Below, piece by piece: positions 1 through 51,912 of a DNA stretch of 51,912 nt (within the stretch, counting starts at the first letter, position 1; the number at the start of each line of letters is the position of its first letter). The stretch spans positions 1 to 51,912 of IMG/VR virus record IMGVR_UViG_3300030104_000504. One strand, written 5' to 3'. The DNA comes from a virus. The notes below the pieces were generated by a model, which saw only the letters and a program-made list of their open reading frames with translations, was not told the DNA's origin and ran no database searches. The position numbers and the translations under genes were made by a program.

Positions 1-2107
1 TACCTACTCTATTTGCAGATGAATCAACTACTAATGTATTTGAATCCCAATTAAAGTCTCCTGTACCACCTGTCAGTGCAGTAAGAGTTCCTAAGCTTGT
101 AATGTTTGGTTGTGCAGCAGTAGCTATTGTTCCTGTAAGACTATTAACTACTAAACTAGCAGCAGCATATCCTGTTGCACTTGTATTTACTGTTGTGCTA
201 GGTACTGTCTGTGTATCTGTAAATAATCTAAATGTATTATCAGTAGAAGCATCATAAAATAAACCAGCATACTTAGTTGTGCTAGATTCTACATATTTAC
301 CATAAAAACCAAAGTCTGTTGAGTTACCTGTATTTTCATCTGTTAGACCTGTAAAGTTAGAATCACTAACCACAGATCCAGTTTGTGTAGTTGTTCCTGT
401 AACTGCTAAATTACCTGCTACTGTTAAGTTATTAGCAATCGTAATATCATTAGCTAGTTTATCCCCTGTAACTTGATCGTCTGCAATATGTGCTGTATCG
501 ATTGCTCCATCAGCAATTTGATCAGAATCAATAGCATCATCAGCTATCATAGAGTTTACTATAACATCACTACCAATTACAAAATCTAAAGTATTATCAC
601 TATCATCATATGTTACTGATATGCCAGTTTCTGTATTAGAGCCAACCATAGCTCCTACAGTATCTGAAATAGTTTCAGCTAGAGTTGTACCATTAACTGT
701 AATAGCATCAGCTTCTAGAGTACCGTCTATATCTACATTTCCTGAAATATCTAATGTAGCTGCTGATAGTTCACCACCTATTGTTAAGTTACCAGAACTA
801 GGATTGTAAGTAAATCCTGTATCAGTTTCTAGTCCTTGGCTTCCTGTAGCACCATCAACAAATACAGGGAATATAGTTTCATCTGTACTGTTGTTAGCTG
901 ACACAGTTACTGAGGTAGCTAAAGCTGCTGTACCTGTTGTATCTTGGTTAAGTGTTCCAACTACTAGATCGATAGTGCCATCTGCATCTTGATAGGTAAC
1001 TGTAATATCTGTTTCAGTATTACCTGAGAACATAGCTCCAATAATATCTTGAAGCTCTTCTGTAGTATGTATATCTGATGTTAGTGCTATAGTACCCGTA
1101 GTTGCAGGTAAAGTAGCTGTAATGTTACCGCTGAATGCGCTATGTGCTGGAGCTTGTAGTCGTGCGTAGTGTGCGTTACTAGATTCACAATAAAAATCTA
1201 TGTATGATTGAGTTCCACCATTTTTAAGAGAAATAGCTCCTTGACTCAAAACTAAACCATCAGTTGAGCCTCCTGCTATTCCTAGCGTTCCAGAAATATC
1301 GACTGCACCGTTAATATCAATCGTAGTAGCATTTAATTCTATTTCAGTATCAGATACAAGATCAAGTACACCATCTGCACTTTGATGTATGTAAGTACCT
1401 GAATCACCAAACTGTAGTTGATCTGTGCTAGATAAAAGAAGTCCAGTATCAGCTACATGAGTAAGAGAAACATCTTGATCATCTCCAAAGTTTATGACTG
1501 CTCCATCTGCTAGGAAAAGATCACTAAACTGTAATGAAGATGTACCTAGAGCGGCTCCATCTGAAGCATCAGGGACAAAAGCTGTAGTGGCTGTGATAGT
1601 TGTACCCTGAATTGTACTAGAGCCTGTGACGGCTCCTGTGACTGCTAGAGTGCTAGATAGTGTTGTAGCTCCAGTAACTCCAAAAGTTCCTGCTACTGTA
1701 CCATTTGCATCTACGTCAAGTGTATCTACGTGTGCAGTACCATCTATAAAAAGATCTTTAAATTCTAATGAGCTTGTACCCAGGTCTATATCATTATCTG
1801 TTACAGGTACGATAGCCCCATCTTGTATTCTTATTTGCTCTACTGCGCTGCTAGAAACTTCTACAAAGAAACCCCAACGATTGTTAGTACTGTCAACTAC
1901 AAGTTTATTAAGAAAATCTAAGTCGCCAATAGTATGTATGTTACCACCGTGTCCAGCAGTACCATCGTGTCTGTGTCCTGTAGCAGTAGCACTAGAAGAA
2001 GAATAAGTAAAAGCATTTTCAAGTTGGTTGTATTCATTATTGAATAATGCTGCTGTAATGGTATCTCCATCTACGAACGTACTTTGTCTAGTATAGCTTT
2101 GAGCCAT
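1..2107 (-). CDS. Tail fibre protein, runs off left edge
   Basis: Open frame of 702 complete codons starting at ATG 2107 and still open at base 1, so the C-terminus is missing. AAGGAG lies just upstream and the previous stop is three bases away. Residues near 43-50 carry GHRHDGT, a motif common at the N-terminus of phage fibres. This is followed by several LGTSSLEFKDLF-type units and by Ser/Thr/Asp/Gly-rich beta-type sequence. The C-terminal visible part is closely related to the fibre at 49254-51912 (for example NSTDET, VFVDGATGSQG and WDSNTLVVDSSANR in both). Role inferred: host-binding fibre of the virion. The GHxHDGT end probably attaches to the tail and the distal part binds the receptor. 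It may continue beyond the window into the sequence at the right end. Confidence 0.85.
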   Translation of the reverse strand, partial: MAQSYTRQSTFVDGDTITAALFNNEYNQLENAFTYSSSSATATGHRHDGTAGHGGNIHTIGDLDFLNKLVVDSTNNRWGFFVEVSSSAVEQIRIQDGAIVPVTDNDIDLGTSSLEFKDLFIDGTAHVDTLDVDANGTVAGTFGVTGATTLSSTLAVTGAVTGSSTIQGTTITATTAFVPDASDGAALGTSSLQFSDLFLADGAVINFGDDQDVSLTHVADTGLLLSSTDQLQFGDSGTYIHQSADGVLDLVSDTEIELNATTIDINGAVDISGTLGIAGGSTDGLVLSQGAISLKNGGTQSYIDFYCESSNAHYARLQAPAHSAFSGNITATLPATTGTIALTSDIHTTEELQDIIGAMFSGNTETDITVTYQDADGTIDLVVGTLNQDTTGTAALATSVTVSANNSTDETIFPVFVDGATGSQGLETDTGFTYNPSSGNLTIGGELSAATLDISGNVDIDGTLEADAITVNGTTLAETISDTVGAMVGSNTETGISVTYDDSDNTLDFVIGSDVIVNSMIADDAIDSDQIADGAIDTAHIADDQVTGDKLANDITIANNLTVAGNLAVTGTTTQTGSVVSDSNFTGLTDENTGNSTDFGFYGKYVESSTTKYAGLFYDASTDNTFRLFTDTQTVPSTTVNTSATGYAAASLVVNSLTGTIATAAQPNITSLGTLTALTGGTGDFNWDSNTLVVDSSANRVG

Positions 2108-2110
2108 TTA

Positions 2111-3724
2111 TTATCTCCTTCCTGACGGTCTATAGTCTGCGTATATACCATTAATTGCATAAGGTGCATTAGTATCAATACTAAATATTCTAAAGTTACA
2201 AGCGTCACCACTACCTTGTACTGCCTGTCTTACTAACGGATCATTAGAAGCTCCAAAAGCTACTGCATTAAATGCAGAAGAACCAAACGTAGCAGGTTCT
2301 AAAATCTGATCTAACGTATAATCAGGAGGTTGAGGTATCGTGGTATCTCCATAATTATATCTAATTCTAAGTGTAGGCTGGCACTGACCTTCTGGCGTAA
2401 CTGAAATCTTTGCATAGTTTAAAGTTTTACGAGTTCCTGCATCTCCAAAATCTAAGAAAGGTGTTTCATACAATGCACTAACCTTTGTTTCTGTACCTGC
2501 TGGATTAAACGTAGCACCTGTATCATGGTTATAAACATAGCCATCTTTATCTCCATGATATGTTTGTTCTAGGCCATCTTTATCTAATCCAGATGTAAAG
2601 GCGTGTGCTTGTATTCCTTCAGTCTCTGACCATTCAAATCCGTTAGGTGTAATCGTACCTATTATTCCTTTTGAAGATACTGTTGTTGCAGACGGTTTAG
2701 AATAAAATAAACGATACTGAGATTTACTTCTTAATACTGCGCTTGTTATAAACAGCTCATCTATTTCACTAGCTATAGTTCCAATAATAGATTGTATAGC
2801 TCTACTAACAGAACCAAGCTCAACGTCACCAATACGTGCTGTACCTGCAACAGTACGAAGTCCATCAGGACTTAAAAATACCAAGTCACCACCTATTTCT
2901 TGAATAGATGCACCATCCATACAGCCTACATTTTTTGCAATAGGTACTACAACAATATTACTTGAATCATTTATATTTTGTAACTTATAAATTGAATTGA
3001 CACAAAATATAATTAAATCATTACGGAAACTTCTAATACCTACTACTTTATCATCAAGTACAATACTACCTGAACCAGTACTTGTAAAATCATCTATATC
3101 ATTTGTACCGCTATAATATATAGTGTTAGGTGCTGTAGATGCTCCTGCTACTACTAAATGCTTATCATGTATCACACAATATTTAGGATACACTGTACCA
3201 CTAACTGTTATTTCTTTTGCAAAAAAAGTTCTGGTATTTATATTAGCTCCTGTACCTGTCATTTTAAAGTACATTGGTTTTACACCAGAGCCTTCATCTG
3301 TTATAACTACTTCACCGTAATCTGTATTACCTTCAAAGACTGCAAAGTTTGTTTGGCCTTGTGAAGTTCTAGCTGCTGCTGATCTTCCTGTAAATGTACT
3401 GTAGTTATCTCCAGCAGCATCCACACTAGCTCTGTTTATTTGTAACCAGCTTGTACCATCTTGGCTAAAGTATACATTAGTACCTGAAGAAGCAATAACT
3501 CCATCTGCATAAACTTGTAGCCCTTTAATTGCATTTGAACTATTAGGTCTAGCAGCAGAGCTTCCACCAAAAGTAGTGTAGCCATTAATACGTCTATAAC
3601 CACCATCAGGGTCTACTTCAAAGTTAGATAGCGCAACAGCAAAACCAGGCTGCCCTAGCAATTCTAATTGGTTAAGGTTAGTGTTAAGACCACCTTTACA
3701 TGATATACCAAATGGTTGAGACAT
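2111..3724 (-). CDS. Probable tail nozzle / stabilization-type structural protein
   Basis: 537 residues, starting at ATG 3724, which overlaps the stop of the upstream gene. The opening has many Gly and Asn residues (GGLNTNLNQLELLGQPGFA) and a DPDGGYRRINGY segment. The rest is beta-rich with repeated short strands, such as DGLRTVAG and SKSQYRLFYSK, consistent with a propeller-like fold. Such a protein sits between the adaptor and the fibre in podoviruses and forms the distal tail tube. T7 gp12 (tail tubular protein B) is longer, near 790 residues. The function is inferred from position and general composition, not from a decisive motif. Confidence 0.55.
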   Translation of the reverse strand: MSQPFGISCKGGLNTNLNQLELLGQPGFAVALSNFEVDPDGGYRRINGYTTFGGSSAARPNSSNAIKGLQVYADGVIASSGTNVYFSQDGTSWLQINRASVDAAGDNYSTFTGRSAAARTSQGQTNFAVFEGNTDYGEVVITDEGSGVKPMYFKMTGTGANINTRTFFAKEITVSGTVYPKYCVIHDKHLVVAGASTAPNTIYYSGTNDIDDFTSTGSGSIVLDDKVVGIRSFRNDLIIFCVNSIYKLQNINDSSNIVVVPIAKNVGCMDGASIQEIGGDLVFLSPDGLRTVAGTARIGDVELGSVSRAIQSIIGTIASEIDELFITSAVLRSKSQYRLFYSKPSATTVSSKGIIGTITPNGFEWSETEGIQAHAFTSGLDKDGLEQTYHGDKDGYVYNHDTGATFNPAGTETKVSALYETPFLDFGDAGTRKTLNYAKISVTPEGQCQPTLRIRYNYGDTTIPQPPDYTLDQILEPATFGSSAFNAVAFGASNDPLVRQAVQGSGDACNFRIFSIDTNAPYAINGIYADYRPSGRR

Positions 3725-4491
3725 TAAACAAACCTCATACGATCATCTTTAAAAGTACCAGGATTAGGTTCCATTAAATTAAGTTTCATTAACTTTAATC
3801 CTCGTTTATAATCTTCTAAAGCAAATGCAGCAGCTTGTGGATTTTCTTTAAATTGATGTAAATAATATCTAGCTCTTGCTAAAAGTACAGAATTATAAAT
3901 ATTAGGAAATACTGTAGTATCCCCATGTGCAGATAACTCAGTAGGTAAATCATAAGCGTAAAACCAAATACGATATACTTTATCAGGAATAGGACTTAAT
4001 CCAAACTTACGTGCATCAGGACTTCGTGTTACTCTAGCAGGTGTACCACCATTAGCATCTTCTGCATCGTCTTTGTTTTCACTAACACGAAAATAATCTT
4101 TCCAAGCTTCAGTATCAATATATCCTAAATTTCTAATAGTATAAGGAGAAGACTCTCCACTAACTCCTACAGTTGTTAAAAGAAAATTATCCCAATCTAC
4201 ATAACCATAGTCATTAACTAAACTAGAACTAGAAGCTTTAAGCTCGTACCAGCGTTGATTAGCTACAGTTTCTACATATACATTACCGTACATTGGGTCT
4301 GTAGCTCCACTTTCAGCCGTAGCTAAAAAAGGCCATTGAGGTTCTTCGTTAACTATATCAAGATAACCTCTATTAATAGAATCTTTTGCGTGTTGCTGAA
4401 TACCTACAGCAGAGCCAAATGTAGCAGAAGTTAATTCAACTTCATTCATCTCACGTAATAGTTCGTTTGTTAAATTAAGAAATGTAGCCAT
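3724..4491 (-). CDS. Head-tail adaptor / tail tubular protein A-like
   Basis: 255 residues. The ATG at 4491 overlaps the TAA of the small upstream gene (TAATG). The N-terminal half is helical (FLNLTNELLREMNEVEL, then SINRGYLDIVNEEPQWPF). The middle is a beta part, and a C-terminal helix (ARARYYLHQFKENPQAAAFA) precedes a charged end. This pattern fits the gp11 / gp4-type adaptors that sit between the portal and the tail nozzle. The position between capsid genes and the nozzle-like gene supports the call. It is a little longer than T7 gp11 (about 196 residues). Confidence 0.6.
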   Translation of the reverse strand: MATFLNLTNELLREMNEVELTSATFGSAVGIQQHAKDSINRGYLDIVNEEPQWPFLATAESGATDPMYGNVYVETVANQRWYELKASSSSLVNDYGYVDWDNFLLTTVGVSGESSPYTIRNLGYIDTEAWKDYFRVSENKDDAEDANGGTPARVTRSPDARKFGLSPIPDKVYRIWFYAYDLPTELSAHGDTTVFPNIYNSVLLARARYYLHQFKENPQAAAFALEDYKRGLKLMKLNLMEPNPGTFKDDRMRFV

Positions 4492-4637
4492 TACTTTTTA
4501 TGAACCTTTTGTACGTCAAAGTTAGCAGTAAGACTTGCACCTTTATGAGGTTTAAACTTACCAGTATGCTTCATTAGCTTGTAACCACCTTTAGATTGTT
4601 TCATCCAATGGTATCCTTTAGGAGCAGAAACTTTCAT
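4491..4637 (-). CDS. Small basic conserved phage protein
   Basis: 48 residues, ATG 4637 to TAA 4491-4493, coupled to the next gene by a TAATG overlap. Rich in Lys and His (MKVSAPKGYHWMK at the start, QKVHKK at the end). I recall near-identical small proteins in marine podoviruses, but no function is known. It sits between the capsid gene group and the adaptor, so a minor virion or assembly role is possible. The tight overlap with both neighbours argues that it is real. Confidence 0.65.
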   Translation of the reverse strand: MKVSAPKGYHWMKQSKGGYKLMKHTGKFKPHKGASLTANFDVQKVHKK

Positions 4638-5038
4638 CGACCTTTAGGTAAACTTTTATTATACCCAGCCATGCTGTTACAAGCGTCTTCCATTGCATAA
4701 ATATCAGACTTAGCTTTACCACCATGACCATACATCATTCTATTCGGACTACCTTTAGACATTTGCTTACGCATTGTATTGTCCATTTCTTCATCCATAG
4801 GTGAATAACCCATAGCAGCTTTTTTACGTTCTATTCCACCATATTTCATTTTACTTCTCCCTGTGTATTTATTAGGCGTATAACTTTGTTTACTAGTAAC
4901 TTTATTTAATCCTCCAGAATTGTATTGAATTTTTTCATTATATTCAGGAGGAAATATAGGAAGGTGTTCAACACCCCCATAAAATTGTTGGAGAAGTTTT
5001 TGTTTAGTTTCTTGCATTAAATTTTTTACAAAGTGCAT
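4634..5038 (-). CDS. Hypothetical structural-region protein
   Basis: 134 residues, coupled to the upstream gene by a TAATG overlap at 5036-5040 and overlapping the next gene by four bases. Hydrophilic and basic, with many Met, Lys, Tyr and Gly residues, and no membrane segment. A MMYGHGGKAK segment near residue 100 recalls the GFGHGGKV end of the 1237-residue protein at 34753-38466. I do not recognise a family. Location after the major capsid gene suggests a head or connector-associated protein, without direct evidence. Confidence 0.6.
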   Translation of the reverse strand: MHFVKNLMQETKQKLLQQFYGGVEHLPIFPPEYNEKIQYNSGGLNKVTSKQSYTPNKYTGRSKMKYGGIERKKAAMGYSPMDEEMDNTMRKQMSKGSPNRMMYGHGGKAKSDIYAMEDACNSMAGYNKSLPKGR

Positions 5039-5259
5039 TAATCTTGCTCCATTGAAAAGGTTTTACTTTTTAAACGACACGCTTCAAGTTCAGTATTGTA
5101 GTCTTTAATTTCTTTTTTAGTTTTTGAAGCTTTTCTAAAAATTCTGTCGTAATTAAAATCGTATGCTTTTTTGTCAAAGTTTTTTCTAAACCTACTGTCT
5201 TTACTAACAATGGCTTTTCTAAACATCATAGGATTTTCATCCGAACCTATTTGTGGCAT
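5038..5259 (-). CDS. Hypothetical small charged protein
   Basis: 73 residues, very rich in Lys, Arg, Phe and Asp (FRKAIVSKDSRFRKNFDKKA). It is the first gene after the capsid terminator, so its expression relies on read-through or on an internal start. It ends in a TAATG overlap with the next gene. No family recognised. Confidence 0.6.
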   Translation of the reverse strand: MPQIGSDENPMMFRKAIVSKDSRFRKNFDKKAYDFNYDRIFRKASKTKKEIKDYNTELEACRLKSKTFSMEQD

Positions 5260-5269
5260 TTAAATCTCC

Positions 5270-5301
5270 AAAAAGAAAAAGGGGCTACCGAAGCAACCCC
5301 C
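5270..5301 (-). terminator. Rho-independent terminator after the capsid gene
   Basis: On the minus strand an 8-bp stem (GGGGTTGC / GTAGCCCC, two G-T wobbles) closes a C(TTCG)G tetraloop at 5281-5300 and is followed by TTTTTCTTTT (5271-5280). The stem begins 8 bases after the capsid stop codon. This is a textbook intrinsic terminator with an extra-stable loop. It would give extra capsid transcript and partial read-through into the tail genes. Confidence 0.85.
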
Positions 5302-5308
5302 GTTAACT

Positions 5309-6298
5309 TTAGTCTATACCGTAGAAGGCAGAGACAAGTGCTTCACTACGAAGAACCTGTGCGCCATATACGTGTAGACCACGAACAATATCACCAAAGC
5401 TATCAGGGTCACGAATAACCTCTGTATTGGTAATTGTTTGTGCAGTAGCCGTAGAAGACATATGACCAGCAAGAACTTTACCAGCAGCGTTAGACGTTGA
5501 GGCAATGTTGTTAGTCTTGTACATGTCAAATCCACGTAGCTTACCAGAGCTTACCAATCCATTACGGATTGAGCCTTGTCCTGCGTTGTAGTCTACTGAC
5601 AACAACTTAGAGGAGCTTTGAACAAGCTGCTCATAGAACTCAGGACTAGCAAGGAACCATCGTCCTTCTTCAGGAATGTTCTGTTCGTCTAGCAAACGTG
5701 CCATTCGAGAAAGAACATCAATAGGATCGTGTTCGCCTGAAGCAAAACCAATGTCCAAGTTACCAGTACCATCAAAGGTTCCAGCAGCAAGGTCAGTAGC
5801 GTTGTCAGAACCAAGAACGTGGTTAGGGCTAGATGCAGATACGCCAGCAAACATTTCAGCAATTACACCTTCATCAAAAGCATCTCGCAATGCATAAGCT
5901 GCTGAAGAAGTTGCTACCTCACGGAAATTAACGTGAGACATGTTTGTTTCAATATCATCAACGATGAATTTGAAAGCGTTTGCTACATCTACTGTCAAGC
6001 TTAGTTCTTGGTCAGTAAGTTTAGTAGCTGTTACATCCTGTCCTCTTTCATACTGATAAACAGTGATTTCAGGTTCTTTGATGATTCTTACAGTATCACC
6101 AAAAGCTGAAATTTCACCAGCGTAATCAGTATTAGTAATTGCTTCTACTACAGAAGACTTTCGGAAAAAGTTAAGTACCTGCTTCGAGTAAACTTTCGGC
6201 AGGAAAAATGAGTTTGTTTGGCCTGATACAGAGTTACCAAAGTTTGCATTGGTATCTGTACTTGGCTCAAAAAACTGGTCTGATTGATTATAAGCCAT
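5309..6298 (-). CDS. Major capsid protein (HK97-type fold likely)
   Basis: 329 residues. ATG 6298 has AGGAG 8 bases upstream. Length, position directly after the scaffold gene and the strong terminator behind it all fit a major head protein. Recognisable features are an N-terminal arm with FFLPKVYSKQVLNFFRKSS, then FGDTVRIIKEPEITVYQYERG, then a helix-rich part around SSAAYALRDAFDEGV (spine-helix-like), and VHVYGAQVLRSEALVSAFYG-type sequence at the end. These resemble capsid proteins of marine podoviruses as I remember them. No protease gene is nearby, consistent with a scaffold-dependent head without a dedicated protease. Confidence 0.88.
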   Translation of the reverse strand: MAYNQSDQFFEPSTDTNANFGNSVSGQTNSFFLPKVYSKQVLNFFRKSSVVEAITNTDYAGEISAFGDTVRIIKEPEITVYQYERGQDVTATKLTDQELSLTVDVANAFKFIVDDIETNMSHVNFREVATSSAAYALRDAFDEGVIAEMFAGVSASSPNHVLGSDNATDLAAGTFDGTGNLDIGFASGEHDPIDVLSRMARLLDEQNIPEEGRWFLASPEFYEQLVQSSSKLLSVDYNAGQGSIRNGLVSSGKLRGFDMYKTNNIASTSNAAGKVLAGHMSSTATAQTITNTEVIRDPDSFGDIVRGLHVYGAQVLRSEALVSAFYGID

Positions 6299-6322
6299 GT
6301 TAATATACTCCTAGTAAAACAT

Positions 6323-7153
6323 TTATTTTACTACTCTGCCCTCAATCATAGCTTGTTTGATTTCTTCTTCAAATTTATCAAACTGATCAAGAGACATTGC
6401 AGCAATTTCCCTTTCAGTCCAAATTTTAGGCTGTTTAGCGTCAACGGATGTAGTTTTTGTAGAAACCATATCTGCTGCTGAACCTTGTGGCCTTTGTTGT
6501 TTGGGCTGTGATTTAGTTTGAGTAATTCCGTTTTCTAATTTATAAAGATCTATAGCTTTAGAAGCTAGAGTTACATTATCAGGATTTTCATAAATCCAAG
6601 ATTGTATTTGCTCTGGCTGCTCTTTAGCCCACTCATGGAACTCTTCAGATCCTCTAAGATCTTCAAAGTCTGGATGACGCTCTTTCAAAGTAGTCTCAGC
6701 ATCTCTTCTCAGTATTTCAGCTTCACGTTGCCGCATAGACTGTAATTGTGATTCAAGGTCTGCAACTTGTCTTTGACTTTGCATATGAGCTACAGATTCT
6801 ACTGTACTATAAAGATCAGGATATTCCTGTTTAAACGCTTCTAGTTCTTCTTCAGATCTAGGAGGTTCATATGCTGGTTGCGCTGAACGAGCCGCAGCTT
6901 GCAGTTCTTCCTCTTTCTGTTTAAACTCAGAAACTTTCTGATCATAATGACGTTTTAAATCATCGTATCTTTTTTTATAATTAGTTCTTTTTTTAGGTTG
7001 TACTTCCTCATCAGGGGCCTCTTCTGGGGTAGCCTGTTGTGGTGCATAAAACAATCCATCTGCATCTCCCTTCTTAGGGTCATCTGGAACATGCCAAGAT
7101 TTACGTGCGTTATATGGATTAGCTGTTTCTTCCTCTAAAGTTACTTCGGACAT
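6323..7153 (-). CDS. Capsid scaffolding protein
   Basis: 276 residues from ATG 7153, chosen over ATG 7159 because AAGGAG then lies 7 bases upstream rather than 1-2. Highly charged and rich in Glu, Gln, Lys and Arg. A long predicted coiled coil covers roughly residues 50-145 (YKKRYDDLKRHYDQK, LESQLQSMRQREAEILRRDA). The C-terminal part is a basic/acidic helix (DQFDKFEEEIKQAMIEGRV) of the type that contacts the capsid shell. Position just before the major capsid gene is standard for scaffold proteins. Confidence 0.8.
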   Translation of the reverse strand: MSEVTLEEETANPYNARKSWHVPDDPKKGDADGLFYAPQQATPEEAPDEEVQPKKRTNYKKRYDDLKRHYDQKVSEFKQKEEELQAAARSAQPAYEPPRSEEELEAFKQEYPDLYSTVESVAHMQSQRQVADLESQLQSMRQREAEILRRDAETTLKERHPDFEDLRGSEEFHEWAKEQPEQIQSWIYENPDNVTLASKAIDLYKLENGITQTKSQPKQQRPQGSAADMVSTKTTSVDAKQPKIWTEREIAAMSLDQFDKFEEEIKQAMIEGRVVK

Positions 7154-7167
7154 ACTCATTCTCCTTC

Positions 7168-7243
7168 ATGGGGCTTGTGTTTCGCAAGGTAGCCATATTA
7201 ACTCCGTCGAGTATAATGGGGCTTGACTTACCAAGGTAGCCAT
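7168..7243 (-). repeat. Two copies of a 28/29-bp hairpin repeat
   Basis: Copies at 7168-7196 and 7216-7243 share ATGGGGCTTG at one end and CAAGGTAGCCAT at the other (plus strand). They differ only in the loop (TGTTTCG versus ACTTAC). Each can fold through CTTG/CAAG and ATGG/CCAT arms with an internal loop. They fill the 89-base gap before the scaffold gene. On the minus strand a 25-codon frame runs from ATG 7243 to TGA 7166-7168 just before the scaffold ribosome binding site, but it lacks its own clear binding site. Confidence 0.75.
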
Positions 7244-7248
7244 AAAAA

Positions 7249-7821
7249 TTATTGAACGCTAGGCATCTTATTAGCACCGATCATAAGCTTCTTGATTTCT
7301 TCATCAGTCTTGCTTAAATCGTATCTGCCTTTTTCTAGCTCGTCTTCATCTTCATCACGAGCCATTCCTCCTAGGTTCTTCTTTTGGTAACCGCCATCAT
7401 AGGCACGTTCAGCATCGTCCATCATTACTTGGAGATTGTCTGCACCTATTTGGTCAGTTGCTTTTTTGGTAAATACAAACTCTCCATCCGATAATCGGGC
7501 TGGTATAGAGTCTGATACACCAGTTCCAGGGCCTTCGACTTCTCCAGCACCTGAAAATTCTGAAGCAGTAGTAATTACTTTATCCATTATATCTGAAAGC
7601 ATTGGATCGTTTTGTAATACACCTGCTAAATATTCTTGTTCTTCATCGTTAAGGGATTCATCCATAACGTAATTAATATAGTCTTCTTCCATTTCTTCAT
7701 CAGGAAGTTGAGAGTCTAAAGCTTCTTCCATTTCATCTGGTGGAATATTTGGATATGTATCTAAAGGTACTCCTTCTGTAGGAGTCATTAAAGCATCCAT
7801 TTCTTGATTTACTTCAGCCAT
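7249..7821 (-). CDS. Conserved acidic head-region protein
   Basis: 190 residues. ATG 7821 overlaps the stop of the small upstream gene (7814-8047). Very acidic in the first 60 residues. A central segment reads GPGTGVSDSIPARLSDGEFV followed by FTKKATDQIGADNLQ. I remember this segment as conserved in many phage proteins located between portal and scaffold, function unknown. The C-terminus is charged. Probably a virion or assembly protein. Confidence 0.7.
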   Translation of the reverse strand: MAEVNQEMDALMTPTEGVPLDTYPNIPPDEMEEALDSQLPDEEMEEDYINYVMDESLNDEEQEYLAGVLQNDPMLSDIMDKVITTASEFSGAGEVEGPGTGVSDSIPARLSDGEFVFTKKATDQIGADNLQVMMDDAERAYDGGYQKKNLGGMARDEDEDELEKGRYDLSKTDEEIKKLMIGANKMPSVQ

Positions 7822-8047
7822 TTTCCTTCCTCTCTAATGCTTCGTTAACTATTTCAGGTAGTTCTAAAAATCTACCTAGTAAATTCATCTTCCCCTGGCT
7901 GCGGTACACCTCCAACTCCGATGTTGCCCCCACCAGTACCTGTAGCTCCAAGGTCTTGAGGTTGTTGAGGTACTCCTCCAGCGGCTCCCATTGCTGCTTG
8001 TTCTTCGTTAATGGGGCCAGCTTCTGCGCCAGTTGCTTGTCCAGCAT
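7814..8047 (-). CDS. Overlapping gene at portal 3' end, small helical protein
   Basis: 77 residues in a different frame from the portal gene, overlapping its last 176 bases. ATG 8047 has AGGAA about 7 bases upstream. Its TGA overlaps the ATG of the next gene, so all three are coupled. The sequence is helical (EEYLNNLKTLELQVL, then ELEVYRSQGKMNLLGRFLEL). It resembles small proteins encoded after the portal in other marine podoviruses as I recall them. In the overlapping stretch the portal frame is low complexity (Gly, Pro, Gln), so this frame is likely the constrained one. Confidence 0.65.
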   Translation of the reverse strand: MLDKQLAQKLAPLTKNKQQWEPLEEYLNNLKTLELQVLVGATSELEVYRSQGKMNLLGRFLELPEIVNEALERKENG

Positions 8048-10040
8048 TTTGCATTCCTATTATTTGTGCCATTATAGCTGCTTCTTCTGGATCGTTTAGA
8101 AGTTCATCAGGGTCTAAATCTAAACTATAAGCAAGCTCACTAATAAGCTTATTAATTTTAATAAACGGAGCAACAGCAGGATTTGCTGCTGTCTGTAAAA
8201 ACATAGTAAGTCTTTGACTCCGTACCTCTTTTTGCATCAAGCTGTTTGTGCCTGTAGCTTTTACTTCAAGATCTCCTTCAACACCTAAATCAGATTCTAA
8301 AAACTGCATATTCCATTGGAAGTAGGCTTCTCCTAAAGGTTTAAGAAGGAAATCATCTAAGTTCTTTATTACTGTTTTAATATTAAGTGAAGCTGCTCCT
8401 AATAGCATAGACATACCAGAAGCAGTTCTTGTCATACTTTGTACACCTGTTTGACCGTGACTGTAGCTAGGAATACCTGTTTGTTCATCTGCTAACTGTC
8501 TAAATTTGTCAAACATCATCATGTTTTCTTGTGATGTATTAGGAAACTTCAAACCATTTATAGCTTGACCAGGAACTCCTGCTTGTCTTCTGAATACTTT
8601 ACCAGGATAAATCTCCATACTTTGACCGCCAACTAGTGCAGTCTCATCTACATCAAATACAAGAGAGCCAGATAGTGCTAGATTATCAATAGCCATTCTA
8701 GCGTGACCATTCATAATCTTTTGGCTATCGTCCATGTTTTCTGCTACACCTATACCGAAAAAGCTATAGGGATTTTTTTCATAAGTAAAAGCATGGTAAG
8801 GAACTCTATAAGGAGTAAATGGATTAACTACTGCTCTAAGCATTTTACCATTACAAACCCAAGCATTTATTTGAACTTCATCTAAATCATCTACATCTTC
8901 TTCAATTTCCATTCCTACTTGACGAGCATATTCTGCATCCATTACTCCCCAATACTCAAGAACTTCAAACTGACTAGCACCATATTCATCTGTACGACTA
9001 TCATCTTTTAGTTCATGTTCATAGTCTTTTTCTACATAGTTAGGCCCCATCTGTAAACATTCACGTATTGCATCTTTGTCAAAATATGGAAGTTTACTAA
9101 GCCCTCTAAGTTGAGTACGATTCATACGATGTCTATGAAATACATACTCTGCTTCGTTTATTGTTGTTGCATTTGGATCTGGAAAGAAATCCCAAATACT
9201 TACAAACTCTATACGTGGAACTCTAACTGAAATAGGTTGATAAGTTCTATTACCTTCTTCATCTTCATCCCAACGATTAAGAGTTTTGTTAAAGTTAAAA
9301 GGCCCTTTAACTACACCAGTGCCGAACAATGCTGCTTCAAATAAAGAGTTTCGTATTTCACTAGCTCCATTAGATTCTTCAATCTGATCATGGATTAGCT
9401 TTTCCATACGCCTTGCAGCTTTTTGAGCAGGGTTTACTTCAAGAGCTTCTGGTGTTGGTGACAACCCTTCCCGCAACAAACCTTCTTCTTCTGCTCTTTT
9501 TTCAATGTGTTCTTCTTCAAACTTTCCTGTTCCATAAGTAGCTCCAGGTTTTAGTGTTTTACCATCTCCTTCGTATCCTACATCAAAAGGATTTTCTATA
9601 GCTTTCTCTGTTCCTTCATCAGGCGTAGTTGTTTCTAAACCAGGTACAGGATTTTGAATATCTAAATGAGCATGTTCAGCTACACCTTCAGGAACTTTAG
9701 TTTCACTTACACCTATAGGAAATTTGTTTGATCCGAAAATAACATCGACCAACTGACCAAATGCAGCGAGTACTTTGGTCTTTGTGACTTTAACAAATAC
9801 TCTAGATTTCTCGGACTCCCTAAAGCGTACACTTTTACCATATAGTCCTCTATAATTATGATAAGCTTCTAACCACCGTTTTTCATCTAAATCACGAGCA
9901 GACTCAGCAGACTCAAATCTATCTTGAATTAAACCCACAAGATTATTCTGTAGGTTCTCTTCAAGAGTAAGATTTAATCCCTTTTCATCCTCTACTTCTT
10001 CAAAGTAAAGATCATTAGATGTTAAAGTATTTTCAGCCAT
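7872..10040 (-). CDS. Portal protein (head-tail connector)
   Basis: 722 residues starting at ATG 10040, immediately after the 195-residue gene. Size and content fit the large podovirus portal family. The helix-rich core includes VEYWGVMDAEYARQVGME-like segments, VPYHAFTYEKNPYSFFGIGV and ENMDDSQKIMNGHARMAIDN. These match the wing and clip regions seen in marine phage portals. A Gly/Pro/Gln-rich tail of about 50 residues at the C-terminus overlaps another gene out of frame. It forms the dodecameric ring through which DNA enters and leaves the head and to which terminase docks. Confidence 0.85.
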   Translation of the reverse strand: MAENTLTSNDLYFEEVEDEKGLNLTLEENLQNNLVGLIQDRFESAESARDLDEKRWLEAYHNYRGLYGKSVRFRESEKSRVFVKVTKTKVLAAFGQLVDVIFGSNKFPIGVSETKVPEGVAEHAHLDIQNPVPGLETTTPDEGTEKAIENPFDVGYEGDGKTLKPGATYGTGKFEEEHIEKRAEEEGLLREGLSPTPEALEVNPAQKAARRMEKLIHDQIEESNGASEIRNSLFEAALFGTGVVKGPFNFNKTLNRWDEDEEGNRTYQPISVRVPRIEFVSIWDFFPDPNATTINEAEYVFHRHRMNRTQLRGLSKLPYFDKDAIRECLQMGPNYVEKDYEHELKDDSRTDEYGASQFEVLEYWGVMDAEYARQVGMEIEEDVDDLDEVQINAWVCNGKMLRAVVNPFTPYRVPYHAFTYEKNPYSFFGIGVAENMDDSQKIMNGHARMAIDNLALSGSLVFDVDETALVGGQSMEIYPGKVFRRQAGVPGQAINGLKFPNTSQENMMMFDKFRQLADEQTGIPSYSHGQTGVQSMTRTASGMSMLLGAASLNIKTVIKNLDDFLLKPLGEAYFQWNMQFLESDLGVEGDLEVKATGTNSLMQKEVRSQRLTMFLQTAANPAVAPFIKINKLISELAYSLDLDPDELLNDPEEAAIMAQIIGMQNAGQATGAEAGPINEEQAAMGAAGGVPQQPQDLGATGTGGGNIGVGGVPQPGEDEFTR

Positions 10041-10043
10041 CTA

Positions 10044-10631
10044 TTAGTCAGGCAATACGCCAAGGTGTAGGAATTCAACCAAGAACGTCACAGTAGTAGC
10101 TGCTGTAGCTAGGTCTGCTCCGATTGGAGTAAGTCTTCCATATAAAGTTCTTGCAGATGCTGTGTAAAGAGTTCCTGCAATTACAATAGCTTCAGAAGTA
10201 GCAGGGCCACCTACAACACCAGCAGTTACGCTAGTGCTAACAAATGCATTAGCTGCATGACCATGAGAGTTCTGAATAATGTAAAGAGGTGCATTAGCAG
10301 ACCATGTGACTGCTGAACCACCATCATCTAGAATAGCTTCTGTAGCAATAATCTGCGTACCGCCAGAAGAAGTACCTAGTGAAAAGTCTACGTCATTACC
10401 ACTACCACCCGCTGTAACAATGTTACCTGCTGGAATAGCAATCAAGTTTCGTATGATTGTATCTGCTGGTTGAGTGAATGAAACATCTGTGTTAGTATCA
10501 TCAGTTACTGCAATAGTATCTGTAGTTACAGAAGTCCAAGAAGTACATACGTTATCTGACAATGCACGTACATCTGCAAGTGATGCAGAGTCCCTCCCTG
10601 TATTTCTTATGCTTACAACTGGATTTGCCAT
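10044..10631 (-). CDS. Putative structural (decoration-like) protein
   Basis: 195 residues, ATG 10631, four bases before the portal start. Rich in Ala, Thr, Val, Ser and Gly with alternating beta pattern (DTNTDVSFTQPADTIIRN, TSTSVTAGVVGGPATSEA-type). Contains two His near residues 122-124 and one Cys. No enzyme motif. Composition suggests an abundant beta-sandwich virion protein such as a head decoration protein. Its position between large terminase and portal is unusual for that role, so the call is tentative. Confidence 0.5.
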   Translation of the reverse strand: MANPVVSIRNTGRDSASLADVRALSDNVCTSWTSVTTDTIAVTDDTNTDVSFTQPADTIIRNLIAIPAGNIVTAGGSGNDVDFSLGTSSGGTQIIATEAILDDGGSAVTWSANAPLYIIQNSHGHAANAFVSTSVTAGVVGGPATSEAIVIAGTLYTASARTLYGRLTPIGADLATAATTVTFLVEFLHLGVLPD

Positions 10632-10632
10632 A

Positions 10633-10749
10633 TTAATCTCCGTTTAGTTTTTTAATTAATTCGTACTGCTCTTTAATTTCTTTTTGTTGTGCTTTTAACC
10701 TGTTTTCTTGTTTAGATATTTTAGATCTCTTTTCAAATTTAATTCTCAA
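10633..10749 (-). CDS. Small coiled-coil ORF after large terminase
   Basis: 38 residues, starting at TTG 10749, which overlaps the large terminase stop (TTGA), and ending two bases before the next ATG. The sequence is a single charged helix (KQENRLKAQQKEIKEQYEL). GGAG lies within its 3' end and serves the next gene. The perfect fit between two genes and coiled-coil composition favour a real gene, but the rare start lowers confidence. Confidence 0.45.
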   Translation of the reverse strand: MRIKFEKRSKISKQENRLKAQQKEIKEQYELIKKLNGD

Positions 10750-12554
10750 TATCCAAATTCCTTATCTACTGGCGTATAAGCTTGTTCCATTCTCATATTT
10801 CTAAATTGACTAAATACATCATTTACTTTAGGTCTTGACATAATTAAATACCTTAAAGCATCGTATGCATGATCAGGAGCATGAGTATCTACATCTTCAG
10901 GATTTGATTTATCTAAAGGAATAGATTGAAGCTCACGTATGAGATTTGGGCAAGTATTAAAAATTTGTACTTTAGGTCTGCCACTTGGTTGTATTCTCAA
11001 ATATTCGTGAAGCTGTATCTTTCCTTGAATTCTGTTTTTGTCGGCCCTACGGAGCTTATGACCTGCACGTTGTAATGTCTCTCCTACTGTAGGGCCTGTA
11101 GTTCCTGTTCTATTCCATGCTGCTGTATCAAGTACACCTGCAACTGCATAAGGATCAGCTAACTCCATGTTAGTGATCATCTGCGCTAAATCAACTCCTG
11201 TTAAATTTTTCTTATATAATTCTCTATATATAATTAATGTGCCGTCAGAGGGATCAACAGTACCCCATACACAAGCACTTTCAGAAGCATAACCATAGTC
11301 AATTCCTTTTACTCTTTCCCATCCTATAGGTATTTCAAAAGGAGTAATTACATGAGCATCTAAATCAAACTCTGTAAAAGCTGCTCCTTCTGTAACATCC
11401 CAATTACCTTCAAGTAACTGTTTACGTTGAACATCAGGCAATGCATTTAACATTTGCTCATATCTGCCATCTTTTGCAAGATAAGGGTTATCTTCTAACC
11501 TAGCAGGTATGAACCTACGTGTAAGCCCATCATCCCCTGTAAAAGTTTCGTTAGGCTCATTAGGATCTACGTAACGCTTTTTAACCCAAGTAGCTCCTAC
11601 ACCACCAGGGTTAGCCGTACAACGCATATATGGCGTTATTTCTGGATCTGTCGTTCTAAGTCTTGAAGATAGATAGTTCCAAGAAAACTCTGTTGATAAA
11701 TGAGTAATCTCATCAAAACCTATCCAAGAATATGCTTGACCCTGATAACGATATACATCTGCATCTCTTTCAAGGAAGCCAAACTCTATTTTGCATCCTG
11801 AAGGAAATGTCCAAACCTTTTCTACTTCTCTAAACTTACAACCTGGAAAAGCTCTAGGATATAACTCCCTAGACTTATCTATTAGTTCTCTAAGCTCTGG
11901 CATAGATCTTCTAAGTATTAATGCCCTATGAGCCGCTCTGTGAGCGTATCTAAGAGGGTCTACAAGCATAGCATATGACTTGCCACCTCCTGCTGCTCCT
12001 CCGTACAGTACATCCGTTTCTGGAGCTGCTAGGAAGTCTGTTTGAGGCCCTTCATTAGGTTTAAATATAACTTTAGTTGCTTCTTTTACTTTTGGAGTTA
12101 ACAAATCTAACTCATCTTCTGTAGCAACTTTACCTAATGAGTCTTGACCTAACTTAGTTTGAATCTTAGTCTGAGCGTTTAATGAACTTTTAGCAGACTT
12201 TAATTTCTTGTCAAGCTTTTCTACTCTTTTTTGTTTAGCCCTTAAAGACTGTCTAGCGGCTATTTTAGCTTTATTTGCTGAACTATAGTTATATTTACCA
12301 GGAGAGCCTGTAGATTTTCGCTCATCCTTTACGTATTTTGAAAGAGCTTGCACTGATATACTGTATCCTTTAGCCTCTATGAATAATCTACCTTCACGTA
12401 TTGACTTGATGGCTCCTGATACGATACCTTCTACAACCTCTTTCAGAACTTTATATTTAGCCTCGTTACGTACAAACTGTTTATTTTCTACATCTGCATC
12501 ATATGCAAATGGAGCTATGCCTTGACTTCTAGGTTTAGTTTTCGGCAACTTCAT
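10746..12554 (-). CDS. terL: Terminase large subunit
   Basis: 602 residues from ATG 12554. An in-frame GTG at 12560 is also possible, but GAGGG lies better for 12554. Residues 1-165 are an unusual N-terminal extension with a basic coiled coil (near RAKQKRVEKLDKKLKSA). The ATPase follows, with Walker A GGAAGGGKS near 185-193 and Walker B WIGFDE near 277-282. The nuclease part starts at GIDYGYAS near 415, with ADPYAVAGVLDTAAW and DHAYDALRYL as later metal-site segments. It packages DNA into the head through the portal and cuts it. The start overlaps the end of the small subunit gene. Confidence 0.95.
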   Translation of the reverse strand: MKLPKTKPRSQGIAPFAYDADVENKQFVRNEAKYKVLKEVVEGIVSGAIKSIREGRLFIEAKGYSISVQALSKYVKDERKSTGSPGKYNYSSANKAKIAARQSLRAKQKRVEKLDKKLKSAKSSLNAQTKIQTKLGQDSLGKVATEDELDLLTPKVKEATKVIFKPNEGPQTDFLAAPETDVLYGGAAGGGKSYAMLVDPLRYAHRAAHRALILRRSMPELRELIDKSRELYPRAFPGCKFREVEKVWTFPSGCKIEFGFLERDADVYRYQGQAYSWIGFDEITHLSTEFSWNYLSSRLRTTDPEITPYMRCTANPGGVGATWVKKRYVDPNEPNETFTGDDGLTRRFIPARLEDNPYLAKDGRYEQMLNALPDVQRKQLLEGNWDVTEGAAFTEFDLDAHVITPFEIPIGWERVKGIDYGYASESACVWGTVDPSDGTLIIYRELYKKNLTGVDLAQMITNMELADPYAVAGVLDTAAWNRTGTTGPTVGETLQRAGHKLRRADKNRIQGKIQLHEYLRIQPSGRPKVQIFNTCPNLIRELQSIPLDKSNPEDVDTHAPDHAYDALRYLIMSRPKVNDVFSQFRNMRMEQAYTPVDKEFGY

Positions 12555-12957
12555 ATTCACCCTCTACTACCGTTTTAGCAGGAAGAATAAATAAAGAACC
12601 CCCATCAGTTTCTACGTTAACATCAATCCTATCTTGTTTACCTAGTCCTGTACGATCCAAGATTGTTTGTGCAGCTTGTAAACGCACATTAGCCTGGGGC
12701 ATAGGATCATCAGTATTCATAACATCAACAAGTTTCATAGCCGCTTGGGGTGCAGATTGAGCGAGGATTTGAGAGGCCAGTTCTATTATTTCATTTTTAA
12801 GTGATTTAATTACTTGGAAATAGCTGCCTTCGGCATACCCTGCAAGCTCCGCTGCTTCTTTTGGATCACCTCCTGTTTGGATTAGATAGCCTAAGAACTT
12901 TTGCTGCTTGTCTGTTAATTCTCTTTCTTGTTGTTTTTGAGGTAAATATCCATTCAT
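12535..12957 (-). CDS. terS: Terminase small subunit
   Basis: 140 residues from ATG 12957. A longer frame opens at 12993, but the strong minus-strand promoter has its -10 box at 12965-12970. Transcription should therefore begin at about 12957-12959, and upstream ATGs would not be in the message. The protein opens with ELTDKQQKFLGYLIQTGGD and PKEAAELAGYA, a helix-turn-helix seen in small terminases that recognise the packaging site. A helical middle (AAMKLVDVMNTDDPMPQANV) and an acidic C-terminus follow. No ribosome binding site is seen, which suggests a leaderless message. Confidence 0.85.
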   Translation of the reverse strand: MNGYLPQKQQERELTDKQQKFLGYLIQTGGDPKEAAELAGYAEGSYFQVIKSLKNEIIELASQILAQSAPQAAMKLVDVMNTDDPMPQANVRLQAAQTILDRTGLGKQDRIDVNVETDGGSLFILPAKTVVEGEYEVAEN

Positions 12958-12964
12958 GCTGTAC

Positions 12965-12993
12965 ATTATAGTAGTGTATTTAGAGTTTGTCAA
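12965..12993 (-). promoter_or_regulatory. Sigma-70 promoter for the leftward (late) arm
   Basis: Minus strand: TTGACA (12993-12988), 17-base spacer, TATAAT (12970-12965). Both hexamers match the bacterial consensus exactly with optimal spacing. The start point would fall at about 12957-12959, on the ATG of the small terminase gene. It indicates that host RNA polymerase transcribes the packaging and structural genes. Confidence 0.9.
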
Positions 12994-13021
12994 GTCTTTT
13001 TTAAATAAAACTTGACAAACT
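12984..13021. repeat. 12-bp inverted repeat holding both -35 boxes
   Basis: AGTTTGTCAAGT at 12984-12995 is the exact reverse complement of ACTTGACAAACT at 13010-13021, with a 14-base AT-rich centre. Each arm contains the -35 hexamer of one of the two divergent promoters. It could be simple promoter symmetry or an operator that binds a dimer and controls both arms together. Confidence 0.8.
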
Positions 13022-13040
13022 TACGATTCAACTGTATACT
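13012..13040 (+). promoter_or_regulatory. Sigma-70 promoter for the rightward (early) arm
   Basis: TTGACA (13012-13017), 17-base spacer, TATACT (13035-13040). It matches the consensus at 11 of 12 positions. The start point would be about 13046-13048, inside the small palindrome GGAGTAACTCC (13041-13051). It should drive the long leader and then the early and replication genes. Confidence 0.9.
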
Positions 13041-13172
13041 GGAGTAACTCCCTATGGGGGTTGTGCATATATATACCTCGTATATAATACTTTTAAAAGC
13101 TTTAAAAGGTGAGCGCAACTTTCCTAAGTATTGACAACTTGAAAAGCCCTTAAAATTTTTAAGATTGCATTA

Positions 13173-13214
13173 CACCCCCACCACCCTGCCACGGCCACCT
13201 GCCCAGCCCCTCTC
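13173..13214. other. GC-rich island, G-tracts on the minus strand
   Basis: About 39 bases with roughly three quarters G+C inside very AT-rich DNA. The minus strand carries runs GGGG, GGG, GGG and GGGGG plus several GG pairs, so a G-quadruplex with one long loop is conceivable. No gene crosses it. Confidence 0.6.
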
Positions 13215-13242
13215 AAACTTATAGAGTATAACTTTTGAAAAG
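13215..13242 (+). repeat. Early element copy 1 (CTTATAGAGTATAACTTTTG)
   Basis: AAACTTATA-GAG-TATAACTTTTGAAAAG. It shares all but the three central bases with five further copies downstream. TTATA and TATAA form an inverted repeat. This copy lies in the leader, not directly before a gene. Confidence 0.75.
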
Positions 13243-13396
13243 CTTCTGAAGCCTTGCAAGATTGATGCCAAGTTTAACAGCCCTGAAAATATTTTTAAAA
13301 GTTTTCAAATGTGGCCTAAATATTGCATAGCTCTGTAAATATATTCCATAGAGTGTACAATTTTTAAAAGGTATTCCGAAGTTTCATAAATACAGC

Positions 13397-13436
13397 AATA
13401 CTTTTAAAAACTTCTAAATACTTTCAAAAACTTATG
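13397..13436. repeat. Two 20-bp tandem repeats in the leader
   Basis: AATACTTTTAAAAACTTCTA (13397-13416) is followed directly by AATACTTTCAAAAACTTATG (13417-13436), 17 of 20 bases identical. AATACTTTTAAAA also occurs at 13087-13099. Such iterons are typical of protein-binding sites at origins or control regions. Confidence 0.7.
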
Positions 13437-13502
13437 AATTATTCACCATACTATCACGCTCCATTTTATCTCCATTATTCCTTATAGATTTCTAAAGAAA
13501 TT

Positions 13503-13549
13503 TAGCCGAGAATCTTAACCGAGTCGAGGCACGTAGCCGAGACATTAAC
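13503..13549. repeat. Direct repeat TAGCCGAGA...TTAAC before first early gene
   Basis: TAGCCGAGAATCTTAAC (13503-13519) and TAGCCGAGACATTAAC (13534-13549) flank ACCGAG/GTCGAG units, so four CGAG cores lie within 40 bases. They end about 20 bases before the ATG at 13568. A translational or transcriptional control site is possible. Confidence 0.6.
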
Positions 13550-13567
13550 AAATAGGGAATATTTAAA

Positions 13568-14161
13568 ATGGATCTACAAATAAACAAGGACAACACAGTC
13601 AAACTTCCAACTGCTATCAACAATTCAGAAGTAGCAATCGACGTGAAAGAAGTGAGAGAAGTAGTTAAAAAGCTTCTATCAGCAGAATTAGTAATCGAGA
13701 ATTTAACGCCTCGAATATTTAAAACATTTAGAGAAGTTATACATTCTCACAATGTAGAAGAATTTTTAAAGCTTCAAAAAGCTTTTTGCAATGCGTCAGG
13801 CTTTAAGAATGTATCTCAATTAGCTGAAGCTTCAGGCACAAAAACTATTCAAACCATGATTTCTACTTTGAAAAGATACACCAAAGAATTCACTGGCAAG
13901 CCTGAAAGCTTTGGAGAGATTCAAAAAGAATTGAAGGCAGTAGCGCAAGCTAAGAATTCAACACCCGCCAATGGCAAAGATGGGAAGACACCCGATTCTA
14001 CTGTTGAATCTGGAACAGAGTCAGAAGTACCTAGTGCGATTCCATCAAGTATTGTTGACCCGCATATAATCGAGTTTATCAACAAGGCACCTCGGCTATC
14101 TGTAGAACAACAGAAAGAAATTGGAAAGGTATTGGCTCAAATCAACTCACAAATCAAGTAA
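13568..14161 (+). CDS. First early protein, unknown function
   Basis: 197 residues with AGGGA upstream of ATG 13568. The N-terminal half is helical and mixed charge (VREVVKKLLSAELVIENL, FCNASGFKNVSQLAEASGTK). A middle stretch of about residues 125-165 is low complexity (Ser, Thr, Pro, Gly). The C-terminus is a helix (RLSVEQQKEIGKVLAQINSQ). No family recognised. As the first gene behind the early promoter it may act on the host or on phage transcription, but that is only position-based. Confidence 0.7.
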   Translation: MDLQINKDNTVKLPTAINNSEVAIDVKEVREVVKKLLSAELVIENLTPRIFKTFREVIHSHNVEEFLKLQKAFCNASGFKNVSQLAEASGTKTIQTMISTLKRYTKEFTGKPESFGEIQKELKAVAQAKNSTPANGKDGKTPDSTVESGTESEVPSAIPSSIVDPHIIEFINKAPRLSVEQQKEIGKVLAQINSQIK

Positions 14162-14261
14162 GGGTATTCCCTATAGACCTAGGCAAGTCTCTAAACTGCC
14201 TCGCTTGCTGTGGATTTCTACACGTAGTAGAATAGAAGCTATACAATATGGATTTTAGAAA

Positions 14262-14288
14262 AAAACTTATACTGTATAACTTTTGAAA
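14262..14288 (+). promoter_or_regulatory. Early element copy 2 (CTTATACTGTATAACTTTTG)
   Basis: AAAACTTATACTGTATAACTTTTGAAA, ending 11 bases before ATG 14299. TTATAC and GTATAA form a perfect inverted repeat around one T. The following AAGG gives the ribosome binding site. It could be a phage-type promoter or operator; no matching -35 box is seen. Confidence 0.7.
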
Positions 14289-14298
14289 AGGTTTAAAG

Positions 14299-14538
14299 AT
14301 GAAACAATACGCTCATATTTCAACATGGGATTTGCAAGGAAGCTTGTACTTGCTACCTATTTGCGGATCTAAAAAGGGTCATAGATTAGAGGGTCAAAAA
14401 GATATAAACTCTCAAGATATTATCCATAGATCGGACATAGACGATGAGTGGTTAAAAACTAATGTTGCTTGCAAGCAATGTTTAAACTTATACTTAAAAC
14501 CAACGAAAGAAGAATCAACACAGTTAAGCTTGTTCTAA
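14299..14538 (+). CDS. Small early protein with possible Zn-binding Cys/His
   Basis: 79 residues. Preceded by early element copy 2. Cys and His residues (ICGSKKGH, then VACKQC) could bind zinc. The remainder is charged with a hydrophobic LSLF end. No family recognised. The 137-base gap before it contains small inverted repeats (TTCTAC/GTAGAA at 14213-14229) and the element. Confidence 0.65.
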   Translation: MKQYAHISTWDLQGSLYLLPICGSKKGHRLEGQKDINSQDIIHRSDIDDEWLKTNVACKQCLNLYLKPTKEESTQLSLF

Positions 14539-14579
14539 AACTTATACTGTATAACTTTTGAAAGGATTTAGAATGGATA
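14537..14579 (+). repeat. Early element copy 3, part of a 43-bp direct repeat
   Basis: Bases 14537-14579 are identical to 14812-14854 over 43 bases. The unit holds the CTTATACTGTATAAC element, the AAAGGA ribosome binding site, and the ATGGATA start of the following gene. The two copies bracket one gene exactly as a cassette. Confidence 0.85.
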
Positions 14580-14812
14580 CTGAAGACTCAAGACCGACTC
14601 TAGAACTACCAGAATTTTTAAGCCAACAGGCAGACATTGCGTCAGCATCGGTTTACAATTACTATGTAGAAAACAAGCTAGATTTAAATGGCTTGTTTGA
14701 AGTTGCGGAGAATGGAGACGCTCGTTATAGTGAGCATGGTCAGGACTTATTCAATGGTTTCTATGACGATGCCGAAGAATTTCTTCTTGGACTGTACAAA
14801 AAGGGAAGTTAA
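14573..14812 (+). CDS. Small acidic early protein
   Basis: 79 residues from ATG 14573, which has AAAGGA upstream; an upstream TTG is less likely. Acidic (LPEFLSQQADIASASVYNYY, then DDAEEFLLGLYKKGS). The stop codon lies inside the second copy of the 43-bp repeat. Unknown function; host takeover proteins are often small and acidic like this one. Confidence 0.65.
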   Translation: MDTEDSRPTLELPEFLSQQADIASASVYNYYVENKLDLNGLFEVAENGDARYSEHGQDLFNGFYDDAEEFLLGLYKKGS

Positions 14813-14854
14813 AAACTTATACTGTATAACTTTTGAAAGGATTTAGAATGGATA
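14812..14854 (+). repeat. Early element copy 4, second 43-bp repeat copy
   Basis: Identical to 14537-14579. It supplies the element, ribosome binding site and start codon of the next gene. Recombination between the two copies would delete the 14573-14812 gene cleanly. Confidence 0.85.
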
Positions 14855-15084
14855 GAGAATGTCAAAAAAGAAAAAGTGTTAGTAGTTCTTGCTATGTTAT
14901 TTCTCCTGAAGTGCAAGAGCTTGCAAACAAAATGAAAAGGTTTGTAAAGGAACAAGAAAAAAGAAGAAACGACAAAGAAATTTTGGAAGCTCTTCTATCT
15001 TGTGAAGATCCAATTAAAGCAGTAGTAATGATGCAAGCTGAAAGAAAAAGGCAAGCTGAACTAATTAAGGATAACGATGAATAA
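14848..15084 (+). CDS. Small basic helical early protein
   Basis: 78 residues from ATG 14848. Basic and Lys/Arg-rich with helices (ELANKMKRFVKEQEKRRNDK and AVVMMQAERKRQAELIKDND). Shares its first 43-bp repeat with the preceding gene, but the protein is unrelated after the first residues. Overlaps the next ORF by 8 bases. No family recognised. Confidence 0.6.
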   Translation: MDRECQKRKSVSSSCYVISPEVQELANKMKRFVKEQEKRRNDKEILEALLSCEDPIKAVVMMQAERKRQAELIKDNDE

Positions 15085-15220
15085 AGAATCAAAAGCGATT
15101 GGCAGAAAAGCCGCAGGGTCTTATGGTAGACCACGAAACGCAAACAAGCGTCGAGGCTATAACGCTAAACGTGCGGGTAATAAAGCAATTAGAAAGGCAG
15201 GTAAAAACTATGAGGTTTAA
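15077..15220 (+). CDS. Very basic small protein
   Basis: 47 residues, ATG 15077 to TAA 15218-15220, with AAGG upstream. Contains about a third Lys plus Arg (YGRPRNANKRRGYNAKRAGN). Overlaps both neighbours by a few bases, in the usual way for this operon. The basic composition suggests nucleic-acid binding; nothing more can be said. An alternative longer frame for the next gene would cover it, but this gene fits the coupling better. Confidence 0.55.
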   Translation: MNKESKAIGRKAAGSYGRPRNANKRRGYNAKRAGNKAIRKAGKNYEV

Positions 15221-15368
15221 CTATTTGGTTGAGGTAGAATATAGAGATGGTTCAGTTCGGGCCAAGCTCTTTAACTACAAAGAGGCTGACAAGGCAAACA
15301 GGTATCACAGTAGAATGGAGAATACCTGGGGCAAATCTATCAAAAAAGTGACCACAAAAAGGATTTAA
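15210..15368 (+). CDS. Small early protein
   Basis: 52 residues from ATG 15210, coupled by overlap to the basic ORF upstream. Sequence RFNYLVEVEYRDGSVRAKLF followed by a helix (KEADKANRYHSRMEN) is a compact beta-alpha pattern. A longer version from GTG 15099 (89 residues) cannot be fully excluded. Function unknown. Confidence 0.6.
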   Translation: MRFNYLVEVEYRDGSVRAKLFNYKEADKANRYHSRMENTWGKSIKKVTTKRI

Positions 15369-15369
15369 A

Positions 15370-16125
15370 ATGAGAGAATTTAGTGGGGGTAAACTCCTTA
15401 AAATAAAGGTAAAGCCAAAACCTAAAGGCTTTATCTTGTACGATGGGCCAAGTATTCTTGATGGTAAACCGATAGCTGTTATTGCTACGCTGTCTACCAG
15501 CAATAGAAAAACTGGCCCCATGATTCAGACATGGATTATTAGATCAGATATAGATCCAGTGTCAGCATCAAAAGAGGGAGAAGATTCTAGTATCTGTGGG
15601 AGTTGTCCTCATAAGCATAACTTAGGTGGTGCTTGCTATGTAAATATTGGTCAGGCACCATTAGCAATATTCAAAGCTTATAAACGTGGGCTGTACCCGC
15701 ATATAGATTACGAGGCAGACCATATTCATTTTGTTGGGCGTATGGTTAGGCTTGGTGCTTATGGTGATCCATCTGCTATGCCTTATGAAGTAGCAGAAAA
15801 AGTTGTTAGCATGGGTCGTGGTCATACTGGCTACACTCATCAGATAAGGCATAAGAAATTTGACAAGAGGTTCTTAAACTTGTGCATGGTTTCAGCAGAT
15901 ACACCAAAGCAAGCCTTAAAGTATCAAGCTATGGGAGCTAAAACATTTAGAGTTGCGCTAGAAAACGACTCGATGTACGATAGTGAAATTGAATGTTTGA
16001 GTGAGTCCGAGGGGTTACAGTGTGATGCTTGTGGATTATGTAATGGTCAACAGCAAAGCATTGCAATCAAAGTACATGGATCTAGAGCGAGTAAGTTCAA
16101 GTCCAAGTTGATCGCAGTAGGATAA
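15370..16125 (+). CDS. Cys-rich conserved phage protein, unknown function
   Basis: 251 residues. AAAAGGA precedes ATG 15370. Two Cys clusters stand out: CGSCPHKHNLGGACYV near residues 76-91 and CDACGLC near 218-224. Between them lie SMGRGHTGYTHQIRHKKFD and ADTPKQALKYQAMGAKTFRV. I recall related proteins in marine and other phages listed as domain of unknown function. The clusters could bind zinc or an Fe-S cluster. It is much larger and more conserved-looking than its tiny neighbours, so it likely has an important early role. Confidence 0.75.
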   Translation: MREFSGGKLLKIKVKPKPKGFILYDGPSILDGKPIAVIATLSTSNRKTGPMIQTWIIRSDIDPVSASKEGEDSSICGSCPHKHNLGGACYVNIGQAPLAIFKAYKRGLYPHIDYEADHIHFVGRMVRLGAYGDPSAMPYEVAEKVVSMGRGHTGYTHQIRHKKFDKRFLNLCMVSADTPKQALKYQAMGAKTFRVALENDSMYDSEIECLSESEGLQCDACGLCNGQQQSIAIKVHGSRASKFKSKLIAVG

Positions 16126-16147
16126 ACTTATACAATATAACTTTTAA
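16124..16147 (+). promoter_or_regulatory. Early element copy 5 (CTTATACAATATAACTTTT)
   Basis: AAACTTATACAATATAACTTTTAA, starting on the last bases of the 251-residue gene. The central triplet is CAA instead of CTG. It lies just before a perfect AAGGAGG ribosome binding site. Confidence 0.7.
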
Positions 16148-16170
16148 CATAACAAAGGAGGTCTTATGAC

Positions 16171-16266
16171 ATGGTGAGTCAAAGCTCACACACTTATATT
16201 CGGTACAATTTGAATGAATGTAAGCCAATTAAGTTTGGAAAAGTGATCGATAAAAAGGGCAGATAA
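16171..16266 (+). CDS. 31-residue mini-gene
   Basis: ATG 16171 to TAA 16264-16266. AAAGGAGG (16154-16161), the best Shine-Dalgarno of the region, lies 9 bases upstream. A competing ATG at 16166 gives only three codons (M-T-W) and stops by overlapping this start. Basic peptide (VSQSSHTYIRYNLNECKPIK). It may be a real small protein or a translation-control leader. Confidence 0.45.
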   Translation: MVSQSSHTYIRYNLNECKPIKFGKVIDKKGR

Positions 16267-16284
16267 AGAAGTCCCTTGTGTGTT

Positions 16285-16323
16285 TACTTAGCCTACGGTT
16301 CTAAAGGTAGGCTAGACTAAGTA
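16285..16323 (+). ncRNA. Stable bulged hairpin between early genes
   Basis: TACTTAG (16285-16291) pairs with CTAAGTA (16317-16323), and CCTAC (16292-16296) pairs with GTAGG (16307-16311). The loop is 10 bases, with a 5-base bulge on the 3' side. No T-run follows, so it is not a plain terminator. A structured RNA or processing site between element copies 5 and 6 is possible. Confidence 0.5.
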
Positions 16324-16333
16324 CATAAGATTA

Positions 16334-16359
16334 AAAACTTATACAATATAACTTTTAAA
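16334..16359 (+). promoter_or_regulatory. Early element copy 6 (CTTATACAATATAACTTTT)
   Basis: AAAACTTATACAATATAACTTTTAAA, followed by GGAG and ATG 16370. Same CAA centre as copy 5. It is the last copy seen going right, so the element is confined to 13.2-16.4 kb. Confidence 0.7.
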
Positions 16360-16369
16360 GGAGAAGTAA

Positions 16370-16579
16370 ATGTTCGATATAATAGTGATGAAGGCATCAA
16401 AGTTTTATGAGGAGTCTAGCTCTGGCTATGTTGCCATCACACCTAATTGGGTCTTTGAGATTGCGTTTGATCAGATACCTAGGTTACAATTTGGTATCAG
16501 CAGGGATGAGGGGTTTGAAAATTCCTACTGTATATGTTTAGGCAGCATCTGTTTTGGTGCGACAAAAAAGGAGATATAG
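16370..16579 (+). CDS. Hypothetical small early protein
   Basis: 69 residues, ATG 16370 with AAAGGAG upstream. Beta-type sequence with aromatic residues (SSGYVAITPNWVFEIAFDQI) and two Cys residues (YCICLGSICFG). No family recognised. Its end lies two bases before the methyltransferase-like gene, with that gene's binding site inside it. Confidence 0.6.
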   Translation: MFDIIVMKASKFYEESSSGYVAITPNWVFEIAFDQIPRLQFGISRDEGFENSYCICLGSICFGATKKEI

Positions 16580-16580
16580 A

Positions 16581-17204
16581 ATGAGAGTTCTAGTAGCGTG
16601 TGAATCAAGTGGTACGGTAAGAGAAGCGTTCAGGAAGTTAGGCTATGATGCATGGTCAAATGATATGTTACCTGCTGATGACTCTTCTGAGTACCATATA
16701 CAAGGGGATTGTGTTGAGGCTATCAAGAGTAGGGAGTGGGATCTAATAATAATGCACCCTCCATGTACAGCGTTAGCAGTATCAGGTAACGCATGGTATG
16801 GTAAAGATATGCCAAAGCATCAAGAGCGTTTAGCAGCTATCGAGTGGACGATGAATCTTTGGAAGCTTGCTACTAGTGTTTGTGATCATGTATGTATGGA
16901 GAATCCAGTAGGAGTGCTGCCAATTAAACCAACACAGTACATACAGCCATATCAGTTTGGTCATCCTGAATCTAAGAAAACCGGGCTGTGGCTTCATGGG
17001 TTAAATAGTCTTGAAGATACTGACAATGTTAAGGAGATACACGACTCTCTACCACGTAAAGAGAGAATGAGAATACATTATCTCTCACCCTCTAAGGACA
17101 GGTGGAAGATAAGAAGTAAAACTTTTCAGGGGATAGCAGATGCAATGGCAGCGCAATGGCCTCTACAGTTTTCGTTAATGTTCAAGCAAAAGAAAGAGGC
17201 GTAA
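16581..17204 (+). CDS. Cytosine-C5 DNA methyltransferase-like protein
   Basis: 207 residues from ATG 16581, with AAGGAG upstream. Motif I-like LVACESSGTVREAF (residues 4-17) should bind S-adenosylmethionine. HPPCT (59-63) is the catalytic PC motif, and MENPVG (106-111) matches the ENV motif. The C-terminal SKTFQGIADAMAAQWP fits the last conserved motif. It lacks a long target-recognition region. No restriction partner is seen, so it is an orphan enzyme, perhaps protecting phage DNA. Some phage members of this family may have other roles. Confidence 0.75.
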   Translation: MRVLVACESSGTVREAFRKLGYDAWSNDMLPADDSSEYHIQGDCVEAIKSREWDLIIMHPPCTALAVSGNAWYGKDMPKHQERLAAIEWTMNLWKLATSVCDHVCMENPVGVLPIKPTQYIQPYQFGHPESKKTGLWLHGLNSLEDTDNVKEIHDSLPRKERMRIHYLSPSKDRWKIRSKTFQGIADAMAAQWPLQFSLMFKQKKEA

Positions 17205-17208
17205 AGTA

Positions 17209-17367
17209 ATGAAAGAATTTAAAGTCACTGTGACCAGCGGCTACAAGAAGATCTATTACGTTCAAGCAGAGGATTGGGAACAGGCCGAAGAGATTGTTTC
17301 AACAACCGAAGATGATCCCGATTTTGAAGAGTTCGAGAGTGATGAGATTGCAACAGAGGAGGTGTAG
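17209..17367 (+). CDS. Small acidic protein
   Basis: 52 residues from ATG 17209, four bases after the methyltransferase-like stop. The first half is beta-type (KEFKVTVTSGYKKIYYVQA). The second half is strongly acidic (DDPDFEEFESDEIATEEV). Small acidic phage proteins often mimic DNA or inhibit host enzymes, but no match is recognised. Confidence 0.6.
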   Translation: MKEFKVTVTSGYKKIYYVQAEDWEQAEEIVSTTEDDPDFEEFESDEIATEEV

Positions 17368-17509
17368 GTACATAGTTTGTGTACGTAAATGGAAGAGTTG
17401 GTATTGGATGGATACCTATAGTTCTGCTGAGAAGGCAATGTATGCACAGAATTTCTATAGGAAACACTACAAAGTTACTAAAATTTTTAAGGAGGAAATA
17501 AGTGTTTAA
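17342..17509 (+). CDS. Small basic Trp-rich protein
   Basis: 55 residues if started at ATG 17342, which overlaps the acidic gene by 26 bases. A GAGAGTGATG context serves as a weak binding site. Contains YIVCVRKWKSWYWMDTYS and a helix with many Lys. The start is uncertain because an earlier TTG in frame also exists. It overlaps the next gene by 8 bases. Confidence 0.5.
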   Translation: MRLQQRRCRYIVCVRKWKSWYWMDTYSSAEKAMYAQNFYRKHYKVTKIFKEEISV

Positions 17510-17762
17510 GTTTACTAAGAAACACTACGCAAAAATAAAAGTCCCTAGATACATCTTCACAAGGATACCTAATGATGAAGAAGGTAATCAGTTTGTGGAG
17601 CAGTTGAAAAAATATCTTAACAAAGATAGGTACGAGCTGCGAAAAAGAGGTCAAGGATTAGTTGACGGTGAGGATTGGAGGCGTTATACTCATGGTCAGC
17701 CGATAAGCAAATCAACTCATTTAAGAATTTACATAGAGGATAAATTGAATGACAACAACTAA
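17502..17762 (+). CDS. Hypothetical early protein
   Basis: 86 residues starting with GTG 17502, with AAGGAGG upstream. Begins FKFTKKHYAK, very like the start of the 19444 gene product. The body is basic and hydrophilic with several Arg-rich turns (ELRKRGQGLVDGEDWRRY). No family recognised. Overlaps the next gene. Confidence 0.6.
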   Translation: MFKFTKKHYAKIKVPRYIFTRIPNDEEGNQFVEQLKKYLNKDRYELRKRGQGLVDGEDWRRYTHGQPISKSTHLRIYIEDKLNDNN

Positions 17763-18111
17763 AGAAAAAATTGTACTCACTGACAAGCTAATTGTTTCTA
17801 GCCGTGGGAAGCTCTGCGATAGATACTATCGAGCAGTCCTGATCAAGGGAGGAAGATTCGATAACGATAACCCTCCCAACGGCAACGCAGATACCATCGT
17901 GGTTGAGCAGCCATTTAAGGATGGTTCATGGGGGCCTACTGGTGGTAGCTGGTACGCTGAAACCTTACTAGGTCTTGATGAGTACGGTACTAGTGATGAT
18001 CCAAGCGACTCAATTTACATAGACGGTGGAGCGCAATGGCTAATCGAGGGTGGTATGCTCATAGCATTGAACGCCTATAAGAAACTAGGAGAAGAACGTG
18101 AAGCATCTTAG
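17749..18111 (+). CDS. Hypothetical early protein
   Basis: 120 residues, ATG 17749 inside the end of the previous gene. Contains two Gly/Asn-rich loops (RFDNDNPPNGNADTIVVEQP, GSWGPTGGSWYAETLLG) and a final helix (WLIEGGMLIALNAYKK). Globular in appearance, unknown family. Overlaps the next gene by 14 bases. Confidence 0.65.
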   Translation: MTTTKEKIVLTDKLIVSSRGKLCDRYYRAVLIKGGRFDNDNPPNGNADTIVVEQPFKDGSWGPTGGSWYAETLLGLDEYGTSDDPSDSIYIDGGAQWLIEGGMLIALNAYKKLGEEREAS

Positions 18112-18304
18112 TAAGATTAATCTCAAGTCAATTTCTGATGACCAGGTTAGGGATATATGGGCAGAAACTATTGACATACAGACAGCTAATCTTGTTGCTG
18201 ATAGATCCTCTAAGGATACTATATATTCAGATGCAGTAGCTCTGATGTACAAGTGTCAAAAAGAATTGAACAGACGCAAAGATTTTAGGAGGGAAGTTAA
18301 GTGA
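18098..18304 (+). CDS. Hypothetical small helical protein
   Basis: 68 residues, GTG 18098, with GGAGAAG upstream. Helical (DDQVRDIWAETIDIQTANLV, DAVALMYKCQKELNRRKDF). Ends in a 4-base overlap with the next GTG. Unknown function. Confidence 0.6.
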   Translation: MKHLSKINLKSISDDQVRDIWAETIDIQTANLVADRSSKDTIYSDAVALMYKCQKELNRRKDFRREVK

Positions 18305-18495
18305 GTTTATTTAACACGATTGCAAGAGCAGCATACGGTGATGAGTTCGTTGACAATATTGTTAGTGAGTGTGATCACGAGTGGGTACATTACCCTACAG
18401 AGTACGAGTCTTTATCTGGAAGAGGTACTGTGGTACAATATCCTGAGTATTATGAATGTGAGAAATGTGGAGAACAACATGGGCCAAGTGATTGA
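18301..18495 (+). CDS. Small zinc-ribbon-like protein
   Basis: 64 residues, GTG 18301, with AGGAGGG upstream. Residues near 24-27 read CDHEW, and the C-terminal CEKCGEQH supplies two more Cys and a His, the usual pattern of a small zinc finger. Probably binds nucleic acid or protein. Overlaps the next gene. Confidence 0.6.
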   Translation: MSLFNTIARAAYGDEFVDNIVSECDHEWVHYPTEYESLSGRGTVVQYPEYYECEKCGEQHGPSD

Positions 18496-18670
18496 TATTA
18501 ATGCAGTTTTAGACATGAAAAGATTTGTGCGTAAGCACGATCTTCAATCTGAAGCTACTGAAGAAGCCATCGAAGATGGTACAAGATTGATCTTGAAATA
18601 TGGGGATGATTTCTTTTTAGGCTTCATCGAAATGTACATGGAGGAACTTGTTAGGAGGAATAAAAAATGA
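18479..18670 (+). CDS. Hypothetical small acidic protein
   Basis: 63 residues from ATG 18479, overlapping the previous gene's end, with GGAG upstream. Helical and acidic (SEATEEAIEDGTRLILKYGD, LGFIEMYMEELVRRN). Unknown. The upstream extension of the open frame has no good start. Confidence 0.6.
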   Translation: MGQVIDINAVLDMKRFVRKHDLQSEATEEAIEDGTRLILKYGDDFFLGFIEMYMEELVRRNKK

Positions 18671-18837
18671 TTGTGTATGCACAGCATCCAAGAACAAAAG
18701 CACAAAGATGCATGTCTATACCACTAAACAAAAGAGAGTATCACGCTTTTACAAGAGGCAAAAATACTTTCAATTCAAAATTAACAAAAGATCAAATCAG
18801 TTTTATTAGAACTGGTTTATTAATCAAGGAGGATTAA
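18667..18837 (+). CDS. Small basic protein
   Basis: 56 residues, ATG 18667 overlapping the previous TGA, with AGGAGG upstream. Basic with Lys, Arg and His (AQHPRTKAQRCMSIPLNKRE). Ends immediately before the next ATG, and the last codons contain that gene's AAGGAGG site. Unknown function. Confidence 0.6.
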   Translation: MIVYAQHPRTKAQRCMSIPLNKREYHAFTRGKNTFNSKLTKDQISFIRTGLLIKED

Positions 18838-19011
18838 ATGATCTATCGAATCAGGGTACGTAAAAACAGATATGGTGTTAGTCATGGACGTAGTTTTATA
18901 GGCTTTCACATAGGTAAAAGATCTTTATACCTGGCTAAAGGAAAGTTTCCAGTGAAGATCAGTGACGTTAGGGGATGGGAACAGATAACAACTAAAGGAG
19001 CAAAGGCGTGA
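18838..19011 (+). CDS. Small basic protein
   Basis: 57 residues, ATG 18838 directly after the previous stop, with AAGGAGG 6 bases upstream. Basic beta-type sequence (YRIRVRKNRYGVSHGRSF, GFHIGKRSLYLAKGK). TGA overlaps the GTG of the next gene. Unknown function. Confidence 0.6.
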   Translation: MIYRIRVRKNRYGVSHGRSFIGFHIGKRSLYLAKGKFPVKISDVRGWEQITTKGAKA

Positions 19012-19223
19012 GAGACATAGACGATTATCACTACTTTTGTGGTGACTTGAATGACGTTGAAGAATCACTGAATGAACAACAAAGAGTAGAGTCTTTAGCT
19101 GAGTTGTTCTCAGGAGAAGGAGAAACAGTTGAAGATTTTTGCCTAAAGCAAAAGAAAATGCTTGACTTCTCTGAAGATCCATGCTACCCTAGTTCACATA
19201 ATTTTTACGGAGAAAGACAATGA
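19008..19223 (+). CDS. Small acidic protein
   Basis: 71 residues, GTG 19008, with AAAGGAG upstream. Strongly acidic (CGDLNDVEESLNEQQRVESL, AELFSGEGETVEDFCLKQ). Overlaps the next gene by 4 bases (ATGA). Unknown function; the acidity again suggests a host inhibitor or DNA-mimic type, without proof. Confidence 0.6.
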   Translation: MRDIDDYHYFCGDLNDVEESLNEQQRVESLAELFSGEGETVEDFCLKQKKMLDFSEDPCYPSSHNFYGERQ

Positions 19224-19444
19224 GTGCTACAGATCCTAACGTAGAGTTTCTATCTACTCTAGATGATTTTTGGGCGCAGTTATGGACTTTAAAGATAGGT
19301 GGTAGTCAACCTAGTGAAAGAATAAAGCAAAGGTTTTTTTCTTTTGTTAAGGATAGATGTTCTGATGTTGATGATTGGAGGTTAACTGACGATGTTATCG
19401 GCTCACTATTCAGTGAGTTTGTTGAAGAGTTGGGGAACTGGTAA
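19220..19444 (+). CDS. Hypothetical small early protein
   Basis: 74 residues, ATG 19220 in an ATGA overlap, with GGAG upstream. Helical with many Trp (TLDDFWAQLWTLKIGGSQP, DVDDWRLTDDVIGSLFSEF). Unknown function. Ends in a TAATG overlap with the next gene. Confidence 0.6.
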   Translation: MSATDPNVEFLSTLDDFWAQLWTLKIGGSQPSERIKQRFFSFVKDRCSDVDDWRLTDDVIGSLFSEFVEELGNW

Positions 19445-19644
19445 TGTTTAAATTTACTAAGGAGCAATACGAAAAGATGCTGTCAATGTATGGCAGCTTG
19501 TTGTACAAAAACAAATGCATCTTAACTACTAAGAACGAAGGCACTAATGTTATTGTTAGTGTTGTAGAGGGCATCGACATAGACTTTTATGAAGATGTTT
19601 ACTTACCATTTATACGACAAGAGGAGAAAAAAATATGCGTATGA
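19444..19644 (+). CDS. Hypothetical early protein, paralogous N-terminus
   Basis: 66 residues, ATG 19444. Starts FKFTKEQYEKM, matching the opening of the 17502 product. The rest (TTKNEGTNVIVSVVEGIDI) is beta-type. It overlaps the ssDNA-binding gene by 10 bases. Unknown function. Confidence 0.6.
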   Translation: MFKFTKEQYEKMLSMYGSLLYKNKCILTTKNEGTNVIVSVVEGIDIDFYEDVYLPFIRQEEKKICV

Positions 19645-20108
19645 TTGAAGGAATACCACAGGTTGTAACTGGAATAGCTTACTATCCACACATCACTGTG
19701 CCTGTACCTAACTACGGTAAAACAGCAAATGGATATGAGATTAATCTAGCTGTATCGGATGAGGTCTTTCAGCAATTCAAAGATGCTAACTTCAATGTTG
19801 GTTTGTTTGAATCAGGTAGGCGTAAGTATACTGAAGATCCTGTAGTACATTTCTATCAGTGGGAAAAGAACGCAAAGACAGGTAAGGAAAATGACAGACC
19901 TAAACTTGTGGACTCTGACATGGTAGAGATTAAAGAAGGACACCCTCTCTATGATGTTAAGATTGGGAATGGTTCTAAGGTAGCAGTACAGTGGAGGGCT
20001 GCAAACTATGGGCCAGAGAGACAGTATAAGAGAGCGGTTTTAGAAGCTGTTCAAATCCTGGAACTAGAAGAGTACAGCCCTTCTGGTGACGTAGCACTAG
20101 CATTTTAA
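19635..20108 (+). CDS. Single-stranded DNA-binding protein, T7 gp2.5-like
   Basis: 157 residues. A better start may be the second Met (19641). An OB-fold-type beta body contains VTGIAYYPHITVPVPNYGKT, YEINLAVSDEVFQQF and KVAVQWRAANYG. It ends in an acidic tail and a terminal Phe (DVALAF), as in gp2.5, where the aromatic end contacts polymerase and helicase. It is shorter than T7 gp2.5 (232 residues). It coats unwound DNA at the fork and is the first gene of the replication block. Confidence 0.8.
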   Translation: MRMIEGIPQVVTGIAYYPHITVPVPNYGKTANGYEINLAVSDEVFQQFKDANFNVGLFESGRRKYTEDPVVHFYQWEKNAKTGKENDRPKLVDSDMVEIKEGHPLYDVKIGNGSKVAVQWRAANYGPERQYKRAVLEAVQILELEEYSPSGDVALAF

Positions 20109-20117
20109 GGAGATAAT

Positions 20118-20363
20118 ATGACTGAAGAAGTTCAAAAACCAGCGGCAGTATATCGTAGTGAGGAAAAGGATTACGATGTATCCAAGCTAAATCCTGAAGG
20201 CCAGCAAGCTTTTATGCTGTTAGCTCAGTTGCAGCAGAATGAATTGCGTACAGCAGAGATTACTACCAATCATTACAAAGCAGCACAAGCTCATTACAAT
20301 TCTGTAATTAAAGCTAACCTTTCAGATGATGCATTGATCGAGGAAGAAAACGTGGAGACATAG
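20118..20363 (+). CDS. Hypothetical small replication-region protein
   Basis: 81 residues, ATG 20118, with AAGGAG upstream. Helical and charged with many Gln and Ala (GQQAFMLLAQLQQNELRTAE). Lies between the ssDNA-binding and primase-helicase genes, so a replication helper is possible. No family recognised. Confidence 0.6.
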   Translation: MTEEVQKPAAVYRSEEKDYDVSKLNPEGQQAFMLLAQLQQNELRTAEITTNHYKAAQAHYNSVIKANLSDDALIEEENVET

Positions 20364-20366
20364 CTT

Positions 20367-22025
20367 ATGGCTTTTGTAGAGACTCATAGGGACTGCCCCT
20401 CCTGTGGACACAAGGGATGCCTTGCTGTTAACGAGGATGGGAGTGCTAAGTGCTTCTCATGTGGTGACTACATTAAAGGATATACTGAGGGTAACATGGA
20501 AGCTAAACCAAGGCTTGTAAAGGACAACGTAACAATAAATCAAGGAGAAATAAATGCTCTGTCGGACAGATCTATCTCTGTTAATACTTGTAAAAAGTAT
20601 GGAGTAAGATCTACAAAGAACTCTAACGGTGAAACAACTAGACACTTCTATCCCTACTTCAATGGTTCAGAAGAAGTTGCATACAAGACCAGAGTTGTAG
20701 AAGGCAAAGGCTTCTTAGCCTCTGGAAACATAACTGACTGTGGCTTGTTTGGACAGCAGATTGTAGGTGATAAGGGTGGAAAGTACATAACAATTACGGA
20801 GGGTGAGTGTGATGCTATGGCTGCTTATGAACTGCTAGGTTCTAAGTGGCCCGTAGTATCTGTAAAGAATGGTGCAGCAGGTGCAGAGAAAGATGTTAAA
20901 AACCAGATAGAATTTCTAGAAAAGTTTGACAACATCATAATCTGCTTTGATGCTGATAAACCTGGTCAAGAAGCAGCTAAGAAGGTAGCCAGATTATTGA
21001 AGCCTAACAAGGCTAAGATAATGGTGATGCCTGATGGACATAAAGATGCCAATGATATGCTGCGTAACAATCAACACGGTTCTTACGTGAACGCTTGGTG
21101 GAATGCTAAAACATATACGCCAAGTGGAGTGCTTAACGTCAGTGAAAACAGAGATAAGTTTCACAACAGAACCAAGAAGAAATCTATTCCCTATCCTTGG
21201 GAAGGTCTTAACAGGAAGCTAGAAGGCTTGAGGCAGGGTGAGCTAATAACCCTAGCAGGTGGTACTGGTCTAGGTAAGACTAGCGTAACTAGAGAACTGG
21301 AACACTGGCTTATAAAAAATACTGAAGATAACGTAGGCATCGTAGCCCTTGAAGAAGATTGGACTAGGACTGTTGACGGTATACTTAGTATTGAAGCTAA
21401 CGCTAGGCTCCACATTGATAGCGTCAGAGAAGGTTACTCCAAAGAAGAGTTGGAGATAATGTTTGATGATATGTTCGTTGACAATGATAACAATGACAGG
21501 GTTTGGATACACGCACACTTCGGGTCTAATGACATCGATGGTATCTTTAGTAAGCTTCGTTATATGATAGTTGGATGCGAATGTAAGTGGGTTGTGTTAG
21601 ATCACCTGCATATGATGGTATCAGCTACCTTAGAAGGGGATGAAAGAAGATCAATAGACTCTATTATGACACGGCTTAGGAGCCTCGCAGAGGAGACAGG
21701 AGCGGGTCTTATACTAGTGTCGCATCTACGTAGGATAGATGGCAATAAAGGCCATGAGAAAGGCGTAGAGACTGATCTGAGCCATCTTAGAGGCAGTCAA
21801 AGTATCAGTCAGCTATCCGATTGTGTTATCACATTGGAGAGAAACTCTCAGGCTGACGATCCTAAGACTGCATCGACTACTCGTGTAAGGATTCTTAAAT
21901 CTAGATACACTGGTGACGTTGGTATAGCTACTTATCTTTTCTACGATAAGGAAACTGGTAGATTAAATGAGGTAGATGATACTGATATAAACTTTGAAAC
22001 AGACCAGGACTTAGCGTTTGAATGA
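20367..22025 (+). CDS. Primase-helicase, T7 gp4-like
   Basis: 552 residues, close to T7 gp4 (566). An N-terminal zinc finger has Cys10, Cys13, Cys29 and Cys32. The primase TOPRIM site shows TEGECDAMAA (Glu145) and CFDADKPG (Asp195, Asp197). The helicase has Walker A GGTGLGKT (298-305), VALEEDW after it, and VLDHLHMMV as Walker B region. SHLRG and later arginine motifs follow. It unwinds DNA and makes RNA primers at the fork. Starts three bases after the previous stop and overlaps the polymerase start (ATGA). Confidence 0.95.
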   Translation: MAFVETHRDCPSCGHKGCLAVNEDGSAKCFSCGDYIKGYTEGNMEAKPRLVKDNVTINQGEINALSDRSISVNTCKKYGVRSTKNSNGETTRHFYPYFNGSEEVAYKTRVVEGKGFLASGNITDCGLFGQQIVGDKGGKYITITEGECDAMAAYELLGSKWPVVSVKNGAAGAEKDVKNQIEFLEKFDNIIICFDADKPGQEAAKKVARLLKPNKAKIMVMPDGHKDANDMLRNNQHGSYVNAWWNAKTYTPSGVLNVSENRDKFHNRTKKKSIPYPWEGLNRKLEGLRQGELITLAGGTGLGKTSVTRELEHWLIKNTEDNVGIVALEEDWTRTVDGILSIEANARLHIDSVREGYSKEELEIMFDDMFVDNDNNDRVWIHAHFGSNDIDGIFSKLRYMIVGCECKWVVLDHLHMMVSATLEGDERRSIDSIMTRLRSLAEETGAGLILVSHLRRIDGNKGHEKGVETDLSHLRGSQSISQLSDCVITLERNSQADDPKTASTTRVRILKSRYTGDVGIATYLFYDKETGRLNEVDDTDINFETDQDLAFE

Positions 22026-23773
22026 AAATATTATTTGATATAGAAACTGATGGACTAGAATCGTCTGTCATCTGGTGTTTAGTTGCTCAAGAAATAGAGA
22101 CAGGACAAGTCTGGAGCTTTGGCCCTGATAAAATAGAACGAGGTGTGCAGCTTCTGAATAGAGCTACGCAACTATCAGGTCATAACATAATCGGATTTGA
22201 TATTCCTGTATTGGAGAAGTTAACTTCTTTTAAACTTGGTGATCAAGAGATCATAGATACCTTAGTATTCTCTAGACTATTTAATCCTGTACGTGAAGGA
22301 GGACATAGCCTTGCAGTATGGGGAGGTAAGTTAGGGTATTCTAAGATTGAGTTTGAAGACTTCGATAAATTCTCTGAGAGGATGCTAGACTACTGTAAAC
22401 GTGATGTTGCTTTGAATGTTAAAGTGTACAAAGCTTTACAGAAAGAAGGTGCTGGATTCTCAAGAGATTCTATGAGACTTGAATTAGAAACAGCAAAGAT
22501 CCTCAAGGATCAAGAGCAACACGGCTTTTACTTCGATGAATACAAAGCTAACATGCTTTTAGCACAGATGCGTGAGAAGATGTGTGAGACAGAATCAGAG
22601 GTAGCAAAAGTATTCAAACCTAAGATAGATGAGAGGTTAATCTTTCGTAAGGAAAAGAAGAATGGCGAGGTATCTAAGCAAGGAGCTTGGGATAATCCTA
22701 GTGGTAAGGGAGTTAGACTCTCTGATGAAGAGTATGAATATCTTTCTGATCCTTGCAACTTTAAAACTACAAGGTCTACTGTTGTGGACTTCAACATTGG
22801 ATCACGTAAACAGATAGGAGAATATCTTTTAGAGTTTGGTTGGAAGCCTGAAGAGTTTACTGTGAATGGTAGGCCAGTTGTAAACGAGAAGACCTTATCT
22901 CAAATAACTGACATACCACAAGCAGAACTTATCAAAGACTTCTTGATGTACCAGAAGAGAGAAGCACAGATAAAATCCTGGCTTGAGGCAATCAAGGATG
23001 ACTCCAGAGTTCATGGCTTTGTAATACCTAATGGTACTATCACAGGACGCATGACTCACCGTGAACCTAACATGGCACAGGTTCCTAGTTTAAGTTCTCC
23101 ATACGGTGCTGAGTGTCGTAGGTGTTGGTCTGTTCCTAGTGGATACAGTCTTGTAGGTATAGATGCTAGTGGCCTAGAACTAAGGATGCTTGCACATTAT
23201 ATGGAAGACAAGGAGTATACAAATGAAATCATCAACGGTGACATTCACACAACTAATCAAAAGCTTGCAGGACTTGAATCAAGATCTCAGGCTAAGACTT
23301 TCATCTATGCCCTCTTATACGGAGCAGGAGATGAAAAACTTGGGACTGTTTCTGGAGGCGGTAGAGAAGTTGGTAGTAGACTTAGAAAATCATTCTTCGA
23401 TAATCTACCATCATTTACAGATCTTAAAAACAAAGTATCAAGAGCAGCTTCAAGAGGCTACCTCAAAGGGTTAGACGGTAGGAAACTCTTTGTCAGGTCT
23501 GAACATTCTGCGCTCAACACTTTGCTACAGGGAGCAGGGGCTATCGTTATGAAGAAAGCTCTGGTGATATTCAATGAGTACATCGAAGACATGGATGCAC
23601 ACTTTGTCTGTAATGTACACGATGAATGGCAGGTAGAAGTGGAGAGTAGTATAGCTGATGAAGTAGGTATGCTTGGTGTTAAAGCTATTAGAGAAGCTGG
23701 TGAATACTTTAATTTGAATTGTCCTCTTGATGGAGAATATAATGTCGGAAGTAATTGGGCAGAGACTCACTGA
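22022..23773 (+). CDS. Family A DNA polymerase, T7 gp5-like
   Basis: 583 residues, shorter than T7 gp5 (704). The exonuclease domain holds FDIETDGL (Asp6, Glu8), NIIGFD (Asp60) and YCKRDV (Asp128), so proofreading residues are present. The polymerase domain has DASGLELR (381-388), O-helix R421, K425, Y429 and YG at 433-434, and HDE at 533-535. SALNTLLQGAGA and LDGRKLFVRS closely match T7. The missing length lies in the thumb region, where T7 binds thioredoxin. Tyr at the O-helix 762-equivalent position is the T7-type choice. Confidence 0.96.
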   Translation: MKILFDIETDGLESSVIWCLVAQEIETGQVWSFGPDKIERGVQLLNRATQLSGHNIIGFDIPVLEKLTSFKLGDQEIIDTLVFSRLFNPVREGGHSLAVWGGKLGYSKIEFEDFDKFSERMLDYCKRDVALNVKVYKALQKEGAGFSRDSMRLELETAKILKDQEQHGFYFDEYKANMLLAQMREKMCETESEVAKVFKPKIDERLIFRKEKKNGEVSKQGAWDNPSGKGVRLSDEEYEYLSDPCNFKTTRSTVVDFNIGSRKQIGEYLLEFGWKPEEFTVNGRPVVNEKTLSQITDIPQAELIKDFLMYQKREAQIKSWLEAIKDDSRVHGFVIPNGTITGRMTHREPNMAQVPSLSSPYGAECRRCWSVPSGYSLVGIDASGLELRMLAHYMEDKEYTNEIINGDIHTTNQKLAGLESRSQAKTFIYALLYGAGDEKLGTVSGGGREVGSRLRKSFFDNLPSFTDLKNKVSRAASRGYLKGLDGRKLFVRSEHSALNTLLQGAGAIVMKKALVIFNEYIEDMDAHFVCNVHDEWQVEVESSIADEVGMLGVKAIREAGEYFNLNCPLDGEYNVGSNWAETH

Positions 23774-24149
23774 TAAAATACAGATAGATAGTATAGTTAA
23801 TGACTCAAACGAAAATGGTGGTGGTTTTTATGTTAAATTTAAAGATGGTTCAGATATTCAATATGAACCCTGTAGTATTTTATTTAATGAGAAAAAGAAA
23901 ACGCTTTGGATAAATGTTGATCCAGATGAGTTAGATATATGTTTTTTCCACGATAGATTTAATCTAGGACATAACACTGACAATGAAACAGGAGCTTGGT
24001 TAGCATTAACTGACGGAAAATTATGTTACAATAAAAAGGTGGTTTCTAAACTACATACTTTCAAAGATGAAGATGCTTACAACGAAGAGGAGCATTTAGG
24101 ATGTCGTAATTGGCCTAACTGTGATACAGAGGGGTGTGGAGAGTGGTGA
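23742..24149 (+). CDS. Hypothetical protein, Cys-containing C-terminus
   Basis: 135 residues from ATG 23742, overlapping the polymerase 3' end, with GGAG upstream. The first half is beta-type with FYVKFKDGSDIQYEP and KTLWINVDPDELD. The end has HLGCRNWPNCDTEGCGEW with three Cys, a possible metal site. Overlaps the endonuclease gene by a few bases. No family recognised. Confidence 0.6.
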   Translation: MSEVIGQRLTDKIQIDSIVNDSNENGGGFYVKFKDGSDIQYEPCSILFNEKKKTLWINVDPDELDICFFHDRFNLGHNTDNETGAWLALTDGKLCYNKKVVSKLHTFKDEDAYNEEEHLGCRNWPNCDTEGCGEW

Positions 24150-24571
24150 AAGAAGTTGAACAATTTGAAATGTTTGATGATGACCATTCTGATTTAGGTA
24201 ATGGAGAAAAAAAATGTAATAAATGTAATACTCTTTTACCTTTAAGTAGTTTTAGTCCACATTCAGGAGGCACTTATTTAAGACCAGAATGCAGAAAATG
24301 TAATAATGATTTAAGTAAAGTCAGAGAGTATTTAAAATCTGTACATTCTCCTCCTTCAAAAAATTATGCTTGTCCAATATGCCTTGGCTCAGAAGAAGAT
24401 GTTAAAGGTAAAGGCAATACAAGAAATGGTTCTTGGGTTTTAGACCATTGTCACGAAACAGAATCTTTTAGAGGATGGTTATGTCACAAATGTAACAGAG
24501 CTTTAGGTGGTTTTGATGACAACATTGACATTTTAAAAAGAGCAATAAACTATTTAAAGGAAAACAAATGA
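24146..24571 (+). CDS. Recombination endonuclease VII-like (HNH-type)
   Basis: 141 residues from GTG 24146, which overlaps the previous TGA and has GGAG four bases before. Two CxxC pairs (KKCNKCNTLL, ECRKCNND) come first. Then CPICLG, VLDHCHET and GWLCHKCNRALGGFDDN follow, the classic endonuclease VII zinc and His core. The family resolves branched DNA and Holliday junctions before packaging. A T7-like endonuclease I is also encoded nearby, so two junction-type nucleases may be present. Small free-standing HNH enzymes can also act as homing nucleases. Confidence 0.85.
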   Translation: MKEVEQFEMFDDDHSDLGNGEKKCNKCNTLLPLSSFSPHSGGTYLRPECRKCNNDLSKVREYLKSVHSPPSKNYACPICLGSEEDVKGKGNTRNGSWVLDHCHETESFRGWLCHKCNRALGGFDDNIDILKRAINYLKENK

Positions 24572-25401
24572 AAGACTTAGATTATTTGGTAGAGGATATT
24601 TACGCCTTCATTGAAAGAGAAGAGGAGATAGATCCTAATCTTGTAGAAGACTTCGCAAGTAACCTACAGGATGCGTTGCTTCAATGGTCACAACCTAGGA
24701 AACAACGTAAAGGATTACGCATAAGTAATATCGGTAGACCTGCTAGGCAGTTGTGGTACGAAGCTAGGCAAGAAGATACTGTTAAACTTAATGCGATAAC
24801 AAGAATAAAATTTCTTTATGGTCATCTACTAGAGGAGCTACTACTCTTACTAGTAAAAGCTTCAGGACATAAAGTAACTGATGAGCAGAAAGAAGTAGAG
24901 GTTGACGGTATCAAGGGGCATATGGACTGTAAAATAAATGGTGAAGTTATTGATATAAAAACTGCATCTAACTTTGCGTTCAAGAAGTTCTCTGAAGGGA
25001 CTCTAGCTCAGAACGATACCTTCGGATACATGGCACAGCTTGCAGGTTATGAAGCGGCTGAAGGTACATCTGATGGTGGCTTCTTAGCGATCAACAAAGA
25101 GTCAGGTGAACTTGCTTTATTTAGGCCTGGTAAATTATCAAAACCTAATCCAGTTAATAAAATAAATAACTTAAAACAAGCTTTAGATCTTGACACACCT
25201 CCAGAGAAATGTTATACTCCTATACCTGAAGGTAAAAAAGGTAATGAAATTTTACCTCCCTCCTGTGTATACTGCTCATTCAAAAACGAATGCTGGTCTG
25301 ATGCTAATAACGGTCATGGTCTAAGAGTGTTTAAGTACGCTCATGGCTTGAAGTATTTCACCAGAGTAGCATCACAACCCAAGGTATTAGAACTAACATG
25401 A
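24568..25401 (+). CDS. PD-(D/E)XK exonuclease, Cas4/RecB-like
   Basis: 277 residues, ATG in an ATGA overlap. The nuclease core is GHMDCKINGEVIDIKTAS, with Asp120, Asp129 and Lys131. An upstream helix supplies acidic residues (HLLEEL, 86-91), and GYMAQLAGY (153-161) is the QxxxY motif. C-terminal Cys residues (SCVYCSFKNECW) could bind an Fe-S cluster or zinc as in Cas4. In this position it likely replaces T7 gp6 exonuclease in host DNA breakdown and recombination. No CRISPR array is present. Confidence 0.85.
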   Translation: MKDLDYLVEDIYAFIEREEEIDPNLVEDFASNLQDALLQWSQPRKQRKGLRISNIGRPARQLWYEARQEDTVKLNAITRIKFLYGHLLEELLLLLVKASGHKVTDEQKEVEVDGIKGHMDCKINGEVIDIKTASNFAFKKFSEGTLAQNDTFGYMAQLAGYEAAEGTSDGGFLAINKESGELALFRPGKLSKPNPVNKINNLKQALDLDTPPEKCYTPIPEGKKGNEILPPSCVYCSFKNECWSDANNGHGLRVFKYAHGLKYFTRVASQPKVLELT

Positions 25402-25694
25402 ATACTAAGATAATGAAAAGAATAAACAGACACTCTGAAAATATTTTAATAGAATGGGTAAAGACTCAAGTACCTGAAGAAGAACAGGAAAAGGTTTCTA
25501 TTAAGAATATAAAACAGTTACTACCTAGTGCAAAACATTTCTACGCCTATGGTCAAATACGACTGAGCTTTTACACTCTTAAATGGGCAAGGAAATGTAT
25601 AAAGAAACTTTACAACCTAGGAAAAGATATAGAATCTATTACAGTCAAAGACCTAGAAGATTTTGTTAATAGCACAAGAGAGCGATACAATTAG
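25398..25694 (+). CDS. Hypothetical helical protein in nuclease cluster
   Basis: 98 residues, ATG 25398 in an ATGA overlap. Helical and basic (SAKHFYAYGQIRLSFYTLKW, ARKCIKKLYNLGK). Lies between the exonuclease and endonuclease I genes and overlaps the latter, so it may help one of them. Unknown family. Confidence 0.65.
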   Translation: MNTKIMKRINRHSENILIEWVKTQVPEEEQEKVSIKNIKQLLPSAKHFYAYGQIRLSFYTLKWARKCIKKLYNLGKDIESITVKDLEDFVNSTRERYN

Positions 25695-26211
25695 TACTAA
25701 GAAAAAAGCTGTTAGTGGTAAGCGAAAACCAAGAGTACCTAGACCTAAAAAGATTGTAGCCCCTAACAATCATAAGTATGACTCTATATGGGAAGCTGTG
25801 TTACATGAATCAATATTAAAAGATTGGCATCATCATGGAGACAAAATATCCTACGTAATAGAACACACTTACGAACCTGACTTTGTTAGGAAGATAGGAA
25901 GAAAGACTATATTGTTAGAATCTAAAGGTAGGTTCTGGGACTTTCAAGAATATAATAAATACATCTGGGTTAAAAAACACTTACCTAAAAACATGGAACT
26001 AGTATTTCTTTTTGCTAATCCTTCTGCTCCTATGCCTGGAGCTAAACGTAGAAAAGATGGTACTAAGAGATCCCATGCTGAGTGGGCAGGAACAAACGGA
26101 TTTAGATGGTTTAGTGAAGAATCAATACCTAATGCTTGGATTGATTCAGAATCTAAAGAATCTGAAGACTTTAAAAAACGTAATGATAAAATTAATTTGG
26201 AGATGCAATGA
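25663..26211 (+). CDS. Endonuclease I, T7 gp3-like
   Basis: 182 residues from TTG 25663, the only start-like codon in the expected zone; the exact start is uncertain. A basic N-terminus leads to SIWEAVLHESIL (Glu44), HTYEPDF (Asp73) and TILLESKGRFW (Glu86, Lys88), matching T7 endonuclease I catalytic residues. KRSHAEWAGTNGFRWFSE and SIPNAWIDSE mirror the T7 C-terminus. It cuts branched DNA and helps degrade host DNA. Overlaps its upstream neighbour by about 30 bases. Confidence 0.85.
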   Translation: MLIAQESDTISTKKKAVSGKRKPRVPRPKKIVAPNNHKYDSIWEAVLHESILKDWHHHGDKISYVIEHTYEPDFVRKIGRKTILLESKGRFWDFQEYNKYIWVKKHLPKNMELVFLFANPSAPMPGAKRRKDGTKRSHAEWAGTNGFRWFSEESIPNAWIDSESKESEDFKKRNDKINLEMQ

Positions 26212-26576
26212 GTATAGATGACGCAACACCTCAAGAGTGGAATGATATGAATGCTAGAAGACATGAAGATGCTGTTAAACAAGGCCCATCTACTCTTGGT
26301 AAAACTTATTCTAAACTTATTAATAGTGCTATGGTAGATAACATAAATAATCCAGAACACTATAATCAAGGCGCAGTAGAATGCATAGAAGCTATAGAAG
26401 CTATGCTTACTCCTGATGAATTTGTAGGTTACTTACGTGGTAATTCTTTAAAATACAGATGGAGAATGCGATACAAAGGATCTCCTATTGACGATCAACG
26501 TAAGGCAGCTTGGTATGAAACAAAACTTTTAGAATACTGGACGGAGAATGAGGATGACTTGGGACAGAAAAGCTGA
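26208..26576 (+). CDS. Nucleotide kinase-like, T7 gp1.7-type (DUF3310)
   Basis: 122 residues, ATG in an ATGA overlap. The C-terminal half reads NPEHYNQGAVECIEAIEAML, FVGYLRGNSLKYRWRMRYKG and AAWYETKLLEY, the pattern I know as DUF3310. In T7 gp1.7 this domain belongs to a nucleoside monophosphate kinase. It would help dNTP supply, in line with the RNR genes next to it. The N-terminal 45 residues are unspecific. Confidence 0.75.
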   Translation: MSIDDATPQEWNDMNARRHEDAVKQGPSTLGKTYSKLINSAMVDNINNPEHYNQGAVECIEAIEAMLTPDEFVGYLRGNSLKYRWRMRYKGSPIDDQRKAAWYETKLLEYWTENEDDLGQKS

Positions 26577-26718
26577 AAGAACCAAAAAATTTAATAAGAG
26601 AAAAGATTCAAAAAATAAAGCTAAAACTAAAAATTATAGAAAGTCGCAATTAAGAGAAGAGGAAGGGTTAGATGATATTAAAAACTGGAACAGTGGATTA
26701 CTTGGGGATTCAGATTGA
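26554..26718 (+). CDS. Small very basic protein
   Basis: 54 residues, ATG 26554 to TGA 26716-26718, overlapping both neighbours. GAGG precedes it. Lys and Arg dominate (RKAERTKKFNKRKDSKNKAK). It covers the gap before nrdA. A DNA/RNA-binding role is possible; not recognised. Confidence 0.5.
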   Translation: MTWDRKAERTKKFNKRKDSKNKAKTKNYRKSQLREEEGLDDIKNWNSGLLGDSD

Positions 26719-28552
26719 TTACAATAAAGAAGATAACCTAAACGAGTTCTCTAAAGAAACTTTAAAAGATAGATATTTATGGGAGGATGAAAGTCATGCT
26801 CAAGAAGCTTTTGCAAGGGCCTCTGTATTTAGTGCAACTTATAAAGGACATACTGATTTCGATCTTGCACAGCGATTATATAATTACTCAAGCGATAATT
26901 GGTTCATGTTTAGCACTCCTATCTTATCTAACGGAGGAACCAAGCGTGGTCTACCTATCTCTTGCTTTCTTAATTATGTTCCTGACTCAAGGCGTGGTCT
27001 TTCTGATCATTATGATGAGAACATATGGCTGGCAAGCACAGGTGGAGGTATCGGTGGCTATTGGGGGAGCGTTCGCAGTAATGGTGTATCTACTAGTAAC
27101 GGCTCTGAGTCTACTGGCAGCATACCATTCATGCATGTCGTAGACAGTCAGATGTTAGCCTTTAATCAAGGAGTCACAAGGAGGGGTTCTTATGCAGCAT
27201 ATATGGATATATCTCACCCAGAAATTGAAGAGTTCATCAACATGCGTAAAACAACTGGCGGTGATCTTAACCGTAAGTGCCTTAATCTGCATAATGGCGT
27301 ATCCATTAATGACAAATTCTTGTCTGCTGTTCGTGATGATGACGATTGGAGACTCGTTGATCCTAAGTCCAATCTTGCAACCAGGATTGTTTCCGCACGA
27401 GATCTGTGGTTCCAACTAATACACACCAGAGCAGAGACAGGTGAACCGTATATAGTAAATCTAGATAGATGTAATGAGGAAATGCCCCAACAACAAAAAG
27501 ATATGGGGTTAAAAATATGTCAAAGTAATTTATGTTCTGAAATTACGTTACCTACAGATGAAGAACGAACAGCCGTTTGTTGTTTGTCTAGTGTTAACTT
27601 AGAATATTTTGATGAGTGGAGAAATGACTATAGTTTTATTCCTGATCTAGTTACTATGCTTGATAATATATTACAACATTTTATAGACAACGCTGTAGAA
27701 CAAGAGCCAGAAACAGCAGCGTTAACTTTACAGGAGTTTATGCCTCATGTTAAACCAGATAAAACAGGCTTTGCGAAAGCCGCTTATAGTGCATATAGAG
27801 AAAGGGCAATCGGCCTTGGTGCAATGGGCTTTCATTCTTACCTACAGCGTTCTAGATTACCCTTTGAGGGAATGTACGCCAGTAGTTTCAATAACAGATC
27901 ATTCAAACACATCAAAGAACAAGCTGAAAAGGCTTCTAGGTACTTGGCTGAAGAACGTGGAGAATCTCCTGACATGGCTGGTAGTGGTCTTAGGCATTCA
28001 TGTCTTCTTGCTATTGCTCCTAACGCCAGCAGCAGTATTATATGCGCTGGAACTTCTCCTTCGATTGAGCCTTCAAGGGCCAATGTATATACGCACAAAA
28101 CTCTCACAGGATCTTACAAGGTTAAAAACAAATATCTTGAAGAAATTCTGGAGGAAAAAGGAATAAATAATGAAAAAACTTGGAAGGATATTGCTGCTAA
28201 CGAGGGATCTATTCAGCATCTTAAAGAGTTATCTGAAGAAGAAAAAGAAATATTTAAGACTGCTCCAGAAATAAATCAGATATGGGTGATAGAACATGCC
28301 TACCAACGACAACAATACATCTGTCAAAGTCAAAGTGTCAATCTTTTCTTTAGTCCTCCAAAGGCTTCGGAAGCGCAGGAAGTCCATGATCTTTATCTTG
28401 ATTATGTTAATAGCGTACATTGGGCTGGAGCTACTAAGCTCAAGTCTTTATATTACTTGAGGTCAGATGCTGCTAGATCTACAGAGAATGTTAATTTAAA
28501 AATACCTAGAATAAACTTAGAAGATGTGGAGTGTCTTAGTTGTGAGGGATAA
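26672..28552 (+). CDS. nrdA: Ribonucleotide reductase class I alpha subunit
   Basis: 626 residues. Redox Cys98 (LPISCFL) and Cys303/304 (AVCCLSS) are present, as are active site Asn286, Cys288 and Glu290 (SNLCSE), radical-path Tyr594-Tyr595 (SLYYLRS), and C-terminal Cys621 and Cys624 (CLSC). It therefore looks fully active. There is no N-terminal ATP-cone, so dATP inhibition is likely lost, as is common in phage enzymes. It turns ribonucleotides into deoxyribonucleotides for phage DNA. Start ATG 26672 lies inside the basic small gene, with AAGGG upstream. Confidence 0.95.
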   Translation: MILKTGTVDYLGIQIDYNKEDNLNEFSKETLKDRYLWEDESHAQEAFARASVFSATYKGHTDFDLAQRLYNYSSDNWFMFSTPILSNGGTKRGLPISCFLNYVPDSRRGLSDHYDENIWLASTGGGIGGYWGSVRSNGVSTSNGSESTGSIPFMHVVDSQMLAFNQGVTRRGSYAAYMDISHPEIEEFINMRKTTGGDLNRKCLNLHNGVSINDKFLSAVRDDDDWRLVDPKSNLATRIVSARDLWFQLIHTRAETGEPYIVNLDRCNEEMPQQQKDMGLKICQSNLCSEITLPTDEERTAVCCLSSVNLEYFDEWRNDYSFIPDLVTMLDNILQHFIDNAVEQEPETAALTLQEFMPHVKPDKTGFAKAAYSAYRERAIGLGAMGFHSYLQRSRLPFEGMYASSFNNRSFKHIKEQAEKASRYLAEERGESPDMAGSGLRHSCLLAIAPNASSSIICAGTSPSIEPSRANVYTHKTLTGSYKVKNKYLEEILEEKGINNEKTWKDIAANEGSIQHLKELSEEEKEIFKTAPEINQIWVIEHAYQRQQYICQSQSVNLFFSPPKASEAQEVHDLYLDYVNSVHWAGATKLKSLYYLRSDAARSTENVNLKIPRINLEDVECLSCEG

Positions 28553-28742
28553 CATATTTGATTTAATAAAACGGATTAAAGACATGCTAGACTATTATAA
28601 ACTAGCTGATGATGAACGAAGGCTAGAGTTAAGAATATATAAAGTTAGATGGATTTGGTATCATACAATATTAGCTATAGGCTTAGGCATAGTAATATAT
28701 TTACTATGGGAAATAAATAATAAACTAGGGGGAATGCTATGA
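28524..28742 (+). CDS. Small membrane protein
   Basis: 72 residues if ATG 28524; GTG 28542 is an alternative start. It has a charged N-terminal helix and then one clear membrane span near residues 47-64 (WYHTILAIGLGIVIYLLW). Located between nrdA and nrdB. Function unknown. Ends in an ATGA overlap with the next small gene. Confidence 0.55.
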   Translation: MWSVLVVRDNIFDLIKRIKDMLDYYKLADDERRLELRIYKVRWIWYHTILAIGLGIVIYLLWEINNKLGGML

Positions 28743-28876
28743 GTGTTAAGGATGCAAAGTATTATATAAGTGAAACAAAAGAGTTTGTTACATACGAAGA
28801 ATTATTAAACGGACAATGGTTTTGGAAAGATAGTTACTTTGCTATGAGAGAATCAATGGTAGAGGAAGGTGAATAG
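28739..28876 (+). CDS. Small protein between nrdA and nrdB
   Basis: 45 residues, ATG in an ATGA overlap with the membrane protein gene. Aromatic and acidic (KEFVTYEELLNGQWFWKD). Unknown function. GGGGGA lies upstream as binding site. Confidence 0.5.
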   Translation: MSVKDAKYYISETKEFVTYEELLNGQWFWKDSYFAMRESMVEEGE

Positions 28877-28901
28877 TACCTTTCATAGTTTTTGTGTTAG
28901 A

Positions 28902-29024
28902 ATGTGGTTAGACTCTTGTGATGAAAATAATACTGTTATATCTGATCGTATATCTTTCCCTGTCTACTGTGAAAAATACAATGATTGGTTACAAGAAAAA
29001 TACAAGGAATATTTAAATGAATAA
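28902..29024 (+). CDS. Small protein with two Cys
   Basis: 40 residues, ATG 28902 to TAA 29022-29024. Sequence contains LDSCDENNTVISDR and FPVYCEKYNDWL. It lacks a good ribosome binding site and overlaps the next gene by 8 bases. Could be real or the remnant of a longer gene. Confidence 0.35.
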   Translation: MWLDSCDENNTVISDRISFPVYCEKYNDWLQEKYKEYLNE

Positions 29025-29223
29025 AATAAAAGAAGCTCTTGAATTAAAATATAAATACGAGATTAAAAAATATAAAGTAGATATTAATAATTACTTTACA
29101 TCTTCAGTAGGCGTAGCAGATCATCCATCTATAGTAGATACGGTTGATGGTCTTATAGAACAACTAGCAGCAGCAGAAGAAAAACTCGCAACATTGGAGA
29201 TTCTAAATGAGCCTAATGAGTAA
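29017..29223 (+). CDS. Hypothetical helical protein
   Basis: 68 residues, ATG 29017, with AAGGA upstream. Ends in a coiled-coil-like helix (LIEQLAAAEEKLATLEIL). Overlaps the nrdB start by 17 bases. Unknown. Confidence 0.55.
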   Translation: MNKIKEALELKYKYEIKKYKVDINNYFTSSVGVADHPSIVDTVDGLIEQLAAAEEKLATLEILNEPNE

Positions 29224-30169
29224 TAGAGATTACTATAAACCTTTTGATCACCCCTGGATGTTTGACTACTATGTGCAACAGAATCAAATGCACTGGTTTC
29301 CAGAAGACGTACCATTACATAATGACGTTAAGGATTGGCAAGATTTAGAAGAGCATGAGAAAAACTTACTGACTCAAATCTTTAGGCTGTTCACTCAGTC
29401 AGACGTAGATGTTAGTACAGGTTATGTTGATAGATACATGCGTATCTTTAAAAAGCCAGAAGCTCGTATGATGATGGGCGCATTCAACAACATGGAATCT
29501 ATCCACCAACACGCTTACAGTTTGCTGCTAGATACAGTAGGTATGCCTGAAATAGAATATAAAGCATTCTCAGAGTACGAAGCTATGGCAGATAAGCATG
29601 AGTATGTAGATTCTGTAAAGGTTACAAGAGGAGATAAAAAATCTATAGCTAAAGCACTTGCAGTTTACTCAGCATTTACAGAAGGGTTACAGCTTTTTAG
29701 TAGCTTTATAATACTACTAAACTTCCCACGCTTCGGGCGCATGAAAGGAATGGGCCAGATTATTACCTATAGTATACGAGATGAATCTCTTCACGTAGAA
29801 GCCATGACTAAATTATTTAGAGAGTTTGTACATGAAAATTTAGATATATGGAATGATGATTTTAAGAAAGAAATATATCAGGCATGTAGAGACATGGTAG
29901 ATCTTGAAGATAGATTCTTAGACTTAGTGTTTGAGATGGGTAACATAGAAGGTCTGTCAAAGAAAGAAATGCAAGACTACATAAGGTACATAGCAGATAG
30001 AAGATTATTGCAGCTAGGATTAAAACCTAACTACGAAGTTAAAGACAATCCTCTTAACTGGCTTGATGACGTATTAGGAGTAGAGCATCAAAACTTTTTT
30101 GAAGGTAGAGCTACTACGTACATGAAGGCTGGGCTACGAGGTAATATAGATAAGGTGCAGTTCGTATGA
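29207..30169 (+). CDS. nrdB: Ribonucleotide reductase class I beta subunit
   Basis: 320 residues; the second Met (29216) may be the true start. Metal ligands Asp66, Glu97, His100, Glu159, Glu193 and His196 and radical Tyr104 all occur with the same spacing as in E. coli NrdB. Key segments are NNMESIHQHAYS, AFTEGLQLFSSF and RDESLHVEAM. It forms the radical that drives NrdA. Separated from nrdA by about 0.65 kb of small genes, but clearly one operon. Ends in an ATGA overlap. Confidence 0.95.
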   Translation: MSLMSNRDYYKPFDHPWMFDYYVQQNQMHWFPEDVPLHNDVKDWQDLEEHEKNLLTQIFRLFTQSDVDVSTGYVDRYMRIFKKPEARMMMGAFNNMESIHQHAYSLLLDTVGMPEIEYKAFSEYEAMADKHEYVDSVKVTRGDKKSIAKALAVYSAFTEGLQLFSSFIILLNFPRFGRMKGMGQIITYSIRDESLHVEAMTKLFREFVHENLDIWNDDFKKEIYQACRDMVDLEDRFLDLVFEMGNIEGLSKKEMQDYIRYIADRRLLQLGLKPNYEVKDNPLNWLDDVLGVEHQNFFEGRATTYMKAGLRGNIDKVQFV

Positions 30170-30375
30170 AAGAAGGAAATATAATATCATTTAAAGTATT
30201 TATAGATCGTAAAGGTAACTTAATGACAGAGTACAGTAAGATACCAGCAGAAAAAGTAACAGAAATATTCGAGTATCCTGATAGTTGTTACGTAGAAAAA
30301 ATTCTAAAAGAATTAGAACCTAAACTATTTAACCTTCATAAAACTTTAGAACAAGAGTTAACAGCTTTAAAATGA
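30166..30375 (+). CDS. Hypothetical small protein after nrdB
   Basis: 69 residues, ATG in an ATGA overlap with nrdB. Beta-type start (KVFIDRKGNLMTEYSKI) and helical end (KELEPKLFNLHKTLEQEL). Unknown function. Ends in an ATGA overlap with a membrane protein gene. Confidence 0.6.
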   Translation: MKEGNIISFKVFIDRKGNLMTEYSKIPAEKVTEIFEYPDSCYVEKILKELEPKLFNLHKTLEQELTALK

Positions 30376-30542
30376 TAAACGATATTTTTAATTTTTGTGT
30401 TTATGTTTTACAAGTTATAGGACAAGTAACAGGTTGGGGATATGAACTTGCAAATATTATAATTTTTGTAGTTGTTCAACCTTTTTTAATATTATTATTT
30501 TTTACTTTATGGATTAAAAGTTATAATGAAAAAAGATATTAA
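30372..30542 (+). CDS. Small hydrophobic protein, possible holin
   Basis: 56 residues, ATG 30372 to TAA 30540-30542. Two hydrophobic stretches, FNFCVYVLQVIGQV and the long IIIFVVVQPFLILLFFTLW, followed by a charged end (KSYNEKRY). It overlaps the start of the SleB-like hydrolase gene, the position expected for a lysis partner. A holin role is inferred from size and context only. Confidence 0.5.
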   Translation: MINDIFNFCVYVLQVIGQVTGWGYELANIIIFVVVQPFLILLFFTLWIKSYNEKRY

Positions 30543-31005
30543 ATATAATTTAGCCATGCTCTTCGTATTATTTTCGCTGCTTTTTACAACTTGTACAACT
30601 GCTGAAGCTTTTGATCAAGAAGAAGAAGCTCATTGTCTAGCTAAAAATATTTACTTTGAGGCAGGTAACCAACCACTAGCAGGACGTATTGCTGTCGGCC
30701 AGGTCACTATAAACAGAAGAGATCATGGTATGTTTCCACATACTATATGCGAGGTAGTTTATCAGGGAGGGGAGACTAGAAATAGATGTCAGTTTAGCTG
30801 GTACTGTGACGGAAAGCACGACATACCTACTGACTCTGAAACGTGGTTGGATAGTATAGTGTTAGCTTTTAGATTACTTAACTTTGATGACATGGATATT
30901 ACTGAGGGATCTTTGTGGTATCATGCTAACTACATTGAAGACCCTTATTGGGCTAGTGAACTTACTCCAACAGTAGTAATAAACAATCACATATTTTATA
31001 AGTAA
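30526..31005 (+). CDS. SleB-like cell-wall hydrolase with signal peptide
   Basis: 159 residues. N-terminal signal: Lys-rich start, hydrophobic LAMLFVLFSLLF, then TAEAF as a likely cleavage site near residue 28. The domain shows CLAKNIYFEAGNQPLAGR (Glu45 as likely catalytic acid), IAVGQVTINRRDH, CEVVYQGG and QFSWYCDGKH, matching the cell-wall hydrolase (Hydrolase_2) family. It would be exported by the host Sec system and cut peptidoglycan. Last gene of the rightward arm; its stop is one base from the stop of the facing gene. Confidence 0.85.
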   Translation: MKKDIKYNLAMLFVLFSLLFTTCTTAEAFDQEEEAHCLAKNIYFEAGNQPLAGRIAVGQVTINRRDHGMFPHTICEVVYQGGETRNRCQFSWYCDGKHDIPTDSETWLDSIVLAFRLLNFDDMDITEGSLWYHANYIEDPYWASELTPTVVINNHIFYK

Positions 31006-31006
31006 G

Positions 31007-31210
31007 TTAAGCTGTTAAGTTTATTGTAGAGTTTTGCGATGTGTAATTTTTTAAATGTACTCTACCATCTGCAAACTCGTAGTACACAGTTCTAAAAACA
31101 GTTTGAAGTCTGTGTTCTTCTCCGTGTTTACGATCATACCTTACAACTTCTGTGCTATTATGTTTAGCCCATGTACCGACAGGTACAGGTGAAGATGTAG
31201 GCTCAATCAT
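31007..31210 (-). CDS. Hypothetical last gene of leftward arm
   Basis: 67 residues, ATG 31210 in an ATGA overlap. Beta-type (TVFRTVYYEFADGRVHLKNY). Convergent with the SleB-like gene, with one base between stops and no room for a terminator. Unknown function. Confidence 0.6.
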   Translation of the reverse strand: MIEPTSSPVPVGTWAKHNSTEVVRYDRKHGEEHRLQTVFRTVYYEFADGRVHLKNYTSQNSTINLTA

Positions 31211-31431
31211 TTAACTGATTGTAAATGCATTTTAGATTTACACATTATCTTTTGACTTGTTTCTAAAACAACTTCTGAATGTTTATTAAGAAGTTCAAGC
31301 ATTTCTTTAGACAACTCTAAGTCTTTTGATCCTCCTATAGCTTCTGCTATATAAGAAACAACATCTGCATTTGTTTTTAGTACGCTAGTCTCTGGAAGTT
31401 CTGTGAGACTAAAAAAATCTTCCATAGCCAT
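31207..31431 (-). CDS. Hypothetical helical protein
   Basis: 74 residues, ATG 31431. Acidic helical sequence (LSKEMLELLNKHSEVVLETS). Starts just after the basic gene 31433-31747. Unknown function. Confidence 0.6.
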   Translation of the reverse strand: MAMEDFFSLTELPETSVLKTNADVVSYIAEAIGGSKDLELSKEMLELLNKHSEVVLETSQKIMCKSKMHLQSVK

Positions 31432-31432
31432 A

Positions 31433-31747
31433 TTACCACTTTACCTTATCAGCCCAATAAGCTGCACTCATTTTACCTCGTTTAATGTTCTTAGCGTGTC
31501 TTGCTTTGAAACTTTTACGCTTGGCTTTCATACGAGCAGACTCTCCTGCTTTAGGTTTACCTGCTGTCTTAGCTCCCTTCTGACCAAAACGAATTGTTTT
31601 AATCTTGTCACCTTCTTTAGCCACTACGATATGAGACTTCTTAGGATGGTTAGGAGTACGCTTAGGTTTGTTAAACCCTGACACTCCTGCTCTAGCTAGT
31701 CTAGGATCTCGTTTAGACTTGCCTCCTTTTTTATAATCTTCTCTCAT
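31433..31747 (-). CDS. Very basic conserved phage protein (DUF6321-like)
   Basis: 104 residues, ATG 31747 in an ATGA overlap. Contains GVSGFNKPKRTPNHPKKSHI, GQKGAKTAGKPKAGESAR and MKAKRKSFKARHAKN, ending in MSAAYWADKVKW. I recall this pattern as a family of unknown function in marine phages. Strongly basic, perhaps a DNA- or RNA-binding or virion-packed protein. It leads a group of three basic proteins. Confidence 0.75.
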   Translation of the reverse strand: MREDYKKGGKSKRDPRLARAGVSGFNKPKRTPNHPKKSHIVVAKEGDKIKTIRFGQKGAKTAGKPKAGESARMKAKRKSFKARHAKNIKRGKMSAAYWADKVKW

Positions 31748-31989
31748 ACTTTTCTGTGCCTCCTAGTTTTCTTTGCAATCTTTTTAGGCTGTTTACTATG
31801 CTGCTTACCTTTAGCAGTATCTTCCCTTTTCTTCTTTGTAGTAGCTGCGTACTCTTTAGAAGATAAAGACTTTATTGCCTTTTCAGGAAGATACCTCTCT
31901 CCAGTTTCGCTAGATTTTTTACCAGACTTGGTACGCCACTTCTGTTTTGTCCAAGCTTTTAAAGATTTTTGAGACTTCTTTAAGCCCAT
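31744..31989 (-). CDS. Very basic conserved phage protein (DUF5872-like)
   Basis: 81 residues, overlapping both neighbours. WTKQKWRTKSGKKSSETGER then YLPEKAIKSLSSKEYAATT and a Lys/Arg-rich end. I recall it as a family of unknown function shared by phages and some large viruses. Likely nucleic-acid associated. Confidence 0.75.
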   Translation of the reverse strand: MGLKKSQKSLKAWTKQKWRTKSGKKSSETGERYLPEKAIKSLSSKEYAATTKKKREDTAKGKQHSKQPKKIAKKTRRHRKV

Positions 31990-32183
31990 TACTTATATCC
32001 TCCACCTTTAGCTTTGTATTGCTTTGCAAGCATTTGAGCTTTACGAGCAGACCATTGACCTGGCTTACCTCCTTTAGAACCCGCTTTAATTTTATTAAAC
32101 AAATTCTTTCTCATGGTAGGTTTAGTATAATTTCCTGCTTTGTTTACAGTAGATTTTTTCTTGGGCTTTTTCTTTGCTGGCAT
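31989..32183 (-). CDS. Very basic conserved small protein
   Basis: 64 residues, starts 32183; ends in a TAATG overlap with the next gene. AGNYTKPTMRKNLFNKIKAG and KPGQWSARKAQMLAKQYKAK resemble small proteins that accompany the previous family in other viruses as I remember them. Function unknown; Lys-rich. Confidence 0.7.
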   Translation of the reverse strand: MPAKKKPKKKSTVNKAGNYTKPTMRKNLFNKIKAGSKGGKPGQWSARKAQMLAKQYKAKGGGYK

Positions 32184-32187
32184 TTTA

Positions 32188-32373
32188 TTATCCTATCATT
32201 TCTCGCTTAGGTACTTCTGCTATTGGATTTACCCCTGAAGGAACACAATAGCTTTCTATCCTTTTTGTTTGTTGAAGTAGAGAAGCAGTATTAAAACACT
32301 CCTCTCTATCATTAAATACTTGAATTGATTGCGGAACAGAATTTAAAATAATTACAAGTATAAATTTCATCAT
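32188..32373 (-). CDS. Small exported protein A
   Basis: 61 residues with a short hydrophobic start (MKFILVIILNSV), then FNDREECFNTASLL and SYCVPSGVNP. Two Cys are placed as in the next upstream gene product. Likely secreted or inner-membrane anchored, maybe with one disulfide. Function unknown; lies near lysis genes. Confidence 0.55.
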   Translation of the reverse strand: MMKFILVIILNSVPQSIQVFNDREECFNTASLLQQTKRIESYCVPSGVNPIAEVPKREMIG

Positions 32374-32409
32374 AGTTTGTAGATCTTATTACCTCCATTT
32401 AGTTAAGTG

Positions 32410-32625
32410 TTAATCCCAAAACTGTGTAGTTTTAGGTACGTTTACAGGCACACAATATGCTGAGATATTATGCTGCCTATCTCTTCTATCGTATTGGCTT
32501 ACATTGCCATGTTCTACTGCATGAGCAAATGTATTACAACGATAAATATTTCTAAAATACCATCCGTCATTTTCTAATGTGTTACCATTAATGATAACAA
32601 CTAACATAAAAGCCATTATAGTCAT
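32410..32625 (-). CDS. Small exported protein B, paralogue of A
   Basis: 71 residues, starting with a hydrophobic MAFMLVVIINGN, then IYRCNTFAHAVEHGN and AYCVPVNVPK. It shares the plan hydrophobic start, Cys, then YCVP with the 32188-32373 product. The start overlaps the end of the upstream gene. Function unknown. Confidence 0.55.
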   Translation of the reverse strand: MTIMAFMLVVIINGNTLENDGWYFRNIYRCNTFAHAVEHGNVSQYDRRDRQHNISAYCVPVNVPKTTQFWD

Positions 32626-33092
32626 TTAAATATTGCAATAACTAATGCAATTATTATGCCAGCAACTATTAAACCTATACCGCTTACTGAAGTCCAAACA
32701 AAAAGATCGTGTAATAATTGTTTTCTTTGTTTACGTTTTTCTATGACAGCTTTAACTGAAGCTTCATGTTGAGCTTTAGACTCTGCCATTACTTGAAAGT
32801 AATCATCTACAAATTTTTGATGATCTCTAGAAAGAACTGCCATGTTTCTTAGCTCTTCGTGAAATCTTTCCATTTGTCTTTTAGCCATAGCTAATTTCAT
32901 AGCCTCCTGTGGTGTTAAAGGTTGTACTAAAGACTCACGTTTTTCTATTTCTAATTTTTGCATACCTGAATTGATGGCTTGCATTCTATCTAATACAGAA
33001 CCTATATGCCCACCAGATTCTTTGACTTGACCAATCAATCCATTCACAGCACTTAATGCTGCTGTTACCGCTGCAATGGATTCAAATATCAT
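32622..33092 (-). CDS. Coiled-coil protein with C-terminal membrane anchor
   Basis: 156 residues. A small hydrophobic N-terminal helix (AAVTAALSAVNGLIGQV), a long charged coiled coil (residues 40-125), and a C-terminal membrane span (SGIGLIVAGIIIALVIAIF). A spanin-like or lysis-timing role is possible, since it is coupled to the holin-like gene by an ATGA overlap. Confidence 0.6.
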   Translation of the reverse strand: MIFESIAAVTAALSAVNGLIGQVKESGGHIGSVLDRMQAINSGMQKLEIEKRESLVQPLTPQEAMKLAMAKRQMERFHEELRNMAVLSRDHQKFVDDYFQVMAESKAQHEASVKAVIEKRKQRKQLLHDLFVWTSVSGIGLIVAGIIIALVIAIFK

Positions 33093-33463
33093 TTCTTTTT
33101 ATTCATTATGCCTATGACAGATCTAACTCCAAATGATGCTGCTACTATTACACTCAAAGCATAGTGATACCACTCAGGCATATTTTGTAATACTCTAAAA
33201 CCCTCTTCGACATACGGAACTGTGGCAGGTATAAAAGCTAATACTAATGGTATGCTGAATAATATTGTTAACCACTCATCCTTCCAAGACTGTTGGGACG
33301 ATCTAGCCATAGCTGTTTCCCAATCTGCTACTGACTCAGCTTGTTTAACCATGACTGCTGCTTCAGCTTCTGCCTTAGCTTTAGTCTTAGCAACCTTACC
33401 TTCTAGCCAAGTCTGTCCTAAGCCAGCTACAGATTTAACAATAGCTCCTACTCCTAGTGCCAT
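33089..33463 (-). CDS. Putative holin (3TM holin-like)
   Basis: 124 residues. A soluble Ala/Lys-rich N-terminus is followed by WLTILFSIPLVLAFIPATVP and WYHYALSVIVAASFGVRSVI as membrane segments with a short basic end. It resembles holins of gene-transfer-agent type as I recall them. Adjacent to the M15-type endolysin, which lacks a signal peptide and so needs a holin to reach the wall. Confidence 0.65.
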   Translation of the reverse strand: MALGVGAIVKSVAGLGQTWLEGKVAKTKAKAEAEAAVMVKQAESVADWETAMARSSQQSWKDEWLTILFSIPLVLAFIPATVPYVEEGFRVLQNMPEWYHYALSVIVAASFGVRSVIGIMNKKK

Positions 33464-33666
33464 GTCTGTTTCTCTGTTTTTAATTTAGGAGTATTTTTTA
33501 TCTCTCCTTCTAAAAGGCTTGCAATAACTTCTTGCTGCTCTTCAAACAACAATCTAAATTCTTCTAGCTGTAGTATATCTAAACCTACTTTAGTTTGATG
33601 CTTTAAGTAAATTGAATACAACATAATTAATAACGATTCAGCATATAATACCATTAGTAGCTCCAT
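33454..33666 (-). CDS. Small protein with N-terminal membrane segment
   Basis: 70 residues. Begins ELLMVLYAESLLIMLYSIYL (membrane-like), then an acidic helix (EEFRLLFEEQQEVIASLLEG) and a basic end. Overlaps endolysin and holin-like genes. A spanin-like role is conceivable. Confidence is limited by the overlaps. Confidence 0.5.
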   Translation of the reverse strand: MELLMVLYAESLLIMLYSIYLKHQTKVGLDILQLEEFRLLFEEQQEVIASLLEGEIKNTPKLKTEKQTWH

Positions 33667-34025
33667 ACCGTAGGTCTAGGTCTTTCATCAGAATTTTCAA
33701 TATCATCTAAATGTATGAACCTTGTTGAAGAACCTTTTTGATTTACACCTATACCTGTAAAACCTAGCTCTATGGCTCCCTGTATTAGCTTGTAAGCGTT
33801 TTTTCCACGTACACCTATATCTACAGCTCTTCCTGTAGAATGGGAGCCAGGAGACTTCTTACGAGCTTCTATGGGGTGTTCAGGACATCTATAGGCACTA
33901 GTTATTTTAAAAGGAAAACCCATGTCTTCTCTAAGTTGATCAAGCTTTTGCATAAACTCATCAGACATCGAATACTCTTCACAGTGTTTACAGGTTAGTT
34001 CTTCTTTTGTAAAATATTTATACAT
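33654..34025 (-). CDS. M15-type peptidase endolysin
   Basis: 123 residues. Zinc ligands His62 and Asp69 (GSHSTGRAVDI) and His105 (FIHLD) fit the D-Ala-D-Ala / L-Ala-D-Glu peptidase family M15. ITSAYRCPEHP is also typical. No signal peptide. It cuts peptide links of the cell wall at lysis. ATG 34025 follows the LysM gene stop directly. Confidence 0.88.
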   Translation of the reverse strand: MYKYFTKEELTCKHCEEYSMSDEFMQKLDQLREDMGFPFKITSAYRCPEHPIEARKKSPGSHSTGRAVDIGVRGKNAYKLIQGAIELGFTGIGVNQKGSSTRFIHLDDIENSDERPRPTVWSY

Positions 34026-34760
34026 CTATAATTTTCCTAAATTTATTACTACTGGACTACCTTCTCCAGGACCACTACCGTAGTGTCTTCCTAAAGTTCT
34101 CATCTGAGTATATATACTTCTTCCTGCTCTTCTAGCATCTTTTAAATAATCCATAAAAGTTCCATCTACAGCATCATTATAGTTAAACCTATCAGTAACA
34201 ATAGTTTCCCCTTTAGGATTTTCTGTTATAGCTCCTTGACCTATAAAAGTTTTCATTGAATAAGCTGGATCTGTTAATTTACCTAATAAACTAACATTGC
34301 TCATCTGCCCACCAACATCTTTATATTTATTTGCTTCAGTCTCAGTTCCATAATCTACATACTCTATTACATTAGAGCCTCTTTTTTTAGCAGAAGCTAC
34401 AGAATTTTTAAGAGCTTGAATTTCGTTTTTACGAATATCTTTTTCAGTAATAACTTTTTGACCACCAGAAAGATCATACAAAAATTGTTTTATATTAGTA
34501 GGAACTAACATATTGTATGCTTGAACAGCAGGAACAGGTGATTTTTTTCCTGTCATAAACTTTTTTGCTTCAGTCATTGCTTTTGAAACTTGCTCTGGTA
34601 AGGGTAATTTACTATCAGGTAGTTTTAATTCTTGCCCAATAAATATTTTTCTTTTGTTTTTTATATTATTTGCTTTAGCAAGTTGCTCCATATCCACTTT
34701 TAATTTCTGAGCTATTTCGCTTAGAGTATCTCCTTTTTGAATTACATATTTTCTACCCAT
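34026..34760 (-). CDS. LysM-domain protein
   Basis: 244 residues. LysM at residues 4-50: YVIQKGDTLSEIAQKLKVD, then ANNIKNKRKIFIGQELKLP. The rest is charged and ends with TQMRTLGRHYGSGPGEGSPV. LysM binds peptidoglycan; no catalytic motif is seen. It may be a virion protein helping wall penetration, since it overlaps the start of the large ejection-protein gene by 8 bases. Confidence 0.8.
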   Translation of the reverse strand: MGRKYVIQKGDTLSEIAQKLKVDMEQLAKANNIKNKRKIFIGQELKLPDSKLPLPEQVSKAMTEAKKFMTGKKSPVPAVQAYNMLVPTNIKQFLYDLSGGQKVITEKDIRKNEIQALKNSVASAKKRGSNVIEYVDYGTETEANKYKDVGGQMSNVSLLGKLTDPAYSMKTFIGQGAITENPKGETIVTDRFNYNDAVDGTFMDYLKDARRAGRSIYTQMRTLGRHYGSGPGEGSPVVINLGKL

Positions 34761-37700
34761 TACTTACTTTCCTATCTTGTAAAACATTTAAAACTTTACC
34801 ACCATGTCCAAATCCTAAACGCCTTAAAGGATCTACACCTCCTCCTTTACCAAATCCCATTCTTCGTAGAGGGTCTTCTTCATCTACAAAAGCTGTACCT
34901 GCCTGTTGATCATAAGGCATACCTGTCATTTTATCTATACGTTCATCAGGTTCTGATGCCGCTCGTTCTATATCTACTTCACCACCCTTTTTAAACTGTA
35001 ATACTTCTTCTTCTGTTGTTTCAGGCTCATCGTAGAATAAATCTTTACCTGTAACTCCTTTAATTCCTTTTAGAGCTTGTTTACCTAAAGGAAGAATTCC
35101 ACTTTCAATAACTTCTTTTGTTGCTCCTTCCCAATCGCCAGCTTTTGCATCAAGTCCTGCTTTAACAAGACCAGTACCCATTTCTTCTACAAAAGCTAGA
35201 GCAGGGGCTACAGATTCAGCAGCGTCAAACCTAGGTCTACCGTCTATTAGTCCAGTGTTATACTTAACAATAGAAGATATAGATTCTACAAACCAAGGGG
35301 CATAAGTAGCTGTTCTTTGTAGACCATCTGCAACGTCTTTAACAAAATCATTTCCTTCTGTTTGTTGTGGTCTATCGTAATAAAAATCATCATTACCAGC
35401 CCACTGTCTAAACTGTTCCCATCCAATTAACACAGGAGTAACTGCTGCCATCCTAACAAGTGTTGCTGTATCTCCATTTTCTATTCTTTTAGTTAACGCA
35501 TTTACTTCAGCAGATTTTGCTTGCGCCCAAGATAAAAATTGACCCATAGCCCTAACAGGGCTGTTGTTTGTTTGTGTAAATAAAAGCCTGTTACCTACGT
35601 TAGGAACTATAACATCTCTCTCAGCTACTTTTCTACCTGCAATATCTAAAACACTTCTAGCATTTTTTTCATCAAAAGCTTCTTCAATAGTAGAGTATCT
35701 AGCTATTTTTCTTAAATCATTTACATTTAATCCCATGTCTTCTAATTCGGTAATTATTACCTTACTAAGTTTTTTATTACCTCTAAATTTTTTAGCCATG
35801 TCAAATGCTCTGTTTACTCCTACATCATAAGCAAACTTTCTTGATACGTTATTTAATGTTTTTAGACCAACAAATTGGAAAAATCTTTTGTTTACCCAAT
35901 CAGAAGCTCTTGTAGCAAGCCGTTGATCGCTTACAGGTCTAGACTTTAATAAAGTATCTAGTTCTCTTTCAAAACTTTTATCGTATTGGAAGTGGCTCAT
36001 CTTAGCAAAACTTTTACCTGTACCCTTTTGAAGTAGTGTTTTAGCTGATGCTCCAAAACCACTTTTATAAAAAGGCTGTGCTAAATCAGCTACGTTAGCA
36101 AGAGTAACCAAGCCTAAGTAAGTTGTGTTTGCTAAAGAAGTTAATACCCTAGTAGAATCTTCTAAAACGCTTCTTGATCCATAACCACCCCAATAAGCTT
36201 CTATAGAGTTTGTTAATTGTCTAGTATATTTTTCTCCAGCAAAAGATTCTCCACCCATAGCTTTTTTACCTTTGAATGCAGACTTAATACCTTTTAAAGC
36301 TAAATTAATTACCTCACCATTAGGGCCAAACATATCAGCAAATTCAAAAACTTTTAAAGATGAAGAGCCGTAATCTTGAATTACATCACGAGCATTTAAA
36401 TTTATTCTACCTTTAGATGCTAAATATTCCAGTGCTTCTGGATCAGTTAGTTTTCTTTCAAATTCAAAAAAATCAGCAGCCCTTCTAAAAGAAGTAGCTC
36501 TTCCTTCTTTATTATATTTAAAAGGACTTGCTCCTGATGAGCTAGAAACATACTTACCTGCTTTACTATTACTTAAATCTAGTACTTGATTAGCATATTG
36601 AGTAGCATTTAATTTTGCGTCAGGATTATTTTTATTATGTATAGCGACTGCTTCCATTAAATCATCTTTATGCTCTGCTATTTCTTTAGCATTTCTAGAC
36701 TTAGAAAAGTCATGCCTAACCGACATACCATAAAAATCTATTTCTTCGTATTTAATACCAGAAGCACCTGCTCTAGTTTTCATTTGTTCTTGAGCAGTTT
36801 TTAATAAAGGAACAATTCTTTTTACTTCATCAACTTGTTCTTGTGTAATACCTTTTAAAGTGTCATTTAATCCTTTATAACCAGGAACAAGACTTCCTTT
36901 AGGAATAAAACCGTACATAGCTTCGCCTACTATTTCCATAAGATCATCATCTTTACCAGAGTCTTTTAGAATCCCATTAATTTTACCAATCCATTCAGAT
37001 TGCGCTCTTAATGTACGTGCTTCTACAGAATCTGTATTCTGACCAAACCTAGAAAAAGTCAAATTACCGATTACTTTATTCCAACCACCATATGAATCTA
37101 ATCTTGTTGCCGTAGTTGTGCCAAATAAAGTTTTTAAATTTCTAGTGTTATAATTAAAACCAGCTTCGTTTATAGCCATCTTAGCAGTATCTTTATTAAT
37201 ACTTGTTATTGCATCTGAAGCATCTATTCTTTTCCAAGCAGCCCCTAAGCCAGCACCAATAGCCATAGAAACATATAAAGTCTCTACATCTTGTGCGTCT
37301 TCTCTAAAACCAGCACCGTGTATAAATCCACCTGTAGCACCTATCAAAGGTTTAGTTGCTTCACTCATAATTGCTCTAGCAGCTTTAGTAGAAAAACTTT
37401 CATTTTCTGCTAACAATTCTAATGCTCTAATGTTTACTTCATTTTTTTGATCTATAAGACCTATAGTTTCTTGTTTTATTTTTTTATTTAAAGCAGTTTG
37501 TTTTGAAGATAAAGATGATCTTTTAGCTTTTAAATCTGTTAAAGCAACTTCATCTTTAGTTTCTTTTATAAGTTTATTTAACTCTGCTCTTTCTTTTTTT
37601 ATAGCTTCTGTAGCAGCTAAGTATTCAGGAAGAAAAGAATTTTTAGCTCCTACTTCAGCAGCATTAAAACCTACTTCATCAGCAGCAGTATTAACTGCAT

Positions 37701-38466
37701 CCTCAACAGGTTTAGCTGTAGAAGCGTCTATAGTGACATTTGTTTTTGCTGCATCTTCAGGCTCTACATCTTTTAAAGCATTAGCAACAGTTCGTTTTCT
37801 CTGTACAAAATTAATTCCTTGTTGCACTCCTAAACCAAGAACACTTGAAGCACCACCTACTGTAGCAGCTATTCCTAAACTAGTAGGGCTAACTTCTCCA
37901 TATACAACTTTTTCTCTCAAAGCAGTATCACCTACAGAAACTCCTGCTCCTAAAGCAGCGGTTTTAGCAACTCTTGCTCCAACAGAACCAGCTTTAGCAA
38001 CCTTCAACCAAGGCATTGCAAAAGTAACAGGGTCAGCTACAGCAACCCCAAGTCTACCAGATAAAATAGCTAGATCTTCTTCAGACTCTTTTAAGTTAGC
38101 TAATAAAGGAAACTGCTCATCAATCTCTGCTTGACGTTCTTTTTCCATTTCATCTAAAGTTTCTGACCAAGATTTATCAGATGTTCCAGCTAGAACAGCA
38201 GCTTTTGCCATTCTAAAAATATTACCACCTATAGTAGTTTCTTGTGCTGCACCATAAGAAGCTTTAGTCGCATAGTCTATATCGTCTAAATCTATTTCTT
38301 CTTTCTCATCTTCTTCATCATCATAATAGTCAAAGTACTGTTTAAAATCATGATCTGAATCTAAAGGAGCTGTTTCTTCTACTATAATTTCATCTTCAGA
38401 AGAAACATCCTCATCATCATAATAATCAAAGTACTGTCTAAAATCATGTTGTGAGTAATCAGTCAT
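34753..38466 (-). CDS. Large putative internal virion / ejection protein
   Basis: 1237 residues, similar in size to T7 gp16 (1318). The start is very acidic, with HDFRQYFDYYDDE at residues 7-19 and HDFKQYFDYYDDE at 39-51, a clear duplication. Ala/Gly-rich hydrophobic helices around 150-215 could insert in membrane. Long charged helices follow. The end repeats DPLRRMGFGKGGG and DPLRRLGFGHGGK. No transglycosylase motif was found by eye. Probably ejected with DNA to form part of the channel through the cell envelope. Confidence 0.65.
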   Translation of the reverse strand: MTDYSQHDFRQYFDYYDDEDVSSEDEIIVEETAPLDSDHDFKQYFDYYDDEEDEKEEIDLDDIDYATKASYGAAQETTIGGNIFRMAKAAVLAGTSDKSWSETLDEMEKERQAEIDEQFPLLANLKESEEDLAILSGRLGVAVADPVTFAMPWLKVAKAGSVGARVAKTAALGAGVSVGDTALREKVVYGEVSPTSLGIAATVGGASSVLGLGVQQGINFVQRKRTVANALKDVEPEDAAKTNVTIDASTAKPVEDAVNTAADEVGFNAAEVGAKNSFLPEYLAATEAIKKERAELNKLIKETKDEVALTDLKAKRSSLSSKQTALNKKIKQETIGLIDQKNEVNIRALELLAENESFSTKAARAIMSEATKPLIGATGGFIHGAGFREDAQDVETLYVSMAIGAGLGAAWKRIDASDAITSINKDTAKMAINEAGFNYNTRNLKTLFGTTTATRLDSYGGWNKVIGNLTFSRFGQNTDSVEARTLRAQSEWIGKINGILKDSGKDDDLMEIVGEAMYGFIPKGSLVPGYKGLNDTLKGITQEQVDEVKRIVPLLKTAQEQMKTRAGASGIKYEEIDFYGMSVRHDFSKSRNAKEIAEHKDDLMEAVAIHNKNNPDAKLNATQYANQVLDLSNSKAGKYVSSSSGASPFKYNKEGRATSFRRAADFFEFERKLTDPEALEYLASKGRINLNARDVIQDYGSSSLKVFEFADMFGPNGEVINLALKGIKSAFKGKKAMGGESFAGEKYTRQLTNSIEAYWGGYGSRSVLEDSTRVLTSLANTTYLGLVTLANVADLAQPFYKSGFGASAKTLLQKGTGKSFAKMSHFQYDKSFERELDTLLKSRPVSDQRLATRASDWVNKRFFQFVGLKTLNNVSRKFAYDVGVNRAFDMAKKFRGNKKLSKVIITELEDMGLNVNDLRKIARYSTIEEAFDEKNARSVLDIAGRKVAERDVIVPNVGNRLLFTQTNNSPVRAMGQFLSWAQAKSAEVNALTKRIENGDTATLVRMAAVTPVLIGWEQFRQWAGNDDFYYDRPQQTEGNDFVKDVADGLQRTATYAPWFVESISSIVKYNTGLIDGRPRFDAAESVAPALAFVEEMGTGLVKAGLDAKAGDWEGATKEVIESGILPLGKQALKGIKGVTGKDLFYDEPETTEEEVLQFKKGGEVDIERAASEPDERIDKMTGMPYDQQAGTAFVDEEDPLRRMGFGKGGGVDPLRRLGFGHGGKVLNVLQDRKVSNG

Positions 38467-38478
38467 TTATAATAAATC

Positions 38479-40752
38479 CTATGCGGTTAAATATTTAAGA
38501 ACTAAATTAACTAATTCAGGACTGTTACCCTTTATTAAATTAGTTTTTATTTTATTTAAAGTATTTTTATCTGCTTTAAAGCCTCTTACAGATTTAAAAG
38601 CATTAGCTATTTGCCTAGCTTGTTGATTAATAATATCAGAATCTATTTTTAAACTTTCTTCTTCTGAAAGTTCTGCTACTTCACTTGGTCTTTCAAAGAA
38701 AGAAGTTTCTCTAGGAGTATCTAAAGTACGAGGATTTTTTCCTCTTTCTACAAATTCTCGCCTTCCTGTTATTCTTATGCTTTCTTTTTCTTCTGGTTCA
38801 GTTTCTAAGTTTACTCTATTTCTAGATCGTCTAGCTATTGCCCCACGACTCAAAGGAGTAACAGTATCTTCTTCTTTATTTTCTTCTACAAAAGAACTTT
38901 TTCTAGGGCCTCTTCTTTTTACAGGTTTACTAAACTTTTCTCTTAAAGATTGTATTTTATCTAAATAAGATGGATCTAAAGTTGTTTTTCCTGACTCTTC
39001 AAAAGCACTTTGTCCTTGATTTATAATACCATCTAAAATAGTATTGATTTGCTTTCTTTTCTCTTTATCGGTTAAAGTTAAACTAGTAAATATATTTTCT
39101 AACTGCTTTTCTACTCTAACAGAATTAAAACCAGGATTAAAAACTCCTTCGCTATCTTGCTCTTTATTATCTTCAGTAACATAGCCATCCTTTAAACCTT
39201 GTTGTTGAAATCTTGTCCTTTCACTTTGATCTATAAAACTATTTTTTATAAATGATCTTAATTTATTTTCAGGATCAGCAATAATACCAGACATAACGCT
39301 CTTAGGTTCTCCAGAAATAGCATTTAAAGTTTCTCTAAACCAGCTTTTCTGAGGCATATCTCTTACTTCTGTTGCTAAAAACTCTCCACCCTCTTCACTA
39401 GGTTTCAGCATCATAGAAACATACTCATCTGCCATTGATCTAATTCCTGCTGAAGTTAATTGTTCATTAGCTATAGTATAATTATCTTCTGTCTTTAGCT
39501 CACTAATAACATCTAAAAGTTCTTGATTAAATCTTTCATATGCATTGGCTATAAAAATTCTAGAAGATTCAGTAATCTCATTACGTTTTTTAGTATCCGT
39601 TACTTCACTAAATGTTTCCAACCTACCATCAGCCTGTGTAAGTTGATCTCGTATATATCTAAACGTCTTCTCATTACGTCCTCTACCAGACCAATTTATA
39701 GCTGCTTTTTTAGTATCTGATATTCCTTTTGCTTCATTCAATACTGATACTCTAACAGTTCTATTATTAATTGGTATATTTTTCTTTTTCATATCCTCTA
39801 TAATTCTTTGCACTTCAGGATCGTTCTGTGCTGCTTGTTGAGTAACGGCTTGTTCTACGGCTTGTTCTCTAAGCCTAGCCTCTTCACCAGTTAATAACTT
39901 AAAAGCATCTTCATTTTCAGCTTCAAACCGTACCATTATATTGTTTAAATTTTCAACAGGAGATACACCAGTTATATCTGAAGCATTTTTAACTAACTCT
40001 TTTAATTTTTTGTTAAAATCTCCATCTTTATCCATTAAAAGTCTATAATAGTCAGTATCCCTTAAAGTATTATCTCCTCCTGTAGCCATAAAATCCATAG
40101 CAGGAAACACTACATCGTCATCATAGTTTCCTCGTGTAGCAAAAGTAAATAATCTTTTAGCAAATCTTCGTGCTTTTCCTTTACCTATGTCTGTTTCTTT
40201 ATACCTTCTCATAAGTTCTTTGTCAGTTAAACCGTCAGCATATTCTAAAGTACTTATAGCATCATCCATTTCTTTTGCTTGTGTGTTAGCATCTTTTATT
40301 TCATCGTCTGAAGGTTTATATATAGGTTCTCCCATAATAGCTTTGTAATTAGGAATGTGTCCGTACTGAGCTTCAATTTTATCTAAATACCCCTGCCTTT
40401 TAAGATTTAAAATACTATCTGGAAGAGAAGTACCTTTACCTTGTTTCATTAAAAGAGTTCGTTGCTCTTTTAAATTTTCTAAAGGTTTTCTTAAATTATT
40501 TAATCTTGATTGAAATGAAGCTCCTTCTTGTCTTTGAAAAAAATCTTTAGCTTTATTCCCAAGCAACATGTCTCCTGCAAAACTAACAACGCCTTGCCCT
40601 GCTTGTTGCGCTATAGGAGCAGCAAAAGCATATAAAAGCTGCTGGCGCATAGCTCTTTTTCTATTTTCATTTTGCTCGTCTTCATTCATTTGAGCAGTCT
40701 GTACAAAAGAACTGCCAAGTAAAGAAGCTATATCACCTAAATCTTCTGCCAT
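38479..40752 (-). CDS. Putative internal virion protein, T7 gp15-like position
   Basis: 757 residues, near the length of T7 gp15 (747). Mostly helical and charged, with an Ala/Gln-rich stretch near residues 35-60 (LLYAFAAPIAQQAGQGVVSF). The C-terminal third is Glu/Lys/Arg rich and probably disordered before a final helix. Position between the other large proteins supports an ejection-protein role; no definite motif. Confidence 0.55.
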   Translation of the reverse strand: MAEDLGDIASLLGSSFVQTAQMNEDEQNENRKRAMRQQLLYAFAAPIAQQAGQGVVSFAGDMLLGNKAKDFFQRQEGASFQSRLNNLRKPLENLKEQRTLLMKQGKGTSLPDSILNLKRQGYLDKIEAQYGHIPNYKAIMGEPIYKPSDDEIKDANTQAKEMDDAISTLEYADGLTDKELMRRYKETDIGKGKARRFAKRLFTFATRGNYDDDVVFPAMDFMATGGDNTLRDTDYYRLLMDKDGDFNKKLKELVKNASDITGVSPVENLNNIMVRFEAENEDAFKLLTGEEARLREQAVEQAVTQQAAQNDPEVQRIIEDMKKKNIPINNRTVRVSVLNEAKGISDTKKAAINWSGRGRNEKTFRYIRDQLTQADGRLETFSEVTDTKKRNEITESSRIFIANAYERFNQELLDVISELKTEDNYTIANEQLTSAGIRSMADEYVSMMLKPSEEGGEFLATEVRDMPQKSWFRETLNAISGEPKSVMSGIIADPENKLRSFIKNSFIDQSERTRFQQQGLKDGYVTEDNKEQDSEGVFNPGFNSVRVEKQLENIFTSLTLTDKEKRKQINTILDGIINQGQSAFEESGKTTLDPSYLDKIQSLREKFSKPVKRRGPRKSSFVEENKEEDTVTPLSRGAIARRSRNRVNLETEPEEKESIRITGRREFVERGKNPRTLDTPRETSFFERPSEVAELSEEESLKIDSDIINQQARQIANAFKSVRGFKADKNTLNKIKTNLIKGNSPELVNLVLKYLTA

Positions 40753-40756
40753 TCTA

Positions 40757-41272
40757 TTACTCCCTTGCTAGTAAAGATGATTGAATTTGATTATCAATCT
40801 CTTCTGGAAACTCTTCACCCTTCTGAGGTTCTTCTATTGTCTGTAAAGCTGATCCAAGTTGATCAGTTCTAGGCTCACCCTCTTCATCCATAATAACTAC
40901 ATCAATCATTTGCCTTTCTGCTAAAGCAATTAGCATGTAAGCAAGAGGCTCTGCTAGTAACAACATTAAGTCAGGATTAAATAGTCCCTCTTGAAAACCT
41001 TGCTGTAAGAATATTTCTACTAAAGACATTACAGGAACACCGTCTTCTAAAAGATCCATAAGATCTTCAAATAGTTCTTCTTCTGTAAACTTATTAAAAA
41101 AGTATTCAAGAGCATCATTCATGTCTGTAAATCTAGGTTGACCTTCCCAAGGCCAAGGCTGTTCAGGATCGTTAGTAAGCGACTGACCTGGAATAGGTCT
41201 TCTTATTTCTAACGCTTTTTGCCTTGCGTACTCTTCAATATCTTCTTCTGGTTCTAAAGCTACTTCTGCCAT
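40757..41272 (-). CDS. Acidic structural-region protein
   Basis: 171 residues, strongly acidic and helical (LEPEEDIEEYARQKALEI, FTEEELFEDLMDLLEDGVPV). A hydrophobic helix (LMLLLAEPLAYMLIALA) lies near residues 103-119. I recall similar proteins next to ejection proteins in marine podoviruses. Possibly a chaperone or minor virion protein. Confidence 0.6.
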   Translation of the reverse strand: MAEVALEPEEDIEEYARQKALEIRRPIPGQSLTNDPEQPWPWEGQPRFTDMNDALEYFFNKFTEEELFEDLMDLLEDGVPVMSLVEIFLQQGFQEGLFNPDLMLLLAEPLAYMLIALAERQMIDVVIMDEEGEPRTDQLGSALQTIEEPQKGEEFPEEIDNQIQSSLLARE

Positions 41273-41275
41273 GTC

Positions 41276-42349
41276 TTATGCTCCTAACATAGTAGGTGAT
41301 GAAAATGCTGATACGGATCTATCAATCCATTTATTATAGTTTTGACTTCCTCCATATCCTAAACCACTTTGATTACCCATTGTACTCATGTTTATGTAAC
41401 TAGCGTATGTTTCTTGTCCTGTAACATCTGCACCGCCTTGATCAACTGCAACTATAGGAGTAAGACCTGTTGATAATAAAGACTGATCTGATTGGAATTG
41501 AGGAGTATAACCTCTTTGTGAAGCGTATGTTTCATACTCAGGGCCTAAACCTACTGCATCTAAAGCAGCAGTAGATGCTACATTGGTTACTCCTTTTGCC
41601 GTACCTGTAGCAAAACCCTCAACTAAATTAGTAGGTTTAAAAGGATCTTTAAGTCTATCAGGTATAAAATCTAACAAACTTCTTTTTTCAGCTACAGCTC
41701 CTACAGGAGAACTAGGTAAATCTAAATTATTATCTAAAAAGCTAAGAGGATCTTTAACATCTACTGGAGATTGATTAGGGTTAATTGTTTTTTCTTGACC
41801 TAAAAAATCTGTTTCAGTAGTAGTTGGTTTTATTCTTGTAGCTCCAAAAGCTCTATCAGTAAAAGCACTTACATCATTTGAAAGTAAATCTCTACCAATA
41901 TCTGCAAACCCTGCAACATTGTTAGAAATATTTGTAGCTGTCTGTCCTATAACACCATCAGCCCCTAAGAATGTAGTTGGTGCGCCTTGAAACACGGCTT
42001 GCTTACCAAACAAACCTGCTGTTTTATTTGTTAAGAATTTAGTAGTGTTACTAAGGAAAGTACTTATACCGTCAGTAATGGTAGTAAAAGGTTTTGCAAC
42101 TAACCTAGTAAAGTTACCTGCTGCACCTAAAACAGTTTGGGCTGCTTGACCTACTCTACCTAGTGTTCCTAATCCTTTTAAAACACTTCCAAAGGTACTC
42201 ATCATAGCATTACCAATTCCAGGCATAATAAACATCATAGCAATCTGGCCTACTATACCAAGTTTACCCATGAACTTACCAAACTTTTTAAAGCCCTTCT
42301 TTATGCCCTTACCAATTTTCTTAAAGAATTTACCTATTTTTTTAAACAT
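41276..42349 (-). CDS. Putative membrane-active virion protein
   Basis: 357 residues. The first 30 residues are cationic and amphipathic (8 Lys in the first 20: FKKIGKFFKKIGKGIKKGF), followed by KLGIVGQIAMMFIMPGIGN, a hydrophobic helix. The rest is Gly/Thr/Ser/Val-rich. This N-terminus looks like a membrane-active peptide. Together with the flanking ejection proteins it may help cross the cell membrane; inference only. Confidence 0.6.
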   Translation of the reverse strand: MFKKIGKFFKKIGKGIKKGFKKFGKFMGKLGIVGQIAMMFIMPGIGNAMMSTFGSVLKGLGTLGRVGQAAQTVLGAAGNFTRLVAKPFTTITDGISTFLSNTTKFLTNKTAGLFGKQAVFQGAPTTFLGADGVIGQTATNISNNVAGFADIGRDLLSNDVSAFTDRAFGATRIKPTTTETDFLGQEKTINPNQSPVDVKDPLSFLDNNLDLPSSPVGAVAEKRSLLDFIPDRLKDPFKPTNLVEGFATGTAKGVTNVASTAALDAVGLGPEYETYASQRGYTPQFQSDQSLLSTGLTPIVAVDQGGADVTGQETYASYINMSTMGNQSGLGYGGSQNYNKWIDRSVSAFSSPTMLGA

Positions 42350-42350
42350 T

Positions 42351-45300
42351 CTAAACCTCGGCTAATATTTTAGAAATCATGTTAAATATTTTAGTTCTTG
42401 CTTGACCTAAACTACTATCTGATTTAGCTTTAAGAAACGTATCATTTCCTAAAGCAGCATTAAGTAAGTTTAATGCCCTGTCTTTTGCGCTTTGAGAAGA
42501 TTGTTGATCAAACGCAGCTTGATCTCTCATTTCCTGCCACAAAGCGTTCTGTGCATTATTTGTTAGGTTAAATGCAAAACCTGCTCCTTGTTGGTTAGCT
42601 GCATTCTGAGCAGCAGTATCTATAGTATTAGCTTTTCTACGCCACTCTATATTAGACTGCTCTACTGCTTGTGCATTAGCAGCATTCCAAGCATCTGCTC
42701 GATACTGTAGCTCTTGATCAAACATATTTACTTTAGCACCCAACTCAGAATTAATAGAATCTACTTTTATTTGATTCTCTACATTTATAGCTTCAGCTTT
42801 ATTAGCTTCTGAAACATTAAACTGCTCCATAAGATTTTTCTGAGAAGAATTAAATCTATCTATTTCACTAGCTAAACCAGCATTAAACTGATCTACTTGC
42901 GTTTCACTTTTAGCATTAAACTGTAGTGCTGCATTTTTTGCTGCTTGATCAGAAAGTAATCTATCTTGTTCCATTCTCTGATCTAACATTATTGCTTGTT
43001 GTTCATTATTTAAGTTGGCTATGTCCATAGATAAAAAGTTCTGAGCATTAGCAATAGATGCTTTAGTTCTATTATCGGCATTTGCCATATCCATTTGAGC
43101 TTGTAAAGTAGCATTCTGTATTACAGTCTGTTGACGATTATCAAGATCTTTCATAGTCATGTTCTGCATAAACTTACTATTAGCAAGTTCTACTTGTTGA
43201 TCAGCATTGAACTTAGTTAAATCTACATTAGCAACCATCGCAGCGTTTTGTATTGCTCGTTGCTGATCTACATTAAGTTGAGCTACGCCCATTCTTTCAG
43301 CTATCTGCGCTTGTAACAAATTAGTTTGCATCCTGGTATTAAGATTAGCAAGTTCAGTTTGTTGTGCTGCATTTAGATTATCTGCACTAGCTTGATTCTG
43401 TGCAGTTAAATTAGCAAGTCTCATTTGTTGATCGTTAGAAAGATTGGCTAGTTCCATCTGCTGTTTAAATCCAGCATTCTTTGATAAGAAATCTGCTGCT
43501 ACATTCATCTCTGCTAAACGTCTTTGATTTTCAGCAGTCATGTTCTCACGCTCAGTTTCATTAGCAAATTGTAACTCAGCTAATTCTAATTGTTGTTCAT
43601 TACCTAAGTTTTGAGCATTAGTAGCCTGTTGCTGCTGTGCATTTAAAACAGCCGCTTGCTGTCTGTTAGCTAGGTTCTGAGTTCTAGTTTGCTGCTGCTG
43701 CTCTGCTGTAGTTAATATAGCTTGTTGAGTAAACTGACTTTGAAGTGTAGCCATTTGCTGTGCGTACTGAGCAGTCTGACTTGCAGCAGTTTGCCTATTA
43801 GACAGATTAGCCATACGTCTTTGCATGTCTTGAGTAGACTGTGCAAGATTAGCTTGTTGCTGATTAGATAAGTTTTGCGCTGCTCTAGATTGTAATGCTT
43901 GTGCATTGCTCTGTGCTATAGGTAAAGCACTCTGTATAATAGCGTTAAACAAAGCATCTCTTCCTACGCTAGAAGCAGATAAACCTCTTTGAGCCATCTG
44001 TTGTTCTATAGCTGCTACTGCTGGTCTAGCCCATGCAGGAGTATTACCATCATCCATACCTGCTAGTAGTGTTTCCATTTGAGATGATACTAAAGCTTCT
44101 GTAGGTAAAGCTGCAATAGCCGCTCGTACTTCTACAGGCTGTTCATCTATTTGGGCTTCTACTGTTGCGGGGTCTTCTACAACGGCTGCTGTTATTTCAG
44201 GAGGTAGTTCTCCAACTTCTGCTATCATAGAAGCCGCACCACCTCTTGCAGCCTCTCCTGTTACTGTACGTCTTTTAGCAGCTTCATATCCTACAGTATC
44301 TATAATCTGTGCTGCTTGTCCATCTTCAGCAGGTGTACCTGTAATAGCCTCTCTTGTTTTAGCTTCTGCTTCTTTAGTAGGTGCAACATTTACACCATCT
44401 CTAAAAGTTACTTCAGGAACGTAAGCACTTTTACCAGGCTCATCACTAATTTGAAAATCTGTTTTACTTGCTTTAGCAGCTTCTTCTTGAGCCGCATCTC
44501 TTTCAGCAGCTTCTGCTTCAGTAAGAGTAGCTTGACCAGCTTCAACTTCTTTTGATACCTCACCCTCTGCTGCTTCTGTCGGATCTACTGCACCTGCTGT
44601 AACAGCGTCATAAGTTTTTGCAGTAACTTGAGTAGCATCATCAGCAGTTTCAGCAGTACCAGATTCAGCAGTAATTACATCAGGATCATCAACTTTAGTA
44701 AAAGTTGTATCTTCTCTGTCTGCAACTGACTTAACATCAGTACTTATTCCTGCTTTAAGTTTTTCTGCATTTGTAGAATCTTCAGTAATAGAACCAACGT
44801 CTAAGGTTTCTACGTCTGCATCTTTTATCATATCGTCAGGAGTAGACCCTGTAGCTATATTTTCAGTTCTTTCTGCTGTAGCTTTCAGCCTTTCTTCTTT
44901 ATCTGTTAACTCTGCCACATCACCTCCTGAATCATCGTCACCATCATCGCCTCCAATATCTTTACCCTTTTTCCAAGCTGCTAAAGCTTCTTTATAAGCT
45001 TCCATTCCTGCTTTACCTGCGGGAAACATTCTTCTTTCAGGTCTAGAAATACCGTCCCAAACATCAACTTCAGGCTCTGCTAAATTAGATCTACTCTGCT
45101 CTCCAGCAGAAAAAGAAGAATTACTTGAACCGCCTGAACTAGGGCCAGTAAAGTTACCAGTTACACTTTGCACATTACCAACATTTTGTCTGACTATATC
45201 ATTACCTTGATTAGAAGTAATTTCATTATTTCCAGGTTCAGTTGCATTTTCAACTACTGGAGTATAATTTGCTTCAACATCTTCTGATGTTGTTCTTTCA

Positions 45301-45617
45301 GCAGCGTCCCTTCTTGCTTTTAGTCTATCTCTTACTGGAGTTTTATCATCAAGAGGATTAAGAGCCTGATACATTTTTTTCCACACACCAGCTTCAGCAG
45401 ACTCTCCCATACTTGATCCTTTAAGATCTCTTTCAACTTGATCAGGAGCAACAGTATCTGGCCCTGCTCCTCCTTTAGTATCTGAATCTCCTTTAATTTT
45501 ACTTATTATTTTTTTTCCAGGATACCAACCTGTGTAAGCTTTAACACGCCCCTTTCTTTTTTGCTGTAAAGATTTTAAAACCTTTTTAGTATTTCTGGAT
45601 GCTCTTTTCTTACTCAT
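42351..45617 (-). CDS. Long 11/22-residue repeat protein, putative ejection or tail component
   Basis: 1088 residues. Basic first 40 residues, then an acidic Thr/Ala/Glu-rich disordered-like half (to about 440). Residues about 590-880 form a helical Gln/Asn/Ala-rich region of N-x-x-QQ units spaced 22 residues apart (once 33), for example NLSNDQQMRLANL, FNADQQVELANSKF, LDNRQQTVIQNATL and LNNEQQAIMLDQRM. An 11-residue base period predicts a right-handed or straight coiled coil or tube. The C-terminal part continues helical. Likely a virion protein; exact role unknown. Confidence 0.65.
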   Translation of the reverse strand: MSKKRASRNTKKVLKSLQQKRKGRVKAYTGWYPGKKIISKIKGDSDTKGGAGPDTVAPDQVERDLKGSSMGESAEAGVWKKMYQALNPLDDKTPVRDRLKARRDAAERTTSEDVEANYTPVVENATEPGNNEITSNQGNDIVRQNVGNVQSVTGNFTGPSSGGSSNSSFSAGEQSRSNLAEPEVDVWDGISRPERRMFPAGKAGMEAYKEALAAWKKGKDIGGDDGDDDSGGDVAELTDKEERLKATAERTENIATGSTPDDMIKDADVETLDVGSITEDSTNAEKLKAGISTDVKSVADREDTTFTKVDDPDVITAESGTAETADDATQVTAKTYDAVTAGAVDPTEAAEGEVSKEVEAGQATLTEAEAAERDAAQEEAAKASKTDFQISDEPGKSAYVPEVTFRDGVNVAPTKEAEAKTREAITGTPAEDGQAAQIIDTVGYEAAKRRTVTGEAARGGAASMIAEVGELPPEITAAVVEDPATVEAQIDEQPVEVRAAIAALPTEALVSSQMETLLAGMDDGNTPAWARPAVAAIEQQMAQRGLSASSVGRDALFNAIIQSALPIAQSNAQALQSRAAQNLSNQQQANLAQSTQDMQRRMANLSNRQTAASQTAQYAQQMATLQSQFTQQAILTTAEQQQQTRTQNLANRQQAAVLNAQQQQATNAQNLGNEQQLELAELQFANETERENMTAENQRRLAEMNVAADFLSKNAGFKQQMELANLSNDQQMRLANLTAQNQASADNLNAAQQTELANLNTRMQTNLLQAQIAERMGVAQLNVDQQRAIQNAAMVANVDLTKFNADQQVELANSKFMQNMTMKDLDNRQQTVIQNATLQAQMDMANADNRTKASIANAQNFLSMDIANLNNEQQAIMLDQRMEQDRLLSDQAAKNAALQFNAKSETQVDQFNAGLASEIDRFNSSQKNLMEQFNVSEANKAEAINVENQIKVDSINSELGAKVNMFDQELQYRADAWNAANAQAVEQSNIEWRRKANTIDTAAQNAANQQGAGFAFNLTNNAQNALWQEMRDQAAFDQQSSQSAKDRALNLLNAALGNDTFLKAKSDSSLGQARTKIFNMISKILAEV

Positions 45618-45626
45618 ATAATTATC

Positions 45627-45863
45627 TTATTGAATCATTGAAGTTAAAATAGCAGCAGAAGTTGTTACTACTACAGTTATTACTAACCATGAAAGTTTTT
45701 CCCATCTTTTTGCGTGATTGTCCGTTGCCTTTCGTAACTCTCTTAGCTCTACTGTACACTCTGCCCAACGCTCACCACATTCTTTTTCATGGTGTGCAAT
45801 ACGATCTAAAGCTTCTAAAGCTATATCCATTTCTGTTTTTACTGCCATTTGTAAACTACTCAC
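45627..45863 (-). CDS. Small helix protein with C-terminal membrane span
   Basis: 78 residues from GTG 45863, with AGGA upstream and overlap with the previous stop. Charged helix (TEMDIALEALDRIAHHEKEC, ELRELRKATDNHAKRWEKL) then a membrane span (WLVITVVVTTSAAILTSMI). This plan resembles hemolysin XhlA-like lysis helpers. Function unproven. Confidence 0.55.
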   Translation of the reverse strand: MSSLQMAVKTEMDIALEALDRIAHHEKECGERWAECTVELRELRKATDNHAKRWEKLSWLVITVVVTTSAAILTSMIQ

Positions 45864-46024
45864 TTGTCCTTTGCTAATCCTACATTAAGTGCAATCATAT
45901 CTATAAACTTATAAGCCTTTGCAACCCATTCATCGTCTTTAGGTGTAGGGGTTACTGCTGCAACTGCTGAAGCTAAAGCTACTGCTGCTGTTACAATGTT
46001 AAATATGTCTAATATTATTTCCAT
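45860..46024 (-). CDS. Small hydrophobic protein
   Basis: 54 residues, ATG 46024 to TGA 45862-45860. Hydrophobic start (IILDIFNIVTAAVALASAVA), then TPTPKDDEWVAKAYKFIDMI. I recall such short proteins in related marine phages. It overlaps the GTG of the next gene. Possibly holin-like or structural. Confidence 0.6.
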   Translation of the reverse strand: MEIILDIFNIVTAAVALASAVAAVTPTPKDDEWVAKAYKFIDMIALNVGLAKDK

Positions 46025-46285
46025 CTATCCCGGCCCTCCTGATTCTAAATGTGCTTTGTGTTTAGCCTTGGCATCATCTGTAAAGTAAATCTCAGCTAGT
46101 TTTTTAACTTCATCTGATTCTCCACTAACGTCATCGTTAGGTGCAACTACATGACGATGAAAGTTTCTGGATAGTTCTGCTCCGTCATCAGTTACTATAG
46201 TAGCTGTACGGACTTGGATAACTTTCCAATCACCTACGTCTACTATTTCTATCTTGTCTTGTTTTGTTGATTTTTCTAAAGCCAT
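46025..46285 (-). CDS. Conserved small protein after tail fibre genes
   Basis: 86 residues, ATG 46285, with AAGGAG upstream. DVGDWKVIQVRTATIVTDDG then ELSRNFHRHVVAPNDD are recognisable from other marine phage small proteins near fibre genes; function unknown. It may be a fibre-associated protein or chaperone. Confidence 0.65.
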   Translation of the reverse strand: MALEKSTKQDKIEIVDVGDWKVIQVRTATIVTDDGAELSRNFHRHVVAPNDDVSGESDEVKKLAEIYFTDDAKAKHKAHLESGGPG

Positions 46286-46306
46286 AGTTTTCTCCTTGTG
46301 TGTCTG

Positions 46307-46326
46307 TGCTTATCGTCCAATAAGCA
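46307..46326. repeat. Perfect 7-bp inverted repeat between fibre genes
   Basis: TGCTTAT (46307-46313) and ATAAGCA (46320-46326) with a 6-base loop. It lies between the stop of the 46338 fibre gene and the next start. No T-run follows on either strand, so it is not a clear terminator; an RNA processing or stability hairpin is possible. Confidence 0.5.
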
Positions 46327-46337
46327 TAAGTTTGAAT

Positions 46338-47480
46338 TTAAACATGGTAGCTAAGTGTGCCTGTAACATAAGTTCCACTAGAACTTGCAGCATGGTCTTG
46401 CCAAGTTAGTTGCGGCCAAGTGCTACCACTAGATGTAGCGTAAAGAGACAAAGTAGTATCATTAGAAGTAGGTATAAGAAAAGGAACACCGTTGTTACCA
46501 TAAGTCACCATGTAAGTAACGCAAGGTGTGTAGTATCCATTTGTAGAAGCGTTAATTGTGTAAGGTAATCCTGAAATCACAATCCCTCCACTGGGGCTAT
46601 TTGTCCAAGATCTACCTACATAAAATGTAATCCAAACACGATTGCCAATCTTGGTATAACGCCCTGAAGGTGCTAATGCGCCGCCTCCTGTTGGATTTGT
46701 AGAACCTCCTGAAATAAGAACGGGAGTCCATGTACCGTCTTCGTAGTCGTCTAAAGTCTCAGTTCCAAGACCTGCTAAACCCGGAGCATTAGAAGTAGCA
46801 CCAAAATCTATTCCGTGTCCTGATGCAAAATATAAATTTCCATCGGTTATCTCAACATTACCACCATCCTTAACTACAAAAGCCCCTGCATTAGTATTAG
46901 TTCCTAGCTTTAAATCACCTGTTGAATTTTCAAACTCCATTACAAAGGCATCTTTTGCTGCTGTTTCCATGCGGAGTTTATTATCACCACTTGCTACTTT
47001 AAGATGTAAAGGTAAACCACCGGGATCACTAACTCCAATACCTACTGCACCATTAGAACCCTGAACAAATAAAGCATGAGCATCATTATCAGACTCAACA
47101 CGGAAATCTATATCACCTGAGTCCTGATTAAATACAGTCTCACTACTTGAAAGTTCTAATCTATTTAATGCACTTCCTCCAGAGTACATATTCAAATTTA
47201 ATTTCATGCTTTCAGAACCGTCAGAAACATCTGTAGCAAATGTATTTATATAACCATAAGCCACCTTTTCATCAGCATCATTTTCAGCATAAATATTAGA
47301 TTGAAAAAGAACATCATTATCTGCTGGAGAAGATGAGTTACGATAAAAATCAAGAATTGGCCCACCATTAGCATCTGCATCAGTGCTGCTTAATGTTAAA
47401 TTTGTAGAGTTATCAGTAGTGCTAATAGTAATACCAGCATCAAAGTCTACTACGTCTGGTGAAATTTTAGTTATTGACAT
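46338..47480 (-). CDS. Tail fibre / receptor-binding-type protein A
   Basis: 380 residues, ATG 47480, with AAGGAG upstream. The N-terminal half has NGGPILDFYRNSSSPADND and DFRVESDNDAHALFVQGSNG, units shared with the other fibre genes. The C-terminal part (GTWTPVLISGGSTNPTGGG, then YTKIGNRVWITFYVG) is the GTWTP/YxxxGxxV pattern seen in phage fibre tips. Probably a short separate fibre or tip protein. Confidence 0.75.
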   Translation of the reverse strand: MSITKISPDVVDFDAGITISTTDNSTNLTLSSTDADANGGPILDFYRNSSSPADNDVLFQSNIYAENDADEKVAYGYINTFATDVSDGSESMKLNLNMYSGGSALNRLELSSSETVFNQDSGDIDFRVESDNDAHALFVQGSNGAVGIGVSDPGGLPLHLKVASGDNKLRMETAAKDAFVMEFENSTGDLKLGTNTNAGAFVVKDGGNVEITDGNLYFASGHGIDFGATSNAPGLAGLGTETLDDYEDGTWTPVLISGGSTNPTGGGALAPSGRYTKIGNRVWITFYVGRSWTNSPSGGIVISGLPYTINASTNGYYTPCVTYMVTYGNNGVPFLIPTSNDTTLSLYATSSGSTWPQLTWQDHAASSSGTYVTGTLSYHV

Positions 47481-47494
47481 TTATGTTTTCTCCT

Positions 47495-47755
47495 TTAATC
47501 AGACAAAGAACTATCTGACGGATCAAAAGTTTTTCCTAGTACTGAAAACTGTGCTTGCCATTCGTTGATTTCTGCTAGTGAGGCATCATAAGCATCCTTA
47601 ACATAGCTCTCGTCACTTTTGCCATCCACAATAGTTATTTTTTTGTCTACTATAAAAATGTGGTTTTTGTCATCAACAACCTCCAAACCAACCATTTTCT
47701 TTGTGTTGTCTTCAGTGTCGTTATAAAACTTATCTATTTTAATTTTTAGTGCCAT
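47495..47755 (-). CDS. Small fibre-associated protein
   Basis: 86 residues, ATG 47755. Beta then helix (KIKIDKFYNDTEDNTKKMVG, AYDASLAEINEWQAQFSVLG). Lies between two paralogous fibre genes, like the 91-residue gene at 48941. A fibre chaperone role is a guess. Confidence 0.55.
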   Translation of the reverse strand: MALKIKIDKFYNDTEDNTKKMVGLEVVDDKNHIFIVDKKITIVDGKSDESYVKDAYDASLAEINEWQAQFSVLGKTFDPSDSSLSD

Positions 47756-47763
47756 GTCTTCTC

Positions 47764-48924
47764 CTAAAGGTTGTAGTTCCAGTTACCAGCCCCATAAACC
47801 ATGATGTTTAAGTTTTTGGAACTACCTAGTCTATTTTTAAATGAAATATTATGACCGCTGACGATTACACAATATTTATTATCTGTGTCTGATGTTGCAA
47901 AGTTGCTAACTGACTGACTAACAATAGAAGCATGACCATAGCCAACATGAAACAAACAAGTATCTCCAGATGCGCCGTCATAAACTACTAACAAAGCACC
48001 GCCAGCCGTAGCTGTTCCTGCAAGTGCTATAGTTTTAGTTGCATCGTCAGCTAAAGTGACATAATTCATGCCGCCTGTAATGTTTCCAAACGAAGATCCA
48101 CCAATCCGCAAACCACCATCACTTTGGAGAATCATCCTTTGCGTTGCAGCCGCAGCACCATCAGCCGTAGTACTAAATACAAGTCTTCCGGGCATATCAT
48201 TAGTACCCGGAGTTCCATCCACAAACGCTTGGATTGAAGCACCTACTGGAGCAAGATCACCACCATCTGCCCCTGCAAACATTATCTGACCAAGAATGTC
48301 ACTATCTTGAACGACAGTGACTGCGCCTGTAGAAGTACCCCTACTTTTAGATAAAATTAGATAAGGGCCACCAGAATCATTTGAATTTCTTGTAGCACTA
48401 ATCGAGCTGGTAGCAGAACCAGTACCATGAACTTGAAATTGAGGTGCTACACCAGCTTGGCTTACTGTAGTAGTATGATTAATTATTACTTTGTCATTAC
48501 CACCGTCTACAAAAAGAGCATGGCTTAGTCCATTACTCTCTACACGAAAATCACTATCAGCACTTGCTTCGTTTATGATTACTGCTTCATTAGTGATATC
48601 TAATCTATTCTTACTATTCCCATTAATCATTGTGTTAAAAATTAATCTTCCATCTTCACTTCCATCAGAAACATCTAAAGCTATAGATCGAATATTAGCT
48701 AAAATAGTTTCTTCACCAGCATCATTATCTGCTTTAAATCGAAACATTCCTAAAGCGTCATTATCAGCAGGAGAAGATGAATCTCTAACAAGATCAAATA
48801 TCGGGCCATTAGAACTGTCTGCGTCAGTACTTTTAATAGTTAAAGCTGCACTATTATCGTCAACAGTAATAGTAACCCCATCATCAAGAGTAACTAGCTC
48901 TACTGGTATTGTCGTTAACGCCAT
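47764..48924 (-). CDS. Tail fibre / receptor-binding-type protein B
   Basis: 386 residues, ATG 48924, with AGGGAG upstream. Its first 150 residues parallel protein A (NGPIFDLVRDSSSPADND, DFRVESNGLSHALFVDGGND), but the C-terminal half differs (GGDLAPVGASIQAFVDGTPG; later GHASIVSQSVSNFATSD). A shared shaft with different tips suggests module exchange. Likely a receptor-binding fibre. Confidence 0.75.
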   Translation of the reverse strand: MALTTIPVELVTLDDGVTITVDDNSAALTIKSTDADSSNGPIFDLVRDSSSPADNDALGMFRFKADNDAGEETILANIRSIALDVSDGSEDGRLIFNTMINGNSKNRLDITNEAVIINEASADSDFRVESNGLSHALFVDGGNDKVIINHTTTVSQAGVAPQFQVHGTGSATSSISATRNSNDSGGPYLILSKSRGTSTGAVTVVQDSDILGQIMFAGADGGDLAPVGASIQAFVDGTPGTNDMPGRLVFSTTADGAAAATQRMILQSDGGLRIGGSSFGNITGGMNYVTLADDATKTIALAGTATAGGALLVVYDGASGDTCLFHVGYGHASIVSQSVSNFATSDTDNKYCVIVSGHNISFKNRLGSSKNLNIMVYGAGNWNYNL

Positions 48925-48940
48925 ATATTATTCTCCCTAA

Positions 48941-49216
48941 TTAAAGGCTACTAGCCTCGTCACGCTCTTTGCGTGTCTTGTAATCATCTCTGCCAGTTAC
49001 CAAGGTTACAAAGTCTGCTTGGTTGCTTGGGATAGGATCTGTGAAGCTATCGTCGTTCATAAGCTTTGTTGTCCACTCAGTCTGCATACGCTTCCAGCAG
49101 TTGTTTTGCTTACCTGCTACTGCATCCTCTATCCATGTTTTAATGTCCAGCAAATCATTGTTCATGATTGCTTGCATTGTGTCGTTAATTGTTATTTCTA
49201 CTTTTAAATCTGCCAT
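48941..49216 (-). CDS. Small fibre-associated protein
   Basis: 91 residues, ATG 49216, with AAAGGAG upstream. Helical with WIEDAVAGKQNNCWKRMQTE and a short C-terminal acidic end. Pattern and location between fibre genes suggest a fibre assembly helper or connector; not recognised. Confidence 0.55.
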   Translation of the reverse strand: MADLKVEITINDTMQAIMNNDLLDIKTWIEDAVAGKQNNCWKRMQTEWTTKLMNDDSFTDPIPSNQADFVTLVTGRDDYKTRKERDEASSL

Positions 49217-49253
49217 GTTACATCTCCTTTAAGATGGGTTATTTCGCCTGTTG

Positions 49254-51912
49254 TTAAGCTACTAAGTAGCCTGAAAAATAAGATTCAGTGTTTAAGTCCA
49301 TTTGTGCAGTACCACCTTGTTGTCTGATATTTACAAGGGCTGTATCACTAGCATCCATATCAGCTAAAACACTTAGGTTAATAGTATGTGTTGCGGAAGT
49401 TTGGTCTAATCCTCCAGCGTCAAAATAAGTTTGAAATACTCTGTTTGAACAAGTAATAGTCATGTAAACGTAGTCACAGTCTGCTGGCATATCAATTAGT
49501 AACATATTCGCATTAAGCTGGTATCTTCCTGTAACAGGTGCAGTAAATGTGTAAGTTGAGTCATTAAAATCTGCGTTGTTATCAAAAACTTCATTGTTAA
49601 AATACACAGTATAATTAGTATTAATCGCATAATTAGTTGCTGCTGCCGCTCTTACAAGAAACGCTGGTTGCAATGGCATGGTAACGTGGCCGTTAGCGTC
49701 AATATTTTGTGCTAAGTTTCCACTAGTATAAATTTGAACATTTGCTGCCTCACGCTGAATAATTCTAAAATCTTCTGAATCATCTAAAGCCAAATCAACG
49801 CCATCACCATTTGCTGAACCAGTATCACTATTTGATATTTTTATTGCAGCACTCGCACTTCCGTATAAATGTAAAGTGTTTGAGTAATAACTAGTTGGAC
49901 TTGCAGTTCCAATTCCTACTTTTCCATCTTTATCAATGGTCATTCTATTAGAAGCATTAACTGTAAAGCCCATTGCTTCAGAACCAGACGTAGTGTTGTA
50001 AGTAATTATTCCATCGTCTGCATCACCTGAATGTCCAAAGTTAATTGCTAATACAGAAGAGCTTCCACCTAAAATACTTAGCTCTGTATTATCGTCATCT
50101 TCAACAATTAATACAGAACCTGCTGTTGCTGTTGCACCGCTTGATGCTTTTTGTATAACTACTTCGTCATTGCCTCCATCCACAAACAACATATTTGCAG
50201 AGCCATTACTTTCAATTCTAAAGTCTCTATCATTAGAACCATCATTGATTACAATGCCTGTAGCATCCATAACCATTTCTTCAGTACCAGCAATATCAAA
50301 TCTTATTTTGTCTTCATCAGAAGACTCTTCAACCTGTATCTTGGTATCACTGTCAGCATCAAGTAGCTGATTAGCAGTAGTGCTAGAAGTATTAGTATTT
50401 GTAATAGCCTCTACCAAGACTCCAGTAGGAGGAGCAGTACTAAAGGTTAGTGTGGTTCCAGAGATTGCATAGTTTGATTTGCTCTGGTAAACCCCATCAA
50501 AGTATACCTGTACGTTATTCTCATGTACAGGAGCTACAGATAACGTCAGTGTTGTATCACTACCATCACCTGTCATTGTATTGATTGTATTATTAGATCC
50601 ACCTACAGTAGTTGTACTATGGTACGCTGTAATGACCCTACCACTTGCAGGAGCAGCACTTAAAGTTAATGTAGTACCTGATACGCTGTAAGCATTGTGT
50701 GCTTGGAATACACCGTCTACAAATACCATAAGGTTTTCTTCATCGTCAGGTGCATTGCTTAATGTAAAGGTTGTAGTAGATCCATCACCAGTATAGGTGT
50801 TGGTATCCATATTTGTACCTCCACCACCTCCTGCTATTGCTCCCCATTCATCTGTATAACCTTCAAATTTACCAGTAGTGCTATTGTACCTAAAGTATCC
50901 TGCTGCTGGAGATCCGGGTCTCTGTGCTGTTGTACCTACAGGTACGTGTATAGCATCTGTAGCACTTCCAATGTCAAGAGAGACATCAGGTGCAGCATTT
51001 AGAATACCTACTCTATTTGCAGATGAATCAACTACTAATGTATTTGAATCCCAATTAAAATCTCCTGTTCCACCTGTCAGTGCAGTAAGAGTTCCTAAAC
51101 TTGTAATGTTTGTTTGTGCAGCAGTCTGTAATGTACCTGTAAGATTGCCTGAGAAGCCTGTAGCAGTCAAAAGACCTGTAGAGGGGTTATAAGTAAGTCC
51201 TGTGTCTGTCTCTGCTCCCTGTGAGCCTGTAGCTCCGTCTACGAATACGGGGTATACTGTTTCATCAGTTGAGTTATTTGCTGAGACTGTGAAGTTATCC
51301 GCTGTACCTGTAGTATCTTGGTTAAGAGTGCCTATAACAAAATCAAGCGTATTGTCTGCGTCTTCATAGGAGACTGTGATATTTGTTTCTGTATTTGAGC
51401 TAACCATAGCTCCTACAGTATCTGCTATGTACTCATTTAAAGCTGTGCCGTCTACTGTAATAGCGTCTGCTTCCAGTGTGCCGTCTATATCAGCGTCACC
51501 ACTAACGTCCAATGTAGCTGCATCTAGCTCACCAGTAATTGTAAAGTTTCTAACGCCTGTATAATCTTTGTTGGAATCTAGTATAACGGCTTTAGAGGCT
51601 ATTGCAGTACCTACTGCTGTACTACCAAGGTCTAGAGCATTAAGCTCTCCTACGACTGCTGTAATCCCGTCTAAGGTATTTATTTCTGCTGTAGTAGCTG
51701 TTACACCGTCAAGTATGTTTAGTTCTGCTGCGGTACTTGTTACACCATCAAGAATATTAAGTTCCGCTGCTGTTGAAGTAACTCCGTCTAGGATGTTAAG
51801 CTCTGCGGCTGTACTGGTTACTCCGTCAAGGATATTTAATTCCGCTGTAGTAACTGTAGCTCCGTCAAGAATCTCCAGTTCAGCTTCAGTAATAGTTGCA
51901 CTGCCTATAACA
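49254..51912 (-). CDS. Tail fibre protein, runs in from right edge
   Basis: Open from the right edge (frame set so base 51911 starts a codon) to the stop at 49254-49256; at least 885 residues. An internal ATG at 51512 is not the true start, because the frame continues. The first part has six 13-residue units (AELNILDGVTSTA type) at 51640-51895. Then come shared fibre modules, two Gly/Thr-rich units with FDGVYQSKSNYAISGTTL. The C-terminal 130 residues (NNEVFDNNADFNDSTYTFTA, PVTGRYQLNANMLL) look like a C1q/TNF-type jelly roll, a likely receptor-binding tip. The N-terminus is missing. Confidence 0.85.
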   Translation of the reverse strand, partial: VIGSATITEAELEILDGATVTTAELNILDGVTSTAAELNILDGVTSTAAELNILDGVTSTAAELNILDGVTATTAEINTLDGITAVVGELNALDLGSTAVGTAIASKAVILDSNKDYTGVRNFTITGELDAATLDVSGDADIDGTLEADAITVDGTALNEYIADTVGAMVSSNTETNITVSYEDADNTLDFVIGTLNQDTTGTADNFTVSANNSTDETVYPVFVDGATGSQGAETDTGLTYNPSTGLLTATGFSGNLTGTLQTAAQTNITSLGTLTALTGGTGDFNWDSNTLVVDSSANRVGILNAAPDVSLDIGSATDAIHVPVGTTAQRPGSPAAGYFRYNSTTGKFEGYTDEWGAIAGGGGGTNMDTNTYTGDGSTTTFTLSNAPDDEENLMVFVDGVFQAHNAYSVSGTTLTLSAAPASGRVITAYHSTTTVGGSNNTINTMTGDGSDTTLTLSVAPVHENNVQVYFDGVYQSKSNYAISGTTLTFSTAPPTGVLVEAITNTNTSSTTANQLLDADSDTKIQVEESSDEDKIRFDIAGTEEMVMDATGIVINDGSNDRDFRIESNGSANMLFVDGGNDEVVIQKASSGATATAGSVLIVEDDDNTELSILGGSSSVLAINFGHSGDADDGIITYNTTSGSEAMGFTVNASNRMTIDKDGKVGIGTASPTSYYSNTLHLYGSASAAIKISNSDTGSANGDGVDLALDDSEDFRIIQREAANVQIYTSGNLAQNIDANGHVTMPLQPAFLVRAAAATNYAINTNYTVYFNNEVFDNNADFNDSTYTFTAPVTGRYQLNANMLLIDMPADCDYVYMTITCSNRVFQTYFDAGGLDQTSATHTINLSVLADMDASDTALVNIRQQGGTAQMDLNTESYFSGYLVA

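Follow-up and report, generated by a model that had tools for sequence, protein, structure and literature searches.

Six copies of a short palindromic sequence stand in the early region of an uncultivated virus, and they raise the question of what they serve as: promoters, RNA elements acting on translation, seams for gene exchange or binding sites for a regulator. The window analysed here, a stretch of 51,912 nucleotides, comes from a virus that infects bacteria and is known from metagenomes alone. We assigned it to the HMO-2011/HTVC115P-type podoviruses, as its terminase and primase-helicase are closest to that group and the gene order is shared; against HTVC115P, HTVC103P and HTVC104P, the terminase stands at 63–66% and the primase at about 46%.

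An exact search of the whole window with CTTATANNNTATAACTTTT returned six copies of the element CTTATA-NNN-TATAACTTTT, starting at 13218, 14266, 14541, 14816, 16127 and 16338, all on the plus strand and all in the early region. An earlier sequence-only reading had claimed these six sites and their middle triplets (GAG once, CTG three times and CAA twice) correctly, but had placed the copies 3–4 bases too low. It had also called the element palindromic, which is true of the 13-bp core, TTATA-N3-TATAA, but not of the 19-mer as a whole, because a conserved C flanks the core on either side. The core pattern has no further exact copy in the rest of the record. Allowing up to three mismatches gave 19 matches, where shuffled sequences predict 2.9 (s.d. 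1.75); six of these are the copies' own mirror images, and the other seven are near the chance level.

Five of the six copies follow a stop codon or an intergenic gap and precede the Shine–Dalgarno sequence of a small early gene. Copy 2 (centre CTG, 14266..14284) stands 19 nt upstream of the gene B ATG (79 aa, 14299..14538); copy 3 (CTG, 14541..14559) lies 3 nt past the gene B stop and 18 nt upstream of the gene C ATG (79 aa, 14573..14812); copy 4 (CTG, 14816..14834) lies 4 nt past the gene C stop and 18 nt upstream of the gene D ATG (78 aa, 14848..15084); and copy 6 (CAA, 16338..16356) precedes the ATG of gene I (69 aa, 16370..16579) by 18 nt, with all genes and copies on the plus strand. Four copies therefore end 18–19 nt before an ATG with a Shine–Dalgarno sequence, bearing out the initial observation, and finding four of six at 15–19 nt from a start has P = 2.5 × 10−6 (binomial over early-region positions). 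Copy 5 (CAA, 16127..16145) abuts the stop codon of gene G (251 aa, 15370..16125; phrog_2554, unknown function), 30 nt upstream of the ATG (16171) that starts a 31-codon open reading frame. Copy 1 (GAG, 13218..13236) precedes no start codon; it sits in the untranslated leader some 350 bp upstream of gene A (197 aa, 13568..14161), the first early gene. The 275-bp spacing of copies 2, 3 and 4 looks like a coincidence, as the intervening genes are equal in length and unrelated in sequence.

A lack of conservation in related phages had been proposed as grounds for dismissing the element. We found it conserved, in four lineage-specific versions (lineages 1–4: TTATA-N3-TATAA, TTACA-CAA-TGTAA, TTACA-AAA-TGTAA and TTACA-AT-TGTAA), with nearly all copies in all lineages 15–19 nt before an ATG. 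Between lineages, one arm position has changed symmetrically, from T..A to C..G. Orthologous copies show no changes in the 10 arm columns compared with four in the three centre columns (P = 0.003); in three relatives, copy 1 has kept its arms while its centre and left flank are altered. Lineage 4 keeps a 12-bp core, TTACAATTGTAA, which is a perfect palindrome, with an outer base that varies among T, C, G and A. Viral contigs also gave single exact matches to the pattern, most of which fell outside an early-gene context and were discounted as chance. Among phage records, Megablast with the early region as query gave no match, and similar repeated start-associated palindromes did not exceed the shuffled level in HTVC115P, HTVC103P, HTVC104P, HTVC033P, CRP-235, the MW202701 podovirus or the relatives L016 and L017; the initial 7 kb of CRP-2, CRP-9, CRP-13, CRP-207 and CRP-603 gave the same result.

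The palindrome travels with gene A. All 26 contigs found with gene A carry both, and one contig retrieved through the element pattern alone (L040) proved to carry gene A. Conversely, L016 and L017 have neither, and their neighbouring genes are still close to those of the window (85–86% for gene G; 93% for genes E–F in L016). As all element carriers form one clade, this co-occurrence may reflect shared ancestry. The gene A product is an all-helical orphan: tblastn found no match among phages, and searches of Pfam, PHROGs, PDB sequences, Foldseek PDB and viral structures and VIA gave nothing reliable, with no weighty Pfam or PHROG match, no Foldseek match below an E value of 0.2 and a best VIA Z-score of 4.2. 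By eye only, a helix-turn-helix-like stretch can be seen at about residues 80–107 of the window protein, for which we make no claim.

We favour, with roughly even chances of its being right, the reading in which all six copies form a single dispersed regulatory site: a phage-encoded regulator, most likely the gene A product, would recognise the 13-bp palindrome as DNA. An operator had been one of several options offered by the sequence-only reading, and it appears the best supported of them, given palindromes that co-occur with gene A, invariant arms, a drifting centre and a leader copy. Gene A is the prime candidate for the protein that would read the element. In lineages 3 and 4, a leader copy lies 111–147 bp before gene A and a further copy follows a perfect σ70 −10 box at about 28 bp, positions that are operator-like. 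Several observations count against an operator: lineage 2 has no leader copy, the half-site spacing of lineage 4 is off by one base pair, in lineages 1–3 the C conserved on either side spoils the dyad symmetry, and gene A has neither a recognised DNA-binding domain nor a fold match. In the mechanism that we propose, a host-type σ70 promoter upstream of the entire early block (TTGACA-17-TATACT, 13012..13040, plus strand) would drive the early genes. This promoter occupies the same site in the relative G007 and also in L024, L054 and L062, where the sequence of its spacer differs; a divergent perfect σ70 promoter (TTGACA-17-TATAAT, 12965..12993, minus strand) faces the terminase and late side. 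As the regulator accumulated, it would occupy the site in the leader and those at early gene junctions, presumably as double-stranded DNA, and would damp or block transcription across the block, a repression that would shut off the early genes as dispersed operators or stoperators do. Each lineage would retain a palindrome of its own that fits the regulator of that lineage, and the repeats may double as seams for early-gene exchange by recombination.

The sequence-only reading had also suggested a new class of phage promoter, with transcription starting about 7 bases past TATAAC. This hexamer does look like a −10 box and the copies are near gene starts; at the same site in relatives, however, it becomes TGTAAC or TGTAAA, and the copies share no −35 element, as had been noticed at the outset. 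The element thus lacks both the conserved −10 and the −35 that mark a σ70 promoter, clear examples of which stand elsewhere, and we noticed no gene for a phage RNA polymerase in the window's translated open reading frames. We rejected a −10 promoter on the relatives' sequences and regard a phage-specific promoter of any such kind as very improbable. A site for a host regulator, such as a Zur-like box, which we take to be GTTATA-N1-TATAAC (GTTATANTATAAC), is suggested by the TTATA/TATAA arms of lineage 1, which resemble the Zur half-site. The spacer in the window is 3 rather than 1, though, and the arms in the other lineages are TTACA/TGTAA; the Zur box was rejected on these grounds, and a host regulator has only the slimmest chance.

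A role in translation is a more serious contender, although we consider it rather unlikely: a repeat in the mRNA before the Shine–Dalgarno sequence, bound by a protein as a hairpin or single-stranded site, would set early-gene translation. The tight distance to the ATG and constant orientation, which suit such a role as well as they suit an operator, and the invariable position between stop codon and Shine–Dalgarno sequence on one strand favour it. Folding divides the lineages. In the window the RNA hairpin is unstable (+1 to +1.9 kcal/mol, z-scores near 0), also at the start-associated copies, which makes double-stranded DNA the likelier recognised form and counts against the RNA element that had been proposed; in lineages 2–4, the hairpins are marginally stable (−0.1 to −0.7), which speaks for a role in translation. 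One copy in each of lineages 3 and 4 lies inside a strongly structured 5′ UTR (z-scores of −4.5 and −5.2), but that fold is due to an outer repeat rather than to the element. Moreover, the leader copy does not precede a start codon, the lineage 1 arms are AT-only, and gene E (47 aa, 15077..15220, plus strand), which an element precedes in G007, has none in the window or in L016. Alternatively, the repeat may be kept mainly as short homology for swapping early gene cassettes, like T4-type mobile regulatory cassettes, an explanation that we find quite improbable even though breakpoints between relatives do land in the element-to-ATG stretch. Compared with the window, G007 has another gene in place of gene B and lacks genes C and D, and four of six breakpoints fall at elements (14302, 16145, 16332 and the G007 copy before gene E; P about 3 × 10−4, rough binomial). 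Similarly, L024 and L062 have only 3772–3812 in common, around one copy, and L087 and L089 are alike at the junction and then continue into different genes (230 and 202 aa). Yet plain gene-conversion repeats should homogenise the centre as well, whereas only the arms are kept; the leader copy persists far from any cassette; and any conserved repeat could give rise to shuffling as a side effect.

By analogy, the closest known systems to the operator that we favour are mycobacteriophage stoperators and extended start-associated sequences (ESAS). The Cluster A stoperators of L5 and Bxb1 are 13-bp sites that recur many times, mostly outside promoters; they follow the direction of transcription, and each lineage has its own consensus, matched to the repressor (PMC6550527). 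The window element is likewise repeated outside promoters and oriented with transcription. Stoperators, however, are asymmetric, genome-wide and serve lysogenic immunity through a known repressor, whereas the element has a palindromic core (a perfect 12-bp palindrome in lineage 4), is restricted to the early block and has a candidate binding protein; we noticed no lysogeny genes in the window's translated open reading frames. Cluster K phages (TM4, Pixie and Anaya) carry start-associated sequences (SAS) and ESAS immediately upstream of gene starts in their non-structural half, and their inverted repeats have a subcluster-specific consensus and unproven function (PMC3203893, PMC12699233). The element shares the fixed position before gene starts. 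SAS include the Shine–Dalgarno sequence, with GGGATAGGAGCCC at that site, which the element lacks; in ESAS, imperfect inverted repeats of 17 bp are separated by spacers of mostly 4–13 bp, whereas the element is a compact 13–14-bp palindrome that ends before the Shine–Dalgarno sequence and is unrelated in sequence. T4-type PeSL cassettes, as cited in PMC4503421, are intergenic regulatory repeats where genes shuffle, joining an early promoter to a stem-loop; the window element contains neither a promoter nor a stable stem-loop or terminator. Among related podoviruses, HMO-2011 and CRP-1 also have a repeated 14-bp palindrome in the early region, some copies following a promoter-like sequence and preceding a Shine–Dalgarno sequence. 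Unlike the window element, these palindromes are GC-rich (GTCCGACAGCGGAC and GTCCAACGTTGGAC) and stable as RNA (−6.0 and −4.9), those of CRP-1 lie partly within genes, and neither phage has gene A. Literature searches found no paper combining HMO-2011-type phages with a palindrome term and none on gene timing in these phages.

HMO-2011-type phages are a widespread aquatic group. Should the element prove to be a dispersed operator that pairs with gene A, it would provide a testable pair of switch protein and site, would explain how small early genes are swapped with control retained, and would make the four lineages a natural series of matched protein–site pairs for studying the evolution of specificity; it would also bear on the role of start-associated sequences in other phages. 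More tentatively, gene A may found a new class of all-helical phage regulator, with lineage-specific palindromic sites in exchangeable early gene cassettes forming a plug-in regulon across this uncultivated clade, in which any gene arriving with the element would join the regulon at once.

The exact pattern CTTATANNNTATAACTTTT occurs six times in the window, at 13218, 14266, 14541, 14816, 16127 and 16338, all on the plus strand as the sequence-only reading had it, with positions that had been placed 3–4 bases too far left. The core pattern has no further exact copy anywhere in the 51,912-base record; allowing up to three mismatches to CTTATANNNTATAACTTTT gave 19 matches compared with 2.9 from shuffles. 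Of the 19, 12 were accounted for by the six copies, each counted once directly and once as its mirror image. The proposed proximity of four copies to a start codon with a Shine–Dalgarno sequence held: 4/6 lie 18–19 nt ahead of the ATG of an ORF, and four copies at 15–19 nt are improbable by chance (P = 2.5e-6, binomial, early-region positions). The copy at 16127 lies 30 nt ahead of a 31-codon ORF, and that at 13218 lies within the untranslated leader.

The gene order of the window, a plus-strand early and replication block with minus-strand structural genes on either side, follows the HTVC115P/HMO-2011-type podovirus pattern. Its terminase (63–66%) and primase–helicase (about 46%) are nearest to those of Pelagibacter phages HTVC115P, HTVC103P and HTVC104P, with HMO-2011 and Roseobacter phages as remoter matches. 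A consensus sigma70 promoter, TTGACA-17-TATACT, at 13012 (+) heads the early block, and a perfect sigma70 promoter at 12993 (−) heads the terminase side. The leader of about 500 bp (13047–13560) contains many AAAAGCTTTTAAAA-like repeats and is possibly an origin; a second conserved stretch, TTGACAACTTGAAAAGCC, is present there and in L024, a diverged relative.

Conservation in related phages, which had been named as a check, was found in the form of lineage-specific palindrome versions. Further contigs, metagenomic and partial, were gathered by a profile search with gene A (13568–14161), the first early gene. All 26 of 26 gene A contigs (window included; some near duplicates) carry the palindrome, which reads TTATA-N3-TATAA in lineage 1 (that of the window), TTACA-CAA-TGTAA in lineage 2, TTACA-AAA-TGTAA in lineage 3 and TTTACAATTGTAAA, with an invariant 12-bp core, in lineage 4. 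In the close relative G007 (IMGVR_3300030117_000622) the element is present four times, its centres being GAG, TTG, CTG and CAG, and L024 has TTACA-CAA-TGTAA six times, five of them immediately ahead of early gene starts. Contig L040, retrieved through the element pattern alone, contains gene A; contigs L016 and L017, whose neighbouring genes share 85–93% nucleotide identity with the window, carry neither gene A nor the element. The link is strong, yet shared ancestry alone could yield it because every carrier belongs to one clade. Co-occurrence and position make the gene A product a candidate element-binding protein. Gene A had no convincing match in Pfam, PHROG or PDB and none in phages, and its all-helical AlphaFold model (19 sequences, mean pLDDT 73) gave no reliable match in fold comparison. 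L016 (4545–4830) and L017 (3610–3880) have a long, well conserved noncoding stretch 3′ of the first early gene; that of L016 had no match in Rfam.

In every lineage, copies typically sit 0–5 nt past the preceding stop and 15–19 nt ahead of the following ATG. Lineages 3 and 4 have an extra leader copy 111–147 bp upstream of gene A in most contigs reaching that far, and their last copy lies about 28 bp downstream of a perfect sigma70 −10 box, ahead of a gene whose product starts MPVIEGKANF. The suggestion that the element is itself a promoter is unlikely: TATAAC becomes TGTAAC or TGTAAA in relatives with its position unchanged, the copies have no common −35 box, as had been noted, and sigma70 promoters exist separately.

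Orthologous copies of lineage 1 show no change in any of the ten arm columns and four changes in the three centre columns (P = 0.003; few events); in lineage 4 the core is fixed and the outer base variable, and one arm position differs symmetrically between lineages. This pattern is consistent with a symmetric protein reading the site, and also with an RNA hairpin. However, the hairpin has an energy of +1 to +1.9 kcal/mol in the window, is in the minimum-energy fold of none of the start-associated window copies (0/5) and gives z-scores of −0.34 to 0.96, which together lead us to favour a DNA site. In L040 (4783–4880), L065 (3637–3740) and L066 (8291–8390), a perfect sigma70 promoter is followed by a 12–14-bp outer inverted repeat, located at the likely mRNA 5′ end, with the palindrome in its loop; this stretch has fold z-scores of −4.5 (L040) and −5.2 (L065).

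A separate H-type pseudoknot candidate of roughly 27 nt, GACCTAGGCAAGTCTCTAAACTGCC in the window (14176–14204), recurs at L062:5546, L024:2598, L040:3210 and 3428, L066:6609 and L016:8703, often immediately past a stop codon. Across 10 distinct versions, 100% of cells were paired, with covariation of 0.526 versus 0.164 when shuffled; one variant alone has exact matches in at least 120 IMG/VR stretches. It had no family match in Rfam. The candidate may represent a phage RNA that is widespread and so far undescribed.

When the window is compared with G007, homology ends at 14302, 16145, 16332 and the G007 copy preceding gene E, and 4/6 breakpoints fall at elements (P about 3e-4, a rough binomial on few events). 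Contigs L087 and L089 share the same junction and then carry different genes; L024 and L062 have in common only 41 bp around one copy, flanked by two different genes. The elements are thus seams of gene exchange, be this their function or a side effect. In the window, gene E directly follows gene D. In G007 a different gene and an element precede it, and in L016 a homologue of that different gene stands ahead of it with no element; gene E thus shows the element to be optional.

The early-region palindromes of HMO-2011 (61, 1262, 1927) and CRP-1 (429, 1059, 2228, 6868), repeated GTCCGACAGCGGAC / GTCCAACGTTGGAC sequences, are GC-rich and unrelated to the element; a TTGATACTTTAGTGAA-type promoter-like sequence precedes HMO-2011 copies 61 and 1262 and CRP-1 copy 1059. 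T4-type PeSL cassettes, cited in PMC4503421, resemble the element in their shuffling but include a promoter and stem-loop. Cluster K SAS/ESAS (PMC3203893, PMC12699233) share its start-linked position and lineage-specific inverted repeats. Because each family tested has a defining feature that the element fails, we do not class it as a member of any. Stoperators (PMC6550527) are likewise dispersed, oriented and lineage-matched, although they are asymmetric and serve lysogeny; the palindromic element may work like a stoperator.
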